Made by a program: the position numbers and the translations under genes. The notes beneath the pieces were generated by a model. That model saw only the letters and a list, made by a program, of their open reading frames with translations, was not told where the DNA came from and did no database searches. DNA of 64,000 bases from Gammaproteobacteria bacterium (GTDB taxonomy: Bacteria; Pseudomonadota; Gammaproteobacteria; Steroidobacterales; Steroidobacteraceae), in contig VGTW01000003.1 in the NCBI GenBank assembly GCA_016874555.1, positions 1-64,000 of the forward strand, read 5' to 3'. Below are positions 1 through 64,000 of the stretch, in pieces. Each line of letters starts with the position of its first letter. The first letter of the stretch is position 1.

Positions 1-1
1 T

Positions 2-169
2 GTTTTAGGCGGCGGCATGGCGAATGTCGGCGAGCTCTACGAGCGGCTGCCGCCGCTTATTCGTCGCCATGTTTTCTCGGACGTCTGGGATTCGCGGGTC
101 GTACCTGCGAAGTGGGGCGACTCATCTGGCGTGCGCGGGGCAGCGCGACTCTGGCAGCGTACAAAGTAA
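2..169 (+). CDS. C-terminal fragment of ROK-family sugar kinase (truncated by window start)
   Basis: Plus frame 2 reads VLGGGMANVGELYERLPPLIRRHVFSDVWDSRVVPAKWGDSSGVRGAARLWQRTK* with TAA at 167-169; GGG(V)..G.RGAA.L resembles ROK kinase C-termini. Not in ORF track because the start lies outside the window. Confidence 0.65.
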   Translation, partial: VLGGGMANVGELYERLPPLIRRHVFSDVWDSRVVPAKWGDSSGVRGAARLWQRTK

Positions 170-1786
170 TCGATCTGACAGCCCCGAGCTTCGTTCGAAT
201 TTCTGTTTGCAAGCCTCGAGCAGGGTTTGCGGATCACCCCAGATTTCCACATCGTTCCGGGCTCGACTGACTGCGGTATAGAGCAACTCTCGTGTCATAA
301 GCGGATTTGAAGCCTGCGGGAGTATCATGAGAACGCGGTCGAACTCCGAGCCTTGACTGCGGTGTACCGTGAGCGCATATGCCGATTCATGGGGCGGGAG
401 CCTGAGTGCCGACACGGTACGCAGCGCTCCATCAAACGACGGAAAAAATACCTGCATGATCGCACTCTGCGGATCGCGCACCATGATTCCACCATCTCCG
501 TTGTAGAGCTGCAGGTCGTGATCATTACGGGTAAGCACAATCGGTCTGCGCTCCCGGGTATCAAGCAGTGCCTCGATGATTTCATTGATGGCGTCGACTC
601 CGAACGGTCCGCGGCGTAGCGGGCAGAGGATACGACTGCGGCCAAGCCCCGCCAGCATCGCGGCCGGATCGGCCTCTGCCAGGGCTTTACGCAGGCTGCC
701 GAGTGCTGCTGAATCGCGTAATGCATTAGTCAGTCGCGTGCGCTCGGGGAGGGGGCATAGCCGAATGTCGGCGTACTGCCCAGAGTTGAGAAGAACCAGC
801 GCCTGCTCGCCATCGCCCTTGCGAATGGCGTTGCAAAGCAAGCCGATGCCGCTCTCTGCGCCGTAGCGATACTGCTTTTGCAGCGCAATCCGCGCAGCAC
901 CCAGCGTTGGACTCTGGCTTGCTGCATGGGCGATATCAGTGAGGACTGCACCGGCCTCTACCGAGGCCAGTTGATGAGGATCACCCACAAGTACGATTTC
1001 TGCAGCGGGGTTGAGGGCGGCAAACAGCTTCGCCATCAATGGCAGATCGACCATCGAAGCTTCATCGACGATCACGACATCGGCCGGCAACGGATGGTCG
1101 GCATTGTGCTTGAAGAATGCGGAGTCGTTGCGTGAGCCAAGCAGTCGGTGCAGGGTCGAGGCGGAGCGGGGCAGATGTGCACGTTGCTCGGCCGACAACT
1201 CGGCAAGAGTTTCCAGTTTCTCGAGTCTTTGTCGCAGACTCTCTTCCATGCGATGCGCGGCCTTGCCGGTGGGCGCGGCAAGCGCGATGACTGCCTGGGG
1301 ATTGCGCGCGAGGACAGCGAGCAACTCATCGATGATGCGCGTGGTTTTTCCAGTGCCGGGCCCTCCCACGATGACCCGGAAACGCCCCGCCGCAACGCGC
1401 GCGAGTATATTTTTGGCAAGGCTACGCTCGTAGTCGTCGTAGCGATGCAAATACAGTCGACCGCTCGAATCGAGTACGAGCGGTAAAAAAGCCGGCTCAC
1501 CGATCGCCACGACACCACTACGCTCGAGATCGTCTCGCCAGATCTCGAGATTCGGCCATGGCATGAGCTTCGCAATCGACGACTCCGATTCTTTGGGCGG
1601 TTGCGACAAATCGAGACAAACATTTCCCTGACGCAGCATCAGACTGGTGAGGGCTGTCGCGTATCCGATGAGCTGCGAGCCGGCGCGGGCACGAGCGGCG
1701 AGCTGCCTTGCCAAGTGTCGGTCGAGAGTCGAGAAACTCTCGTGTGCCAGAAATGACTCGAGATCAGCGTTCGTCATTGCCGCCAT
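122..1786 (-). CDS. recD: Exodeoxyribonuclease V alpha subunit RecD
   Basis: Walker A GGPGTGKTT, VIVDEASMVDLPLMAKL, LTVHRSQGSEFDRV helicase motifs; follows recB. Confidence 0.95.
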   Translation of the reverse strand: MAAMTNADLESFLAHESFSTLDRHLARQLAARARAGSQLIGYATALTSLMLRQGNVCLDLSQPPKESESSIAKLMPWPNLEIWRDDLERSGVVAIGEPAFLPLVLDSSGRLYLHRYDDYERSLAKNILARVAAGRFRVIVGGPGTGKTTRIIDELLAVLARNPQAVIALAAPTGKAAHRMEESLRQRLEKLETLAELSAEQRAHLPRSASTLHRLLGSRNDSAFFKHNADHPLPADVVIVDEASMVDLPLMAKLFAALNPAAEIVLVGDPHQLASVEAGAVLTDIAHAASQSPTLGAARIALQKQYRYGAESGIGLLCNAIRKGDGEQALVLLNSGQYADIRLCPLPERTRLTNALRDSAALGSLRKALAEADPAAMLAGLGRSRILCPLRRGPFGVDAINEIIEALLDTRERRPIVLTRNDHDLQLYNGDGGIMVRDPQSAIMQVFFPSFDGALRTVSALRLPPHESAYALTVHRSQGSEFDRVLMILPQASNPLMTRELLYTAVSRARNDVEIWGDPQTLLEACKQKFERSSGLSDRLLCTLPESRCPAHAR

Positions 1787-4700
1787 TTCCGAAAACTACA
1801 TCGCCCAAGTTTTGCAGGAAGTTCTGCGTTGGTCTTGCGAAGTGCACGCCGCGCTCGACAACCGCAGGGTCGAGTCCCCGTACAAAGATGTAGAAGATGC
1901 CCCCGAAATGCTGCTCGTATTGGTAATCGGGCAGACGACTTGTCAAAAAACGCTGCAGCGCGAGTGCATATAGCCAAGACTGCAGATGATAGAAGTTGTC
2001 TGCCATGGCGCGATCGAGACGCTGCGGTGCGTAATCCTTGGTCGAATTGCCCAGCCAGTTGGATTTCCAGTCGGCGAGGTAATACCGCCCCTGATGCCGA
2101 AACACCAGATCCATAAAACCGCGTAAATAGCCATCGAGTGGATCGAACTGCAGACGTTCGATGGTGTTCGGCAGGCTGCTCGCGTTGTCGACTTTGCAGA
2201 CGGTCGCGAGCTCACGGGTCGTAAAAGATCTGACCGGGTAGTAAAACTCTGCCTCGTTGATTCGATCATCTGGTCCGACTTCGGCGAGCCTGACTACACG
2301 ATCTGCCGCTGGGAGCGGATGCTTCAGCAGCATCACAAGTTGTTCGCGGACGGCACCATGCAAGTCATCATCGAGCAAGAGCGGCGCGAAATATTGATCG
2401 ACCAGGGAGTGCAGCGCGGCAGGCTGCCGAAAGTCGACGTACTCGAGCACTGCGTGCAGGGCAATACCGGTGGCAGCGCCACGCGGGAGCCTGAAAATAG
2501 GCGCGACATGCTGCTCTTGATTGTGTTCAAGAGGCGACGACGTCGGAAAATCGTCATGATCTTGCGCTCGTTCCTCGACGGCGCCAGAAACCAGGCGACT
2601 GAAGCTGCCCACCAAGAGTCCCTGTGCAAGGCTACGCTTAGGCTCGCGGACTGAAATCTCGGCGGTCTGCGCGCTGACCTCGGCAGTCGATGAGATCGAG
2701 GTCGACACCGTCATTTCCAAGCGTTGCCGACGGCACTCGCGGACGCCGATCTGTTGCGGATATCGTCTCGCAAGCTCGTGAGCCGTCGCGATGACTTCGC
2801 CACCCAGCACCGCCGCCACAGCAGATTTGGGCGGCAAGCTTTCTTTCGTCTCGGTGACGTAAAGATAACAACGCTGTACCGCGCGCGTCACGGCTGTATA
2901 GAGCAGGCGTAAGTCCTCACCCAATAACTCCGCTGCGGCAAGTGCCTTGTGACGCGAATCTGCTTCGTCACTGAGATCGAGAGTCATGCGAAAAGGTGCA
3001 TGCTCTTCGTGAAACAAAACATCTTTTACATTCTTTGATGAGTTGTGGGATGGGCAAAACACCACCGGATATTCCAAGCCCTTGGCGTTGTGGATGGTAA
3101 CGAGCCTGACGGCGTCGTCGTCTGTGTCGAGGCGCTGGATGTCCTGCTCTGCGCGAGTCCCTGGTTTTGCTTGCTGTGTACGAATCCAGGTCACGACTCC
3201 TGCCGGCGCCAAATGGTCGTGGTGTTCCGCGTCTTGCGCGAGTTCGCCGAGGTGTAACAGGTTCGTCAGCTTGCGCTCGCCGGCCCGCTGTGACACCAGG
3301 CGCCGTCGTAACCCTTCATTGACGATCAAGTCGCGAAACATCGACGCGAAACCACGTCGGTGCCAGCGGTCGCGCAAGCGCGAAAATGTGTCGACCCATC
3401 GCGTCCACTCTGCATCGTTCGACTCGAGGTGCAAGAGGGTGTCAGCGGTCATACCAAAGCAAGACGCCGTCAAGGCGGTACGCAGTACCCGCGGATTACC
3501 GGGTTCGAGAACAGCGTCCAGAATCCGCAGCAACTCGTCTGTCTCGGGAGAGTCGAATACGCTCTGCTGGGTTTGTCGGACTACTGGAATATTCATCGAG
3601 CGCAGCTTTTCTTCGATATTCGCAGCCTCGTGATGCGAGCGCACCAGCACGGCGATATCCGATGCCTGCAGTGCCCGCTCAGCCAGTCGATAGCCGCGCA
3701 GAAGTTCTCGAATTTCGAGTACGACATCACTAGCGATCGATTCGCGGGTCTCGTCGCTTTCGCTCACGGTCACCATGACTAGTGGCGCTGTCGATTTTTC
3801 ATTGCGGCGCGCGAGTGCTTGTTTTGCGGCGCGCTCGCCGTTCCCATAAGCCGTCAAAAAGCGAATCTCCTCGGCGCGGAAACAGTTTTCCTGATGCGCG
3901 AACAGGTGATTCACCGCCTCCACCAACTCCACGCTCGAGCGATAGTTCGTTCTGAGGGTGCGAATCCGTGACGGATTCGACTGGCTCAGCGCTCGATGTA
4001 CCCCGAGATACGTGAATAAATCGGCACCGCGAAATCCGTAGATGGATTGCTTCGGGTCTCCAATCAACATCAATATCTGCGGCGGCTGCGCGAACAGCTT
4101 ACTGAAGATCTCGTATTGCAGCGGATCGGTATCCTGAAACTCGTCGATCAGCGCTGCTCGATACTGACTGCGGACCGCCTTTACCAGTGCATCTGCGTGC
4201 GCGCCACGAAGCGCGTCACGCGTCAGCGTCGGCATGTCATCGAAACTCATAACAGCACGAGCAGCTTTGAGTTTCGGCAGTGCGGATACAGCAAAACTCA
4301 GGAACTCATGCCGCAGTGCGGCGGTCCACGCGTGTCTAGCCTCGGTAAACCGACCGCAGAGATCGAAGAACGCGTCATCCGGGAAGCGCAGGCCTTTTTT
4401 GGTCTGGGCGATCAGACGTTTTGACTCTATGGCCTCCGAGCGCATTGCATCGATCGCTTGGATAGCGTCGGGGCTGATGACCGATGACTCACTCCACGCC
4501 GAAAGCGCCTGGCTGAACTTTCGTAGGCGGTCTTTGCCGAACCCTTTGCTCTTGTCCTTGCTGATCCCCGGATGATCAAATAGTTGCAGCAGTCGATCGC
4601 CTTCGCGCCGCCATCGGTTACGCAGATCTTCACCCACCGCCACCAGTATTTTCATCGCCTCTGCCGGGCTCAGCGTTTTGCTCGGCAGAATCTGCAGATC

Positions 4701-5288
4701 GGGATGCCGCGAAAGCTTTAGTAACAGTGATGCCCCGTCATCCGGCGTCAGCTCGGCGTACTGTGCGAGTGCCGCCACGAATGGATTTGTAAGATCTTGC
4801 TGCTGCTGCCAAAAATCATGCGCGACCTCGTACACCAGTTCGGTGGTATCGCGAATGACTTCGGCTTGGAAAGGCGCGTTACCCTCGAAAGCGTTATCAC
4901 GCAGCAGTTTTTTACAGAATCCGTGGATCGTGGAGATCGTAGCCTCATCGAATGAGGCCAAGGCGAGGGCGATGCGCCTTCGGGCTACATCGGTTGAAAC
5001 TCCCGCCAACTCGATGGCGCGGATCACGGGGTCTTTATGGGTCCTCGTCGCCAGTTCCTCATCCACTTGCATGAGTCGCGCACGGATGCGCTCACGCAGC
5101 TCCAGTGTTGCGGCTTCGGTGAAGGTCACGACCAAAATATTGCGCAGCACCAACTCCTCTATGGCGATGAGTCGGACGACGATTCCCGAGATGGTGTAGG
5201 TTTTGCCTGTGCCCGCACTCGCCTCAAGTAAAGTCACGCCTGATTGCAGCGCTGTTGTTCCGAGGTGGAATTCTTCGGATCCGCTCAC
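1764..5288 (-). CDS. recB: Exodeoxyribonuclease V beta subunit RecB
   Basis: UvrD-type helicase motifs (LLEASAGTGKTYTI, ALIDEFQDTDPLQYEIF, GDPKQSIYGFRGAD, VRLVTIHNAKGLEYPVVF) and C-terminal nuclease motif (GFMDLVFRHQGRYYLADWKSN). Confidence 0.97.
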   Translation of the reverse strand: MSGSEEFHLGTTALQSGVTLLEASAGTGKTYTISGIVVRLIAIEELVLRNILVVTFTEAATLELRERIRARLMQVDEELATRTHKDPVIRAIELAGVSTDVARRRIALALASFDEATISTIHGFCKKLLRDNAFEGNAPFQAEVIRDTTELVYEVAHDFWQQQQDLTNPFVAALAQYAELTPDDGASLLLKLSRHPDLQILPSKTLSPAEAMKILVAVGEDLRNRWRREGDRLLQLFDHPGISKDKSKGFGKDRLRKFSQALSAWSESSVISPDAIQAIDAMRSEAIESKRLIAQTKKGLRFPDDAFFDLCGRFTEARHAWTAALRHEFLSFAVSALPKLKAARAVMSFDDMPTLTRDALRGAHADALVKAVRSQYRAALIDEFQDTDPLQYEIFSKLFAQPPQILMLIGDPKQSIYGFRGADLFTYLGVHRALSQSNPSRIRTLRTNYRSSVELVEAVNHLFAHQENCFRAEEIRFLTAYGNGERAAKQALARRNEKSTAPLVMVTVSESDETRESIASDVVLEIRELLRGYRLAERALQASDIAVLVRSHHEAANIEEKLRSMNIPVVRQTQQSVFDSPETDELLRILDAVLEPGNPRVLRTALTASCFGMTADTLLHLESNDAEWTRWVDTFSRLRDRWHRRGFASMFRDLIVNEGLRRRLVSQRAGERKLTNLLHLGELAQDAEHHDHLAPAGVVTWIRTQQAKPGTRAEQDIQRLDTDDDAVRLVTIHNAKGLEYPVVFCPSHNSSKNVKDVLFHEEHAPFRMTLDLSDEADSRHKALAAAELLGEDLRLLYTAVTRAVQRCYLYVTETKESLPPKSAVAAVLGGEVIATAHELARRYPQQIGVRECRRQRLEMTVSTSISSTAEVSAQTAEISVREPKRSLAQGLLVGSFSRLVSGAVEERAQDHDDFPTSSPLEHNQEQHVAPIFRLPRGAATGIALHAVLEYVDFRQPAALHSLVDQYFAPLLLDDDLHGAVREQLVMLLKHPLPAADRVVRLAEVGPDDRINEAEFYYPVRSFTTRELATVCKVDNASSLPNTIERLQFDPLDGYLRGFMDLVFRHQGRYYLADWKSNWLGNSTKDYAPQRLDRAMADNFYHLQSWLYALALQRFLTSRLPDYQYEQHFGGIFYIFVRGLDPAVVERGVHFARPTQNFLQNLGDVVFGNGGNDER

Positions 5289-8200
5289 GGTAGCTTTCCG
5301 TCAAGGTGTTCGGTCAGCGGCCTGAAGATATCGAGCGCGAGTTTCGCGAACTCGGTATCGAGTGGTGAAAATCCGGAAAAGACGAGTGCGTTCCAAGGAT
5401 CATCCGCCTCGCCGGCGACACCCGCGTATGCGTTGCCTGACCATGCGCGCGCCGCAGCACGCAACGCGGTTTGAGTGTCGCCCCCGTTCTGCCCCAGGAT
5501 CGAGCGTGCGTATGCGGAAGAACTCTCAGGGAAAAACGGCAGCGGTACCGTCAGACCACGCCAGTAGGTGGCGAGGAGCTCTTTAATCAAAGTTTGCGTT
5601 TGAGTTACCGATTTGGGGGGACGGAATTTACGGATTTCGCTGTTCCGATCGATGAGTACCGTTTCGGTGCCGGGTGCGATCAGGTTGACCAGCAAGTGCT
5701 CAATCCAGGCGGCGATAACATCTTTTGCCTTGAGATTCGCGCAGCGAAATCGACAGAGTCGACCCGCATAGAGACTATCTATTTCACCGGCTATGGTCCA
5801 CGGATCGTTCTGCCAACGGAGTTGCAGTAGTGTACGAGCGGCGCCGTTGAGCTCAGAGCGGACGGTCTCGAGAAATACTGCGACCGCTCTTTCGATTTGA
5901 TGTTCGGCAAGAACACCGAATGCACCTACAGGCAGGCGACCTCGTGCGCGCGCTATCTGATAGGTGGGCAAGTCGTTCGCCTTCAGCAGTGCATCGAGTC
6001 TGGCTTGCTGCAGGTTGTAAGTCTCGAGGCTGTCGAGTTCCAGAGGCTCATGGGATCTCAGCGGATTCGCTTCGCGCCGGATACGTACGCCGAGTCGCCA
6101 TTCGCAGATTCTCCGCGCGGGATGCACAAAAAACTCGACCAGCTTCGATGGTGAAAGTCGACGCCAATCCTCCTCGGGGTCGGGTAAAGCTTCTTCGAAG
6201 AGTTTGTGTGCACGAGTGTCGCCGATGATGAGCACTCGCGCAGCCTGAGCATTATCTTTCGAAAAACTTTGCTCCGGTCCTTCTTCGAAGTAATAACGAC
6301 TGAATGCTTGCAGTCGATGTCGTATCACCCGATGTCCGTGTCGATGAGGGTCTGCAGCAAAACCTCGATCGAGATAGTCGAGCAGCTCGGTGACCACTCC
6401 CGACGCTGGGGCCTGCGTGGCGTCACGCTGCGACTGGCCGACGTAGCTGATGCAAAGATGCTCGCGCGTACTGAGCAGTGCTTCCAGGAAAAGATAGCGA
6501 TCATCGTCACGCAATGATCGATCACCCTTGCGCGGCTCGGTGGCCAGCAAATCAAAACTCGGTCGACTATCTTGCCGCGGAAAGTCGCTCTCGTTCATGC
6601 CAAGCAGGCAGACGACGCGGGCTGGAATCGCCCGCATGGGCTTCAGCGAGCAAAACGTGACGCGGCCATCGAGGAAGCCGCCGGCGACGGCGGTCTCATG
6701 CAGCCGATGGTCAAGACTCTCGATGATGACCTCGGCGGGAACCCGTTCATCGCGCTGCCAAGGATCACTGTCGGCCAGCGCGCTCAGCACGTCACGAAGG
6801 ACATGCAGATCGACAGCAAAGTTTGTTTCGGTACCGAAAAGCCGCTGGATGGAGTGTAGCAAGGCGCGTCCCCATTGCGGCCGAGTTTTCGGCAGTCGCA
6901 TCGCTTCGGCAATCTCGCGCAGACAGTCGAGCGCGATCAGCAAACGATCGAGGGTGTCGAGGTGGTCGCCCTCCATCTCGGTGTAGGGCAACAGTTCTGC
7001 GTATAGGCGCCGCCCTTCGCCATTCATGGCGTAACCGAGGATCCAAGTTGCTGTGCCGTGTGCCCAGGAAAATTCTGCGCTGCCTGCGAGGCCCAATCTT
7101 GCCCGGTGCGCGGCATCGAGGCCGCGGATGATGCCGCTGTCGTCAACCCAGCGTCGAATGCGCTCGAGATCAAGCGCTGTCAGTTCAAATCGGGTGCGGA
7201 CCAGCTCGCTCTCAAGTACATCGAGAACGCGCGAATTCGCAAAATTCGAGATACCGAGTTCGATAACGCGCAGAAAAACATCTATGACCTTGCTGCGAGT
7301 ACGCGATGACTGATCTGCCAGCGAGTAGGGGATGCGTGCCAAGTCACTTTCCGGTGTGTCAAAGACTGCACGGATGTAGGGCGCATGGGATTCGATATCG
7401 GGTGCCATCACCAGCACGTCACGTGGCTGCAGCGATGGATCATCCTGGAAGAGTCGCAGCAAATGATCGTGCAGTACTTCAATTTCGCGCAAGGCGCTAT
7501 GGCAGGAGTGCACTTCGATCGAGCGGTCGTTTTCATCGATCGCTTCTCTGGTGTCATCCTGAGTTCGATCATGCAGCTCGAGTAAATCGTTCTGTAGCCG
7601 ATCGAGAACACTTGTTGTGCAGGCGGGCACGAAAGTTTCGCTGGCCTGTTGGATTTCGCAGGCAAGCAATTGGTCGAGCAGGTCGCGGCCGAGCTTGCCG
7701 AAGGAGTTCGCCAGCGGATTTCCCTCGCGGGGAGCACTCGCGGCCGCACTCTTCAGTCGTTGTTTTTCGGTGACGAGGTCGCTCCAGTAATGATGGGTAG
7801 GCGACAGCACGTAAAAATCAAGGCGAGTTTTCAGCGCTGCTTTGTGCAACACGTCGAGAAAAGCGGGTGGCAAGGTACTCAGGCCAAAAATACTGAGTTG
7901 GCGAGGAAGTGCGACGTTCTCGAGCTCGGTATCGGTGAGCTCGATCACGGCGGCATGCAGATCGACGAAAGATTCGTCGTTTCCGAGGTCTTTGCGCAAC
8001 GTTCGCCACAAGTGTCCTTGCCAGCCGCCTGCGGCAGCATCGTCATTCCAGCCGCGCAGTATCTGTGGCCGATAAACTTGATACTGATCGAACAGGCTGG
8101 CGACCCGACGCGCGAGCTCGAATCGGCGCTGCGCTGTCCCACCCTGCAAGTAAGCAGCGACCAGCTCAAAATTTTCGCTGCTCATGAATTCGGGCAGACG

Positions 8201-8512
8201 GTCGTACAGCCACCAGGTCATAGCGTCGCGCCCATAGCGGACCGAGCAACGTCGCTGGCCACCGAGCATCGCTGCAGCGAGCTCATCAACCATGCCACGC
8301 AGAAAAGGGAACTTGAGCCCCATCGCGAGACCGCTGCGGCTGGCGATTTGCATCGAGAGCCACCGAGCGGTGTCGGCACTCGAGACCACCACGGCCTGTG
8401 GTGTCATCGGGTCGACGGGTGTTGCCCCTAGGCCGAGGGTAAGCTGCTCCGCCAGACTCTCGAGCCGGTTCGAGAGGTGGAGGAAGAGATGGGAATTGCG
8501 TGCCGTAGCCAT
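5285..8512 (-). CDS. recC: Exodeoxyribonuclease V gamma subunit RecC
   Basis: 1075 aa, RecC-type (FLHLSNRLESLAEQL, VFDTPESDLARIPYSLADQSSR, LLGMNESDFPRQD); 4-bp overlap with recB. Confidence 0.96.
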   Translation of the reverse strand: MATARNSHLFLHLSNRLESLAEQLTLGLGATPVDPMTPQAVVVSSADTARWLSMQIASRSGLAMGLKFPFLRGMVDELAAAMLGGQRRCSVRYGRDAMTWWLYDRLPEFMSSENFELVAAYLQGGTAQRRFELARRVASLFDQYQVYRPQILRGWNDDAAAGGWQGHLWRTLRKDLGNDESFVDLHAAVIELTDTELENVALPRQLSIFGLSTLPPAFLDVLHKAALKTRLDFYVLSPTHHYWSDLVTEKQRLKSAAASAPREGNPLANSFGKLGRDLLDQLLACEIQQASETFVPACTTSVLDRLQNDLLELHDRTQDDTREAIDENDRSIEVHSCHSALREIEVLHDHLLRLFQDDPSLQPRDVLVMAPDIESHAPYIRAVFDTPESDLARIPYSLADQSSRTRSKVIDVFLRVIELGISNFANSRVLDVLESELVRTRFELTALDLERIRRWVDDSGIIRGLDAAHRARLGLAGSAEFSWAHGTATWILGYAMNGEGRRLYAELLPYTEMEGDHLDTLDRLLIALDCLREIAEAMRLPKTRPQWGRALLHSIQRLFGTETNFAVDLHVLRDVLSALADSDPWQRDERVPAEVIIESLDHRLHETAVAGGFLDGRVTFCSLKPMRAIPARVVCLLGMNESDFPRQDSRPSFDLLATEPRKGDRSLRDDDRYLFLEALLSTREHLCISYVGQSQRDATQAPASGVVTELLDYLDRGFAADPHRHGHRVIRHRLQAFSRYYFEEGPEQSFSKDNAQAARVLIIGDTRAHKLFEEALPDPEEDWRRLSPSKLVEFFVHPARRICEWRLGVRIRREANPLRSHEPLELDSLETYNLQQARLDALLKANDLPTYQIARARGRLPVGAFGVLAEHQIERAVAVFLETVRSELNGAARTLLQLRWQNDPWTIAGEIDSLYAGRLCRFRCANLKAKDVIAAWIEHLLVNLIAPGTETVLIDRNSEIRKFRPPKSVTQTQTLIKELLATYWRGLTVPLPFFPESSSAYARSILGQNGGDTQTALRAAARAWSGNAYAGVAGEADDPWNALVFSGFSPLDTEFAKLALDIFRPLTEHLDGKLP

Positions 8513-8586
8513 GAGGTAGCGGATAGTATCCCGCAGGTCAGGCTCAATGTTTGAGCTCGTCGAGAAGCTGCTCCACGAGGAAACTC

Positions 8587-9096
8587 ATGACCCGCTTGCC
8601 CGCAAGATTTTCTGCGGTTGCCGTTGGCCTGTTATGGGCGCTGTCGACGTCCGCGAGCGCAGCGCCCGATGCGCCGGCCGCACAACCCCTATCGGCCAGC
8701 GAATTTCGCGCGGTTTTACAAAAGCAGCAAGGCAAGGTCCTGGTGGTGAACTTCTGGGCGACGTGGTGTGTGCCGTGTTTGCGTGAAGTCCCTGATCTGC
8801 TGAAGCTCGAGTCCGAATTTGGCTCGAGGGGCGTCAAGCTGATCGGGGTGGCGGTTGACGACCCTGCTCCTCAAGCCGCACAGGTCGAGCAATTCCGTCG
8901 CAAATATTTTCCAACCTTTCTGACTTACGCTCGGGTTGGCCCCGAGATGGATGAGTTGGCGAGCGTGATCGATCCGACGTGGAACGAGGTCGTGCCGACG
9001 ACCTACATCATCGATCGGCGTGGCAAGGCTGTTGCACGCATTCAGGGTAAGAAAAGTCTGGATGAGTTCCGCGCCACGTTGGAGAAGGCGCTCTAA
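8587..9096 (+). CDS. TlpA-family periplasmic thiol:disulfide oxidoreductase
   Basis: Signal peptide, VVNFWATWCVPCLREVPDL thioredoxin motif (WCVPC), cis-Pro VVPTTYIIDRRG. Confidence 0.9.
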   Translation: MTRLPARFSAVAVGLLWALSTSASAAPDAPAAQPLSASEFRAVLQKQQGKVLVVNFWATWCVPCLREVPDLLKLESEFGSRGVKLIGVAVDDPAPQAAQVEQFRRKYFPTFLTYARVGPEMDELASVIDPTWNEVVPTTYIIDRRGKAVARIQGKKSLDEFRATLEKAL

Positions 9097-9114
9097 GTTT
9101 GCACGACTTGTTCG

Positions 9115-10117
9115 TCAAAGAAAATCGATAGTCGTCGTCAACTCTTTGAGTATCCGCGCGCTCTTGACCGTGAATTTCATTGCGGGTGTGCCACCGGGCG
9201 GGACGGTTGCTGTCGGATCGTATTCGCTGCGTGTCGGGTCAGCGTCTACATCGGCCTGACAAGTGGCTGCGACGGTGTAGTCTCCGGCAGCCGGAAACTG
9301 GAACGAGTGGTTGACCGGTGCCCCCGGGGCTGCGGGCGTCAATGGCTGATAGATCAGCGGATCGACGCCATGGGTAGCTACGCCGTCCATATCATCTGGC
9401 GTCACGCTGCTGCCCTCATGGACGTACACGCCCCGGCTTGCAGTTCGCGACGGTCGTCTGTTGCGCGAGCGCGAGTGCGGCAATATCCACGGTCCCCTTG
9501 AGCGCCCCGACTTCGAGCAGGTCGACCAGGCGCAGGCTGGGTTTGAGAATCCAGTTAGGACTCTGCCCTGGCGGGGCCACGACAGATTTACGCAGGTCAA
9601 AGTCGATCATCAGTCGAGTGGTTGCGCGTTGCGCTACCACGAAAGGTTTGGACAGTTTCAGCCCTGTTTCCGCGCCACTGGGAATATAAAGGGGGAACTG
9701 GCGGCCATCCCGCAACTTGATGTACGAGCCACTCTGTAAATTTTCTTCGGCAGTGATTCGTAATCGCAACCATTGATAGTTGCCGGGCAGTACGGCTTGG
9801 TTATCGAGCAGATTGAAGCTGGCAACGTCCCGATAGCGCAGCAGGTCGATGCGCTTCGGGGTATCGAAGTTGATGGTGATAGTGCTCTCAGGACTGCGCT
9901 GCAGCTCAACTCCAGTCACCACCACGACGATCTCTGCCGCGTCGTCGCCCGGGGCGTCGGTGATCCCGAGGGTGACGAATCCACTGTCCGGGGCTATCGA
10001 TGTCGAATTGGCACCGTTGCTACTGCCGTCGCTGCAGCCGGCGCTCGCCAGCAGCAGAACCATGCACAAGGCACTGAACAGGATTGCGGGTGACCATCGC
10101 GATGACATATTTAGCAT
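9115..10117 (-). pseudogene. DUF4382-type lipoprotein, frameshifted near 9437 (ORFs 9416..10117 and 9115..9600)
   Basis: Lipobox-like N-terminus (LLLASAGCSDG), GFVTLGITDAPGDDAAEIVVVVTGVELQ typical of DUF4382; downstream frame continues GVYVHEGSSVTPDDMDGVA...TIDFL; removing one G of a GGGG run (minus strand) restores a single ORF. Confidence 0.7.
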
Positions 10118-10279
10118 GCCGACAGCCTAGAAGGGCGCTCAATCGGCTGACTGAACGGTTCGATACCGATATCAAAGGTGGCACGCGCACGGGCGTTCGA
10201 GATTCACGTTCGGCGTTTTCGCCTGCGATAACTCCTCGTTGGTTTATAGTAGGGATGTCCGAAAAGGCCGGGGTTTTCC

Positions 10280-10825
10280 ATGAACGAGACGGTCAAATAC
10301 CGTCCGGGTGAAGTGCTTTTCAAAGAGGGTGATGTGGGTGGCGACTTGTACGTCATTCGCAGTGGGCGTGTGCGCGTTTATCGAGAACGGAACAATCTCG
10401 AGGTCATGTTCGCCGACGTCGGCCCCGGAGAAGTCTTCGGCACGATGACCTTGCTGAACAACGAGCCTCGAACCGCCAGCGTTCGCGCCCTCGAGCCGGT
10501 CGAGGCCGTCGTCATGAGTGCTTCGGTATTCGCCAGCAACATCAAAGACTTGCCCAAATGGGTAGTTGCCGTTCTCAAAGATTTGGCGGCCCGCGTCGAA
10601 AATGCCAACGAAATGCTCGTGCAGGCCTCGCTGCAGGACAAGCGTCTGCGCTATGAACTCAGCAACGCCTTTCATCATTTGGGCCAGCTTGCGCATTTGG
10701 TTGCGTTCGTGATACGCCGGTCGACGGGTATAGATGATGACAGTAAATTCACGCCCTTCAAGGACGTGATCGCGCAAGCCGAGCCTATGCTCAATTTGCG
10801 CTATGAGTATCTGGCGCAGTTGTGA
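10280..10825 (+). CDS. Cyclic nucleotide-binding domain (Crp-like cNMP-fold) protein, N-terminal part
   Basis: KYRPGEVLFKEGDVGGDLYVIRSGRVRVYRE...GPGEVFGTMTLLNNEPRTASVRALEP. Confidence 0.8.
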   Translation: MNETVKYRPGEVLFKEGDVGGDLYVIRSGRVRVYRERNNLEVMFADVGPGEVFGTMTLLNNEPRTASVRALEPVEAVVMSASVFASNIKDLPKWVVAVLKDLAARVENANEMLVQASLQDKRLRYELSNAFHHLGQLAHLVAFVIRRSTGIDDDSKFTPFKDVIAQAEPMLNLRYEYLAQL

Positions 10826-10828
10826 TCG

Positions 10829-13128
<2,300 letters not shown>

Positions 13129-13239
13129 GGCCCGCCACGCAGGCGAGGGACTGCCGGTCGGCCTGCCGACGGAGCGCTTTCGAGTATCATTTGCGCCCCG
13201 GGGTACGTTCTGCCCCGCAGCCAGTTTGACGAGGTCGAC

Positions 13240-14838
13240 ATGCCCCTGACGATAGGTGTCCTGCGGGAAACCTTTGCCGGTGAAAAGCGCGTGGCCGCAG
13301 CTCCCGAAGTGGTCGAAAAGCTGCTCAAGCTCGGCTTCGGTGTCTGCGTCGAGTCCGGTGCCGGCGAGGCCGCAAATTTCAGCGATGCTGCGTTTACCGC
13401 AGCAGGGGCAAGCATTGCTGCCAGCGCGAGTGAGCTGCTGGCCACGTCCGACATCGTGTTCAAGGTACGCGCCCCGTCTACGCAAGAAGTCGCAGCGATG
13501 CGACCGGGTACCACCTTGATCAGCTTCATCTGGCCGGCGCAGAACCCGGAACTCATGAAGCAGATGGCCGAGCGTCGTTTGACCGTGCTGGCCATGGACA
13601 GCGTGCCGCGAATTTCGCGTGCTCAAAAAATGGACGCGTTGTCGTCCATGGCCAATATTGCCGGCTATCGTGCTGTCATCGAGGCTGCGCATCACTTCGG
13701 GCGATTCTTTACCGGGCAGATCACCGCTGCGGGCAAGGTGCTACCGGCCAAAGTATTCGTCATCGGTGCGGGTGTGGCAGGCCTTGCGGCGCTCGGCGCT
13801 GCGGTCGGACTCGGCGCGATCGTTCGCGCCAACGATACGCGCCCGGAGGTCGGCGATCAGGTGAAGTCGATGGGTGCTGAATTCGTGCCCGTCGATTATC
13901 AGGAAGAAGGCAGCGGCGTTGGCGGCTATGCCAAAGTCATGAGCGAGGGCTTTCAGAAAGCGCAGCGCGATGTATTTGCCAAGCAGGCCAAGGACGTCGA
14001 CATCATCATCACGACGGCGCTCATTCCCGGCAAGCCAGCCCCCAAATTGATCACGGCAGACATGGTTCGTTCGATGCGGCCGGGTAGCGTCATCGTCGAT
14101 CTGGCCTCGGAGCAGGGCGGTAACTGCGAACTGACCGTGCCGGGCGAGGTCGTGGTGCGTGAGGGCGTGACGATCATCGGTTACACCGATTTGCCGAGCC
14201 GACTCTCGAAGCAGGCGTCGACGCTGTATGCCACCAATTTGCTGCGGCTTACCGAAGAACTCTGCAAGACCAAAGATGGCAACATCAACGTCAATTTTGA
14301 AGACGAGGCTATCCGCGGAGCGACGGTAATCAAGGAAGGCGGGGTAACTTGGCCGCCACCACCGCCGCGACTTTCAGCGGCTCCGCCACTGGCGAAGGCT
14401 GCTGCCGTCACGGCGCCTGCCGCAGCAAAGAAATCTTCCCATGGGCACGGCGGTGGCGGCGAGCCCATGTCGGGCCAGTCACTTGCCGGTGTCTTTGCCG
14501 TAGGCGCTGCGCTTTTCTGGTTGATTGGTGCTTATGCGCCCGCCTCGTTCCTCGGTCACTTCACGGTCTTTGTGCTGGCCTGTTTCATTGGCTACATGGT
14601 GATCTGGAACGTTACGCCATCGCTGCATACGCCATTGATGAGCGTGACCAACGCCATTTCCAGCATCATTGCCGTTGGCGCCATCGTGCAGGTCGCGCCA
14701 CCCTTGAGCGAGGGGGTGACTGATCGACCCGATGCGCTGATTTTAGGTCTTGCCGTAGCGGCGCTTGCGCTGACGGCGATCAACATGTTCGGCGGCTTCG
14801 CCGTGACTCGTCGCATGCTCGCGATGTTCCGCAAGTAA
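13240..14838 (+). CDS. pntA: NAD(P) transhydrogenase subunit alpha
   Basis: IGVLRETFAGEKRVAAAPEVVEKL, GAGVAGLAALGAA, C-terminal TM segment. Confidence 0.95.
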   Translation: MPLTIGVLRETFAGEKRVAAAPEVVEKLLKLGFGVCVESGAGEAANFSDAAFTAAGASIAASASELLATSDIVFKVRAPSTQEVAAMRPGTTLISFIWPAQNPELMKQMAERRLTVLAMDSVPRISRAQKMDALSSMANIAGYRAVIEAAHHFGRFFTGQITAAGKVLPAKVFVIGAGVAGLAALGAAVGLGAIVRANDTRPEVGDQVKSMGAEFVPVDYQEEGSGVGGYAKVMSEGFQKAQRDVFAKQAKDVDIIITTALIPGKPAPKLITADMVRSMRPGSVIVDLASEQGGNCELTVPGEVVVREGVTIIGYTDLPSRLSKQASTLYATNLLRLTEELCKTKDGNINVNFEDEAIRGATVIKEGGVTWPPPPPRLSAAPPLAKAAAVTAPAAAKKSSHGHGGGGEPMSGQSLAGVFAVGAALFWLIGAYAPASFLGHFTVFVLACFIGYMVIWNVTPSLHTPLMSVTNAISSIIAVGAIVQVAPPLSEGVTDRPDALILGLAVAALALTAINMFGGFAVTRRMLAMFRK

Positions 14839-14850
14839 GAGGCTGCCGAC

Positions 14851-16266
14851 ATGTCCGAAAATCTCGCTACTGTTGCTTATCTCGGCGCCGCCATTCTCTT
14901 CATCATGAGTCTCGGCGGTCTGTCGAATCCCGAGACCTCGCGGCGCGGCAATCTCTACGGCATGGTGGGCATGGCCCTCGCGGTTCTCGCCACTGTGCTT
15001 GGTCCGCGGGTCGATCTGGGTGCGGGACTGCCGTGGATCGTCGGCGCCTTGGCCATTGGTGCTGCCATCGGTTTGTATGCGGCGCGTACCGTGCAGATGA
15101 CGCAGATGCCCGAGCTCGTTGCCTTGATGCACAGCCTCGTGGGCCTCGCCGCTTGCTTTGTCGGCTTCGCGAGTTACGTCGACACCTCGATCGTCTACGA
15201 GGGCGCCGAAAAAGCCATTCACGAAGTCGAGATTTACATCGGCATCCTGATCGGTGCTGTGACGTTCTCGGGCTCGGTCATCGCATTCGGCAAGCTGTCG
15301 GGCAAAATCAGCGGCAAACCGCTGCTATTGCCCGCGCGGCACTGGCTCAATCTTTTGGCCTTGCTGGTGGTGATCTGGCTTGGCGTGCAGTTTGTTGCAG
15401 CGCCGAGTATCGAGGCGGGGATGATGCCGCTACTCATCATGACGGTCATCGCGCTGCTCTTCGGCATACACATGGTAGTCGCCATTGGCGGTGCCGACAT
15501 GCCGGTCGTGGTGTCGATGCTTAACAGCTATTCGGGTTGGGCTGCTGCGGCCACGGGCTTCATGCTGGCCAACGATTTGCTGATTGTCACCGGTGCGCTT
15601 GTCGGCTCATCGGGCGCCATCCTCTCCTACATCATGTGCCGCGCCATGAACCGCAACTTCGTCAGCGTCATTGCCGGTGGCTTCGGCACTACCGGCGGTA
15701 CGACGCCTGCAGCCGCAAGCGGGGCGCAGCCCGCAGGCGAGGTGATATCGGTAAGCGCCAGCGAAACGGCGGAGATGCTGCGTTCGGCACGGAACGTCAT
15801 CATCATTCCGGGTTATGGCATGGCGGTAGCGCAGGCGCAGCATACGGTCTACGAAATCACCAAACTGCTGCGCGAGAAAGGCGTGAACGTGCGCTTTGCC
15901 ATTCATCCGGTCGCAGGGCGCATGCCTGGGCACATGAATGTGCTGCTCGCCGAAGCCAAAGTACCGTACGACATCGTGCTCGAGATGGACGAGATCAACG
16001 ACGATTTCCCGGGTACCGACGTGTCGATCGTGATCGGCGCGAACGATATCGTGAATCCGGCCGCTGAAGATGATCCGACGAGCCCGATCGCCGGCATGCC
16101 CGTGTTGCAGGTCTGGAAGTCGAAAACTTCGATCGTGATGAAGCGCTCGATGGCTTCGGGTTATGCGGGCGTCGACAACCCGCTGTTCGTCAAGGACAAC
16201 AACCGCATGCTCTTCGGCGATGCAAAGAAAATGCTCGATGAGGTACTGGTGGCGCTGAAGAGCTGA
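14851..16266 (+). CDS. pntB: NAD(P) transhydrogenase subunit beta
   Basis: Multi-TM N-terminus and [59 protein letters not shown]. Confidence 0.97.
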
Positions 16267-16290
16267 GAGGCGCCGATTTCGCGTTCGCTG

Positions 16291-17535
16291 CTAGTCGTAA
16301 AGCAATGCGCGTTGTCTTGCGATGGCGAACTCTTTGGTGTTCGACAGCCAGGAGTTTTCTATCGCGGCGATATCCATCCCGGCCTCGAGCTGTTGACGCA
16401 AGCTCAGACTTCCCCAGTGTGTGCCAATGGCCCGATCTTCGCGAAATACGATGCGTTCCGGATATAGCCTGCGTAGTGTGCTGAGGATCGCAACCGCCGA
16501 GCGCAATGGTCGGTAGGCCGACGGATGGGTAATGCGCAGGCGGACGCCCTGCATCGGCGCATCGCGATACTTGCCATAAAACGGCTTGTAGTGGATGGCC
16601 TGGAAAAGTACGCCCGGAAGCTGCAAGGCCTGCAGCGACTCTTCGAGCCGGGCGGCATCCAAAAACGTCGCGCCGATGATTTCAAACGGCATCGTTGAAC
16701 CGACACCCTCGTTAATATCTTTGACCGTCGAGGCCACCATACCGGTAGTGGTGTACAGATAGGCTTGGGTTACCGAGGGAACATGGGGCGAGGTGATGCT
16801 CCAGATGAGGCCTGTGTCATCCCAGCTCATCGAGCGTCGCCAGCCGCGCATCGGCACCACACGCAGATCGCAGCCGATGCCGAGTTGGTCATTGAAATAG
16901 CGACCCACTTCGCCGAGCGTCATGCCATGCGTCACTGGCACCGGACCCCAGCCGATAAAGCTGCGGAAGCGATCTTCGACGAGCGTACCCTCAAAGTTCA
17001 GCCCACTCAGGGGATTCGGCCGATCCAGGACCACGAGCGGAATACGCGTCGCAGCGCATGCATGCAGTGCTTCCCCAAGCGTTGAAATATACGTGTAGGT
17101 GCGCGAACCAATATCCTGAATATCGAAAAGAATCACTTCGACGCCAGCCAGCGCCGTCTTCGAGGGGCGCTTTTCTTTGCCATAGAGACTCACTACGGCG
17201 ACGCCGGTCTTCGGATCACGCCCGTCAGCGATGGTTTCGCCAGCGGGAACTTCACCGCGGATGCCGTGCTCAGGACCAAACAGTCTGATCAAAGACAATC
17301 GCGAATCTCCGGCGAGCCGATCGACTGTCGGCACCAGGTTGCCGTCGACGCCAGACGGGTTGGTGATCAGTCCCACGCGCTTGCCCGCCACCAGTTCGAG
17401 ATAAGGGCTGCCCGGCGCTAGTAGAACGTCGATTCCGAGTTCCACCTTGCGCTGCTCGGCCGATAGGCCTGGCAGCGAAGTCAGCAGTGACCAGACCAAT
17501 AAGAAAGCGGCGGAGAGTTTCGAGCGGTGTTTCAT
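16291..17535 (-). CDS. DUF1343 family protein (NamZ-type exo-beta-N-acetylmuramidase)
   Basis: LVAGKRVGLITNPSGVDGNLVPTVDRL, LFGPEHGIRGEVPAGETI, LFDIQDIGSRTYTYISTLGEALHACA; likely start at Met MKHRSK with signal peptide. Confidence 0.88.
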   Translation of the reverse strand: MKHRSKLSAAFLLVWSLLTSLPGLSAEQRKVELGIDVLLAPGSPYLELVAGKRVGLITNPSGVDGNLVPTVDRLAGDSRLSLIRLFGPEHGIRGEVPAGETIADGRDPKTGVAVVSLYGKEKRPSKTALAGVEVILFDIQDIGSRTYTYISTLGEALHACAATRIPLVVLDRPNPLSGLNFEGTLVEDRFRSFIGWGPVPVTHGMTLGEVGRYFNDQLGIGCDLRVVPMRGWRRSMSWDDTGLIWSITSPHVPSVTQAYLYTTTGMVASTVKDINEGVGSTMPFEIIGATFLDAARLEESLQALQLPGVLFQAIHYKPFYGKYRDAPMQGVRLRITHPSAYRPLRSAVAILSTLRRLYPERIVFREDRAIGTHWGSLSLRQQLEAGMDIAAIENSWLSNTKEFAIARQRALLYD

Positions 17536-17545
17536 CTGTACAAAA

Positions 17546-18706
17546 TCATGCCTTGAAGTACCAGCGTCGTCGGTGTAGCCATTCTGCCACAAGCCAATAG
17601 ACCAACAGTGTCACCACTGCAAACAGGAAAGAGCCAAGTCGGGGATCGGCTGACAACGGCGCAAAGAATTCGCGATGCAAGCGAGAGAGTAGCGTCACGT
17701 ACTGCGGATTACCTGCCAGGTCAGTACTCTCTTCGAAGCGGATCAGTGCAAGGGTTCGCGGTACGAGGCCGGTGAGTGCGAAAATCAGCAGGGCATTGCG
17801 GCCAAACGCCTCACAGCCGCGCAGCAACGGTTCGATCAATAGATGCTGCCATCGCCATCGGTCTAGGCACTGCAGCAGCACGGCAATCGATAGCGTCGCC
17901 AGCCCCGTCGTCAACAGTGCGTAACTCGACGTCCAGAGTTTTTTGTTGATCGGCATCAGCTCGTGTGCGAATGAGCCGATTACGGCGGCAACTATGGCGA
18001 TCAACAGCAGGTCGCGAACGAGGGATTTCGCTTGCTGACGTTGCAATAAAAAGTGGCCGACTGCGTAGCCGAGTAGCACCTGAGCGATGGCTGGAGTGGT
18101 ACTTGCAAGCCCCTCGGGGTCGAAGGGCACACCTTCGCCGCGGTACAGGTGAGATTCACCGAGCAGCACTCGATCCAACGTGGTACCAAAGAAACCCTCG
18201 AGTGAATACGGGTCGACTCCATGGGCGAAAGCGACACACGCCCACCAATAGCCGATCAGCAAAAATGCGCTGCAAAACCAGGCGGCACGTACACCGCCGC
18301 TACGCACGATCAGAGCCGCGCACGCCCAGCACAGGGCGATCCGCTGTAAAACCCCCATGATGCGCAGCGTTTCGAACTCTTTGAACTGCAGGCTGCCATC
18401 CGCTCCCCACTTGACGAAGGGCCAGACATTGAGCAACAGACCGATACCGAATATCAGCAGCGTTCGACGTGTCCAGCGCTTCCAAAATTGGGTGTTGCTG
18501 GTGGTGCGCGTCGGGGTTAGTGCAATAGCGTTACCTACTGCAAACAAAAAAAATGGAAAAACCAGATCAGTGAGTGTCCACCCGTGCCAAGTCGCATGTG
18601 CAAGTGGCGGATAGAGACTCGCCCATGAGCCCGGATTATTCACGAGGATCATCAGGGCGACGGTCGCGCCGCGAAACACATCCAAAGTTCGGTTGCGATC
18701 GGTCAT
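17546..18706 (-). CDS. NagX/heparan-alpha-glucosaminide N-acetyltransferase-like integral membrane protein
   Basis: RNRTLDVFRGATVALMILVNNPGSW...WHGWTLTDLVFPFFLFAVGNAI; multi-TM. Confidence 0.8.
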   Translation of the reverse strand: MTDRNRTLDVFRGATVALMILVNNPGSWASLYPPLAHATWHGWTLTDLVFPFFLFAVGNAIALTPTRTTSNTQFWKRWTRRTLLIFGIGLLLNVWPFVKWGADGSLQFKEFETLRIMGVLQRIALCWACAALIVRSGGVRAAWFCSAFLLIGYWWACVAFAHGVDPYSLEGFFGTTLDRVLLGESHLYRGEGVPFDPEGLASTTPAIAQVLLGYAVGHFLLQRQQAKSLVRDLLLIAIVAAVIGSFAHELMPINKKLWTSSYALLTTGLATLSIAVLLQCLDRWRWQHLLIEPLLRGCEAFGRNALLIFALTGLVPRTLALIRFEESTDLAGNPQYVTLLSRLHREFFAPLSADPRLGSFLFAVVTLLVYWLVAEWLHRRRWYFKA

Positions 18707-18829
18707 GGCGGGCGCTGATGTCGAAAAGTGACCGTGGGTCGGGCGAGAGTCCACCGCAAACGATATTGGCACCAAGCGATCCATTCGTCGACCCGCCTGC
18801 TTTGCTGCGGATCGGCTAGAGTGTCAGTG

Positions 18830-19630
18830 ATGAGATTTTCGGTGGCACAGGTGGATGAGTTCTTTGCTCAAGGATGGACGGTCGTGGGGGGGCTGTTCAG
18901 CCTCGATGAGATGCGCACGGCCCGGGCGGCATTCGAGCGACTGTATGGCGCGGCGCAGGTTTTGCGTAGCACCCAAGACCATGAAGGCGCCTATTTCGTG
19001 CTCGAAGCCCCGCCCAAAGGCGAGGTCATCGTCAAGCGGGTTGTATGGGCCGGAGGCGCAGAGCCTGACCTGCTGGCGCTCGGCGCTGATCGGCGCTTGA
19101 TCGAGCCCGCACTCGATCTGCTCGGCAGCGACCATTGCGAGCAACTGCTTTGCCAGGCGCATTTCAAGATGCCGCGGGATGGGGTCTCCTTCGATTGGCA
19201 TCAGGATGTGCAGCACCGCGACAAGGGCCCGGGCACTTGGCGGGATCTCAACGGTCGCGGCTCCTACGTGCAGACCATCATGCTCATCGATGACATGACC
19301 GAGGCTAATGGTCCGTTGAAGTTCATTCCTCGCAGCGCGGTCCGCGGTAGCGATACGTTGCGCTTGTCTGCCGAGTCCTATGACTACAACATACCGATGG
19401 GTCGCACTGACACGCCAGCGTTCTTCGATGAGTCGCAAGCCGTGACTATCACCGGTCGTGCAGGAAGCGTTCTATTCTTTGGTCCTTACGCCATCCACGG
19501 CAGTATGGCGAACGAATCGGACGTTCCACGTCGCATACTCATCAACGGTTATGCGTATCCTGGTGCGAACGGTCGCGTCTATCCGGGCCGCGGCTCGGGA
19601 CGGACCCTGCGCCGGTCGGCGGTCGCCTAG
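18830..19630 (+). CDS. Phytanoyl-CoA dioxygenase (PhyH) family protein
   Basis: FSVAQVDEFFAQGWTVVGGLFS, SFDWHQDVQHRDKGP (HxD), distal HGS motif near FFGPYAIHGSMANES. Confidence 0.85.
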   Translation: MRFSVAQVDEFFAQGWTVVGGLFSLDEMRTARAAFERLYGAAQVLRSTQDHEGAYFVLEAPPKGEVIVKRVVWAGGAEPDLLALGADRRLIEPALDLLGSDHCEQLLCQAHFKMPRDGVSFDWHQDVQHRDKGPGTWRDLNGRGSYVQTIMLIDDMTEANGPLKFIPRSAVRGSDTLRLSAESYDYNIPMGRTDTPAFFDESQAVTITGRAGSVLFFGPYAIHGSMANESDVPRRILINGYAYPGANGRVYPGRGSGRTLRRSAVA

Positions 19631-19679
19631 CGGGGCGATCTGACGTGGCTACCTAACGATTCTCTGAGGTACATCGGTC

Positions 19680-21185
19680 GTGGGCAGCAATTATTTTCAT
19701 GTACTCGACTGGACGATGGTTGGGGCGTATTTCGCCCTCGTGACCTGGATCGGTCATCACGTCAAAGATTTACAGGGCAGCACACGCGAGTACTTCCTCG
19801 GTTCGCGCTCTTTGCCTTGGTATGCCGTGTCGATGTCGATCGTCGCCACCGCAGTGAGCGGCGTTACCTTCATCGGTGTGCCGGCGCTGGTATTCGCACA
19901 AGGCGGCGACTTTCGCTATCTGCAGTTCTGTTTGGCGGGGCTTATTTCCAAGACCATTCTCGGACACTTCATTTTGCCGCGTCTGTACGAAAAGAATTAT
20001 GCGAGTCCCTACGACTTCATCCGCGATAAGCTCGGCCCGGTGTTCGGCAAACTGTCGGCGCTACTCTTTTTCATTGGTGCGGTGCTCGGTCAGGGTGTTC
20101 GAGTGTTTGCGGTCGCGCTCGTCCTCGAGTTGCTTACCGGCCTCGATTTTGCCGGTTGCGTCGCGCTCAGCGTAGGTGTGGCCGCGCTCAGCACCATGCT
20201 CGGCGGAATTCGCGCGGTGGTTTGGTCCGACGTGCTGCAGTTCTGCATGTTCGTCGCCGCCGGTTTAATGGCGATTCTTTTTGTTACGCAAACCTTTCCC
20301 GATGGCCTAACTGGCTTGTTGTCAGCTGCGGATTCTGCGGGCAAGACGCATGTCATCGAGTGGAGCACCGACCCGCGCGTCAACTTCACGCTTTGGGCCG
20401 GTGCCCTCGCGATGCCGTTCCAGAATCTTGCGGCCTACGGCACGGATCAGTTAAACACGCAGCGCATGCTGTGTTGTCGATCAGTACGCGAGGCGCGTAT
20501 TGCGCTTTATGTCAGCAACTTCGGCGAGCTGGTGGTGGTGTTATTTTTGATGGTGGGCGTCGCCCTTTGGGGTTATTACAGCTTGAACGCGGTCGACCCG
20601 GCGTTTGCACCGCTGATCGCCGAAAACGTCGATCGTATTTTCCCGACATTTATTTTGTCCGAGATGCCGACTGGACTACGCGGATTCATGGTGGCAGCGC
20701 TGTTTGCGGCGGCAATGTCGAGCCCAGTGCTCTCGGCGCTTTCCGAGACCAGTATCACCATGTTTCACGCGGGGCATCGCAACGGGACGCTAGACGAGTC
20801 GAGGGCGGTGATACTGTCGCGCATTCTGGTGCTCGTTTGGGCGTTTGTTCTGGGTGGCTTCGCCTTGCTGCTGGTAGGCTCCGACGAACGGTTGATCCCG
20901 CTCGCTTTCGCCATGACGGCGTATACCTATGGTCCGATGCTCGGACTTTTTCTGCTCGCCTTGTGTGTCTCGCGCGAACGGATCCGTAATGCGCCGCTTG
21001 GTGTCGTGGTTTCACTCATCGGGGTCTTACTGGTCCACAACGCACAGTTTTTCGGGTTTACCAGTGACCGTGAGTTGGTGGCATTTCCTTGGCTATTTCC
21101 GCTCGGGGTAGCGCTTTGCGTGGGTTTCGCCCTCTTACCCATTGGAAGGGGACTCGGCTATCCTCCGCGTCATGAGTCACGGTAG
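19680..21185 (+). CDS. Sodium:solute symporter (SSS) family transporter
   Basis: Multi-TM; GSRSLPWYAVSMSIVATAVSGVTFIGVPALVF, AMSSPVLSALSETSITM; GTG start. Confidence 0.88.
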   Translation: MGSNYFHVLDWTMVGAYFALVTWIGHHVKDLQGSTREYFLGSRSLPWYAVSMSIVATAVSGVTFIGVPALVFAQGGDFRYLQFCLAGLISKTILGHFILPRLYEKNYASPYDFIRDKLGPVFGKLSALLFFIGAVLGQGVRVFAVALVLELLTGLDFAGCVALSVGVAALSTMLGGIRAVVWSDVLQFCMFVAAGLMAILFVTQTFPDGLTGLLSAADSAGKTHVIEWSTDPRVNFTLWAGALAMPFQNLAAYGTDQLNTQRMLCCRSVREARIALYVSNFGELVVVLFLMVGVALWGYYSLNAVDPAFAPLIAENVDRIFPTFILSEMPTGLRGFMVAALFAAAMSSPVLSALSETSITMFHAGHRNGTLDESRAVILSRILVLVWAFVLGGFALLLVGSDERLIPLAFAMTAYTYGPMLGLFLLALCVSRERIRNAPLGVVVSLIGVLLVHNAQFFGFTSDRELVAFPWLFPLGVALCVGFALLPIGRGLGYPPRHESR

Positions 21186-21408
21186 GGTCACGCCGCAACT
21201 GCGGCATTGGATCGTCAAACAAATCGAAGCCGGCAAAAGCCCGGAGTCAGTGCTTGAATTAATGATTCGCAACGGCTGGCCGGAGGGCGCTGCGCTCGAT
21301 GTAATCGAGCGCACGCTGCGGATGCGTGTGGCGCAAATCAAGTCCGTTGAAAACGCCGCTGCCCAGACGACCGACGCCAAGGGCCCGTCGCCGGCGCCCG
21401 AGGTTTAA
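21172..21408 (+). CDS. Small hypothetical helical protein
   Basis: MSHGRVTPQLRHWIVKQIEAGKSPESVLELMIRNGWPEGAALDVIERTL; start overlaps SSS gene end; 3 bp before next gene. Confidence 0.65.
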   Translation: MSHGRVTPQLRHWIVKQIEAGKSPESVLELMIRNGWPEGAALDVIERTLRMRVAQIKSVENAAAQTTDAKGPSPAPEV

Positions 21409-21411
21409 CAA

Positions 21412-22014
21412 ATGCGCGCGTCCCGCGCAGATATAGATGCGCTACCGATCTTTCCGCTGATCGATCCGACGTTTCTCACCATTGACGAACATGCTGCTTT
21501 ACTCGACTTCGCGGAGCGTAATGACGCCGCCTTCGGCATGCCTTATGCCGGCGATTATTGGAAAGGCCGGACGCTCACGCCCACGGATATCGACGATGAG
21601 CATATCCGCGGAATATTTCGCCAGACTCGCGATCGGGCTATCGCCAAACTCACCGCCGTGCTGACCGAGCAGCTTGGACCGCAGCCGCCGCTTTACTCAG
21701 ACCTCATCAACTACGCGCGCTGGCCGCCCGGTTACGAGTTAGAACCGCATGCTGACAACGAAAATCCGCGTGCGGCTCCGCACCCTTATCCTTGGCGTGA
21801 CTTCGCTACGGTCATTTACTTGAACGATGACTATGATGGCGGTGAGATCCACTTCCCGAATCTTGGGCTCGAGCTTAAGCCCCGACCGCGTATGCTAGTG
21901 GTGTTTCCAGGCACGATGTTTTTCCTGCATGGAGTACGTCGAGTGACACGCGGCATGCGACATACCATCGCGTCTTTCATTACTTTCGACGCTGACCATC
22001 GCTTCGAATTTTAA
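21412..22014 (+). CDS. 2OG-Fe(II) oxygenase (prolyl 4-hydroxylase-like)
   Basis: LEPHADNENPRAAPHPYPWRDFATVIYLNDDYDGGEIHFPNLGLELKPRPRMLVVFPG...HGVRRVTRGMRHTI: HxD...H...R motif. Confidence 0.85.
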   Translation: MRASRADIDALPIFPLIDPTFLTIDEHAALLDFAERNDAAFGMPYAGDYWKGRTLTPTDIDDEHIRGIFRQTRDRAIAKLTAVLTEQLGPQPPLYSDLINYARWPPGYELEPHADNENPRAAPHPYPWRDFATVIYLNDDYDGGEIHFPNLGLELKPRPRMLVVFPGTMFFLHGVRRVTRGMRHTIASFITFDADHRFEF

Positions 22015-22032
22015 GCTGGAACGTGTTGTCAT

Positions 22033-22806
22033 ATGATCAAGGTCCCGGATAATACTATCGCTGCTATTCCCTATGACGATTTTTATCGTGGAAAGCACGC
22101 GCAGGTCTATTTCAATCTGCGTGGGCGTAATAAGCGCGACTGGTTCTCGCGTCATGCGTATTTTTGCCTGCCGCTGGTGATCGGTAATCAGTACGGGCTT
22201 GCTATGCGCTCCTTGTGGCGCGCAACCTTTCTTTGGAATGGCGGTCCGGACCCTGCGGATACCACAGTCAAAATACACAATAACGAAGACGAGATCCGTC
22301 ATGGTAATCTGCAGACCATGGTCTCCAACTTCGGGCTTGGCATCGTCACTGTTCAGACGGCCTTCGCGTTGCGCACGCCGCCCGGCATCAACCTCATGAC
22401 CTTACAGCCACCTAATTATTTCATTGATGGCTTGCAGAATATGACGGGTGTGGTCGAGACTGACAACCTACGCCGCGACTTCACCTTCAATCTCAAAATT
22501 ACCCGCACGAATTTTCCGGTGGAGATTGAGGTGGGCGACGTCATCGCCGGTGTCTTGCCCACACCCCGCCAGTTTGTCGAAAACTTCGATATCGTCGATG
22601 GGTGTACTCTATTCACGCCTGAGCAGATCGCTGCCGAGCAGCAGGCAGCGCGTGACTTCGGTCGCGAACGTACCGAACGCGATCCGCTACGACCCGACGG
22701 CGTCGGTCGTCGATATCACAAAGGCGAAGATGTATACGGAAACAAATTCGTACACTCGCATCAAACGCGACTAAAGAACGGATCTGAACGTTGCGACGGC
22801 GACTAG
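22033..22806 (+). CDS. DUF6065-like protein of unknown function
   Basis: Recalled family features: CLPLVIGNQYGL, WNGGPDPADT, FGLGIVTVQTAFALRTPPGINLM, PPNYFIDG...TGVVETDNLRRDFTFNLKITRTN. Confidence 0.65.
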   Translation: MIKVPDNTIAAIPYDDFYRGKHAQVYFNLRGRNKRDWFSRHAYFCLPLVIGNQYGLAMRSLWRATFLWNGGPDPADTTVKIHNNEDEIRHGNLQTMVSNFGLGIVTVQTAFALRTPPGINLMTLQPPNYFIDGLQNMTGVVETDNLRRDFTFNLKITRTNFPVEIEVGDVIAGVLPTPRQFVENFDIVDGCTLFTPEQIAAEQQAARDFGRERTERDPLRPDGVGRRYHKGEDVYGNKFVHSHQTRLKNGSERCDGD

Positions 22807-22857
22807 CTACTATCAATAAACTTGATGGCGATTAGCTGCTGGCAGCCTTCGCCGAGT

Positions 22858-24360
22858 TCAGCTGCTCGCCCAGCCGAGTGAGCGTTTGACCGCGCGCGAC
22901 CACTCGTGCATTCGTACAGCCGCCGCATCGCGGGACATCGTCGGCTCGAAGCGACGCTCTACGCGCCAGCGGGCCGCGATCTCGTCGGTCGATTTCCAGA
23001 AGCCGGTCGCGAGGCCCGCAAGATAGGCCGCGCCCAACGCCGTGGTCTCGGTCACAGTAGGTCGGATCACCGGCACGCCTAAAAGATCTGATTGAAACTG
23101 CATCAAAAAATCATTACGTGAGGCGCCGCCGTCTACCCGCAGTTCGTACAACGGTACCGCCGCATCTTCCTGCATGGCGAGTAACAACTCTGCACTCTGA
23201 AAGGCTATTGCTTCGAGCGCAGCACGGGCGATATGTCCGCGCGTCGTGCCGCGCGTGATGCCCGCGATCGAGCCGCGCGCGAACGGATCCCAATGCGGAC
23301 TGCCGAGACCAGTGAACGCCGGAACTACGTAAACCCCACCATGATCGGCAACGCTGGTGGCCAACGCCTCGATTTCTTCGGCATGATTCACGAAGCCAAG
23401 ACCGTCGCGCAACCATTGCACGACGGCACCGCCGATAAAAACGCTACCCTCCAAGGCATATTGCAGCGGTCCGCGCCGCTCGCCTGTGCCGGGCGTGCAC
23501 GCGATAGTGGTGAGCAATCGATGATGCGAAGCAAGCGGTCGTGTTCCCGTATGCATCAGCATGAAACAGCCAGTACCATAGGTATTCTTTGCCATGCCAG
23601 GTTGCAGGCAAGCCTGCCCAAACAGCGCCGATTGCTGATCACCGGCAAGACCGGTGAAGGGTACTTCGGCATCGCCGACGGCGATCGTGATACCAGCGTC
23701 AAACGATGATGGTAGCACTCTTGGTAGCACAGCTCTCGGGATACGCAGCAAGTCGAGCATGCTCTCGTCCCACTCGCCGTCGAGATTGAGCAGTAACGTG
23801 CGGCTCGCGTTGGTGACATCGGTAATGTGGTATCTGCCATCCGACAGCTTCCAGGCGAGCCAACTGTCTATCGTGCCGAGGCACAGCTCGCCGCGCTCAG
23901 CCCGGACGCGTGCGTGCGGCACGTGATCCAATAGCCATGCGAATTTGGTACCCGAGAAATACGGATCGAGTAGTAAGCCAGTGCGCCGCGTGACTTCTGC
24001 CTCGTGTCCGGCGGCGCGTAGTGCGGAGCACGCCTCTGCGGTGCGGCGATCTTGCCAGACAATGGCCGGGGCAATGGGCAGGCCGGTCGCACGATCCCAA
24101 AGAACCGTTGTCTCGCGCTGATTGGTAATCCCGACTGCGGCAACGTCCCCGGGTTTCGCGGCCGCCTTTTTCAAAACGTCATCGATGGTTGCGCGCTGGG
24201 TGCTCCAGATCTCGAGTGCGTCATGTTCAACCCAGCCCGATTGCGGGAAATGCTGCGTGAACTCGCGAAGCGCCGTCGCGACGATATTACCAGCGTGATC
24301 GAAAAGAATGGAGCGTGAACTCGTCGTACCTTGATCGAGGGCGAGGATCCAGCGGCTCAT
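22858..24360 (-). CDS. glpK: Glycerol kinase
   Basis: [24 protein letters not shown]...[42 protein letters not shown]. Confidence 0.97.
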
Positions 24361-24390
24361 GGATAAATTCCGTTCGTAACTTTTATAGAT

Positions 24391-24412
24391 AGCATCGGCT
24401 TGCGCCGATGCT
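24391..24412 (-). promoter_or_regulatory. Perfect 9-bp stem hairpin with GCAA tetraloop in glpK leader
   Basis: Minus strand AGCATCGGC-GCAA-GCCGATGCT, 30 nt upstream of glpK ATG. Confidence 0.6.
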
Positions 24413-24479
24413 AACGCATCTCCACAATCGAAAATCTCCTGTTACACCTAGCCGCCGACCTTGCGAGGATTAAATCCTC

Positions 24480-24934
24480 ATGGAAATCGAGGGCTAGCCC
24501 TACCGATCTCTCGACGCGCAGATCCAGAAAACGCTCGTCCGCTAAATCGTTGAGGGCGAGTGGCGACCGGCGAGGGGTGTTTCCGAGCGACTAGCACTTA
24601 CGCTGAAGCTCGGGGTGAGTCCAGGGACTATACGCGAGGCGATGGACGCCCTCGAGACCACAAAACATCGCTCTTCGTCGAGGCAAGGGTACGTTCGTTG
24701 CCAAGCTCACGCAAGAGCAATCGGTACGTCGATTTTTTCGACAGTCACATCCTGCTGGCCGATGGATCGTGCGAACGAGTGGGAATAGCAGAGGGTGAAA
24801 CGGCACAAGCGTTCGGGCTTCTACATCCTCGCACAAGCGTAATTCCATTCGATAGAGTCGTTACCTTGTTATTCCTGGGGGACGAAAACCCTCTATTTAC
24901 AAAGACCTTGAAAGCCATCGGCAGAATCAAGTAG
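24480..24934 (+). pseudogene. Degenerate GntR/UTRA-type transcriptional regulator
   Basis: Frame 1: MEIEG*PYRSLDAQIQKTLVR*IVEGEWRP; frame-shifted SERLALTLKLGVSPGTIREAMDALET; then QGKGTFVAKLTQEQSVRRFFDSH / GIAEGETAQAFGLLHPRTSVIPFDRVV / DENPLFTKT across other frames. Confidence 0.8.
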
Positions 24935-25316
24935 AGCTTCGCCAATGCATCCGAAATATGTGCTACATGCGAACTGTCTAGAGCGTTTTTTCGTTAAAAT
25001 ATCAGAAAGTAGCGCTTGAAAATGAGGGAGAAAACGTCACGATGTCGAGCCGATGTAAATCTCTAAAAATTTTTTGCAGTTTCAAATGAAAATAACTGGA
25101 TACCGTAAAACCAAGGGTAGTCGTGCGCTCGTTGGAGCGCTATTGTTATGTGCGGTCTCCGCGCAAAGTATGGAGTCCGTGCAATCTCTCGTCGTCATTC
25201 TCGGTGATGGTACGTTAATGAGTTTTAGCTCGCTGCTTGTGTTGACAGGCCGCCCGACAGAAACACGATTCAACCCCGACTTATTCTGCGGATTCCCCCA
25301 AAGTCGAGTCTGACGT

Positions 25317-25348
25317 ATCCTTCACCCGCCCAGTGGTGGGTGGAGGAT
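25317..25348 (+). promoter_or_regulatory. 14-bp hairpin sequestering the Shine-Dalgarno of the nitroreductase gene
   Basis: ATCCTTCACCCGCC-CAGT-GGTGGGTGGAGGAT: all 14 positions pair (2 G-U in plus-strand RNA); GGAGG lies in the 3' arm. Confidence 0.6.
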
Positions 25349-25352
25349 GCAA

Positions 25353-25949
25353 GTGACTGGAAGTTCAGCTAGCACGGCGCCGGGATCGGTTTTTGAAGCG
25401 ATTGTTTCCCGTAGTTCGACAAAAAAATTTGCTGATATACCTCTAGCTCGACACCAGATCGAAACGTTGTTGATAGCGGCGGCACGGGCGCCTGATCACG
25501 GCTTACTTGCGCCCTGGCGGTTCACGATCCTCGAAGGCAGTTCTCGCGGTGTCTTGGGCGATGCGATGAGTACGGCGTTATTGGAGAAGATGCCGGACGC
25601 CGACGCTGAGGCGCAGCAGCGCGAGGCTTCCAAGGCGTTCCGTTCACCGGTGCTCATTGTTGTTTCGGCGCTTCCGCAGCCGCATCCGAGAGTACCCGCG
25701 GTTGAGCAGCTCGTCGCAGTGGGCGCCGCCATTCAAAATCTTTGGATCGTTGCGCATTCGATGAACCTTGGAGCTGCCTGGAAGACCGGATCACACGCCT
25801 ACAGTGCGACGGTGAAGCGGGCACTTAGCTTGGCAGAAGACGAGCAAATCCTCGGTTTTTTGCATGTGGGAGTCCCGCTTTCAAAGGCGGTTATTCGACC
25901 TGCTGACCTATCGGGTAAAGTACGTTGGCTTATAGATCGGCAGGAATAG
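25353..25949 (+). CDS. Nitroreductase family protein
   Basis: FEAIVSRSSTKKFADIPLARHQIETLLIAAARAPDHGLLAPWRFTIL; C-term GVPLSKAVIRPADLSGKVRWL. GTG 25353 is 6 nt after GGAGG; ORF track ATG 25347 abuts the SD. Confidence 0.82.
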   Translation: MTGSSASTAPGSVFEAIVSRSSTKKFADIPLARHQIETLLIAAARAPDHGLLAPWRFTILEGSSRGVLGDAMSTALLEKMPDADAEAQQREASKAFRSPVLIVVSALPQPHPRVPAVEQLVAVGAAIQNLWIVAHSMNLGAAWKTGSHAYSATVKRALSLAEDEQILGFLHVGVPLSKAVIRPADLSGKVRWLIDRQE

Positions 25950-25956
25950 CCACCTC

Positions 25957-26436
25957 TTACGTCAGCGGCGTCGTACTGACAATGACGCCATTCTCGTCCG
26001 CGTAGAGCCAGTCGCCGGGGTTAAATGTGACCCCGCCAAAGCTCACAACGACATCACGCTCGCCGGTACCCAGCTTGTTGGGCTGGGTCGGGCAGATCTC
26101 GAGCGCACGAACTGCAATCGGCATCTGCCCTACAACCTCCACATCGCGCACGGCGCCGTTGATGACGATGCCCGCCCAGCCGTTGTCGCGAAGCAGTGCC
26201 CCGAGCATATCGCCAAACAGCGCGCGTTCGAGCGAGCCACCACCATCGACGACCATGACGCGTCTGTCGCCGGAGGTGCCGAGAGTCGACTTGAGGAGTA
26301 CGTTGTCTTCAAGGCAGCGAATGGTTGTAACCCGACCGTGGAATTTGCTCAGTAGCCCGAAGTGACGAAATCCAGGACGGAGAGTCTGGACTTTGCCGAT
26401 ATTCGCGTCGGAGAGGTCGCAGATGCTTGGAATCAT
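25957..26436 (-). CDS. rraA: RraA family protein (ribonuclease E activity regulator-like)
   Basis: MVVDGGGSLERALFGDMLGALLRDNGWAGIVINGAVRDVEVVGQMPIAVRAL...GDWLYADENGVIV. Confidence 0.93.
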   Translation of the reverse strand: MIPSICDLSDANIGKVQTLRPGFRHFGLLSKFHGRVTTIRCLEDNVLLKSTLGTSGDRRVMVVDGGGSLERALFGDMLGALLRDNGWAGIVINGAVRDVEVVGQMPIAVRALEICPTQPNKLGTGERDVVVSFGGVTFNPGDWLYADENGVIVSTTPLT

Positions 26437-26502
26437 GGTTGGCCTTCGTTGAGTGTGTTATCCATTCGTGATTCGATTAAACCGATCTCACGGGGGAGAC
26501 TT

Positions 26503-27367
26503 GATGATACTGATTACGGGAGCGACTGGCCGTACCGGAGGCCACGCCGCAACGGAGCTGCTTGCCAGAGGGCCCGGCGTCAGAACTCCGGGAGGTAACC
26601 AAGGACACGGCGGCAATGCTCGCCGCGCTGGGAGTCGAACTGGCCTTTGGCGATGCGGGTGATACCGATAGCCTGCGCGCGGCGATGTGCGGGGTGAGTA
26701 AAGTCGCGGTCATCCTGCCGAATGGCGAAAACCAGCTGACTATGGAAAAGCGAATCTTCGATGTCGCCGTCGAGTGCGGTGCGTAACACCTTACTAAAGA
26801 TTTCCTAGATGGAGTCTCTGTCGACAGCCAAGATATATACACATCGGATGCATTGGGACTCCGAGGGATTCATTCGGTCGAAGGGCGTGGCCTGGACGAT
26901 GGTGCGACCTTGTTTTTTTCATGCGGAACTTCATGGCGAACGCTGTGACTATTAAGTCTAAACACCAATTATTTTATCCTTTTGGTGAGCACGGTGCTGC
27001 CGCCATGGCGGACTCGCGCGATACAGGATTCTTCGCGGCGCATTGTCTTTCGACCTTGGGATACGAAAACAAGAATCACGATATCACCAGCCCCGACATG
27101 CTGAGCTTTGATGAGGCTGCGAAGATTTTCAGTCGTGAACAAGGGCGACCGATTGCTCCCGAACAGCAAAATCCCGCTGAGCACAAGGCTTACCTCGGCA
27201 AGTTAATCGCAAGTAAATGTTATCTCGATGCGGTCTGCGAGATTTTCACCGAAATCGCGGCGCGCTATGTCGTTGAAACCACATCGACTTTTAGAGAAAT
27301 CACCGGACATACGCTGCGTGATCTCGCGGGCTTCGTGCGCGAGATGCGGTCGGTGTTCACGCCCTGA
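26503..27367 (+). pseudogene. Degenerate NmrA-like NAD(P)-binding family gene
   Basis: Consecutive fragments in different frames: MILITGATGRTGGHAATELLARG / TKDTAAMLAALGVELAFGDAGDTDSLRAAMCGVSKVAVILPN / MHWDSEGFIRSKGVAWTMVRPCFF / FMANAVTIKSKHQLFYPFGEHGAAAMADSRD... Confidence 0.85.
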
Positions 27368-27387
27368 GAGCGGACGGTCAATCGCGC

Positions 27388-27945
27388 ATGCCCCGCAGTC
27401 ACCTCGCTACTGTCGATACGGCCGATTTTGGCCTTGTATTGCGGGCTGCGCGTTTTGCGGCGTGGAAGCATCGGGATCAACGGCGTAAGGGTCGAGGACA
27501 TCTGCCTTACATCAACCACCCGCTTGATCTTGCGGAGGTACTTTGGTTTGAGGGGGGAGTGCGGGATCCGGTGGTGCTCGCTGCCGCGCTGCTGCACGAC
27601 ACCATCGAAGATACGCAGACGTCGCTGCAAGAGCTTCAGGGTGAGTTTGGCGAGCAGGTTGCGCTTATCGTCATGGAGGTGACGGACGAGCGCTCGCTGC
27701 GTTGGCGAGCACGCAAGAAGTTACAGGTGTCCCGGGCGCGACTCGCTTCGCTGGCGGCGCGGCAAGTCAAACTCGCCGATAAGATCTGCAACTTGCGCAG
27801 CATAATTTCTGCGCCGCCTAACGGCTGGTCCATAGATCGGCAGCGTGCTTACTTCGATTGGGCCAAGGATGTGGTCGATCAGCTACGCGGCGCGAACGTG
27901 GAGTTGGAGATACGATTCGATCAGGTGCATAAAAAACGACCATAA
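27388..27945 (+). CDS. Single-domain HD phosphohydrolase, MESH1/SpoT-hydrolase-like
   Basis: AARFAAWKHRDQRRKGRGHLPYINHPLDLAEVL...VVLAAALLHDTIEDTQTSLQEL...QVKLADKICNLRSI; no synthetase or TGS domain. Confidence 0.82.
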   Translation: MPRSHLATVDTADFGLVLRAARFAAWKHRDQRRKGRGHLPYINHPLDLAEVLWFEGGVRDPVVLAAALLHDTIEDTQTSLQELQGEFGEQVALIVMEVTDERSLRWRARKKLQVSRARLASLAARQVKLADKICNLRSIISAPPNGWSIDRQRAYFDWAKDVVDQLRGANVELEIRFDQVHKKRP

Positions 27946-28011
27946 AAAAGCCGTAAGCGCGAGCCCACACCCTTTCGATGTTGCGCAATGCCGCTTGTCG
28001 CGCGGCAGTGG

Positions 28012-29052
28012 TCAGGCGGCGTAGCGCTTCGCCATCGTTTCGAGCGGCAATACTTTTATAGATGACGCCTCGCCGGCGCAGCCGAACGCCTCGTAACGAG
28101 CAATGCAAATCTCCCGCGCTGCGAGCGTCGCTTCTTTCAAGTATTTTCGTGGATCGAATTCGGCTGGATCTCTCTTGAAGTGACGGCGGATGGCACCGGT
28201 CATGGCGAGCCGGATATCGGTGTCGATATTAATCTTGCGTACGCCGTGCTTGATGCCCTCGAGAATTTCTTCGACGGGTACGCCATAGGTTTCGGGTAGT
28301 TTGCCGCCGTTTTCGCGGATGACCTTCAGCCATTCTTGCGGCACTGATGACGACCCGTGCATGACGAGATGGGTGTTGGGGATCTTTCTGTTGATTTCGC
28401 GGATGCGCTGAATCGCGAGAATGTCACCGGTGGGTTTACGACTGAATTTATAGGCACCGTGCGAGGTGCCGATGGCAATGGCCAGGGCGTCAACACCAGT
28501 CTTGGCGACGAAGTCCGCGGCCTGATCGGGATCGGTGAGCAGTTGGTCGTGCGAAAGCCGGCCCTCGGCACCGTGGCCGTCCTCTTCGCCGGCCTTACCT
28601 GACTCAAGTGAGCCGAGGCAACCGAGCTCGCCTTCAACCGATACGCCGACAGCGTGGGCGATGCGCGTCACATGTCGCGTGACTTCGACGTTGTACTCGT
28701 ACGATGCCGGTGTCTTGCCATCTTCTTTGAGCGAGCCGTCCATCATCACACTCGAGAAGCCCGAGCGGATCGACTGCACACACACCGAGGGGCTTGCGCC
28801 ATGGTCTTGGTGCATCACGATCGGAATGTGCGGATAGCTCTCTATGGCGGCCTCGATGAGGTGACGCAGGAAGGGCTCGCCGGCGTACTTACGCGCACCC
28901 GCCGAGGCCTGCATGATCACCGGGCTGTCGGTCTTGTCGGCAGCCTGCATGATCGCCTGAACCTGCTCGAGGTTGTTGACGTTGAAGGCGGGGACTCCAT
29001 AGCCGTGCTCGGCAGCGTGGTCGAGCAGCTGTCGCATCGAGATCATAGCCAT
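28012..29052 (-). CDS. fba: Class II fructose-bisphosphate aldolase
   Basis: [78 protein letters not shown]. Confidence 0.97.
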
Positions 29053-29114
29053 TGCGTGTTCCTCTGCGAACTTTTTTGGAGCAGGATGGCCGATATTCTA
29101 GCGAAAGGATGTCG

Positions 29115-30001
29115 GCGGGTCAGGCGTATATCGGCAGTGGTTCGCTTGCGAACAAAGCGTCGACCTCGGACTGATCGGTGGCCCGTTCTGCTTTTTGAAT
29201 CTGGTCAAGCTCAAGATACGGGGCGAGCCCCTGGATGAAATCGAGGCTGTAGCGGCGCAAAAAACTGCCGCGACGATACCCACGCCCAAGCCCGGGCGCA
29301 CAGAAGTTTTGATGACGTCTGCATCGCGCGCCGCCAAGGCGATATCGGGTCGAGTCCCGCGGCAGCAAAGGCGTCGGGGAGTGAGGCGGGGCCCATCATA
29401 TTTAAGACATTAGGTCACAAGCGGATCGGCCACAAGCTTGGCCAGCGTCGGTGTTTTGCTACGCGCGAGCGAATATTGCTCGGGCGCGATGACTCTGCGG
29501 TACCACTCGTAGCAAGGCGGCAAGATGCAGTGTTGCAACCGTTCACGAGCTCTGGTCGAGATGGCGATATCGACTTGCCCGGCCGTCAGCATGTCGGCGA
29601 TTTGTTTGGAAGTCCCTTGCTGCAAATGCAGCTTCACCTTCGGATAGCGTTTGTAAAATGGTACGATTATCGAGGGCAGTACGTATCGCGCCTGCGTATG
29701 CGTGGTCTCGATCGACAACGAGCCCCGTTCGGGATAAAGGGCATCGAGAGACATCGCCCGGATGGCCTGGGTCTCGCGCAGCACGCGCTACGCACGCTTA
29801 GAGACCCGCTGACCCTTGGGGGTGGAGCCTCGTGAGGGCTTTGCCATCGCGCACAAAGAACTCTAGCCCGACCTCGTCCTCGAGGACTTTAAGTTGCCGG
29901 CTGACCAGTGACTGCGAGATGTGCGGCTTCTCGGCTGCCGCCGAGATGCTGAAGCCCGACTCGACGATCGTGACCAGATCGCGGAGCTGCGCGAGTTTCA
30001 T
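29115..30001 (-). pseudogene. Degenerate CysB-type LysR transcriptional regulator
   Basis: MKLAQLRDLVTIVESGFSISAAAEKPHISQSLVSRQLKVLEDEVGLEFFVRDGKAL / TTHTQARYVLPSIIVPFYKRYPKVKLHLQQGTSKQIADMLTAGQVDIAIST / SLPDAFAAAGLDP / RPGLGVGIVA / RRYSLDFIQGLAPYLELDQIQKA in shifting frames. Confidence 0.85.
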
Positions 30002-30036
30002 TCAGGCAGACTCTGCGCGCGCTGCTGCGACAGTCC

Positions 30037-32394
30037 TTAGTCTTCGATTAAGAAGCTGCGCAGCTGCTCCGAGCGACTCGGATGACGCAACTTGCGCAAG
30101 GCCTTGGCTTCGATCTGACGAATACGCTCACGCGTGACGTCGAACTGCTTACCGACCTCTTCGAGAGTGTGGTCGGTGCTGAGATCGATACCGAAGCGCA
30201 TCCGCAATACTTTGGCTTCGCGCGGCGTCAGTTGCGAGAGCACGGCATGAGTGGTCTCGCGCAGTGATTCGGCCGTAGCCTGGTCGATCGGCGAGTCTAC
30301 CGAGGTGTCTTCAATGAAATCGCCTAGGTGCGAGTCTTCGTCATCGCCAATGGGTGTTTCCATCGAGATCGGTTCTTTGGCGATCTTGAGGACCTTACGA
30401 ACCTTGTCTTCCGGCATCTCCATGCGCACAGCCAATTCTTCGGGCGTGGGCTCACGACCCATCTCTTGCAGCATTTGCCGCGAAATGCGGTTCAGCTTAT
30501 TAATGGTTTCGATCATGTGCACCGGAATGCGGATGGTGCGCGCCTGGTCGGCAATCGAACGCGTGATGGCCTGGCGGATCCACCATGTGGCATAGGTCGA
30601 GAACTTGTAGCCGCGACGATATTCGAACTTGTCGACCGCCTTCATCAGGCCGATGTTGCCTTCCTGGATGAGGTCGAGGAACTGCAGTCCGCGGTTGGTG
30701 TATTTCTTTGCAATCGAGATCACGAGACGCAGGTTGGCCTCAACCATCTCTTTCTTGGCGCGCCGTGCCTTGGCCTCACCGATTGACACCTCGCGATTGA
30801 TGTCCTTGATCTCGGAGATGGCGAGGTAGTGAATCCTCTCGATTTCGCCCAACAGCAACTGCTTCTTACGGATGTCGTCAGCAAAACGACCAAGCAGGGC
30901 CGACCACTTCTTCCCGGCCTTGGCATGCTTTGCGACCCAGCGGTCGTTGGTCTCGTTGTGTGGAAATGAGGCGATGAATTCTTTGCGCGGCATGCCGGCA
31001 TCGCGAACAGCGATTACCATAACGTCGCGCTCGAGCTGGCGGATTTCATTGACGTGCGCGCGCAGATTGTCGATCAGCGCATCGAACATCTTCGGCGACA
31101 GCTTGAGCTCCATGAACTCGGCGGCGAGTTTCCTCCGGATCTTCTGTGTCTTCGGGTTTTCCATACCGACTTTGGCATAGGAATTAAGCATTGTTGCATA
31201 CAGCTTTTGCATCGACGCAAAGCGCTTGGCTGTCTCGCCCGGATCGGGACCAGTGTCGACGGTCTCTTCACTATCGTCACTGGAGTCGGATTCTTCCTCG
31301 GACTCTGCAGGCGCCGCCGCTTCAACTTTAGACGGGCTGTGTGGCTGGGCGATGACGTCAGGGGCGTTTGGGTCGATGAAGCCGACGATGATGTCGGCGA
31401 GGCGACCGGTACCGGCCTTCACATTCTCGTATGCTCGGGAGATGAACCCGTACGTCGGCGGGTACAGCGAGATCTGCGTACGTACCGAGTCGAGACCTTC
31501 TTCGATGCGCTTGGCGATGCTGATTTCGCCCTCACGCGTCAGCAGTTCAACCGTGCCCATTTCGCGCATGTACATACGCACCGGATCGGTAGTGCGGCCC
31601 AATTCGGCATCGAGTGCGGCAAGCGCCGCCGCCGCCTCTTCGATAGCCTCTTCATCTGAGGGCGCGGTGGTCTCGGGCGCGAGGATGGACTCGCTCTCCG
31701 GTGCTTTTTCATACACCGGGATGCCCATTTCGTTGATAGTATTGATGACCTCTTCGATCTGTTCGGGATCGACGATTTCTGAAGGCAGGTAATCGTTGAC
31801 CTGCGAGTAGGTGAGGTAGCTCTGCTCCTTGCCGAGCGCGATAAGTTGCTTGAGCTGTGACTGACGCTCCTCGGGCAGTGCGAGCGGGCGCCGCTCGGGC
31901 ATAGCGAGGACCTTGCTGCCTTCTGTGTTAGCCCTTTTGGCTGCCTTGGACTTCGACGGCTTGGTTGCTGCTGCTGCGGGCGCTGCGGTGGCGGTCGCTG
32001 CAGGGGCTGCAGCGAGTGCTAGCGTCGACGGTGCGGCCGGTTTAGCCTCGAGCTTGCCGAATGTGGCTGGCTTAATCGGTGCAGCGGCTTTTGCAGTCGC
32101 AGCTGGCTTGGCCGGCGCAGCGGCCTTGGCGGCCGCCTTTCGGGCTGGCGCCTTGACCGGGGTGGACTTCGCTGCTACCGCGGCTTTTGCCGCCGGGGCC
32201 TTAACAACGGCGGCTGCAGGCTTCTGTACCGATTTGGAGGCAGCAGGCTTGGGGGATGCCGCGGGCCTCGGGGCGACTGCTTTGGCGGCCTTTGCCGCCG
32301 GCTTGGCAACAGGCTTGATCACCGGTGCCGCCTTGCGGGCGGCAGCTGGGCGCGCAGGTTTCTTGCCGAAAGTAGCCTTGCTTTTCTTTCTCAT
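30037..32394 (-). CDS. rpoD: RNA polymerase sigma factor RpoD (sigma-70) with H1-like N-terminal extension
   Basis: Region 2 ([78 protein letters not shown]) and region 4 ([40 protein letters not shown]). Confidence 0.98.
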
Positions 32395-32485
32395 GGGGTG
32401 TTTATCGGGCGTTGCCCGTGCCGGAAGAAGCGAACCAGAAAATATACGCGAAAACGCTGTTTCTGACCAGCGCCGACCCGTCTCG

Positions 32486-34354
32486 TTAGCGGCGAGCGGG
32501 GCTGCTCGGACCGCCTGCGCGACTCGTCATCAGCTGTCGCAGTTCCGTGCGTTCGTCGGGTGACAGCCCCACAGACTTTTCGCGTTCTAGCAGCGCGTCA
32601 AAGCGTCGTCGCCGCTGTTCGTTGTGCATGCGTGCCAGGGCGTTGCGCAGCTCCTGCAAGGCCGCCTCTTCGCCAAGGATCAGCGACTCGATGGCCGCAA
32701 GACGCGCGAATCGCCCGGCCTCCGGGCGTTCGCGCCAGCGTTCGAGCAGCTGCCCGGTGCTCGCACAGGGTTGCTCGCGCAAATCGGCGATCAGCGCGCG
32801 GAGGATGTCGGCACCGGATTCATCGAGCCCCGAGAGCGTGGCGAGATCGGCCTCTTGCAGCCGAGCCGCCACCTTCGGGTGATGCACGAGCATCAGCACC
32901 GCTTGTCGCATCAGACCGCCGCGGCCCGCCGTCACCGACGATTTGCTGCCGCCGGTGCCGCCACGACCGCCCGCGTTTTGCAGCCGCGATGTGCTTGGCG
33001 CGCGCGGGCCACGGCTGGTTTCGATTGCCGCGTTCGCCCACAGATCACGCAGGCGCGAGGCAGGCAGGCGGATGGCCTCGGCGAGGCGCTCAACCAAAAG
33101 TTCCCGATAAACGCCCGCGGGGATTTTGCTGACGAGTGGCCGCGCGAGTTCCGCGAAGCGTGCGCGGCCGTCGGCATGAGCCAGATCAACATGCGTCGCG
33201 AGTTCTCGCACCAGATATTCCGAGAGCGGCAGCGCGCTATCGAGTCGCGCCTCTAAAGCCTCGCGACCCTCTTCACCGACTAAGGTATCGGGGTCGTGGC
33301 CATCGGGCAGGAACAAAAATTTGAGTTGCCGCCCTTCGCGAATCTCAGCCAAAGAATTGTTGAGCGCCCGCCAAGCCGCAGCACGCCCCGCACGATCGCC
33401 ATCGAAGGCGAAGACCACTTCGCTCACCAGCCGAAAGGCGCGCTTCAAATGCTCAGGCGTGGTCGCGGTACCGAGCGTGGCCACGGCGTAGGAAATACCC
33501 GCCTGATGCAGGCGTACGACATCCATGTAGCCCTCGACCACCATCAGCCGGCGCAGCGGCGCACGGCTTTGTCGGACTTCGTACAGCCCGTACAACTCGC
33601 GGCCCTTGTGGAACAGCGTGGTTTCGGGGGAGTTGAGGTACTTGGGTTCGCCCTGCTCGATGATGCGGCCGCCGAAGGCGATCACCCGTCCGCGCGCGTC
33701 GCGAATCGGAAACATCACACGGTCGCGAAAGCGGTCGTAGTAGCGGTCGCCATCGCGACCGGCACTGCCCTCGCGCTCGATCACAAGGCCGCACGCGAGG
33801 AGCATTTCACGCTGTTTTGAATCACGAGCGAAACGATCGAGCGCGTCATTCCATGAATTGGCCGAATATCCGATACCAAACTTTTGAATGGTCTCGGCGG
33901 TCAGACCGCGCTCGAACAGGTAGTGCGAGGCGCGCGCGTCGGCCTTGAGTTTGCTCGCCCAGTACTTGGCGACTTCATCCATCAGTTTGGCGAGATCGCC
34001 TCCGTCGCGACTGCGACCGTCGTCGGCGCGGGCTTCGCGCGGCACTTCGACGCCGGCGCGCGCGGCCAGTTCTTCGACCGCTTCCGGAAAGCTCAGCCGG
34101 TCGTAGTTGATCAGGAAGCCAAGCGAGGTGCCGTGCGCGCCGCAGCCGAAGCAGTGATAGAACTGCTTGTCCGGGCTGACCCAGAACGACGGCGTTTTTT
34201 CATCGTGAAACGGGCAACAGGCGCGGAACTCGCGCCCTGCTTTCTTTAGCGGCACCCGCGCGCCGATGAGTTCGACGATGTCGGTACGACCGACCAGCTC
34301 GTCGATGAAATTCTGGGGAATGCGCCCGGAGTTGCGCCCGCTCATGGGCGACAA
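32486..34354 (-). CDS. dnaG: DNA primase
   Basis: [30 protein letters not shown] zinc motif; [22 protein letters not shown]. Confidence 0.97.
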
Positions 34355-34369
34355 GGATACGGGGTTGGA

Positions 34370-34819
34370 TCAGCCGCCGCCGAGCTTCGCTTTAATGAGA
34401 GCGCTGACGGCGCCCATATCGGCACGACCTGCGGCGCGGGTTTTGAGAAGGCCCATCACTTTGCCCATGTCTTTGATGTTGGAGGCGCCGGTTTCGGCGA
34501 CCGCAGCAACAATCAGGGCTTCAAGTTCGGCGGATGAGAGTTGCTGCGGCAAGTAAGCCTGCAACTGCTTGATCTCGGTGGCTTCTTTTGCGACTAGATC
34601 CGCTCGGCCGCCAGCTTCGAACTGGCTGATGGCCTCTTTACGCTGCTTGATCATCTTTTCGATGGCCGCAAGCACCTGCGCATCGTCGAGCGTGATGCGC
34701 TCGTCAACTTCGCGCTGCTTAATCGCAGCCTGCAGCATACGAATATTCGCGAGACGCGCCTTGTCACCGGAGCGCATCGCGTCCTTCATATCCTGAGTGA
34801 TGCGCTCTTTGAGCGACAT
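34370..34819 (-). CDS. GatB/YqeY domain-containing protein
   Basis: LKERITQDMKDAMRSGDKARLANIRMLQAAIKQREVDE...IKDMGKVMGLLKTRAAGRADM. Confidence 0.93.
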   Translation of the reverse strand: MSLKERITQDMKDAMRSGDKARLANIRMLQAAIKQREVDERITLDDAQVLAAIEKMIKQRKEAISQFEAGGRADLVAKEATEIKQLQAYLPQQLSSAELEALIVAAVAETGASNIKDMGKVMGLLKTRAAGRADMGAVSALIKAKLGGG

Positions 34820-34848
34820 CGTGGGCCTCTGCGGATCTGCGAGCTGAA

Positions 34849-35061
34849 TCAGCGGGCGCGGGGCGCGCTGATGCGCGGCGAAGAGCGCTTCTGGTGCCGC
34901 TTCACGGCGGCCGCCTTTTTTCGCTTCCGCTCTTGCGTCGGCTTTTCGTAAAATTCGCGGCGGCGCAGCTCGGTAAGCACACCGGCTTTCTCGCAGGCGC
35001 GCTTGAAACGACGCAGGGCAGCGTCGAAATACTCATTTTCACGAACACGAACGCTCGGCAT
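34849..35061 (-). CDS. rpsU: 30S ribosomal protein S21
   Basis: [59 protein letters not shown]. Confidence 0.97.
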
Positions 35062-35169
35062 CGAAACCTCAACCCCTTTGATTAGTATGGTATTCCTATC
35101 GCGCCCTGCGGTAACAGGGGCGAGAATTCTAATGAGCCTCTGGGCAAAAGGCAAAATTCGGAATCATTC

Positions 35170-36243
35170 ATGCGTATTTTGGCGATCGAATCTTCCTGCG
35201 ACGAGTCGGCGGCGGCGGTGTATAAAACCGGTCGCGGCTTGCTCGCGCACGAGGTGTTCTCGCAAATCGATTTGCATCAAATATATGGTGGTGTCGTGCC
35301 CGAACTGGCGTCGCGCGATCACGTGCAACGCTTGCTGCCGATCGTCGAGCGCGTGCTGGCGCAGGCGGCGGGCGGGGATTCCGCGGCTAAAATAGACGGT
35401 ATCGCTTACACCGCAGGACCTGGTCTCATCGGGGCGTTGCTCACGGGTGCTGCGCTCGCGCAAGCGCTTGGGCAGGCTTGGGGTGTGCCGACCATCGGCG
35501 TGCATCACCTCGAGGGCCACCTGCTTGCGCCCTTGCTCGAGCCCGAGCCGCCACCTTATCCGCATGTCGCGCTGTTGGTGTCGGGTGGACACACCATGCT
35601 AATCGAATGCGCGGGCATCGGTCGCTACACGCTGCTTGGTGAAACGCGTGACGATGCCGCAGGAGAAGCCTTTGACAAGAGCGCGAAATTGCTGGAATTG
35701 CCTTATCCGGGTGGTCCACATCTCGCGCGCTTGGCCGAGCGCGGTCGCGCAAAGCGACATGAATTTCCGCGCCCCATGCTCGATCGGCCCGGGCTCGAGT
35801 TTAGTTTCTCGGGGCTGAAGACAGCCGTGCTGCACGCGGTGCGTGCGCTGCCAGCGGAGGAGGGCGATCAGGAACGTGCCGACATCGCGCATGCGCTGCA
35901 AGAAGCGGTGGTCGACACCCTGGTGGCCAAGAGTTTGCGCGCCATGTCCGCGACGGGTCTCGATGCGCTCGTGGTTTCGGGTGGCGTGAGTGCCAATCGT
36001 CGTTTACGTGAACGGCTCGATGCAGCAGCGGCCCGGGCCGGCGTGCGCGTGTACTACCCGCGCCTCGAGTTTTGTACCGATAACGCAGCCATGATTGCGG
36101 TCGCGGGCGGGGCGCGGCTGAGCGCCGGTGAGCGTGACGGGATGGGAATTCGCGCGCGAGCGCAGTGGCCACTCGATACGCTGCGGCCGCCGGGCCAGCA
36201 GCGCGAGCCGGGTTACCGAGAGCAGGTCAAGCAGGAGTTTTGA
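35170..36243 (+). CDS. tsaD: tRNA N6-adenosine threonylcarbamoyltransferase TsaD
   Basis: [49 protein letters not shown]. Confidence 0.97.
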
Positions 36244-36247
36244 GCAG

Positions 36248-36634
36248 ATGACGAGCAAAAGAGGCGATACGATCTTCCTTCGCGGATTGGAGGTCGAGTG
36301 CATCATCGGTTTCATCGATTGGGAGCGCCGCATCAAGCAGCGCGTACAGATCGATTTAGAGCTGCCGGTCGACTGCGCGCGTGCCGCGGTCAACGACGAT
36401 GTCGTCGATACGCTCGATTACAAGAGCGTCGCTAAGCGTGTCATCGGCTTCGTCGAGTCGTCCGAGTTCATGCTGGTCGAGACGATGGCGCATCGTATAG
36501 CGATGATACTTATCAAAGAATTCAGCATCGAGTGGGTTCGGCTCTCGGTGAATAAACCGGGTGCGATCCGTGGCTCGCGCGACGTGGGTGTCGCCATCGA
36601 GCGTACCCGTGCCGATCTCGCCGCTGCCTCGTGA
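36248..36634 (+). CDS. folB: Dihydroneopterin aldolase
   Basis: DTIFLRGLEVECIIGFIDWERRIKQRVQIDLEL...DDVVDTLDYKSVAKRV; followed by folK. Confidence 0.92.
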   Translation: MTSKRGDTIFLRGLEVECIIGFIDWERRIKQRVQIDLELPVDCARAAVNDDVVDTLDYKSVAKRVIGFVESSEFMLVETMAHRIAMILIKEFSIEWVRLSVNKPGAIRGSRDVGVAIERTRADLAAAS

Positions 36635-36686
36635 GCGAGCGGTCGAGCAATCTGCAGGTTAGCGGTCTGCAGTGCATCGTCGCGTC

Positions 36687-37202
36687 ATGACTCGGGTATA
36701 CGTCGCTGCGGGCAGCAACGTCGATGCCGTGCGCAACCTGCGTTTGGCGGCGAAAGAGTTGCAGCGCTCTTACGGCAAGGTCGATTTCTCGTCGGCTTAT
36801 CGTAATGCCGCCGTCGGTTTTGAGGGTGAGGATTTCATTAACTACGTTGTGGGGTTCGACACCCCGCGCAGTGTCGATGAGGTCATCAATGAATTGCAGC
36901 GCATCGAGGGTCTTTGCGGTCGCACGCGCGATGCACCGAAGTGGGCACCGCGCAGCATGGATCTCGACATCCTGTTGTACGGCGATCTCATCACCGATCG
37001 GCCGGGTCTCGTGCTGCCACGGCCGGATCTTTTGCGCCGGCCATACATGTTGGGGCCGCTGGCTGAGATCGCGGGCGAGATTGTGCATCTGACGGTGGGC
37101 GAAACCATCGCGGCGCTATGGGCGCGGTTCGACCACGCCGAACACGCCATGACGCGCGTCGCTCTCGGGCTCGCCAACCGCGGGTCAGCGGAGGCGGGGT
37201 GA
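36687..37202 (+). CDS. folK: 2-amino-4-hydroxy-6-hydroxymethyldihydropteridine diphosphokinase
   Basis: VYVAAGSNVDAVRNLRLAAKEL...RTRDAPKWAPRSMDLDILLYGD...LPRPDLLRRPYMLGPLAEIAG. Confidence 0.93.
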   Translation: MTRVYVAAGSNVDAVRNLRLAAKELQRSYGKVDFSSAYRNAAVGFEGEDFINYVVGFDTPRSVDEVINELQRIEGLCGRTRDAPKWAPRSMDLDILLYGDLITDRPGLVLPRPDLLRRPYMLGPLAEIAGEIVHLTVGETIAALWARFDHAEHAMTRVALGLANRGSAEAG

Positions 37203-37222
37203 AGCGCTGCTGCGCTTCGCAG

Positions 37223-38008
37223 TTACCAGGCGACGCTGCGACCGCCGTCGACCGGCATAATCTGCCCTGTGATATAGGGCGCGTCGGCAGCAAAGAAAAG
37301 CGCAGTACGCGCGATGTCGAGAGCCGACCCCGTACGCTTGAGCAGGGTTCGGCCCACGATTTTTTGTTGGAGTACGGCATCGGCGACGCCATCGTGGGGC
37401 CACATCACCGGACCTGGCGCGATGGCGTTGACGCGCACCTGCGGGCCGAGCTCGCGAGCGAGCGAGCGGGTGAGCATGATGAGCCCTGCTTTTGCGATAC
37501 CGTACACCGGGTAGTGGCGCAGCGGCCGCATGCCATGAATATCGACGATGTTCAAAACAAGACCCTGCGACAAGCGCAGCGCGGACGCCGCGGCCTGCGA
37601 CAGAAAAAGTGGGGCTTTGAGGTTCGAGCCCAACAGATCGTCCCAATGATTTTCGGTGATTTCGCCGACCGGCGTCGGGTAGAAGGTCGAGGCATTGTTA
37701 ATGAGGATGTCAAGACGCGAAAAACGCTGCAGCGTAAAGCTCACGAGTTCGCCCAGTCTTGCGGTCTCGAGCAGGTTGGCGCTGATGCTGGCAGCGCTGC
37801 CGGCGCGTGTCTCTTCCAGGCTCTTCACCAAGGCCGCGGCGCCACGCGCAGAATTTTGATAATGCACGACGATGTCGGCACCGGCGCCATGCAGCACGCG
37901 AGCAACCTCTGCACCGACCCGACGTGCGCCTCCCGTGATCAACGCAACCTTACCGGCAAGCGGCTGGTCGGGTCTGACGGGGGGCTGCAGGGAAGTGTCG
38001 AGCGTCAT
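37223..38008 (-). CDS. SDR-family pteridine reductase
   Basis: GKVALITGGARRVGAEVARVLHGAGADIVVHYQNS; YGIAKAGLIMLTRSLARELGPQVRVNAIAPGPV; near folB/folK. Confidence 0.85.
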   Translation of the reverse strand: MTLDTSLQPPVRPDQPLAGKVALITGGARRVGAEVARVLHGAGADIVVHYQNSARGAAALVKSLEETRAGSAASISANLLETARLGELVSFTLQRFSRLDILINNASTFYPTPVGEITENHWDDLLGSNLKAPLFLSQAAASALRLSQGLVLNIVDIHGMRPLRHYPVYGIAKAGLIMLTRSLARELGPQVRVNAIAPGPVMWPHDGVADAVLQQKIVGRTLLKRTGSALDIARTALFFAADAPYITGQIMPVDGGRSVAW

Positions 38009-38082
38009 GACAAACGCATTATGACCGAGACTCGCGGCATGACCCAGAATCCTGCGGGTTACCCCATCTGCGCAGCCGCGGC

Positions 38083-39426
38083 TTGCGTGGCCACGACGCG
38101 ATGAGTCTCATAACCGAGCGCGCAATGCTGCCCCTGCCTGGAGTCGACGCGCTGGCGCATTCCCGGCGGCTTGCCGAGCGCATCGCCGAGCGTATGGCGG
38201 CGGCGGGCGGGTGGTTGTCGTTTGCCGAGTACATGCAACTCGCGCTGTACGCGCCGGGTCTCGGTTACTACAGCGCCGGGGCCAACAAATTCGGTGCTGC
38301 GGGCGACTTTGTGACTGCGCCGATGATTTCACCGCTGTTCGCGCGTTGCTGTGCGCGCCGATTCATTGACTGGCTTACCGGGCAGAAGGCGCACGAAGTC
38401 CTTGAATTCGGTCCGGGCACTGGCCAATTCGCAGCCGAGGCGCTCGGGGTGCTGTCAAGCGGCGATTCGCCGCTGCAGCATTACCGGCTGCTCGAGGTCA
38501 GCGCTGATCTGCGCGCGCGCCAGCAGCAACTTTTGGCGAGCACAGCAGCCGGTAAGATCAAGCTGGATTGGCTCGATTCTTTACCCAAAGATTTCGCGGG
38601 GATAGTTTTTGCCAATGAAATCCTCGATGCGCTGCCCTGCGAGCGCTTCGTGGTGCGTGGTGGTGAGCTTTGGCGATTGGGCGTTGGGCTCGCTCCGGAC
38701 GGACTCTCGGCAGCGCGTTTCGAGTGGCGTGTGAGACCCGCCGATGGTACTTGTGCCGACGACGATGAGTTCCGCATGACGGCGGCCCGACTATTTAAAA
38801 AAACAGACTCCAAGGGAAAAGTTGCCATCGGTGACCGATTTCCTGAAGGCTATTGCGGTGAGTGGCAGCCGTCGCTGGCAGCGTGGTTTGCGGCGATCGC
38901 GGTGGCTATGACTCGCGGCGCTGTACTGATCGCGGATTACGGTTTGCCGCGTGGGCAATTGCTGCATCCGCAGCGCATGGCGGGAAGCTTGCGCTGTCAC
39001 TACCGGCACCAGGCGCACGGTGACCCCTTCATTTATCCGGGGCTCTGTGACATCACGGCATGGATCGATTTCACGGCGGTTGCCGAGGCCGCAACGCAGG
39101 CAGATTTCCAAATTTCCGGTTTTACGACACAGGCCGGATTTCTTTTGGGTGCCGGTATCGATCAGCAATTGGCATTAGCCACGGTGGGGCTCGATCCCAC
39201 CGATCCGCGACATATCGCGCTTGCGCGTGGCGCGCGTACGCTGCTGCTGCCTGGGGAAATGGGCGAGGCCGTGAAGTTCATGCTGCTGACACGCGAGGTA
39301 GCCGTAGCCGATCAGGCTTTCGGTATGGCGCTCAACGTAGCGCCCGGCGCGCCATCCGCGCCTGTGCTCGACCCGGCGTTCAGCCTGCAGGATCTGCGCT
39401 CGTCTCTTTGGGCACCGCAATGTTGA
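38083..39426 (+). CDS. SAM-dependent methyltransferase, MidA/NDUFAF7 family
   Basis: MAAAGGWLSFAEYMQLALYAPGLGYYSAGANKFGAAGDFVTAPMISPLFARC; LEFGPGTGQFA. Confidence 0.92.
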   Translation: MRGHDAMSLITERAMLPLPGVDALAHSRRLAERIAERMAAAGGWLSFAEYMQLALYAPGLGYYSAGANKFGAAGDFVTAPMISPLFARCCARRFIDWLTGQKAHEVLEFGPGTGQFAAEALGVLSSGDSPLQHYRLLEVSADLRARQQQLLASTAAGKIKLDWLDSLPKDFAGIVFANEILDALPCERFVVRGGELWRLGVGLAPDGLSAARFEWRVRPADGTCADDDEFRMTAARLFKKTDSKGKVAIGDRFPEGYCGEWQPSLAAWFAAIAVAMTRGAVLIADYGLPRGQLLHPQRMAGSLRCHYRHQAHGDPFIYPGLCDITAWIDFTAVAEAATQADFQISGFTTQAGFLLGAGIDQQLALATVGLDPTDPRHIALARGARTLLLPGEMGEAVKFMLLTREVAVADQAFGMALNVAPGAPSAPVLDPAFSLQDLRSSLWAPQC

Positions 39427-40624
39427 GCGCCGCGAGCCGTTTGCTGCGCAGTCGCTCGCCGATGGCTGCGCCGGGGAGGCCAGCGCGTTCGTCGGCACTG
39501 AGTGCCACCGCACGCGCGGTAGCGAAAGCCTGCTCCACTCGGGCGCGCTGCGGATACGCAGCATCGGCGAGTCCGCCTCGACCGCGGGCGTCGCACTCGC
39601 AGGCTTCCAAGAATTCTGTGAAGCGTTCGGGCCGTCGAAAGGCATCGGTATGTTCGAGTAACTCGAGCAGCGTCGAGGTGCGCAGTTCGAGACCGCGATG
39701 CACGTACGTGTGAAAGCGGCTGGCGAGCAAACCGAGTTCGCGGTGCTCCTGCGGCACTCGCAGGCGCGCGCACAGCGCTTCGATCGCCGGCAGACCGCGC
39801 GTTTCGTGAGCATGATGCCGCGGCCATTCCGCACGCGGGGTCAGCGCCTTGCCGAGATCATGGACCATCACGGCGAAGCGCACCGTTTGCGGGGCGTCGC
39901 GCATCGCCGCTATCTGCAGGGCGAGCATGATGTGTTCGCCGGTGTCGACTTCGGGGTGCCACTCCGGCCGTTGCGGCACGCCGAACAGGGCGTCGAGTTC
40001 GGGCAGCACCACGCGCAAGGCGCCGCATTTGCGCAGCGCATCGATAGCCGAACGCGGCGAGGGCTCATCAAGTGCACGCGCCAACTCGCGCCAAACGCGC
40101 TCGGGCACGAGCGCATCGGCCTCGCCGGCCTCCACCATGCGGCGCATCAGGGCGAGGGTGTCGGCGGCGATCGTGAAGCCAAGCGGGGCAAATCGTGCCA
40201 GAAAACGTGCAACGCGCAGGATGCGCACAGGGTCTTCAGCGAAGGCTGGCGAGACATGTCGCAGCACGCGACGCTCGAGATCAGCGCGCCCGCTGAACGG
40301 ATCAAATATATTGCCGGCGGCATCCTGCGCCATGGCGTTGATGGTCAGGTCGCGCCGCGCGAGATCCTGTTCGAGGGTGACCTCGGGCGAAAACAGCGTG
40401 GTGAAACCGCGATAGCCTGGCGCAACTTTGCGCTCGAGGCGGGCGAGCGCGTACTCCTCGCGAGTTTGCGGATGCAAAAACACTGGAAAATCTTTGCCGA
40501 CGGGCAGAAAACCGAGCGCTTCGAGGTCGGCCGGCGTCGCGCCGACGACCACCCAGTCGCGTTCGGCAACCGAGCGACCGAGCAGCCCATCGCGCACTGC
40601 ACCGCCGACCAGATAGGTATTCAC
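39380..40624 (-). CDS. cca: Multifunctional CCA tRNA nucleotidyltransferase
   Basis: MNTYLVGGAVRDGLLGRSVAERDWVVVGATPADLEALGF; RRDLTINAMAQD; HD motif VMVHDLGKALTP. Confidence 0.96.
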   Translation of the reverse strand: MNTYLVGGAVRDGLLGRSVAERDWVVVGATPADLEALGFLPVGKDFPVFLHPQTREEYALARLERKVAPGYRGFTTLFSPEVTLEQDLARRDLTINAMAQDAAGNIFDPFSGRADLERRVLRHVSPAFAEDPVRILRVARFLARFAPLGFTIAADTLALMRRMVEAGEADALVPERVWRELARALDEPSPRSAIDALRKCGALRVVLPELDALFGVPQRPEWHPEVDTGEHIMLALQIAAMRDAPQTVRFAVMVHDLGKALTPRAEWPRHHAHETRGLPAIEALCARLRVPQEHRELGLLASRFHTYVHRGLELRTSTLLELLEHTDAFRRPERFTEFLEACECDARGRGGLADAAYPQRARVEQAFATARAVALSADERAGLPGAAIGERLRSKRLAALNIAVPKETSADPAG

Positions 40625-40633
40625 CCGCCGATG

Positions 40634-41551
40634 TTAACGCGAGCGACGACCGAGGTAGGTGGGGGCGATGCTGGCGAGCGAGCTCGGGGTGATCCCCAGA
40701 CGGTCGAACCCGTTGTCGCGACAGACGTTATCGACCGTCAGGGAGCGATAGTTATCCGTGGAGAAGGGTTTGCCAGGCACGAAATCCATTACAAAGGCCT
40801 GTACGCGACCGATGGCATCGGCAAGCGGAATTACGCGTGCGCCAGTACCCGCGACCTCGCCCGTGAGACGCACGAGGTCCGCCAAGGTCATGACCTTGGG
40901 GCCGCAAAGATCATAGGACTCGCGGCTCGTGGCTCCGCCCCGCAGAGCGAGCATGAACGCCGACACCACATCCTCGACCCATACCGGGGCGAAGCGCGCC
41001 TGAGCGCGCGCCAGCGGCAGGATGCCGCCGCTCAGCGCCAGCAGGGACGCGAAGCGGTTGAGCAGCGAATCGCCGCGACCAAAGATTACCGAGGGGCGGA
41101 AGATCGTCCATTCGAGCGAGCTTGGTGCGGCGCGCACGTGGCGCTCGGCGACCCCCTTTGATCGCAGGTAATGGCTCGGACCGTTTTCGTCCGCCCCAAG
41201 TGCGCTCATGTGCAGATAGCGCGGGACACCACTCTCGACGCAGGCGGCGATTACTTTGCGCGTGAGTTCGGCATGGGCGTGGGTAAAGCCTGTTCCTGAA
41301 GAGCCTTTTTCATTAAGGATACCGACGAGGTTGACGACGACATCGCTGCCGGCGACCACATCACGTAGCGCGATCGGGTCGTGCACATCGATGCGCATGC
41401 GTTCCGCGTTCGGCAGCACCGAAAGCTGCCGCGCCGCGCGTGGATCGCGAGTGGGTAGTCGCAGCCGATGACCTTCGGCAGCAAGGCGTGCGGCGAGTGC
41501 ACTGCCGACAAAGCCGGTACCACCCACCAAAGTTACTTCGAGCGGTCGCAC
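40634..41551 (-). CDS. Complex I NDUFA9-like NAD(P)-binding protein
   Basis: VTLVGGTGFVGSALAARLAAEGHRLRLPTRDP; FRPSVIFGRGDSLLNRFASLL; probable GTG start at 41551. Confidence 0.85.
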   Translation of the reverse strand: MRPLEVTLVGGTGFVGSALAARLAAEGHRLRLPTRDPRAARQLSVLPNAERMRIDVHDPIALRDVVAGSDVVVNLVGILNEKGSSGTGFTHAHAELTRKVIAACVESGVPRYLHMSALGADENGPSHYLRSKGVAERHVRAAPSSLEWTIFRPSVIFGRGDSLLNRFASLLALSGGILPLARAQARFAPVWVEDVVSAFMLALRGGATSRESYDLCGPKVMTLADLVRLTGEVAGTGARVIPLADAIGRVQAFVMDFVPGKPFSTDNYRSLTVDNVCRDNGFDRLGITPSSLASIAPTYLGRRSR

Positions 41552-41558
41552 GCGTTTA

Positions 41559-43070
41559 TCAGCGCAGCAGGATGATGGTCGTCTCGCCCGCGCGCCTAAC
41601 CTGCAGCACAAGCGTACTTCCGCCGCGATTGCTGGTGGCCCGCCAGGCATTGCTGAGATCGCTGCGGTTGGTGATCCGAGTGCCATTCGCGGCGACGATC
41701 AGATCGTTGGCGCGCAGGCCCGCGTTCGCAGCCGGGCTACCTGCGGCCACCGCGCGCACCAGGACGCCGGCGCCGTTGCCGCGGTTATCGCCACTGCTGC
41801 TGCCCGGGCCGTCTTCGAGCTGTGCACCTTCGAGGGCGCGGTGCTGGCCGCCTTCGGGAACGTTTTTGTCATTGCCCTCGGCAGCGGCCGGAGTTTGTAC
41901 GGCCGGGTCGGCCACCTCGGCGGTCAATTTGCGCGACTCGCCGTCACGCAGCAACGAGAGCTCGACCTTGTCACCGACGCGTAGCAAGCCGATCGCGTTG
42001 CGGAAGTCGGCCGCCGATTTGACACTGCGGCTGTTGATGGCAGTGACGACGTCACCCGCGCGAATCCCGGCGCGTGCCGCTGCGGAATCTTTGAGCACCT
42101 GGGTGACGAGTGCACCGCCTGCTGTGCTGATGCCCAAGGCCTCGGCGATATCGGGCGTGACGGGGGCGATGGTTACGCCGAGCTGACCGCGCTTGACTGA
42201 GCCATATTTGATTAGTTGGTCCATGACGCTGCGCGCCATGTTCACGGGGATGGCAAAACCAATGCCGATGTTGCCGCCGCTGCCCGAGAGAATCATGTTG
42301 TTAATACCGACGAGTTCGCCACGCAGGTTTACGAGCGCACCGCCGGAATTGCCGGGGTTGATCGAGGCATCGGTCTGAATCAGGCTCTCGAAACCATCGG
42401 GATTCATGCCGGAGCGGCCGAGTGCACTGACGATGCCGTAGGACACCGACTGCTGCAGTCCGAAGGGATTACCGATGGCCGCGACGTAATCGCCGGGCTC
42501 GAGACGATCGGAATCACCGAGCACAACCTGTGCGAGGCTTCCCGATTTAATCTGGATGACGGCGATGTCGGTGCGCGGATCGCTGCCGATTACCTTGGCT
42601 GCAAACTGTCGTTGATCGGACAGGGTCACGGTGATTTCGCGCGCATTTTCGACCACATGCGCGTTGGTGATGATGTAGCCCTGTTTGCCATCGACGATCA
42701 CCCCAGAGCCGGCCGACTGGAAGGGCCGCTCGCGCGCCCCCGAATCGGGCGGTACGTTGAAAAAGCGTCGAAAGAAAGGGTCGTCGAGCAGCGGGTTACG
42801 ACCCTGTTCGCGCACCGCGCCCTGAATGCCAATGCTGATTACCGCCGGTGAGACTCGCTTGATCATGGGCGCGAGTGAGGGCATCGGCGCTACGGAGCGC
42901 GCGTTGTCGCCGATGGGGGTGCTATCGCGGCGTAGGGCGTCGGCGCGGGGCTCGGCCGCGGCGTCCACGGCCTGTGCCGTGACCGGCAAAGACACGGCCG
43001 CGAGCAGTGCGCCGAGCAATGCGCGGCACAGCGCTCGGTAAGGGGTCCCGTTAACGCACGCGACTTTCAT
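41559..43070 (-). CDS. degQ: Do-like periplasmic serine protease (DegQ/HtrA family), two PDZ domains
   Basis: GSGVIVDGKQGYIITNAHVV, DIAVIQIK, IQTDASINPGNSGGALVNLRGELVGIN; PDZ regions. Confidence 0.94.
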   Translation of the reverse strand: MKVACVNGTPYRALCRALLGALLAAVSLPVTAQAVDAAAEPRADALRRDSTPIGDNARSVAPMPSLAPMIKRVSPAVISIGIQGAVREQGRNPLLDDPFFRRFFNVPPDSGARERPFQSAGSGVIVDGKQGYIITNAHVVENAREITVTLSDQRQFAAKVIGSDPRTDIAVIQIKSGSLAQVVLGDSDRLEPGDYVAAIGNPFGLQQSVSYGIVSALGRSGMNPDGFESLIQTDASINPGNSGGALVNLRGELVGINNMILSGSGGNIGIGFAIPVNMARSVMDQLIKYGSVKRGQLGVTIAPVTPDIAEALGISTAGGALVTQVLKDSAAARAGIRAGDVVTAINSRSVKSAADFRNAIGLLRVGDKVELSLLRDGESRKLTAEVADPAVQTPAAAEGNDKNVPEGGQHRALEGAQLEDGPGSSSGDNRGNGAGVLVRAVAAGSPAANAGLRANDLIVAANGTRITNRSDLSNAWRATSNRGGSTLVLQVRRAGETTIILLR

Positions 43071-43077
43071 GTGTGAT

Positions 43078-43097
43078 CTCCCGCTTGCGAACGGGAG
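43078..43097 (-). promoter_or_regulatory. Hairpin covering the degQ/htrA Shine-Dalgarno
   Basis: Minus strand CTCCCGTT-CGCA-AGCGGGAG (8 bp incl. one G-U) with GGGAG 7 nt upstream of the degQ ATG. Confidence 0.55.
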
Positions 43098-43161
43098 TAT
43101 GTGGATCTGTGCTCAGCTTTCAAGAGGACAACTTGTGCACTTTTTGTGAAGAGGAGCGGAA

Positions 43162-43177
43162 ACACAACATCTTGTGC
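43162..43177. promoter_or_regulatory. Candidate NrdR box 1 (ACACAACATCTTGTGC)
   Basis: Palindrome CACAA-CATC-TTGTG; identical to the copy at 43338; upstream of RNR gene. Confidence 0.65.
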
Positions 43178-43298
43178 TTCCAAACTACAACTAGCATTCG
43201 ACTGTAAACATCAGATAAACAAGACTTTTGCAGCCCGAGTTTTTATAAGTCTATGATTTTTATAAAATAAAAAGGCTATTTGAAACGCAGTTTAAGCC

Positions 43299-43327
43299 TT
43301 GACGCTCTCCGGAGGCGTGCTTACTCT
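43299..43327 (+). promoter_or_regulatory. Candidate sigma-70 promoter for nrdJab
   Basis: TTGACG - 17 nt - TACTCT, just upstream of NrdR-type box 2. Confidence 0.5.
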
Positions 43328-43337
43328 CTTGCCGTCG

Positions 43338-43353
43338 ACACAACATCTTGTGC
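43338..43353. promoter_or_regulatory. Candidate NrdR box 2 (ACACAACATCTTGTGC)
   Basis: Identical 16-mer to box 1; about 10 bp downstream of candidate -10. Confidence 0.7.
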
Positions 43354-43522
43354 GGGTTCAATACGCACACGTGGGAGTCGGGGGCAGGGGAAGTGGTCGT
43401 TGTTCGGCCCATCACCAAGAGAACAAGTATCCGTGGGTGCCTCTGGCGGCCTTGGGTCCTCTCGTCATTGGGGTCCTCTATATTGGTTGTTTTTTTATCG
43501 GATTTTGAGGCCCGAAACAGGT

Positions 43523-45670
43523 ATGAACAGCGTCGTCAAACTCGAGGCGAAAGACTTCGACGGTATTCCTTTCCAGGAAGCGTCGATGGACATTTGGGAA
43601 AAAAAATATCGCCTCGTTGCCAAGAGTGGCGAGCCCATCGACAAAACCATGGACGACACCTACCAGCGTGTCGCCCGCGCCCTCGCCGATGTTGAAGCGC
43701 CCGCGGAGCGCGAGCATTGGTATGAGCGATTTCTTTGGGCGTTACGTCGCGGGGCCATTCCCGCCGGCCGCGTCACCTCAAATGCAGGCGCGCTCGAGCA
43801 CAAGCCGGCGACCTCGACCATCAATTGCACCGTGTCGGGGACGATCCGCGACTCGATGGACGATATCCTCAACAAGGTTCACGAGGCGGGTCTCACGCTG
43901 AAAGCCGGTTGCGGCATCGGGTACGAATTTTCGACGCTGCGCCCGCGGGGTGCCTACGTCTCGGGCGCCGGCGCCTACACCTCAGGTCCGCTGTCGTTCA
44001 TGGATATCTACGACAAGATGTGCTTCACGGTGTCGTCGGCAGGCGGTCGTCGCGGTGCGCAAATGGGAACCTTCGACGTCGGTCACCCGGATGCCATGGA
44101 GTTCATCCGCGCCAAGCGCGAGAACGGCCGCCTGCGTCAGTTCAATCTGTCACTGCTGATCACCGACGAGTTCATGCAAGCAGTCCGCGAGGACCGCGAG
44201 TGGAACCTCGCTTTCCCGCTGTTGCGGAAAGAATTCGAAACGGACAAGCCTGACCTTTCTGACGAGAGCAAATACCTCTGGCGCGAGTGGCCTTATTCCG
44301 AGAACTTCTTGGTCGGCAAAAGTGGGCTCGTCGCCTGCAAGATCTACAAGACGCTTCCGGCGCGACGCATGTGGGACGTCATCATGACGTCGACCTACGA
44401 TTTCGCGGAGCCCGGGTTCATCCTCATCGATCGCGTCAACGAAATGAACAACAATTGGTGGTGCGAAAACATCCGCACCACCAACCCGTGCGGCGAACAG
44501 CCACTGCCGCCGTACGGCTCGTGCCTGCTGGGTTCTGTCAACCTCACACGATTCGTGCGCAACGCGTTCACCGAGCAGGCCGAGTTCGACTGGGCGGAGT
44601 ATCGCGAGGTTGTCAAAGTCTTTACGCGCATGCTCGATAACGTGGTCGAGGTCAACGGACTGCCGCTCGAGGGGCAGCGCAACGAGATCTTGCGTAAACG
44701 CCGGCATGGCATGGGCTTTCTCGGTCTCGGCAGCACTATGGCGCTGCTGCGCATGAAGTACGGCTTGCCGGAGTCCGTGCAGTTCACCGAAGACGTCTCG
44801 CGAGAGATGGCGGTCGCTGGTTGGGATGCTGCACTCGAACTCTCGCGCGAGAAAGGACCGGCGCCGATCATGAACGAAGAGTTCACGGTCACTGCCGAGA
44901 TGCTGCGCAAGCGTCCCGAGATGGCGCGCGATGGATGGAAGGTGGGCAGCAAGATCCCCGGGCGCGTGCTGCACGCACGCTACAGCCGCTACATGCAGCG
45001 CGTGGCGGCGGTGGCGCCGGCGCTAGTCGATCAGCTGGCGTTGGTCGGCGCGCGGTTCACCCACCACACCTCGATTGCGCCGACCGGCACAATCTCGCTG
45101 TCGCTCGCCAACAATGCCAGTAACGGCATCGAGCCCTCGTTCGCGCATCACTATTTCCGTAACGTCATTCGCGAAGGCAAGAAGTCTAAAGAAAAAATCG
45201 ACGTGTTCTCCTACGAGTTGCTCGCGTACCGCGAGCTCATCAACTCGAGGGCCATGCCGAACTCGACCAATCCGACCGATAAGCTACCCGACTATTTCAC
45301 AACGGCAGACGACATCACCCCGACTGAGCACGTCGATATTCAGGCCGCCTCGCAGAAGTGGATCGACTCGTCGATCTCCAAAACGGCGAACGTCCCGACC
45401 GACTTCAAATACGAATCTTTTAAAGATATTTACCTGTACGCCCACGAAAAGGGGTTGAAGGGTTGCACGACCTTCCGCTTTAACCCCGAGGCTTTCCAGG
45501 GCGTGCTCGTCAAGGAAGAGGACCTTAAGAACACCACTTATGTGTTCACGCTCGAAGACGGCTCCGAGGTATCGGTGAAGGGCGATGAGGAAATCGAATA
45601 CGACGGTGAGAAACACACCGCCGCAAATTTGTACGACGCCTTGAAAGAAGGCTACTACGGCAAGTTCTGA
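43523..45670 (+). CDS. nrdJa: Adenosylcobalamin-dependent (class II) ribonucleoside-diphosphate reductase, large part (NrdJa-like)
   Basis: VTSNAGALEHKPATSTINCTVSGTI, MCFTVSSAGGRRGAQMGTFDVGHPD, NPCGEQPLPPYGSCLLGSVNLTRF. Confidence 0.93.
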   Translation: MNSVVKLEAKDFDGIPFQEASMDIWEKKYRLVAKSGEPIDKTMDDTYQRVARALADVEAPAEREHWYERFLWALRRGAIPAGRVTSNAGALEHKPATSTINCTVSGTIRDSMDDILNKVHEAGLTLKAGCGIGYEFSTLRPRGAYVSGAGAYTSGPLSFMDIYDKMCFTVSSAGGRRGAQMGTFDVGHPDAMEFIRAKRENGRLRQFNLSLLITDEFMQAVREDREWNLAFPLLRKEFETDKPDLSDESKYLWREWPYSENFLVGKSGLVACKIYKTLPARRMWDVIMTSTYDFAEPGFILIDRVNEMNNNWWCENIRTTNPCGEQPLPPYGSCLLGSVNLTRFVRNAFTEQAEFDWAEYREVVKVFTRMLDNVVEVNGLPLEGQRNEILRKRRHGMGFLGLGSTMALLRMKYGLPESVQFTEDVSREMAVAGWDAALELSREKGPAPIMNEEFTVTAEMLRKRPEMARDGWKVGSKIPGRVLHARYSRYMQRVAAVAPALVDQLALVGARFTHHTSIAPTGTISLSLANNASNGIEPSFAHHYFRNVIREGKKSKEKIDVFSYELLAYRELINSRAMPNSTNPTDKLPDYFTTADDITPTEHVDIQAASQKWIDSSISKTANVPTDFKYESFKDIYLYAHEKGLKGCTTFRFNPEAFQGVLVKEEDLKNTTYVFTLEDGSEVSVKGDEEIEYDGEKHTAANLYDALKEGYYGKF

Positions 45671-45677
45671 GGATCAG

Positions 45678-46388
45678 TTGCAAATGGCCGCTATTAAGAT
45701 CGATCGGAAGATTTCCAAATATCGTGTGCAGAAGCCGGTTGCTGATCCGGCTCCTGCCTTAGCTCCCGAGCGTACGACGTCGCACGGTGGCAAAGTCGTC
45801 AGACTCACCGAGGAAGTGCAGCGCCCCGAGGTGCTGATCGGTTCGACCTATAAAATCAAGACGCCGGTCTCCGATCACGCGATGTACGTGACTATCAACG
45901 ATATCATCCTTAACGAAGGCACCGAGCACGAACAGCGACGTCCGTTCGAGGTGTTCATCAACTCGAAGAACCTCGACCACTATCAGTGGATCGTTGCCCT
46001 GACGCGTATTATTTCCGCCGTTTTCCGTAAGGGTGGTGATGTCACTTTCCTCGTCGAAGAATTGAAAGCCGTGTTCGACCCGCGCGGTGGCTATTGGCAG
46101 GCTGGTGGCAAGTTCATGCCCTCGATCATTGCCGAGCTCGGCTATGTCATCGAGAAACACTTGCAGACCATCGGCCTTATGGGTCGACCTGAGCTCGACG
46201 AACATCAAAAGAAACTCGTCGACGAAAAGCGTGCCGAGTTCGAAGCCCGCAGCAAGCAGGCCGATGCGTTCGCAAAGTCGCACTTCCCCGAGGGAGCGCA
46301 GCTTTGCTCGAAGTGCAGCACGGCGGCCGTGGTGATGATGGACGGCTGTATGACCTGCCTGAACTGCGGCGATTCCAAGTGCGGGTGA
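45678..46388 (+). CDS. nrdJb: Class II RNR C-terminal component (NrdJb-like, TSCPD-type domain)
   Basis: YVTINDIILNEGTEHEQRRPFEVFINSKNLDHYQWIVALTRIISAVFRKGGDVTFLVEELKAVFDP; Cys-rich tail CSKC...CMTCLNCGDSKCG. Confidence 0.88.
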   Translation: MQMAAIKIDRKISKYRVQKPVADPAPALAPERTTSHGGKVVRLTEEVQRPEVLIGSTYKIKTPVSDHAMYVTINDIILNEGTEHEQRRPFEVFINSKNLDHYQWIVALTRIISAVFRKGGDVTFLVEELKAVFDPRGGYWQAGGKFMPSIIAELGYVIEKHLQTIGLMGRPELDEHQKKLVDEKRAEFEARSKQADAFAKSHFPEGAQLCSKCSTAAVVMMDGCMTCLNCGDSKCG

Positions 46389-46392
46389 GGCC

Positions 46393-47823
46393 TTGCGCCG
46401 GATAATTTCCACAGCAAGCACTTTTTTTGTCACAGTCTTTTTCCTGCTGCCGGCCGCGCGTGCGCAGCAGGCGGCGGTCCCGACCATTTCGCTGGAGATC
46501 CCGCGGCCCCCGGAACTGCAGCGCGATGTCGATTTCTGGGTTCGCGTGTACAGCGAAATCACCACGCTGCAGGGCCTCATGCACGACGAGCGCAATCTCG
46601 CGGTCGTCTATGAAATTGTCGATTTGACCGCCTCGGGACCGCTCGGTTCTGCCACGCGCCGTCAGCGAATCGCCCAAGCTCGCGAACGTTGGAAAAGCGC
46701 TCTCGATGAGGCCGGGAAGGCGCTAGGGCACAGCGATCTCACGCGGGCTTCGGCCGATGCCCGGCGCGTGATCGAGCTGTGGGGGAGCGAGGCTACGCCC
46801 GCGCGTTTGCGTGCAGCTCGCGACTCTGTGCGTTTTCAGCTTGGCCAGGCGGATCGCTTTCGAGCTGGGATCGTGCGCTCCGGAACCTGGGAGTCGTACA
46901 TTGCATCGACCTTCTCACGCCTCGGTTTGCCGCCCGAGCTGGCTGTGATGCCGCATGTCGAGTCGTCGTATACGCCGACGGCGTACTCGAAGGTCGGAGC
47001 CTCTGGCCTGTGGCAGTTCATGCGTTCGACGGGTCGGCTCTACATGCGTGTCGATGACATCGTCGATGAGCGACTCGATCCGTTTCGCTCGACCGAAGCG
47101 GCGGCGCGCCTGTTGCTCGACAATTACCGGCTGCTCGGCAGCTGGCCGCTGGCGATCACGGCCTACAACCACGGTCCCGCCGGCATGCGCCGGGCACGTG
47201 AGACCATGGGCACCGACGATTTCGCCATCATCGCGCGCCGCTATCAGAGTCGCTCCTTCGGTTTTGCATCGCGAAACTTTTTCCCGTCGTTCCTCGCCGC
47301 GCTCACGATCGATCAAAACGCCACGCGTTACTTTCCCGGCGTGGTCCGCGCACCGGAGATGAGTTTTCACGAGGTCGAAATGCCGGGATACGCCGCTGCA
47401 TCGCAGCTCGAGCGAACGCTCGGTGTGCCGATGGCGCTACTGCGCGAGCTCAACCCGGCACTGCGACCGCCCGTCTGGTCCGGCTCGCGCTTCGTGCCCC
47501 GCGGCTATCGATTGCGCCTGCCCGCAGAGCAGAAAATGACGACGGTCGAATTCATTCAACGCGTGGGTGCTAACCAATTATTTGTCGCGCAGGTAGGGCC
47601 GCGGACACATCGGGTTAAGCGGGGCGAGACGCTGCGGCAGATCGCGCGGAAGTACGGTTACACCGTGAACCGGGTGGCCGAGCTTAACGGCTTGTCAAAT
47701 TCCACCAAGCTGCGGCGCGGACGCGCGCTGCAACTGCCCGATGAGCGCCCGACCACGTTGGCCGATCTTGCGGCACGCAGCCCGCCGCCGAGCCCTTCGG
47801 TGTCGACCGACTCCAGCCTTTGA
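46393..47823 (+). CDS. MltD-like lytic transglycosylase with LysM
   Basis: LPPELAVMPHVESSYTPTAYSKVGASGLWQFMRSTGRLYMRVDDIVDERLDPFRSTEAAARLL; LysM HRVKRGETLRQIARKYGYTVNRVAELNGLSNSTKLRRGRALQLP. Confidence 0.92.
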   Translation: MRRIISTASTFFVTVFFLLPAARAQQAAVPTISLEIPRPPELQRDVDFWVRVYSEITTLQGLMHDERNLAVVYEIVDLTASGPLGSATRRQRIAQARERWKSALDEAGKALGHSDLTRASADARRVIELWGSEATPARLRAARDSVRFQLGQADRFRAGIVRSGTWESYIASTFSRLGLPPELAVMPHVESSYTPTAYSKVGASGLWQFMRSTGRLYMRVDDIVDERLDPFRSTEAAARLLLDNYRLLGSWPLAITAYNHGPAGMRRARETMGTDDFAIIARRYQSRSFGFASRNFFPSFLAALTIDQNATRYFPGVVRAPEMSFHEVEMPGYAAASQLERTLGVPMALLRELNPALRPPVWSGSRFVPRGYRLRLPAEQKMTTVEFIQRVGANQLFVAQVGPRTHRVKRGETLRQIARKYGYTVNRVAELNGLSNSTKLRRGRALQLPDERPTTLADLAARSPPPSPSVSTDSSL

Positions 47824-47830
47824 TCCCGCT

Positions 47831-48334
47831 ATGACGCGGGCGGTCGTCGTTCTGCTCTGTGTACTCGCGCTGCTGCCCACGGCTGCGAGGGCGACGCTGA
47901 CCCCACTGCCCGCAGCGACTGAGGTCGTTGTGCTCAAGGCACAGCGTCGGCTCGAGTTGTGGCAGGGGTCCAGACTGCTGCGCAGTTATCGGATTTCTTT
48001 GGGACTCAACCCGATCGGTCATAAGCGGCAGGAAGGCGACTTCAGAACCCCGGAGGGTCGCTATGTTCTCGATATGCGCAATGCGCGCAGCGAATTCTTC
48101 CTCTCGATTCGCGTGTCGTATCCCGACTCGCGTGATGTCGCGCGAGCACGCAAAGCCGGCGTCAAGCCTGGCGGTGCCATCATGGTCCACGGGCTACCCA
48201 ACGAGCCGCGCTGGCCCCCGGAGCACTACGCTCGCGAGAACTGGACCGATGGTTGCATCGCCCTCACCAACGCCGACATGATGGAATTCTGGATGCTGGT
48301 GGCCGACGGCACGCCGATCAACATCCGCCCCTGA
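47831..48334 (+). CDS. L,D-transpeptidase (YkuD) family protein
   Basis: EVVVLKAQRRLELWQGSRLLRSYRISLGLNPIGHKRQEGDFRTPEGRY; IMVHGLPN...NWTDGCIALTNADM. Confidence 0.92.
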   Translation: MTRAVVVLLCVLALLPTAARATLTPLPAATEVVVLKAQRRLELWQGSRLLRSYRISLGLNPIGHKRQEGDFRTPEGRYVLDMRNARSEFFLSIRVSYPDSRDVARARKAGVKPGGAIMVHGLPNEPRWPPEHYARENWTDGCIALTNADMMEFWMLVADGTPINIRP

Positions 48335-48378
48335 TCCCCTCCGGCTATCCTTGCGGGAAGCCGACCACGGAGCACCTA

Positions 48379-49767
48379 TTGGAAACCAGCATCGTCATTC
48401 CCGAAGTCGTCGACGCCCGCGTCGCCCCGCGCGGCGCCCTCGAGAGTCTGTCGCAGGACGAGATCGAGCAGTTGTTGTCGACCGGGCAGGGCGGCCTTTA
48501 TCCGCTTTTTCGGCAGTGTGCACTTGCCGTCCTCAATGCCGGTAGCGACACCGACGATGCTCGTGAAATCTTCGATCGTTATCGCGACTTCGACATTCGG
48601 ATCTTGCGTCACGCTTTCGGCGTTAAGCTCGAGATTCGTAATGCCCCGGCGATGGCCTTCGTCGACGGGCAGATGATCCAGGGTACCAAAGAATTACTAT
48701 TCGCAGTGTTGCGTGACACCGTTTATACCGCTAACGAAATTGTCGATAGTGGTCGCTTCGATCTGGCACAGCCACAGTCAATCACCAATGCGGTTTTCCA
48801 TATCCTGCGCAACGCCCGCTTGCTCGATCACAAATCGCGTCCGAACCTGATCGTCTGCTGGGGCGGACATTCGATCAATCGCGAAGAGTACGAATACACC
48901 AAACGCGTCGGCTACGAGCTCGGGCTGCGCGGGCTCGATGTGTGTACGGGATGCGGGCCTGGCGCCATGAAAGGACCCATGAAAGGCGCAACCATCGGCC
49001 ATGCCAAGCAGCGCATCGTAGCTGGCCGTTACATCGGTTTGACCGAGCCTGGGATCATCGCCGCCGAGCCGCCGAATCCAATCGTCAATCATCTTGTGAT
49101 CATGCCCGACATCGAAAAGCGTCTCGAGGCCTTCGTGCGGGTGGCGCACGGGCTCGTAATTTTTCCGGGTGGTGCGGGTACAGCCGAAGAAATCTTTTAT
49201 CTGCTCGGTATCCTGCTCGATCCGGCCAACGCCGAACAACGCTTCCCGGTGGTGCTCACCGGGCCGCGCAAGAGTGCGGACTATTTCGAAAAAATTCGTG
49301 ATCTCCTCGCTAAAACCATTGGCGAGGCTGCACTCGATCGCATTCGCATCGTGATTGAGGATCAGACCGAAGTGGCGCGCATCATGGATCGTGGGGTCGA
49401 CGAGGTGCACGACTATCGTAAGAGACGTTCAGACTCCTTCAATTTCAATTGGCTGCTGCGGATCCAACCGGAATTCCAGCGTCCGTTTGAGGTCACCCAT
49501 GTCTCTATGCGTACGTTGCGTTTGCATCGTGAGCAGCCAGCCCATCAATTGGCTGCTGATCTGCGCCGGGCGTTCTCCGGTATCGTCAGCGGTAACGTGA
49601 AGGAGCACGGCATCCGCGCGATCGAGCGTGATGGGCCGTTCGAGCTATTGGGCGACCCGGCCATCATGGCCGTGCTCGATGAGTTACTGACGGAGTTCGT
49701 AGCGCAGCAGCGCATGAAGCTGCCGGGTGCCGCATACGTACCTTGCTACCGCATCGTCCGTAGCTGA
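48379..49767 (+). CDS. ppnN: Pyrimidine/purine nucleotide 5'-monophosphate nucleosidase (PpnN/YgdH, LOG family)
   Basis: VCWGGHSINREEYEYTKRVGYELGLRGLDVCTGCGPGAMKGPMKGATIGHAKQR; FPGGAGTAEEIFYLLGILLDPAN; probable TTG start. Confidence 0.93.
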   Translation: METSIVIPEVVDARVAPRGALESLSQDEIEQLLSTGQGGLYPLFRQCALAVLNAGSDTDDAREIFDRYRDFDIRILRHAFGVKLEIRNAPAMAFVDGQMIQGTKELLFAVLRDTVYTANEIVDSGRFDLAQPQSITNAVFHILRNARLLDHKSRPNLIVCWGGHSINREEYEYTKRVGYELGLRGLDVCTGCGPGAMKGPMKGATIGHAKQRIVAGRYIGLTEPGIIAAEPPNPIVNHLVIMPDIEKRLEAFVRVAHGLVIFPGGAGTAEEIFYLLGILLDPANAEQRFPVVLTGPRKSADYFEKIRDLLAKTIGEAALDRIRIVIEDQTEVARIMDRGVDEVHDYRKRRSDSFNFNWLLRIQPEFQRPFEVTHVSMRTLRLHREQPAHQLAADLRRAFSGIVSGNVKEHGIRAIERDGPFELLGDPAIMAVLDELLTEFVAQQRMKLPGAAYVPCYRIVRS

Positions 49768-49878
49768 CTGCGTCCCCGCCCTGCCTCGTGTGTCGTTGCG
49801 CAGGCGACTCTCGACGCTGCCCCTTGAAATCGGCGGCTAGCACCCCCAATCAACAAAATAGGCTAGAGGAGATTTGCG

Positions 49879-51786
49879 ATGACCGAGGCCACTGCTGCGA
49901 GTACCGCTCCCGCCCCCGAGAAACACGGTTTTCAGGCCGAGGTGCGCGAACTGCTGCGCCTCATGATCCACTCGCTCTACAGTCACCGCGAGATTTTTCT
50001 GCGCGAGCTGATTTCGAATGCCTCGGACGCCAACGACAAGTTGCGTTTTCTGGCATTGGCTCAGCCGGATTTGCTCGCTGGCGAATCTGAGCTGAAGATT
50101 TGGATCGATTTCGATGCCGGCAAACGTACGCTCTCGATCCGTGACAACGGCATCGGCATGAATCGCGAGGAGGCGATCACCCACCTCGGCACCATCGCCA
50201 AGTCGGGCACGGCAGATTTCTTCAAGCGCCTGACTGGCGATCAGCAAAAGGATTCGCAGCTCATCGGCCAGTTCGGCGTGGGCTTCTACTCGGCGTTCAT
50301 CGTCGCCGAGGAGATCGAGGTTTATTCGCGCAAAGCGGGTGAGCCTGCGGCATCCGGTATCCGCTGGGCTTCGAAGGCCGACGGTGAATTCACCATCGAG
50401 CCGGCCGCCCGCGACGAGCGCGGCACGATGGTGGTTCTGCATCTTAAGGAAGAAGCGAAAGAATTCGCCGATAGCTGGCGCCTACGCTCGCTGGTTCGAC
50501 GCTACTCAGATCACATAGCCTTTTCTGTGCTGATGCGCAAGGAGGGTGAAGCGAGTCTCGATTGGGAGCCTGCCAACCAAGGGCAGGCACTATGGACGCG
50601 CCCGCGGAGCGATCTCAAGGACGAAGAATACAAAGAGTTTTATCAGCACATCGCACACGACTTTGCCGAGCCGCTCGCCTGGAGCCACAACAAGGTCGAG
50701 GGCAAGCGCGAGTACACTTCGCTGTTGTACGTGCCGGGTCGTGCCCCGTTCGACCTTTATCAGCGTGACGCCTCGCGTGGCCTGAAGCTGTATGTGCGGC
50801 GCGTCTTCATCATGGACGATGCCGAGCAGTTTTTGCCGATGTATCTGCGCTTTTTCCGCGGCGTGCTCGATTCCAATGATTTACCCCTGAACGTTTCCCG
50901 CGAGTTGCTGCAGAAAGATGCCGAGGTCGAGGCCATGCGCGCAGCGCTTACCAAGCGCGCACTCGACTTGCTAGCCCGCATCGCTAAAGAAGAGCCGGAA
51001 AAGTATGCGATGTTCTGGAAAGAATTCGGTCCAGTACTGAAGGAAGGCACAGGGGAGGATGCTGCGAACCGCGATAAGATCCTGCCATTGCTGCGCTTCG
51101 CGAGCACCCACGAAGAATCCGATGAGCCGAAGGTGACTCTTGCCGACTATGTGGCCCGGATAAAGACCGGCCAGGAGCGCATTTATTATTTGATCTCCGA
51201 CTCGATCGCTGCGGCACGCGGCAGTCCGTACCTCGAAACGTTGCGTTCTAAGGGTATTGAGGTGCTGTTGCTCGCTGATCGTGTCGATGAATGGATGATG
51301 GGCTACGCACGCGAGTTCGAAGGTAAGCGCTTCAAGGATGTTGCGCGCGGCGATCTTGAGCTCGGCACCCTCGAGGACGCGGCCGACAAGACGGCTTCTG
51401 AAGAGGCAGTCAAAGAAAATAAGAAATTGTTAAAGCGCATCAAGGATGCACTCGATGAGCGCGTTTCCGAGGTAAAGGTAAGTTCCCGCCTCGCCGATTC
51501 CCCCGCCGTTCTGGTGCTCGATGAGGGCGATATGGGCGCGCAAATGCGCCGTATTCTTGCGGCGACGGGTCAAGCCGTGCCCGAGGCAAAGCCCAAAATT
51601 GAGATCAACGTCGGTCATCCGCTCATCAAGCGACTCGACGCGACGACGGCCGAAGACGAGTTCGGCGAACTCGCGCTACTGGTGTACGATCAGGCCAAGT
51701 TGGCTGAGTCGGGGGTGGTCGCGAATCCGGGCGAGTTCGTGCGCCGACTCAACAAGTTGCTCGGGCAATTGATGGCACCGGGCTGA
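49879..51786 (+). CDS. htpG: Molecular chaperone HtpG (Hsp90)
   Basis: [62 protein letters not shown]. Confidence 0.98.
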
Positions 51787-51815
51787 CCCGCCGTTGGGCG
51801 TGCCATAATCGGGAT

Positions 51816-52223
51816 ATGGGTAAGCCTGTTCCGACCGTCGAAGAATTGCGCGCACGGCTCTCGCCGCTCGCGTTCGAAGTAACCTGCAACAAGGGCACAG
51901 AGCGCGCTTTTACGGGAACGTACACCTATTACAAAGAGCGGGGGGTGTACGCCTGCGTCTGCTGTGGCAACGAATTGTTTCATTCGGATACCAAATACGA
52001 CTCGGGCTCTGGCTGGCCAAGTTTTTGGACGCCGCTCCCCGGCGAACGAGTACGCGAGCATCGTGACAACAGCTACGGTATGGTGCGCACTGAAGTAGTC
52101 TGCGCCAATTGCGATGCTCACCTCGGGCACGTTTTCGAAGATGGACCGCAGCCCACGGGACTGCGTTACTGCATCAACTCGGTCTCGTTGGCTTTTCAGG
52201 ATGTTGCCGAGTCACAGAAATGA
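51816..52223 (+). CDS. msrB: Peptide methionine-R-sulfoxide reductase
   Basis: GVYACVCCGNELFHSDTKYDSGSGWPSFW...RTEVVCANCDAHLGHVFEDGPQPTGLRYCINSVSL. Confidence 0.97.
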   Translation: MGKPVPTVEELRARLSPLAFEVTCNKGTERAFTGTYTYYKERGVYACVCCGNELFHSDTKYDSGSGWPSFWTPLPGERVREHRDNSYGMVRTEVVCANCDAHLGHVFEDGPQPTGLRYCINSVSLAFQDVAESQK

Positions 52224-52684
52224 GAGCTGTTGTCTGGTCGTTGATCGTTGCCGTCACCGTGGTGCTGGTGGCCGCAATCTACCTTCCTACGTTGCTGGCG
52301 TCTGGTCGCGGTGACACTCAAGCGCAGGAGACCGCGATGTCGGAGCTGATCAAAGAAGACCTGGCTCCTGGAGCGGGCCCCGAAGTAACCGATGGCCAGA
52401 CCGCTGAAGTTCGCTACACCGGTTGGTTGTACGATTTGGCGAAAGCCGAGGGCAAGGGTCGCAAGTTCGACAGTTCGAGCGACCACGGCGGTACCTTTTC
52501 GTTCACGATTGGTGGCGGCGAGGTAATCCGCGGCTGGGATCTCGGCGTGGCGGGCATGAAAGTGGGCGGTAAGCGTCGCCTCGTCATTCCCGCGGAACTC
52601 GGTTATGGCGCACGTGGAGCGGGCGGAGTGATCCCGGGTGGGGCGACGCTGGTGTTTGACGTCGAGCTGGTTTCGATTCGTTGA
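52220..52684 (+). CDS. FKBP-type peptidyl-prolyl cis-trans isomerase
   Basis: VRYTGWLYDLAKAEGKGRKFDSSSDHGGTFSFTIGGGEVIRGWDLGVAGMKVGGKRRLVIPAELGYGARGAGGVIPGGATLVFDVELV. Confidence 0.94.
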   Translation: MRAVVWSLIVAVTVVLVAAIYLPTLLASGRGDTQAQETAMSELIKEDLAPGAGPEVTDGQTAEVRYTGWLYDLAKAEGKGRKFDSSSDHGGTFSFTIGGGEVIRGWDLGVAGMKVGGKRRLVIPAELGYGARGAGGVIPGGATLVFDVELVSIR

Positions 52685-52690
52685 GCGAGG

Positions 52691-53992
52691 TTGTTTATGA
52701 TCACGAGATCCATCGGTGCGACATTCGCTTGTATGGTGGCCGTGCTCACGAGCAGCGCGCAGGCGGCAACCTTAATTCATGCCGGGCGTGTGATTGACGG
52801 TGTCGGCGATCAAGTCATGACCGAGCGTACGGTGGTGGTCAATCAAGGTCGCATCACCGGCATTGAGGCGGGGTATCGCAAGCCCACGGCTGGCGACACG
52901 GTCATCGATCTGCGCAAGTCGACGCTGATGCCTGGGCTCATGGATATGCATGTGCATCTGACTAGTGAGTATAGTCGGACGAGCGAACTCGATCGGTTCA
53001 AAAAAGACGGTCCCGATGTTGCGCTCGATGGCGTGCTCTACGCGGAGCGTACCTTGAAAGCGGGTTTCATCACGGTACGCGATCTCGGCGACAGCTTTCT
53101 CGCCAGCATTGCGCTGCGCAATGCCATCAACGCCGGCAAAGTGAGCGGGCCGCGAATCTTTGCTGCGGGCAAGTCAATCGCTAGCACGGGCGGCCACGCC
53201 GACCCTACTAATGGTTGGGCAGATTTTCTGGGTGGCGGCAATGTCGGTCCGTTTGACGGCGTCGTGAATGGCGCAGAGCAGGGTGCCCAGGGCGTTCGTC
53301 AACGCTATAAAGAGGGCTCGGACCTTATCAAGATCACAGCGACCGGCGGCGTGCTGTCGATTGCAAAGAACGGACTGAATCCGCAATTTACCGAGGACGA
53401 AATCCGCTCCATCGTCACCACCGCCCGCGACTACGGCTTCAAGGTGGCAGCACATGCTCACGGCGCAGAGGGCATGAAGCGCGCCGTACGCGCGGGGGTT
53501 AACAGCATCGAGCACGGCACTTTTATGGATGATGAAACCATTGCACTCATGAAAGAGCGGGGTACGTACTACGTGCCGACCATCACTGCTGGGCGTTGGG
53601 TGTTCGATCGGTCGAAAGAAGACGGATTCTTTCCGGCGCTGGTACGACCGAAGGCGGCGATGATCGGACCGCAGATTCAGGGGACTTTTGCCAAGGCGTA
53701 CAAAGCCGGCGTCAATATCGTCTTCGGCACCGACACGGGCGTTTCAGCGCATGGCGATAATGCACGGGAATTCGTACTCATGGTCGAGGCCGGCATGCCA
53801 CCCCTCGAAGCCATCAAGTCGGCAACGTCGGTCGCTGCAAAGTTTCTCGAGATTGACGATCGTCTCGGTAGCGTACAGGTCGGTAAAATTGCCGATCTGG
53901 TTGCCGTGCCCGGCGATCCACTCGCCGATATTTCGGCGATGCGTCGTGTCAACTTCGTGATGAAAGACGGTACCGTCCATCGCCAACCCTGA
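52691..53992 (+). CDS. Secreted amidohydrolase family protein
   Basis: Signal peptide; [67 protein letters not shown]. Confidence 0.92.
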
Positions 53993-54010
53993 GTTGGTTG
54001 GTCCACGCGC

Positions 54011-54643
54011 GTGACCGCTGTCGAACGGATAATGTTTCCGGGTGCGGTCGGTGACATCGAAACTTCGATCGAGTCACCGTCGGGGGCGCCCATGGCGGTG
54101 GCGATTTGCTGTCATCCCCACCCTTTGTTCGGTGGCTCGATGACCAACAAGGTTATTCACACCGTCGCTAATGCTTTCTTGGCTGCCGGTGCCGTGGTCA
54201 TTCGCTTCAATTTTCGCGGGGTAGGCGCATCGGCGGGAGTGTATGACGACGGTCGCGGCGAAGTCGATGACGTAATCGCGCTCGCCAAGTGGGCGAGTGA
54301 GCGTTGGCCTGGTTTGCCGCTTTGGTTGGGCGGTTTTTCGTTCGGTGCGTGGATCGCGCTACGCGCACCAGTGTTGCCAGCGCTGCTTGTCACGGTGGCG
54401 CCACCCGTCGGCCGCTGGGACTTTTCAAAGATTTCGCCACCGCAAAGTCCGTGGCTCGTGATTCAGGGTGATCGCGATGATCTGGTCGATGCGAACGCGG
54501 TCGAGCAGTGGGTACGCGCGAGCGGTGCGTCAAGCTTAATCCGACTGCCCGAGGCCGATCATTTTTTCCACGCCCGACTACATGAGCTGCGCGATGCCGT
54601 GACGGCGTTCGTGGCGAGCTCGACTCAGCCGCACAGCGTTTAG
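54011..54643 (+). CDS. Alpha/beta hydrolase
   Basis: AVAICCHPHPLFGGSMTNKVIHTVANAFLAAGAVVIRFNFRGVGASAG; LGGFSFGAWIALR; VIQGDRDDLVDA. Confidence 0.88.
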   Translation: MTAVERIMFPGAVGDIETSIESPSGAPMAVAICCHPHPLFGGSMTNKVIHTVANAFLAAGAVVIRFNFRGVGASAGVYDDGRGEVDDVIALAKWASERWPGLPLWLGGFSFGAWIALRAPVLPALLVTVAPPVGRWDFSKISPPQSPWLVIQGDRDDLVDANAVEQWVRASGASSLIRLPEADHFFHARLHELRDAVTAFVASSTQPHSV

Positions 54644-55296
54644 ACGACGCCGTGTACTGTGACGATCAAGGGATACTGTGCATCCCGATCGACCTCCTGA
54701 TGCAGTCGACTCACGTGCACATCGACCACATCGGTCTGCGGATCGTGGTGAATATCCGAAATGCCCTACAGCAGCATGGTGCGGGTGACCACCTAACCTG
54801 TGTGGCGGACAAAGTATTCGAGGAGTCGAAACTCGCGGGTCGTGAAATCGAGTGCTCGACTGGCCCGCGTTGTAGTACGATCGAGCACATCGAGATGAGG
54901 ATCTTCGATCTGTAATGAGGTGATCGCAATCTGTTGATGTCGGCGAATCCATGATTCGATACGCGCCAGCAATTCATCGATCGCAAAAGGCTTGCCGAGA
55001 TAATCGTCGTCGCCCGCGCGCATTCCCTTGATCCGTTCATCGACTGAGTCGAGTGCCGTGAGCATGATGACTGGCATCGACTTGTCGGATTCGCACAAGG
55101 CTTTGACCGTACCGAGGCCGTCGAGCCCGGGCAGCATGCGATCAGTCACGACGATATCGAAGTGGCCGGCAAGGGCAGGATCCAGCCTGGTTTTACCATC
55201 CATGACGTGACTGATGTAATGTCCGCTGTCGCGCGTCGCAGCGACGATCTCGGCAGCCGTCTCGGCGTCATCTTCGATCAGCAGTAATTGACTCAT
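54640..55296 (-). pseudogene. OmpR-family response regulator interrupted by two in-frame TAG codons
   Basis: LLLIEDDAETAAEIV, VTDRMLPGLDGLG, MLTALDSVDERIKGMRAGDDDYLGKPF, REFRLLEYFVRHTG*VVTRTMLL*GISDIHHDPQTDVVDVHVSRLHQEVD...; TAGs at 54793-54795 and 54766-54768. Confidence 0.85.
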
Positions 55297-55332
55297 TTGG
55301 GCTTCTCATCCCAGGTGTGGCATGCATGGGAC

Positions 55333-56700
55333 ATGCTTCCCGTGCTTTCCGATTGCCGCGTACTCACGGCATCGCTGTTTGCGCTCGGCATGATGGTTGT
55401 GGCTTTCGTGCTCGGCTTCATCTGGTTGCAGTGGCGCATCATGACTGTGCACGATCGCGAGCTATTCCAGTCGCTCGAGCGCGCCATCATTTTGGCCACC
55501 TGAATGGACAACGCGGAGGATCGGGTCGCGTTAGCCACATCCTTACGCATCAGCAACGAGAACATTCCCGACAAACGCTATTTCGTACTGTTCGAACTGA
55601 CTGGCCACGCGATCGTTGGTGATTTGGCCAAGGTGCGTGCAAGCGAGCAGGCACTCGAAGTGGACTCGGCTGCGCACCGGGTTCCGTAAGGTGATGGGCT
55701 CGACACCTGTGTCAGATCCGCCCATCTAGCCGACAGCAGTATTTTCATCGTCACCCAGCCCGACACCGCTCGCTTCGAAATCACCGAAGCTCTTGGCCGG
55801 ATCGCGGTCGGGATCATCATCCTTGTCATTCTGAGCGGTCTTGGGATCGGCTTCACACTCAATCGCTACATTTTGGGGTATGAGTGCGGATTGGCGGATA
55901 CCGTGTGTCAAATCATACGCGGACAGATTGCGGCGCACGCGTCAGCGCAATAACGCTTGGACGCCATGGGTGCTCTGACTATGACGTGGGATGAATGCTT
56001 GATCAAAACGAAGCGATGGTCGCCGGTACACGTACGGTCACCGAGGGCCTCGCCCATGATCTGCGCACACTGCTGATGCGCACGCGGCGGTCGCTCGCTG
56101 CGGCCCGCGCCGCCGACAACGAGGCCGTGCGCGAGTAACCGCTCAACGATGCTGAGGCCGATGTTGAGATAGCCTTACAGACTTTCAATCCACTCATCGA
56201 TCTTGCTCGTGCTGAGGCGGGCTTGTCCCGTAATTCGATCGAGGAACTCGATTTCGACATATTCGCCAAAGATATGATCGACTTGCTCGAGCCCTTGGAC
56301 GAGGAGCGTGGACAGCGACTTGAGCGCTCGATTACAGCGGTCAAAGTGGTGGGGCATCGACAAATTCTCGCGCAGGCACTCGGTAATCTGCTCGAGAACA
56401 TCGTCAAATATGCACCGCTCAGTTCAGCGCTCAAACTCGCGGTACGCCCCGGTTCTTACGATACGGGTCCCGAGATCATCGTCGAAGATCGCGGGCCGGG
56501 GATCCCGGCGCATGCTTGCGAGCAAGCCGTAAAAACTTTCGTTCGCCTCGAGCACCCTTGGCGACAGCCGGACTCCGGTCTAGGAATTGCCATTGCAGCG
56601 GCGGTGGCGCGCATGCATCGTGACAAGCTCATAATCGAAAGTGCTGAGCCCGGTCTCAGGGTGCGCTTGCAACTTGGAATGGAGCAACCGGATCTGCCGC
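55333..56700 (+). pseudogene. Degenerate sensor histidine kinase
   Basis: Fragments: FALGMMVVAFVLGFIWLQW, RIAVGIIILVILSGLGIGFTLNRY, TVTEGLAHDLRTLLMRTRRSL, ILAQALGNLLENIVKYAP, EIIVEDRGPGIPAH, DSGLGIAIAAAVARMH; several stops and a frame change. Confidence 0.88.
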
Positions 56701-58083
56701 AAGGGGCCACGTTAGGACGATGCGCAGGCCCTGCGCTACGCCTTCGACATCGCGAAGATTTATTGCCTGGATGTTACCGCCGTGCGCCTGAACCACCCGC
56801 GCTGCGATGGCGAGCCCCAAGCCTGACCCGGTTGCACGTAGTGAGGCGGCGTGACCATCGCCATCTTTGCTGCCGCGGAAAAAAGGCTCGAAGACGCGCG
56901 CGAGCTCCGGCTCCGACAAACCGTGGCCCGTGTCGCTGATAACGAGGATTGCGACGCTGTCATCGTGGCGACAGGCGCTCTCCAGGGTCACGAAAACCTG
57001 CGAGCCCTGCGGCGTATGCTTGAGGGCGTTGCGCACCACGTTCTCGATCGCAGCCGAGATCCAATATGGATCACCGATCAGGTTTAGCTGCCCATCGTCC
57101 AGTCGACTCTCCAGTGTCTTGCCAAGTGCCGCAGCTTCGAAGTTGGCGTCGACGAGAATTCTATCGAGCAGGCCGCGTAGCTCTAGCGGTTCACGTTCGA
57201 AGACGATCGCACCCGACTCCAGTCGCGAAACATCGAGAATCTTGTCGATCAGTTCGTCGAGTCTGGCGATTTCTGCGTCGATTCGGTTTGCGGCACTGGC
57301 TGCGGTAGTATCACGCTGCGCCATCAGACCCGAGGCAAGCCGAATTCTTGTGAGAGGGGATCGAACTTCATGGGATACATCACGCAGTAACTGGCGTTGA
57401 CCACGCAGCAGGCTGCCAAGTCGTTCAGCCATGATGTCGAGCGAGAGGGCGAGTTTGCCGATTTCGTCGCGGCGCCTGCGCACCGCGACGGGCACACGGG
57501 TCTCGAGGGCGCCGCCGGTCAACGACTCGGTCGTCTGCTGTAAGACGCGAACGGGGCGGGTGATCGAACGCGCGAGCAGCAAACTCACGAGCCCGGTCAC
57601 CGCCAGCGTCAGCAGCAGCAATTGCAACGGCACATCGCGCCAAGCTGCGAGGCCGCTACGCCGTGGAACGGGTAGCAAGCGAAAGGGTTCTTCGTCGGCG
57701 CTGACGAGGATGGGCGTCGATCGCGGCAGATCGAGCAGCACGGTCGGCAGATCGTAGTCCGGATATTCCTCAGTCTCGCTTTGGGCAATGGAGTCGCTGC
57801 CGGGGATTTTTCGTCCGAGCAGCTCCGTTCCGAGTTCATCGATGAGCAGGATCTCGAGCTGATGCGAATGATCAGCGCTGCGATTCCTTGCCCAATCGAC
57901 TAGAGCGGCGCGCCCCCCCTTGGCGAGCGCATCCGCCGCAGTGCGTGCAGCCTCCAGCAATTCTTTGTCAGCCGACTCCTGCCGCGCCGACAATACCCAC
58001 GAAGTCAGGCCGATGGCGCCGAGCCCGCTGAACAGCAGTGCTGCAAAGAATGCGAGGAAAATGCGTGTGGCTAGCCGCCTCAT
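56656..58083 (-). CDS. Sensor histidine kinase (CpxA-like, HAMP)
   Basis: RDVSHEVRSPLTRIRLASGLMAQRD H-box, NVVRNALKHTP N-box, GSGLGLAIAARVVQAHGGNI. Confidence 0.93.
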   Translation of the reverse strand: MRRLATRIFLAFFAALLFSGLGAIGLTSWVLSARQESADKELLEAARTAADALAKGGRAALVDWARNRSADHSHQLEILLIDELGTELLGRKIPGSDSIAQSETEEYPDYDLPTVLLDLPRSTPILVSADEEPFRLLPVPRRSGLAAWRDVPLQLLLLTLAVTGLVSLLLARSITRPVRVLQQTTESLTGGALETRVPVAVRRRRDEIGKLALSLDIMAERLGSLLRGQRQLLRDVSHEVRSPLTRIRLASGLMAQRDTTAASAANRIDAEIARLDELIDKILDVSRLESGAIVFEREPLELRGLLDRILVDANFEAAALGKTLESRLDDGQLNLIGDPYWISAAIENVVRNALKHTPQGSQVFVTLESACRHDDSVAILVISDTGHGLSEPELARVFEPFFRGSKDGDGHAASLRATGSGLGLAIAARVVQAHGGNIQAINLRDVEGVAQGLRIVLTWPLAADPVAPFQVASAP

Positions 58084-58104
58084 GTGCCCGCGGTCGGCAA
58101 GGGA

Positions 58105-58818
58105 TCAGACCGAGGCGGTCTCGATGAGCTCGTAACCGGTGCCGCGGACGGAGCGGATCTCGATCCCACTTTGACCCTGCCGCTCGAGTTTGCGCCGCAG
58201 ATTGCTGACATGAGTGTCGATGCTTCGATCATAGAGAGTGAGTGTGCGCCCGAGCGCTCGTGCGGTCAGCAGGCGACGATCGACTGGCTGGCCTCGCGAC
58301 GCGGCCAGTTGCTGCAACACGCGAAATTCGGCACCGGTGAGTTCGAGCGCGGTACTGCCGAGGGTGAGGCGGCGCCGACGGACGTCCAGCTTCAGGGCGC
58401 CAATCAACAGGTTCTCGGGGCCCTCGGCACTCGCCGAGTGGTCGCCTGCAGTCTCTACGCGCCGCAAGATCGCGCGAATCCGCGCGGCAAGTTCGCGGGG
58501 GTCGAAAGGTTTTGGCAAGTAATCATCGGCACCGAGTTCAAGGCCTAAAATTCGATCGATGGCCTCGCCGCGGGCTGTCAACATCAGCACCGGCAGGCGT
58601 GGTTTTCTTTGGCGGAGTTGGCGCAGCACATCGAAACCGCTGCTGCCTGGCAGCATGACATCGAGGATGACCAGATCAAAGGGACGCTCCGCCATCAGCC
58701 CTAATGCGCCGCCGCCCTCGGTAGCGGTCACGACCTGAAAGCCCTCATTGCCAAGAAATTCGGCGAGCATTGAGGCGAGATCACGATCGTCGTCAACAAT
58801 CAGTATTTCGGCAGACAT
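58105..58818 (-). CDS. OmpR-family response regulator (CpxR-like)
   Basis: EILIVDDDRDLASMLAEFLGNEGFQVV, LVILDVMLPGSSGFDVL, winged helix TLYDRSIDTHVSNLRRKLE. Confidence 0.95.
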   Translation of the reverse strand: MSAEILIVDDDRDLASMLAEFLGNEGFQVVTATEGGGALGLMAERPFDLVILDVMLPGSSGFDVLRQLRQRKPRLPVLMLTARGEAIDRILGLELGADDYLPKPFDPRELAARIRAILRRVETAGDHSASAEGPENLLIGALKLDVRRRRLTLGSTALELTGAEFRVLQQLAASRGQPVDRRLLTARALGRTLTLYDRSIDTHVSNLRRKLERQGQSGIEIRSVRGTGYELIETASV

Positions 58819-58866
58819 CGGCTGCGATGGTGCGACGAATGGCCGGTTTTGTCAGCCCGGGCCACC

Positions 58867-58906
58867 AAGCTTTGCAGAACTTTGCTGAACTTTTGGGAAA
58901 CTTGTC
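58867..58906. repeat. 10-bp-periodic tandem repeat (candidate response-regulator operator)
   Basis: aagctttgca|gaactttgct|gaacttttgg|gaaacttgtc between divergent CpxR-like and CpxP/Spy-like genes. Confidence 0.5.
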
Positions 58907-58964
58907 GGATGACACGGGTCGAAATCGGGGACCATGTGTTGGTCTTTTTTCGTGGAGTAAGGCG

Positions 58965-59717
58965 ATGAAATACGTGAGTGTCGTAGCGGCGCTGGCCTTG
59001 GTGGGTTCAGCAGTCGCCTTTGCCCAGATGCCGCCGCCGCCACCGGCTCCTGCGCCACCCGTTCCTGGCATGGGTGGTCCGGGAATGGATGGCCCCGGTC
59101 CGGAACGCCGTGAAATGCGGCGAATCATTATTCTCAACGACGATATGCTAACAGAAGACCTAATAGGCCCGGATGGTCGGGGTGTCACGCGCGGCGTTTT
59201 GGGTCGCATGGGTCAGGGTAGGATCATCGAAGCGTTGGGTCTCGATCCGAGAGGCGTCGAGCGCATGGTCAAGACGCTCGATCTCACGCCACAGCAGCTC
59301 GGCAAGATCACCGAGATCATGGCAACCGCGCGCCCCGAGATGCGTAACCTCGCCCGCGATATGGCAGCGGAGGCACGACGACTGCGTGAACTGACTCCGT
59401 CCGACGCGAAGTACGCGAGCGAAAGCGCGTTATGCGCTAAAAAAATCGGTGAGATGAGTGCACGCCTCGTGCAGCAGAGCGCGAACTTGCGCAGCAAGGT
59501 ATGGCAGGAGCTGACCGCCGACCAGCGTAAAAAGGCCGAGAGCGTGCTGAGTCCCGAGCAGATGAATGATCGTATACAGCAGCGTATGAAGCGGATGAGG
59601 GAGCGCATTAAAGGGATGGGCCCAGGAGGGGATGGCGGTTCACCGCGTGTGGAAATATATTCTGTAGACGAAAACTTTGGTTGGGACGAAGAGGACGAAG
59701 AATTCAACCCGAGCTGA
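58965..59717 (+). CDS. CpxP/Spy-like periplasmic protein
   Basis: Signal peptide, Pro/Gly/Met-rich N-terminus; LDLTPQQLGKITEIMATARPEMRNLARDMAAEARRL and ELTADQRKKAESVLSPEQMNDRIQQRM (LTxxQ-type repeats). Confidence 0.78.
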   Translation: MKYVSVVAALALVGSAVAFAQMPPPPPAPAPPVPGMGGPGMDGPGPERREMRRIIILNDDMLTEDLIGPDGRGVTRGVLGRMGQGRIIEALGLDPRGVERMVKTLDLTPQQLGKITEIMATARPEMRNLARDMAAEARRLRELTPSDAKYASESALCAKKIGEMSARLVQQSANLRSKVWQELTADQRKKAESVLSPEQMNDRIQQRMKRMRERIKGMGPGGDGGSPRVEIYSVDENFGWDEEDEEFNPS

Positions 59718-59742
59718 TGCTTTCGTTATCGGGAGTGCCACT

Positions 59743-59780
59743 AAAAAGGCCCGGGGCGCTATGAGTCCCGGGCCTTTTTT
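59743..59780. terminator. Bidirectional Rho-independent terminator
   Basis: AAAAAGGCCCGGG-N11-CCCGGGCCTTTTTT between convergent Spy-like and HU genes. Confidence 0.92.
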
Positions 59781-59802
59781 CAAGCTCTTTTCAAAGGAAT
59801 GA

Positions 59803-60114
59803 TTAGTTGACCATGTTCTTCAGATTCTTGAGCGGCATCGCGCGAACCTTCTTTGAGGCCGGCTTCGCCTTGAACATCATCTTTTCGCCGGTGAAGGGGT
59901 TGACGCCTTCACGCGCCTTGGTGGCGGGCTTCTTGACGACCTTCAGCTTGGCAAGACCAGGCAGCGTGAACAGACCGTTCGCACGCAGGCTCTTCTTGAT
60001 CACGCCATTGAGGGACTCGAACACCGCTGACACGTTCTTGCGTGACAGGGACGTGTCCTTCGCGATCTGGTTGAGGATTTCCGACTTGGTCGGAGGACCA
60101 CCCTTTTTCGCCAT
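59803..60114 (-). CDS. HU-family DNA-binding protein
   Basis: TKSEILNQIAKDTSLSRKNVSAVFESLNGVIKKSL...FTLPGLAKLKVVKKPATKAREGVNPFTGEKMMFKAKPASKKVR. Confidence 0.92.
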   Translation of the reverse strand: MAKKGGPPTKSEILNQIAKDTSLSRKNVSAVFESLNGVIKKSLRANGLFTLPGLAKLKVVKKPATKAREGVNPFTGEKMMFKAKPASKKVRAMPLKNLKNMVN

Positions 60115-60281
60115 CTTGGAATACTCCTGAATTTATGGGTTTTTGTGCTCGTTTGTGCATTGCCAAACACGCAGAAAAATAGCACACACGCGTTCAGTAG
60201 CAAACACTTTTTGCGAAATTTCGAGGGAAAAAACAGGTTTTTTCAGCGCTGCTTCAGCACCGAACCACCCGCGGCGAAGAA

Positions 60282-60812
60282 TCAGCGAATAAGGATCAGC
60301 AACACCTGAATGATGATACCGGCCCACATCGGTGAAAGATCGAGTCCACCAATGGCAGGAACAGCACTGCGGATGCGCTCGAGCACCGGTTCGCATACCG
60401 ATTCGAGTAAGTCCTGCAGCGGTGAGCGCACCCCGGGAGCGATAATCGAGGCGAGTGCGTAGATGAATATCGCCCAGAAATAGAGCCACAACGCCGAGCG
60501 CAGCAGTTCGGTAGCCGCCGCCAGCAGCCAAGGCAACGCATCGGGCAGCGTGCCCACCAGAACCACGCTGAGCGCAGCGGTTTGCACCAGCGCCACGGCG
60601 TACACAGCGATCAGTGAGGCGGTGTCGATGCGCCAAACGGGGGGCAATACTCGTCGCAAGGGGATGACAAGCCAGTTGCTTAAACGGACGATGGCTTCGG
60701 AGATGGGGTTACGGAAATTCGCTCGCGCCCATTGCAGCACGACTCGCAACAGGAATACGTAGAGCAGCAGTGAGAAGAAAGTTTCTGCCAAAAACAACAC
60801 GACCTGATGCAC
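60282..60812 (-). CDS. YggT family membrane protein
   Basis: Two YggT-like units (VLQWARANFRNPISEAIVRLSNWLVIPLRRVLPP; IAPGVRSPLQDLLESVCEPVLERIRSAVPAIGGLDLSPMWAGIIIQVLLIL). Confidence 0.92.
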   Translation of the reverse strand: MHQVVLFLAETFFSLLLYVFLLRVVLQWARANFRNPISEAIVRLSNWLVIPLRRVLPPVWRIDTASLIAVYAVALVQTAALSVVLVGTLPDALPWLLAAATELLRSALWLYFWAIFIYALASIIAPGVRSPLQDLLESVCEPVLERIRSAVPAIGGLDLSPMWAGIIIQVLLILIR

Positions 60813-60814
60813 CG

Positions 60815-61654
60815 TCAGCCTCCTAAGGCAGCTTGGCTCGAGAGTTCGCGGCTGCGACGTAACGCGGCGGTGACCGCTGCAGCGACCACGCGCTCGAGAT
60901 CCTCATTACTGAACGATGCCAGCGCCGCAGCAGTCGTGCCACCTTTTGAGGAGACTGATTCACGTAGCGCGGCAAGATCGGCGCCCGGTTCGGCCATGCG
61001 CCCTGCGCCCTGCAGCGTAGCGCGAGCGAGTTCGGCAGCCACTGCCTTCGATAGACCTGCCGCCATGCCGGCTGCCGCAAGGGCTTCGGCGAAGCGGAAA
61101 AAATAGGCAGGGCCGCTGCCCGACACCGCAGTTACTACGTCCATCAGTACTTCGTCCTCGACCCAAACGACGATGCCCGCGGCGCCTAGAATGGACGCGG
61201 CGCGCGCGCGCAACGTTGCGGTCACCGCGGCGGGCGCGAATAGGCCCGTCGCCCCGACGCCTTCTAGCGCGGGGCGATTCGGCATTGCACGTACGACGGG
61301 AACCTCGGCGCCGCACCACTGCTGCAGTTGTTGCACCGAGAGTCCGGCCGCCACTGAGATAACGAGTGGGCGCTCGCGTTCGAGGCGGGCGCGCAGCGGT
61401 TGCAGGGCGCTCGCCATGTCTTGGGGTTTTACGGCTAGGACCAGCGTATCGAGGGCCGCGCCGACGGCATGCGGATCAGCGATCGTTGCCACGCTGTAAT
61501 CAGCCACAAGCGCCTGCGCCGTCGCCGGATGCGACTCGATCACGCGAATGAGCGCCGGGCTCGCCCCGACCCGCAACAAGGCGGCGATGAGCGCGCGACC
61601 CATGTTGCCGCCGCCCAGAAAACCGATACCCCTGCCGAGATCGGGTGCCGTCAT
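60815..61654 (-). CDS. proC: Pyrroline-5-carboxylate reductase
   Basis: IGFLGGGNMGRALIAALLRVG; VVRAMPNRPALEGVGATGLF; VTAVSGSGPAYFFRFAEAL. Confidence 0.96.
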   Translation of the reverse strand: MTAPDLGRGIGFLGGGNMGRALIAALLRVGASPALIRVIESHPATAQALVADYSVATIADPHAVGAALDTLVLAVKPQDMASALQPLRARLERERPLVISVAAGLSVQQLQQWCGAEVPVVRAMPNRPALEGVGATGLFAPAAVTATLRARAASILGAAGIVVWVEDEVLMDVVTAVSGSGPAYFFRFAEALAAAGMAAGLSKAVAAELARATLQGAGRMAEPGADLAALRESVSSKGGTTAAALASFSNEDLERVVAAAVTAALRRSRELSSQAALGG

Positions 61655-62358
61655 GCCAATGATTGTAGTCGCTCGCCGAAGAGCGCGTTGCCTATGCGCA
61701 CCTGGGTGGCGCCCTCGAGGATCGCAGCCTCGAGATCACTGCTCATGCCCATCGAGAGTGTGTCGAGTGTCGGGTGGCGTTGCCGCGCCGCTTCGAACAG
61801 CAACCGCAGCTCGGCGAACCAGTAACGCTGGCGGTCGAGGGTGGATTCAGCCGGCGGCAGGGCCATGAGGCCGCGCAGTCGCAGACGTGGCAGGGCCGCG
61901 ATCGCGGCGAGCAGCTCCGGTAACTCGGCGGGTATGACGCCGCCCTTGGTCGCTTCATCGCCGAGTTTGACTTGCACGCATACCGAGAGCGGAGGTACGT
62001 GAACAGGCCGTTGTTCGGCCAGCCGGGTGGCGATCTTCAAGCGATCGACGGTATGTACCCAGTCAAAATTTTCGGCGATTGGACGGGTTTTATTCGCTTG
62101 CAGCTGACCAATGAAATGCCAGGTTAGAGCCCGACTCCGCAGCGACTCGATTTTTTCGAGGGCCTCTTGCAGGTAGTTTTCGCCAAAATCTTTTTGACCG
62201 AGATCGGCGAGGGCGGCGACCGCAGCAGCCGTTTTCAGCTTGCTGACGCCGATGAGCGTGATCGATTCGCTGGTTCGGCCCGCTTGCTCGGCCGCAACGG
62301 CGATCCGTGTGCGGATCGCGGTCAGCCGTTCCGCGGGCCAGGCTACGGCCGTGCTCAC
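61651..62358 (-). CDS. YggS family pyridoxal phosphate-dependent homeostasis protein
   Basis: ITLIGVSKLKTAAAVAALADLGQKDFGENYLQEALEKI; WHFIGQLQANKTRPIAENFDWVHTVDR; LSMGMSSDLEAAILEGATQVRIGNALFG. Confidence 0.95.
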   Translation of the reverse strand: MSTAVAWPAERLTAIRTRIAVAAEQAGRTSESITLIGVSKLKTAAAVAALADLGQKDFGENYLQEALEKIESLRSRALTWHFIGQLQANKTRPIAENFDWVHTVDRLKIATRLAEQRPVHVPPLSVCVQVKLGDEATKGGVIPAELPELLAAIAALPRLRLRGLMALPPAESTLDRQRYWFAELRLLFEAARQRHPTLDTLSMGMSSDLEAAILEGATQVRIGNALFGERLQSLA

Positions 62359-62371
62359 GGTACCCGCGAGC

Positions 62372-63265
62372 TCAAACGTCGAAGACGGCGTAACCGTCGA
62401 ACACTGGGCCGTCGACGCAGACCCGCTTCATGGCTGGGCCAGCGGGGGTTTTCACGCGCACCGCGCAGCCAGCGCAGCCTCCGACGGCACAGACCATGAA
62501 TTCTTCGAGCGATACTTGGCAGGGCAGGCTGAAGCGCGCCGCAAGCTTTGCCGTGGCTTCGAGCATCGGCGTCGGGCCGCAGGCAAAGATTTCGACTTCG
62601 GTGCGGGCTGCGTCATCGATTGAGTTCAACCAAGCTGCAGCAAGTTCGGTGACGAAGCCATCGAAACACCCAGGGAAGCCGCAGCGACTCGCAAGTCTGG
62701 AGGGTATGCCCCAAGCATCGATCAGCGGCATCGCGGCGATAACGCCGTGAGGAATTCCAGGCACCAAAATCGTCGACGGTCGGCTCGGGAACGGAAACGG
62801 AATCTCTGAGCCCATCAGGACGAGCGGCTGCCAGTGGGCACGCGTATCGGTGCTGAGCGTCTCGGCGAGGAATACCATCGGCGGAATGCCGACCCCGCCA
62901 CCGATCAACAGCGGTCGTGGTTTGCTGGGCGTAGGCTCGAAGCCGTGCCCGATGGGCCCGAGCACCGAGAGCACCTCACCGACCCGCCGCCGTGCGAGCG
63001 CCGCTAGACCGGGGCCGACTATCTTGTAGAGAATTTCGATCCAGCCGGACTGCGCATCGACGCGCATGATCGACAACGGCCGGCGCATCGGAATGTCATC
63101 GTTGACCGAAAGATGCGCAAAACTGCCGGGATGCGCACGCGCAGCGCACCTCGGCGCCTCGATACGAACGATGTACTGCTCGCCGGCAAAGGCCTGCTGC
63201 GCTAAAATCTTACCATCCTCGAGGCAGATGCTGCCGCGGTGTGCGGGATGGGTCGTGACCGTCAT
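62372..63265 (-). CDS. pyrK: Dihydroorotate dehydrogenase electron transfer subunit-like (PyrK)
   Basis: FAD/NAD-binding (MRRPLSIMRVDAQSGWIEILYKIVGPGLAALARRRVGEVLSVLGPIGHGF) and [2Fe-2S] Cys cluster CAVGGCAGCAVRV; next to pyrB. Confidence 0.88.
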   Translation of the reverse strand: MTVTTHPAHRGSICLEDGKILAQQAFAGEQYIVRIEAPRCAARAHPGSFAHLSVNDDIPMRRPLSIMRVDAQSGWIEILYKIVGPGLAALARRRVGEVLSVLGPIGHGFEPTPSKPRPLLIGGGVGIPPMVFLAETLSTDTRAHWQPLVLMGSEIPFPFPSRPSTILVPGIPHGVIAAMPLIDAWGIPSRLASRCGFPGCFDGFVTELAAAWLNSIDDAARTEVEIFACGPTPMLEATAKLAARFSLPCQVSLEEFMVCAVGGCAGCAVRVKTPAGPAMKRVCVDGPVFDGYAVFDV

Positions 63266-64000
63266 GTATAAACTCCGCGTAAAGTTTCTTCGAGCACGGC
63301 CATACGCACGGCGACGCCGTTGCGGACCTGATCGCGAATCACCGATTGCGCACCATCGGCAACGTCCGAGGCAATTTCCACACCGCGGTTCATCGGTTGT
63401 GGATGCATTACGATGGCGTCGCGACTAGCGCTGCGCAGGCGTTGCTGCGTCAGCCCCCATTCGGCGAAATAACTGCCTTCATCGGGAATGGCCGCGGAGC
63501 TCATCCGTTCTTTTTGGATTCGCAGTATCATGACGACATCGCAGTCAGCGATGCCCGACTCGAGTGAGCCGTGGCGCAGACAACCAGCGAATTCTTTGGT
63601 GTCGGGCATGAGTGCAGAGGGTGCAACGATGCGAATTTCGCCGGCACCGAAGGCTGCAAAGGCTTGCCACGCGGAGCGCGCGACGCGTGAGTGGCGAATA
63701 TCGCCGACGATGGCGATGCGCAAACCCTCGATTCGACCTTTGTGTTGGCGCACGGTCAGCGCATCGAGCAGACCCTGCGTCGGATGCGAGCACCCGCCGG
63801 CGCCACCCGACAACACACTCACCCGATCACCGATATGCCGTGCCACCAAATCGGGGACTGAGGCGTCGGCGTCGCGCAAGACGAAGGTGTCGACTTGCAT
63901 CGACTCGAGCGTGGCTACGGTATCGAGCACGCTCTCCCCCTTGAGTCGCGACGATAATTGCACTTCGATGTTGACTACATCGGCGCCGAGTCGATGCGCG
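63262..64000 (-). CDS. pyrB: Aspartate carbamoyltransferase catalytic subunit (N-terminus outside window)
   Basis: SSRLKGESVLDTVATLESMQVDTFVLRDAD; HPTQGLLDALTVRQHKGRIEGLRIAIVGDIRHSRVARS; VMHPQPMNRGVEI; frame stays open to window end. Confidence 0.94.
   Translation of the reverse strand, partial: AHRLGADVVNIEVQLSSRLKGESVLDTVATLESMQVDTFVLRDADASVPDLVARHIGDRVSVLSGGAGGCSHPTQGLLDALTVRQHKGRIEGLRIAIVGDIRHSRVARSAWQAFAAFGAGEIRIVAPSALMPDTKEFAGCLRHGSLESGIADCDVVMILRIQKERMSSAAIPDEGSYFAEWGLTQQRLRSASRDAIVMHPQPMNRGVEIASDVADGAQSVIRDQVRNGVAVRMAVLEETLRGVYT

Follow-up and report, generated by a model that had tools for sequence, protein, structure and literature searches.

Gene content and layout of the locus

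The window, that is, the whole stretch of 64,000 nucleotides that was analyzed, contained five consecutive genes on the + strand. These encode a PhyH-type 2OG-Fe(II) dioxygenase (18830-19630, 266 aa), an SSS-family sodium:solute symporter (19680-21185, 501 aa, GTG start), a 78-aa protein (21172-21408, with a possible alternative upstream TTG start at 21142), a P4H-like 2OG-Fe(II) oxygenase that consists of the catalytic domain only (21412-22014, 200 aa), and a DUF6065 protein of a phage-type subfamily (22033-22806, 257 aa). The symporter, the P4H-like oxygenase, and the DUF6065 protein belonged to PF00474 (107.2 bits, curated Pfam cut-off of 22.8), PF13640 (44.6 bits, cut-off of 27), and PF19541 (128.1 bits, cut-off of 26.6), respectively, and PhyH scored 77.9 bits against PF05721 (cut-off of 22). 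The symporter also scored 171.2 against TIGR00813, slightly under the cut-off of 184. No Pfam family was matched by the 78-aa ORF in the profile search. From PhyH to DUF6065, the genes were separated by 49 bp, a 14-bp overlap (symporter and small ORF), 3 bp, and 18 bp. These results confirmed the first-pass annotation, which had described five co-directional genes in this order with very tight spacing.

Against relatives, dN/dS ranged from 0.03 to 0.10 in the four large genes, and in the 78-aa ORF it was 0.13-0.41. All of these values indicate purifying selection, and the 78-aa ORF is therefore a real gene. The tight spacing makes a single transcript for all five genes, as had been suggested, plausible in the lineage of the window. 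A promoter scan gave results at chance level, and a terminator scan was barely above chance.

Distribution of the two modules

The block almost certainly consists of two independent modules placed end to end, namely the PhyH-SSS pair (module A) and the 78-aa/P4H/DUF6065 triad (module B). Outside the window, only its two nearest relatives, L077 and L078, had the complete block; in two genomes of the same genus (G073 and G138), modules A and B were located on separate contigs. The triad of module B was adjacent in 8 of the 8 other bacterial loci found (49-94% identity), with differing upstream genes, and the PhyH-SSS pair was also found in families where the P4H-DUF6065 unit was not found. Modules A and B are perhaps co-transcribed.

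The first-pass annotation had proposed one undescribed pathway, in which the symporter imports a small molecule, both oxygenases hydroxylate it, and the small protein and DUF6065 assist. The common strand, the tight spacing with the overlap of symporter and small ORF, and the retention of the entire block in two close relatives are consistent with such a pathway. However, G073 and G138 carry the modules separately, either is conserved without the other, and the SSS and PhyH families were missing among the commonest neighbors of the P4H-DUF6065 pair in phages. Synteny has already largely refuted the five-gene pathway, which we regard as very improbable; what survives of the proposal is an undescribed hydroxylase system. 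As a test, the annotation had named repeated co-occurrence of DUF6065 genes with those for 2OG oxygenases and SSS symporters, and this test gave a split result. The linkage with oxygenases was very strong in the phage-type subfamily only (79/80 phage contigs), whereas linkage of DUF6065 with SSS was not seen beyond the clade of the window. It is thus improbable that the symporter feeds P4H and DUF6065.

The PhyH-symporter pair and its peptidoglycan context

Next to module A, the - strand carried genes for a NamZ exo-beta-N-acetylmuramidase (16291-17592; PF07075, 259.4 bits; PF20732, 128.2 bits) and a NagX-like/HGSNAT-type membrane acyltransferase (17546-18784; PF07786, 31 bits, over the cut-off), the latter of which scored 144.4 bits against NF046061 (NagX), under the 480-bit cut-off. 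Within the order, five further genomes (G073, G138, G137, G117, and G008) had a PhyH orthologue next to an SSS orthologue. The pair was conserved across three families, usually beside genes for peptidoglycan degradation (NamZ, beta-lactamase-like, LD-carboxypeptidase, or Amidase_2). Among the 321 genomes sampled of the class, no SSS orthologue was found at E<=1e-70 apart from the window's own. The closest solved structure to the symporter was 5nv9, a putative sodium:solute symporter (E=2e-37). The nearest solved proteins to PhyH were leucine hydroxylase (5nch) and ectoine hydroxylase (4mhr), both of which were distant, and PhyH did not qualify as an ectoine hydroxylase in the NCBIfam ThpD equivalog model (38 bits versus 336.5).

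In module A, a peptidoglycan-derived solute would be taken up, and the solute or a derivative would then be oxidized. Gene context makes the symporter a candidate MurNAc transporter. MurNAc is imported by a sodium symporter in Tannerella (PMC5790795), namely MurT, which is found with MurK and MurQ. By family and gene setting, the window symporter is likewise a sodium-symporter-type carrier among peptidoglycan-salvage genes, but it is linked to a PhyH dioxygenase instead of a kinase and MurQ.

MurQ, the MurNAc-6-phosphate etherase, gave no match over the cut-off in any of the 16 genomes of the order (16/16), with weak partial matches only. PhyH might replace this etherase by cleaving the lactyl ether of MurNAc oxidatively into GlcNAc and pyruvate, a chemistry that resembles that of dioxygenases cleaving aryloxypropionate herbicides. 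The position of the pair next to NamZ and other peptidoglycan genes, the lack of MurQ, and the Tannerella precedent are in favor of this reaction. On the other hand, MurQ is also missing in genomes where PhyH was not found, and members of the PhyH family use many substrates. Furthermore, this genome contains an AmgK-like kinase (G000:C31; 213.7 bits against NF045759 over a 221-residue fragment, under the 550-bit full-length cut-off), and MurNAc therefore has an alternative route, which weakens PhyH as the sole possible one. Oxidative cleavage of MurNAc by PhyH thus has only a slim chance of being correct.

The P4H-DUF6065 pair and its phage relatives

The DUF6065 protein of module B shared 42-58% identity with phage homologues and about 30% with ordinary bacterial DUF6065 proteins. 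The phage-type and ordinary members share the Pfam family and a set of invariant residues (including C45, L46, P47, N52, G55, W68, E142, D144, N153, R179, Y228, and H243). However, the phage-type subfamily was set off by a long branch (2.18) and was paired with P4H in every bacterial locus found, whereas no P4H was detected near ordinary bacterial DUF6065 genes (31 loci). The phage relatives reside in uncultivated phage contigs, and a tblastn search of GenBank phages, for which the DUF6065 proteins of the window and of a Sinorhizobium served as queries, gave no match. P4H was also present in 79 of the 80 closest phage contigs (fetched stretches), which were retrieved with DUF6065 alone as the query, and was mostly directly adjacent to DUF6065. 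It was located no more than 60 bp upstream in 40 of the 56 distinct DUF6065 sequences; a minority of phages had hundreds of bases or more between the genes. In one phage, a fused 456-aa ORF (L192:4359-5726) matched both PF13640 and PF19541 over the cut-offs. Neither a paper naming DUF6065 nor a published description of the pair was found in the literature searched.

In both the P4H tree and the DUF6065 tree, the bacterial clade was nested among phages and had L133, a phage contig that encodes a terminase, as its sister (SH-aLRT of 99 and 93). Pairwise distances of the two proteins were correlated (r=0.84, with 0 of 2000 permutations as high), in a comparison limited to these two proteins. The lake bacteria of the window group probably acquired P4H-DUF6065 from a phage, although the direction of transfer is inferred. 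Genes that merely co-travel in phages would also yield linkage and tree agreement, a point against a P4H-DUF6065 unit.

The iron ligands (HxD...H) and the 2OG-binding arginine of the P4H-like oxygenase were intact among bacterial and phage homologues: H173 and R183 were present in 50/50 sequences, and H113 and D115 in 49/50, the remaining sequence being a fragment that does not cover them. Its best solved match was prolyl 3-hydroxylase 1; similarity to Tet_JBP was sub-threshold (E=0.0077 for the window protein and 1.1e-4 for the fused phage protein). P4H-like oxygenases have been reported as frequent auxiliary genes of phages (PMC3037559, PMC9301287), and the viral use of prolyl 4-hydroxylase remains cryptic according to a Baltic Sea virus survey (PMC9301287). 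The window P4H resembles the known PF13640 oxygenases of cyanophages and other environmental viruses in its ligands, its arginine, and its small single domain, but differs in having a dedicated DUF6065 partner gene.

An AlphaFold model of DUF6065 built from 75 sequences had a pLDDT of 89.9 and a pTM of 0.83. The top 50 PDB matches in Foldseek were all dUTPases (best E=1.4e-4, probability 1.00, TM to target 0.68), and the dUTPase-like fold was recovered in two structure libraries. An earlier model from 19 sequences, which was poor (pLDDT of 58) and not relied on, had already pointed to dUTPases. In sequence, the profile comparison with dUTPases was weak (probability 21.9, E=0.001 for one comparison), no Pfam dUTPase matched, and the DUF6065 profile found no convincing match in the PDB. 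Of the five dUTPase catalytic motifs, only a motif 3-like stretch aligned (GVVETDN to GLIDSDY, within GV(V/I)ETD...GD.IA); motifs 1, 2, and 5 are missing, and the invariant residues of the family differ from the dUTPase motif residues. DUF6065 is also longer than canonical dUTPases (257 versus about 150 aa), with extra elements at both ends. The model suggests that DUF6065 likely has a dUTPase-like fold without the canonical motifs, and PF19541, a family of unknown function, would thereby gain a probable fold.

The 78-aa gene adjoined P4H in all 8 bacterial loci. Its product shared 40% identity over 65 aa with the N-terminus of WP_301260358.1, an annotated 2OG-Fe(II) oxygenase of Eleftheria terrae, and resembles a stand-alone version of an N-terminal domain fused to the oxygenase there; in bacteria, it may provide this domain in trans. 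When plasmids were searched with the Eleftheria domain, Eleftheria itself was the sole match, and the fused form therefore rests on a single example. No recognizable phage counterpart of the 78-aa protein was found, which places it outside the ancestral unit; a 75-aa ORF upstream of P4H in L133 gave no profile match and was rejected as a homologue.

P4H and DUF6065 probably form a functional unit. Module B would be a phage-derived two-component 2OG-dependent hydroxylase, in which P4H performs Fe(II)/2-oxoglutarate hydroxylation and DUF6065, as an obligate partner in a putative physical complex, binds or presents the substrate. The most likely substrate would be a polypeptide, which in phages would be a protein of the virion or of the host, although this assignment is tentative. 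The phage neighbors were varied (methyltransferases, glycosyltransferases, virion proteins, and a RuvB-like ATPase) and therefore do not fix the substrate. Collagen-like Gly-X-Y runs (at least 8 repeats) occurred in 7 proteins of the phage loci; these were few and proline-poor, and a collagen-type target was not supported.

Alternatively, DUF6065 might bind a (deoxy)nucleotide-type ligand of which the oxygenase hydroxylates the base or sugar, as the predicted fold, the motif 3-like stretch, the Tet_JBP similarity, and the genes for a RuvB-like ATPase or a DNA ligase in the vicinity of some phage pairs would allow. This reading is unlikely, given the missing dUTPase motifs, the better fit of the oxygenase to PF13640 and prolyl 3-hydroxylase 1, and the nameable neighbors in most phages, which are not nucleotide-metabolism genes. 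The two genes could also be independent, each useful to phages and adjacent as a mobile cassette that bacteria inherited passively: most phage neighbors vary, so that the pair looks portable, and ordinary bacterial DUF6065 functions without a nearby P4H. The fusion in one ORF, the very high linkage, the agreement of the trees, and the strong purifying selection on the bacterial genes make such a cassette distinctly improbable.

The overall reading of the locus as a phage-derived two-component hydroxylase placed beside a muropeptide-uptake pair is held with reasonable confidence. Its fullest form is evenly poised: an undescribed hydroxylase common in environmental phages, with a repurposed dUTPase-fold subunit for substrate binding, would have been captured from a phage by a group of freshwater Gammaproteobacteria, which added, as its own gene, the domain that Eleftheria carries fused to its oxygenase. 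The recurrence of the PhyH-symporter pair with genes for peptidoglycan degradation suggests that muropeptide use includes a step dependent on 2OG, and the conserved, once-fused DUF6065 partner with a recognizable fold defines a specific complex for purification, through which the substrate of phage P4H could be approached.

Two modules in the five-gene block

The gene order and positions of the five-gene block (18830-22806) proposed in the first-pass annotation were confirmed in the window sequence, with intergenic spacing of 49 bp, a 14-bp overlap, 3 bp, and 18 bp. All five genes, including the 78-aa ORF, are under purifying selection; the source genome is a 2.36 Mb assembly of 219 contigs with an estimated completeness of 87%. 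Judged from gene neighborhoods, the block is composed of two modules: a PhyH-type dioxygenase and an SSS symporter (module A), and the 78-aa ORF, a prolyl-4-hydroxylase-like oxygenase (P4H), and a DUF6065 protein (module B). A scan of 84,980 species (one genome per species) with the window-type DUF6065 yielded eight loci, all of which retained the order small ORF, P4H, DUF6065. Only in the window's closest relatives, L077 and L078, did PhyH and SSS lie upstream of this triad; the view of the five genes as one conserved pathway was therefore not borne out. A sterol-desaturase-like ORF, so labeled from reading its sequence and not from a Pfam scan, preceded the small ORF in L079, L080, and G073 (L026), and the upstream gene was oriented away from module B in L082, L083, and L084. 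The relatives carrying module B are MAGs, labeled gammaproteobacterial and mostly lake-derived. Because L081 and L083 are not independent of contigs G073:C4 and G138:C110, respectively, and L083 and L084 are almost identical, the loci and the window together amount to roughly eight separate bacterial lineages. L081 (CAMCBU010000004.1), a public MAG labeled Klebsiella pneumoniae, carries the module B locus of this genus at 77% identity, and its label is probably wrong. The DUF6065 match in L084 (2828-3608) consists of two segments lying in separate frames, which points to a frameshifted copy or an assembly error.

Comparison of window 14851-24360 with L077 revealed a steep climb in dS, from 0.02 (PhyH) through 0.14 (SSS) to 0.30-0.37 (module B genes); identity was 92.8% for GlpK and 98.5-98.8% for NamZ and NagX. 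These values suggest a recombination junction within the symporter gene. The symporter comprises 501 aa in the window and 498 aa in L077 (window 21142-21185), and owing to these different C-terminal ends it overlaps the small ORF by 14 bp in the window vs. 4 bp in L077. Transposase-like ORFs, judged by eye, lie between GlpK and a nitroreductase in L077 (12681-13819).

Peptidoglycan genes around module A

PhyH and SSS orthologs (46-73% identity) were side by side in five genomes of the same order. Neighboring genes in G073 were a beta-lactamase-like gene, a fusion of beta-lactamase and NamZ, and an LD-carboxypeptidase alongside an outer-membrane barrel; those in G138 were a TonB receptor and an LD-carboxypeptidase. 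The pair was accompanied in G137 and G117 by N-acetylmuramoyl-L-alanine amidases that have a peptidoglycan-binding domain, and in G008 by a beta-lactamase-family gene. At locus L106 (4046-6433, minus strand), a beta-lactamase domain, NamZ_N, and NamZ_C form one 795-aa protein. Within the window, PhyH is oriented divergently relative to NamZ and a NagX-like gene. We infer that module A imports a peptidoglycan-derived solute. MurQ was absent from all 16 genomes tested and AnmK was not found in the window's genus; an AmgK-like kinase was found in the window's genome. In Tannerella, MurNAc is imported by a sodium symporter, a carrier that the same paper elsewhere terms MFS (PMC5790795).

Module B in phages and its origin

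Searching viral contigs with the DUF6065 alignment yielded 216 relatives; the 80 best, which are 42-58% identical to the window protein, were examined. The linkage of DUF6065 to both oxygenases and symporters, proposed earlier as a check, held for P4H, with one of the same type present in 79 of these best 80 contigs and in 8/8 bacterial loci, and failed for SSS, which was seen near DUF6065 only in the window and in L077 and L078. Among the 56 distinct DUF6065 proteins of these contigs, P4H lay ≤60 bp upstream in 40, ≤1 kb upstream in 10, and downstream in five, and was lacking in one. Both domains exceeded Pfam cut-offs in a single 456-aa reading frame (L192:4359-5726). By contrast, 31 loci of ordinary bacterial DUF6065 showed no P4H nearby; these loci include two weak family matches and have flanks of several kb (20 loci) or about 1.5 kb (11 loci). 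The 78-aa protein was in no phage locus among the best 80 of 216 at the threshold used. Of 40 viral contigs tested, eight gave a terminase match (five above cut-off, with the L133 contig among the matches). These matches, together with terminase, portal, virion-protein, and tail-fiber-type genes close to the pair, support the assignment of these contigs to phages. In L206 (874-5729), two tandem DUF6065 genes follow P4H, with two more P4H-like genes upstream. One phage group (L139, L146, L149, L151, and L153) carries large collagen-like Gly-Thr-Asn repeat proteins, nearly devoid of proline, two genes upstream of P4H.

In trees of DUF6065 (75 sequences) and P4H (50 sequences), the bacterial clade was nested among the phage sequences, and its sister in both was phage L133 (SH-aLRT 93 and 99, respectively); the DUF6065 root is uncertain because it was placed over the long branch to ordinary bacterial members. 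The simplest reading of these trees is that the bacterial P4H-DUF6065 pair was captured from a phage.

Predicted function of module B

The second AlphaFold model of DUF6065 (pLDDT 89.9, pTM 0.83) matched dUTPases in all top 50 PDB structures (E from 1.4e-4, prob 1.00), and unnamed phage proteins and dUTPases in the viral library. Canonical dUTPase motifs 1, 2, and 5 were not found in DUF6065, and profile comparison aligned, weakly, only a motif 3-like stretch. We conclude that DUF6065 would resemble dUTPases in its fold and differ from them in its active or binding site.

Over 65 residues, the 78-aa protein shares 40% identity with the N-terminus of an Eleftheria terrae protein annotated as a 2OG-Fe(II) oxygenase, including W13, G21, G35, and W36; the 78-aa protein may be a helper domain split off from the oxygenase, with the E. 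terrae protein as the single example of the fused form.

Genes neighboring the phage pair were mixed: methyltransferases were commonest (7 of 146 neighbors), followed by other 2OG oxygenases, RuvB-like ATPases, glycosyltransferases, and virion proteins. We tentatively infer a polypeptide substrate for module B, which is favored over a nucleotide-type substrate, considered rather unlikely. The iron ligands and 2OG-binding arginine of P4H are invariant, and it is thus very likely an active oxygenase. The fused reading frame, the linkage of the two genes, and the concordant evolution of their proteins (r=0.84) point to a P4H-DUF6065 complex, in which P4H would act as the oxygenase.
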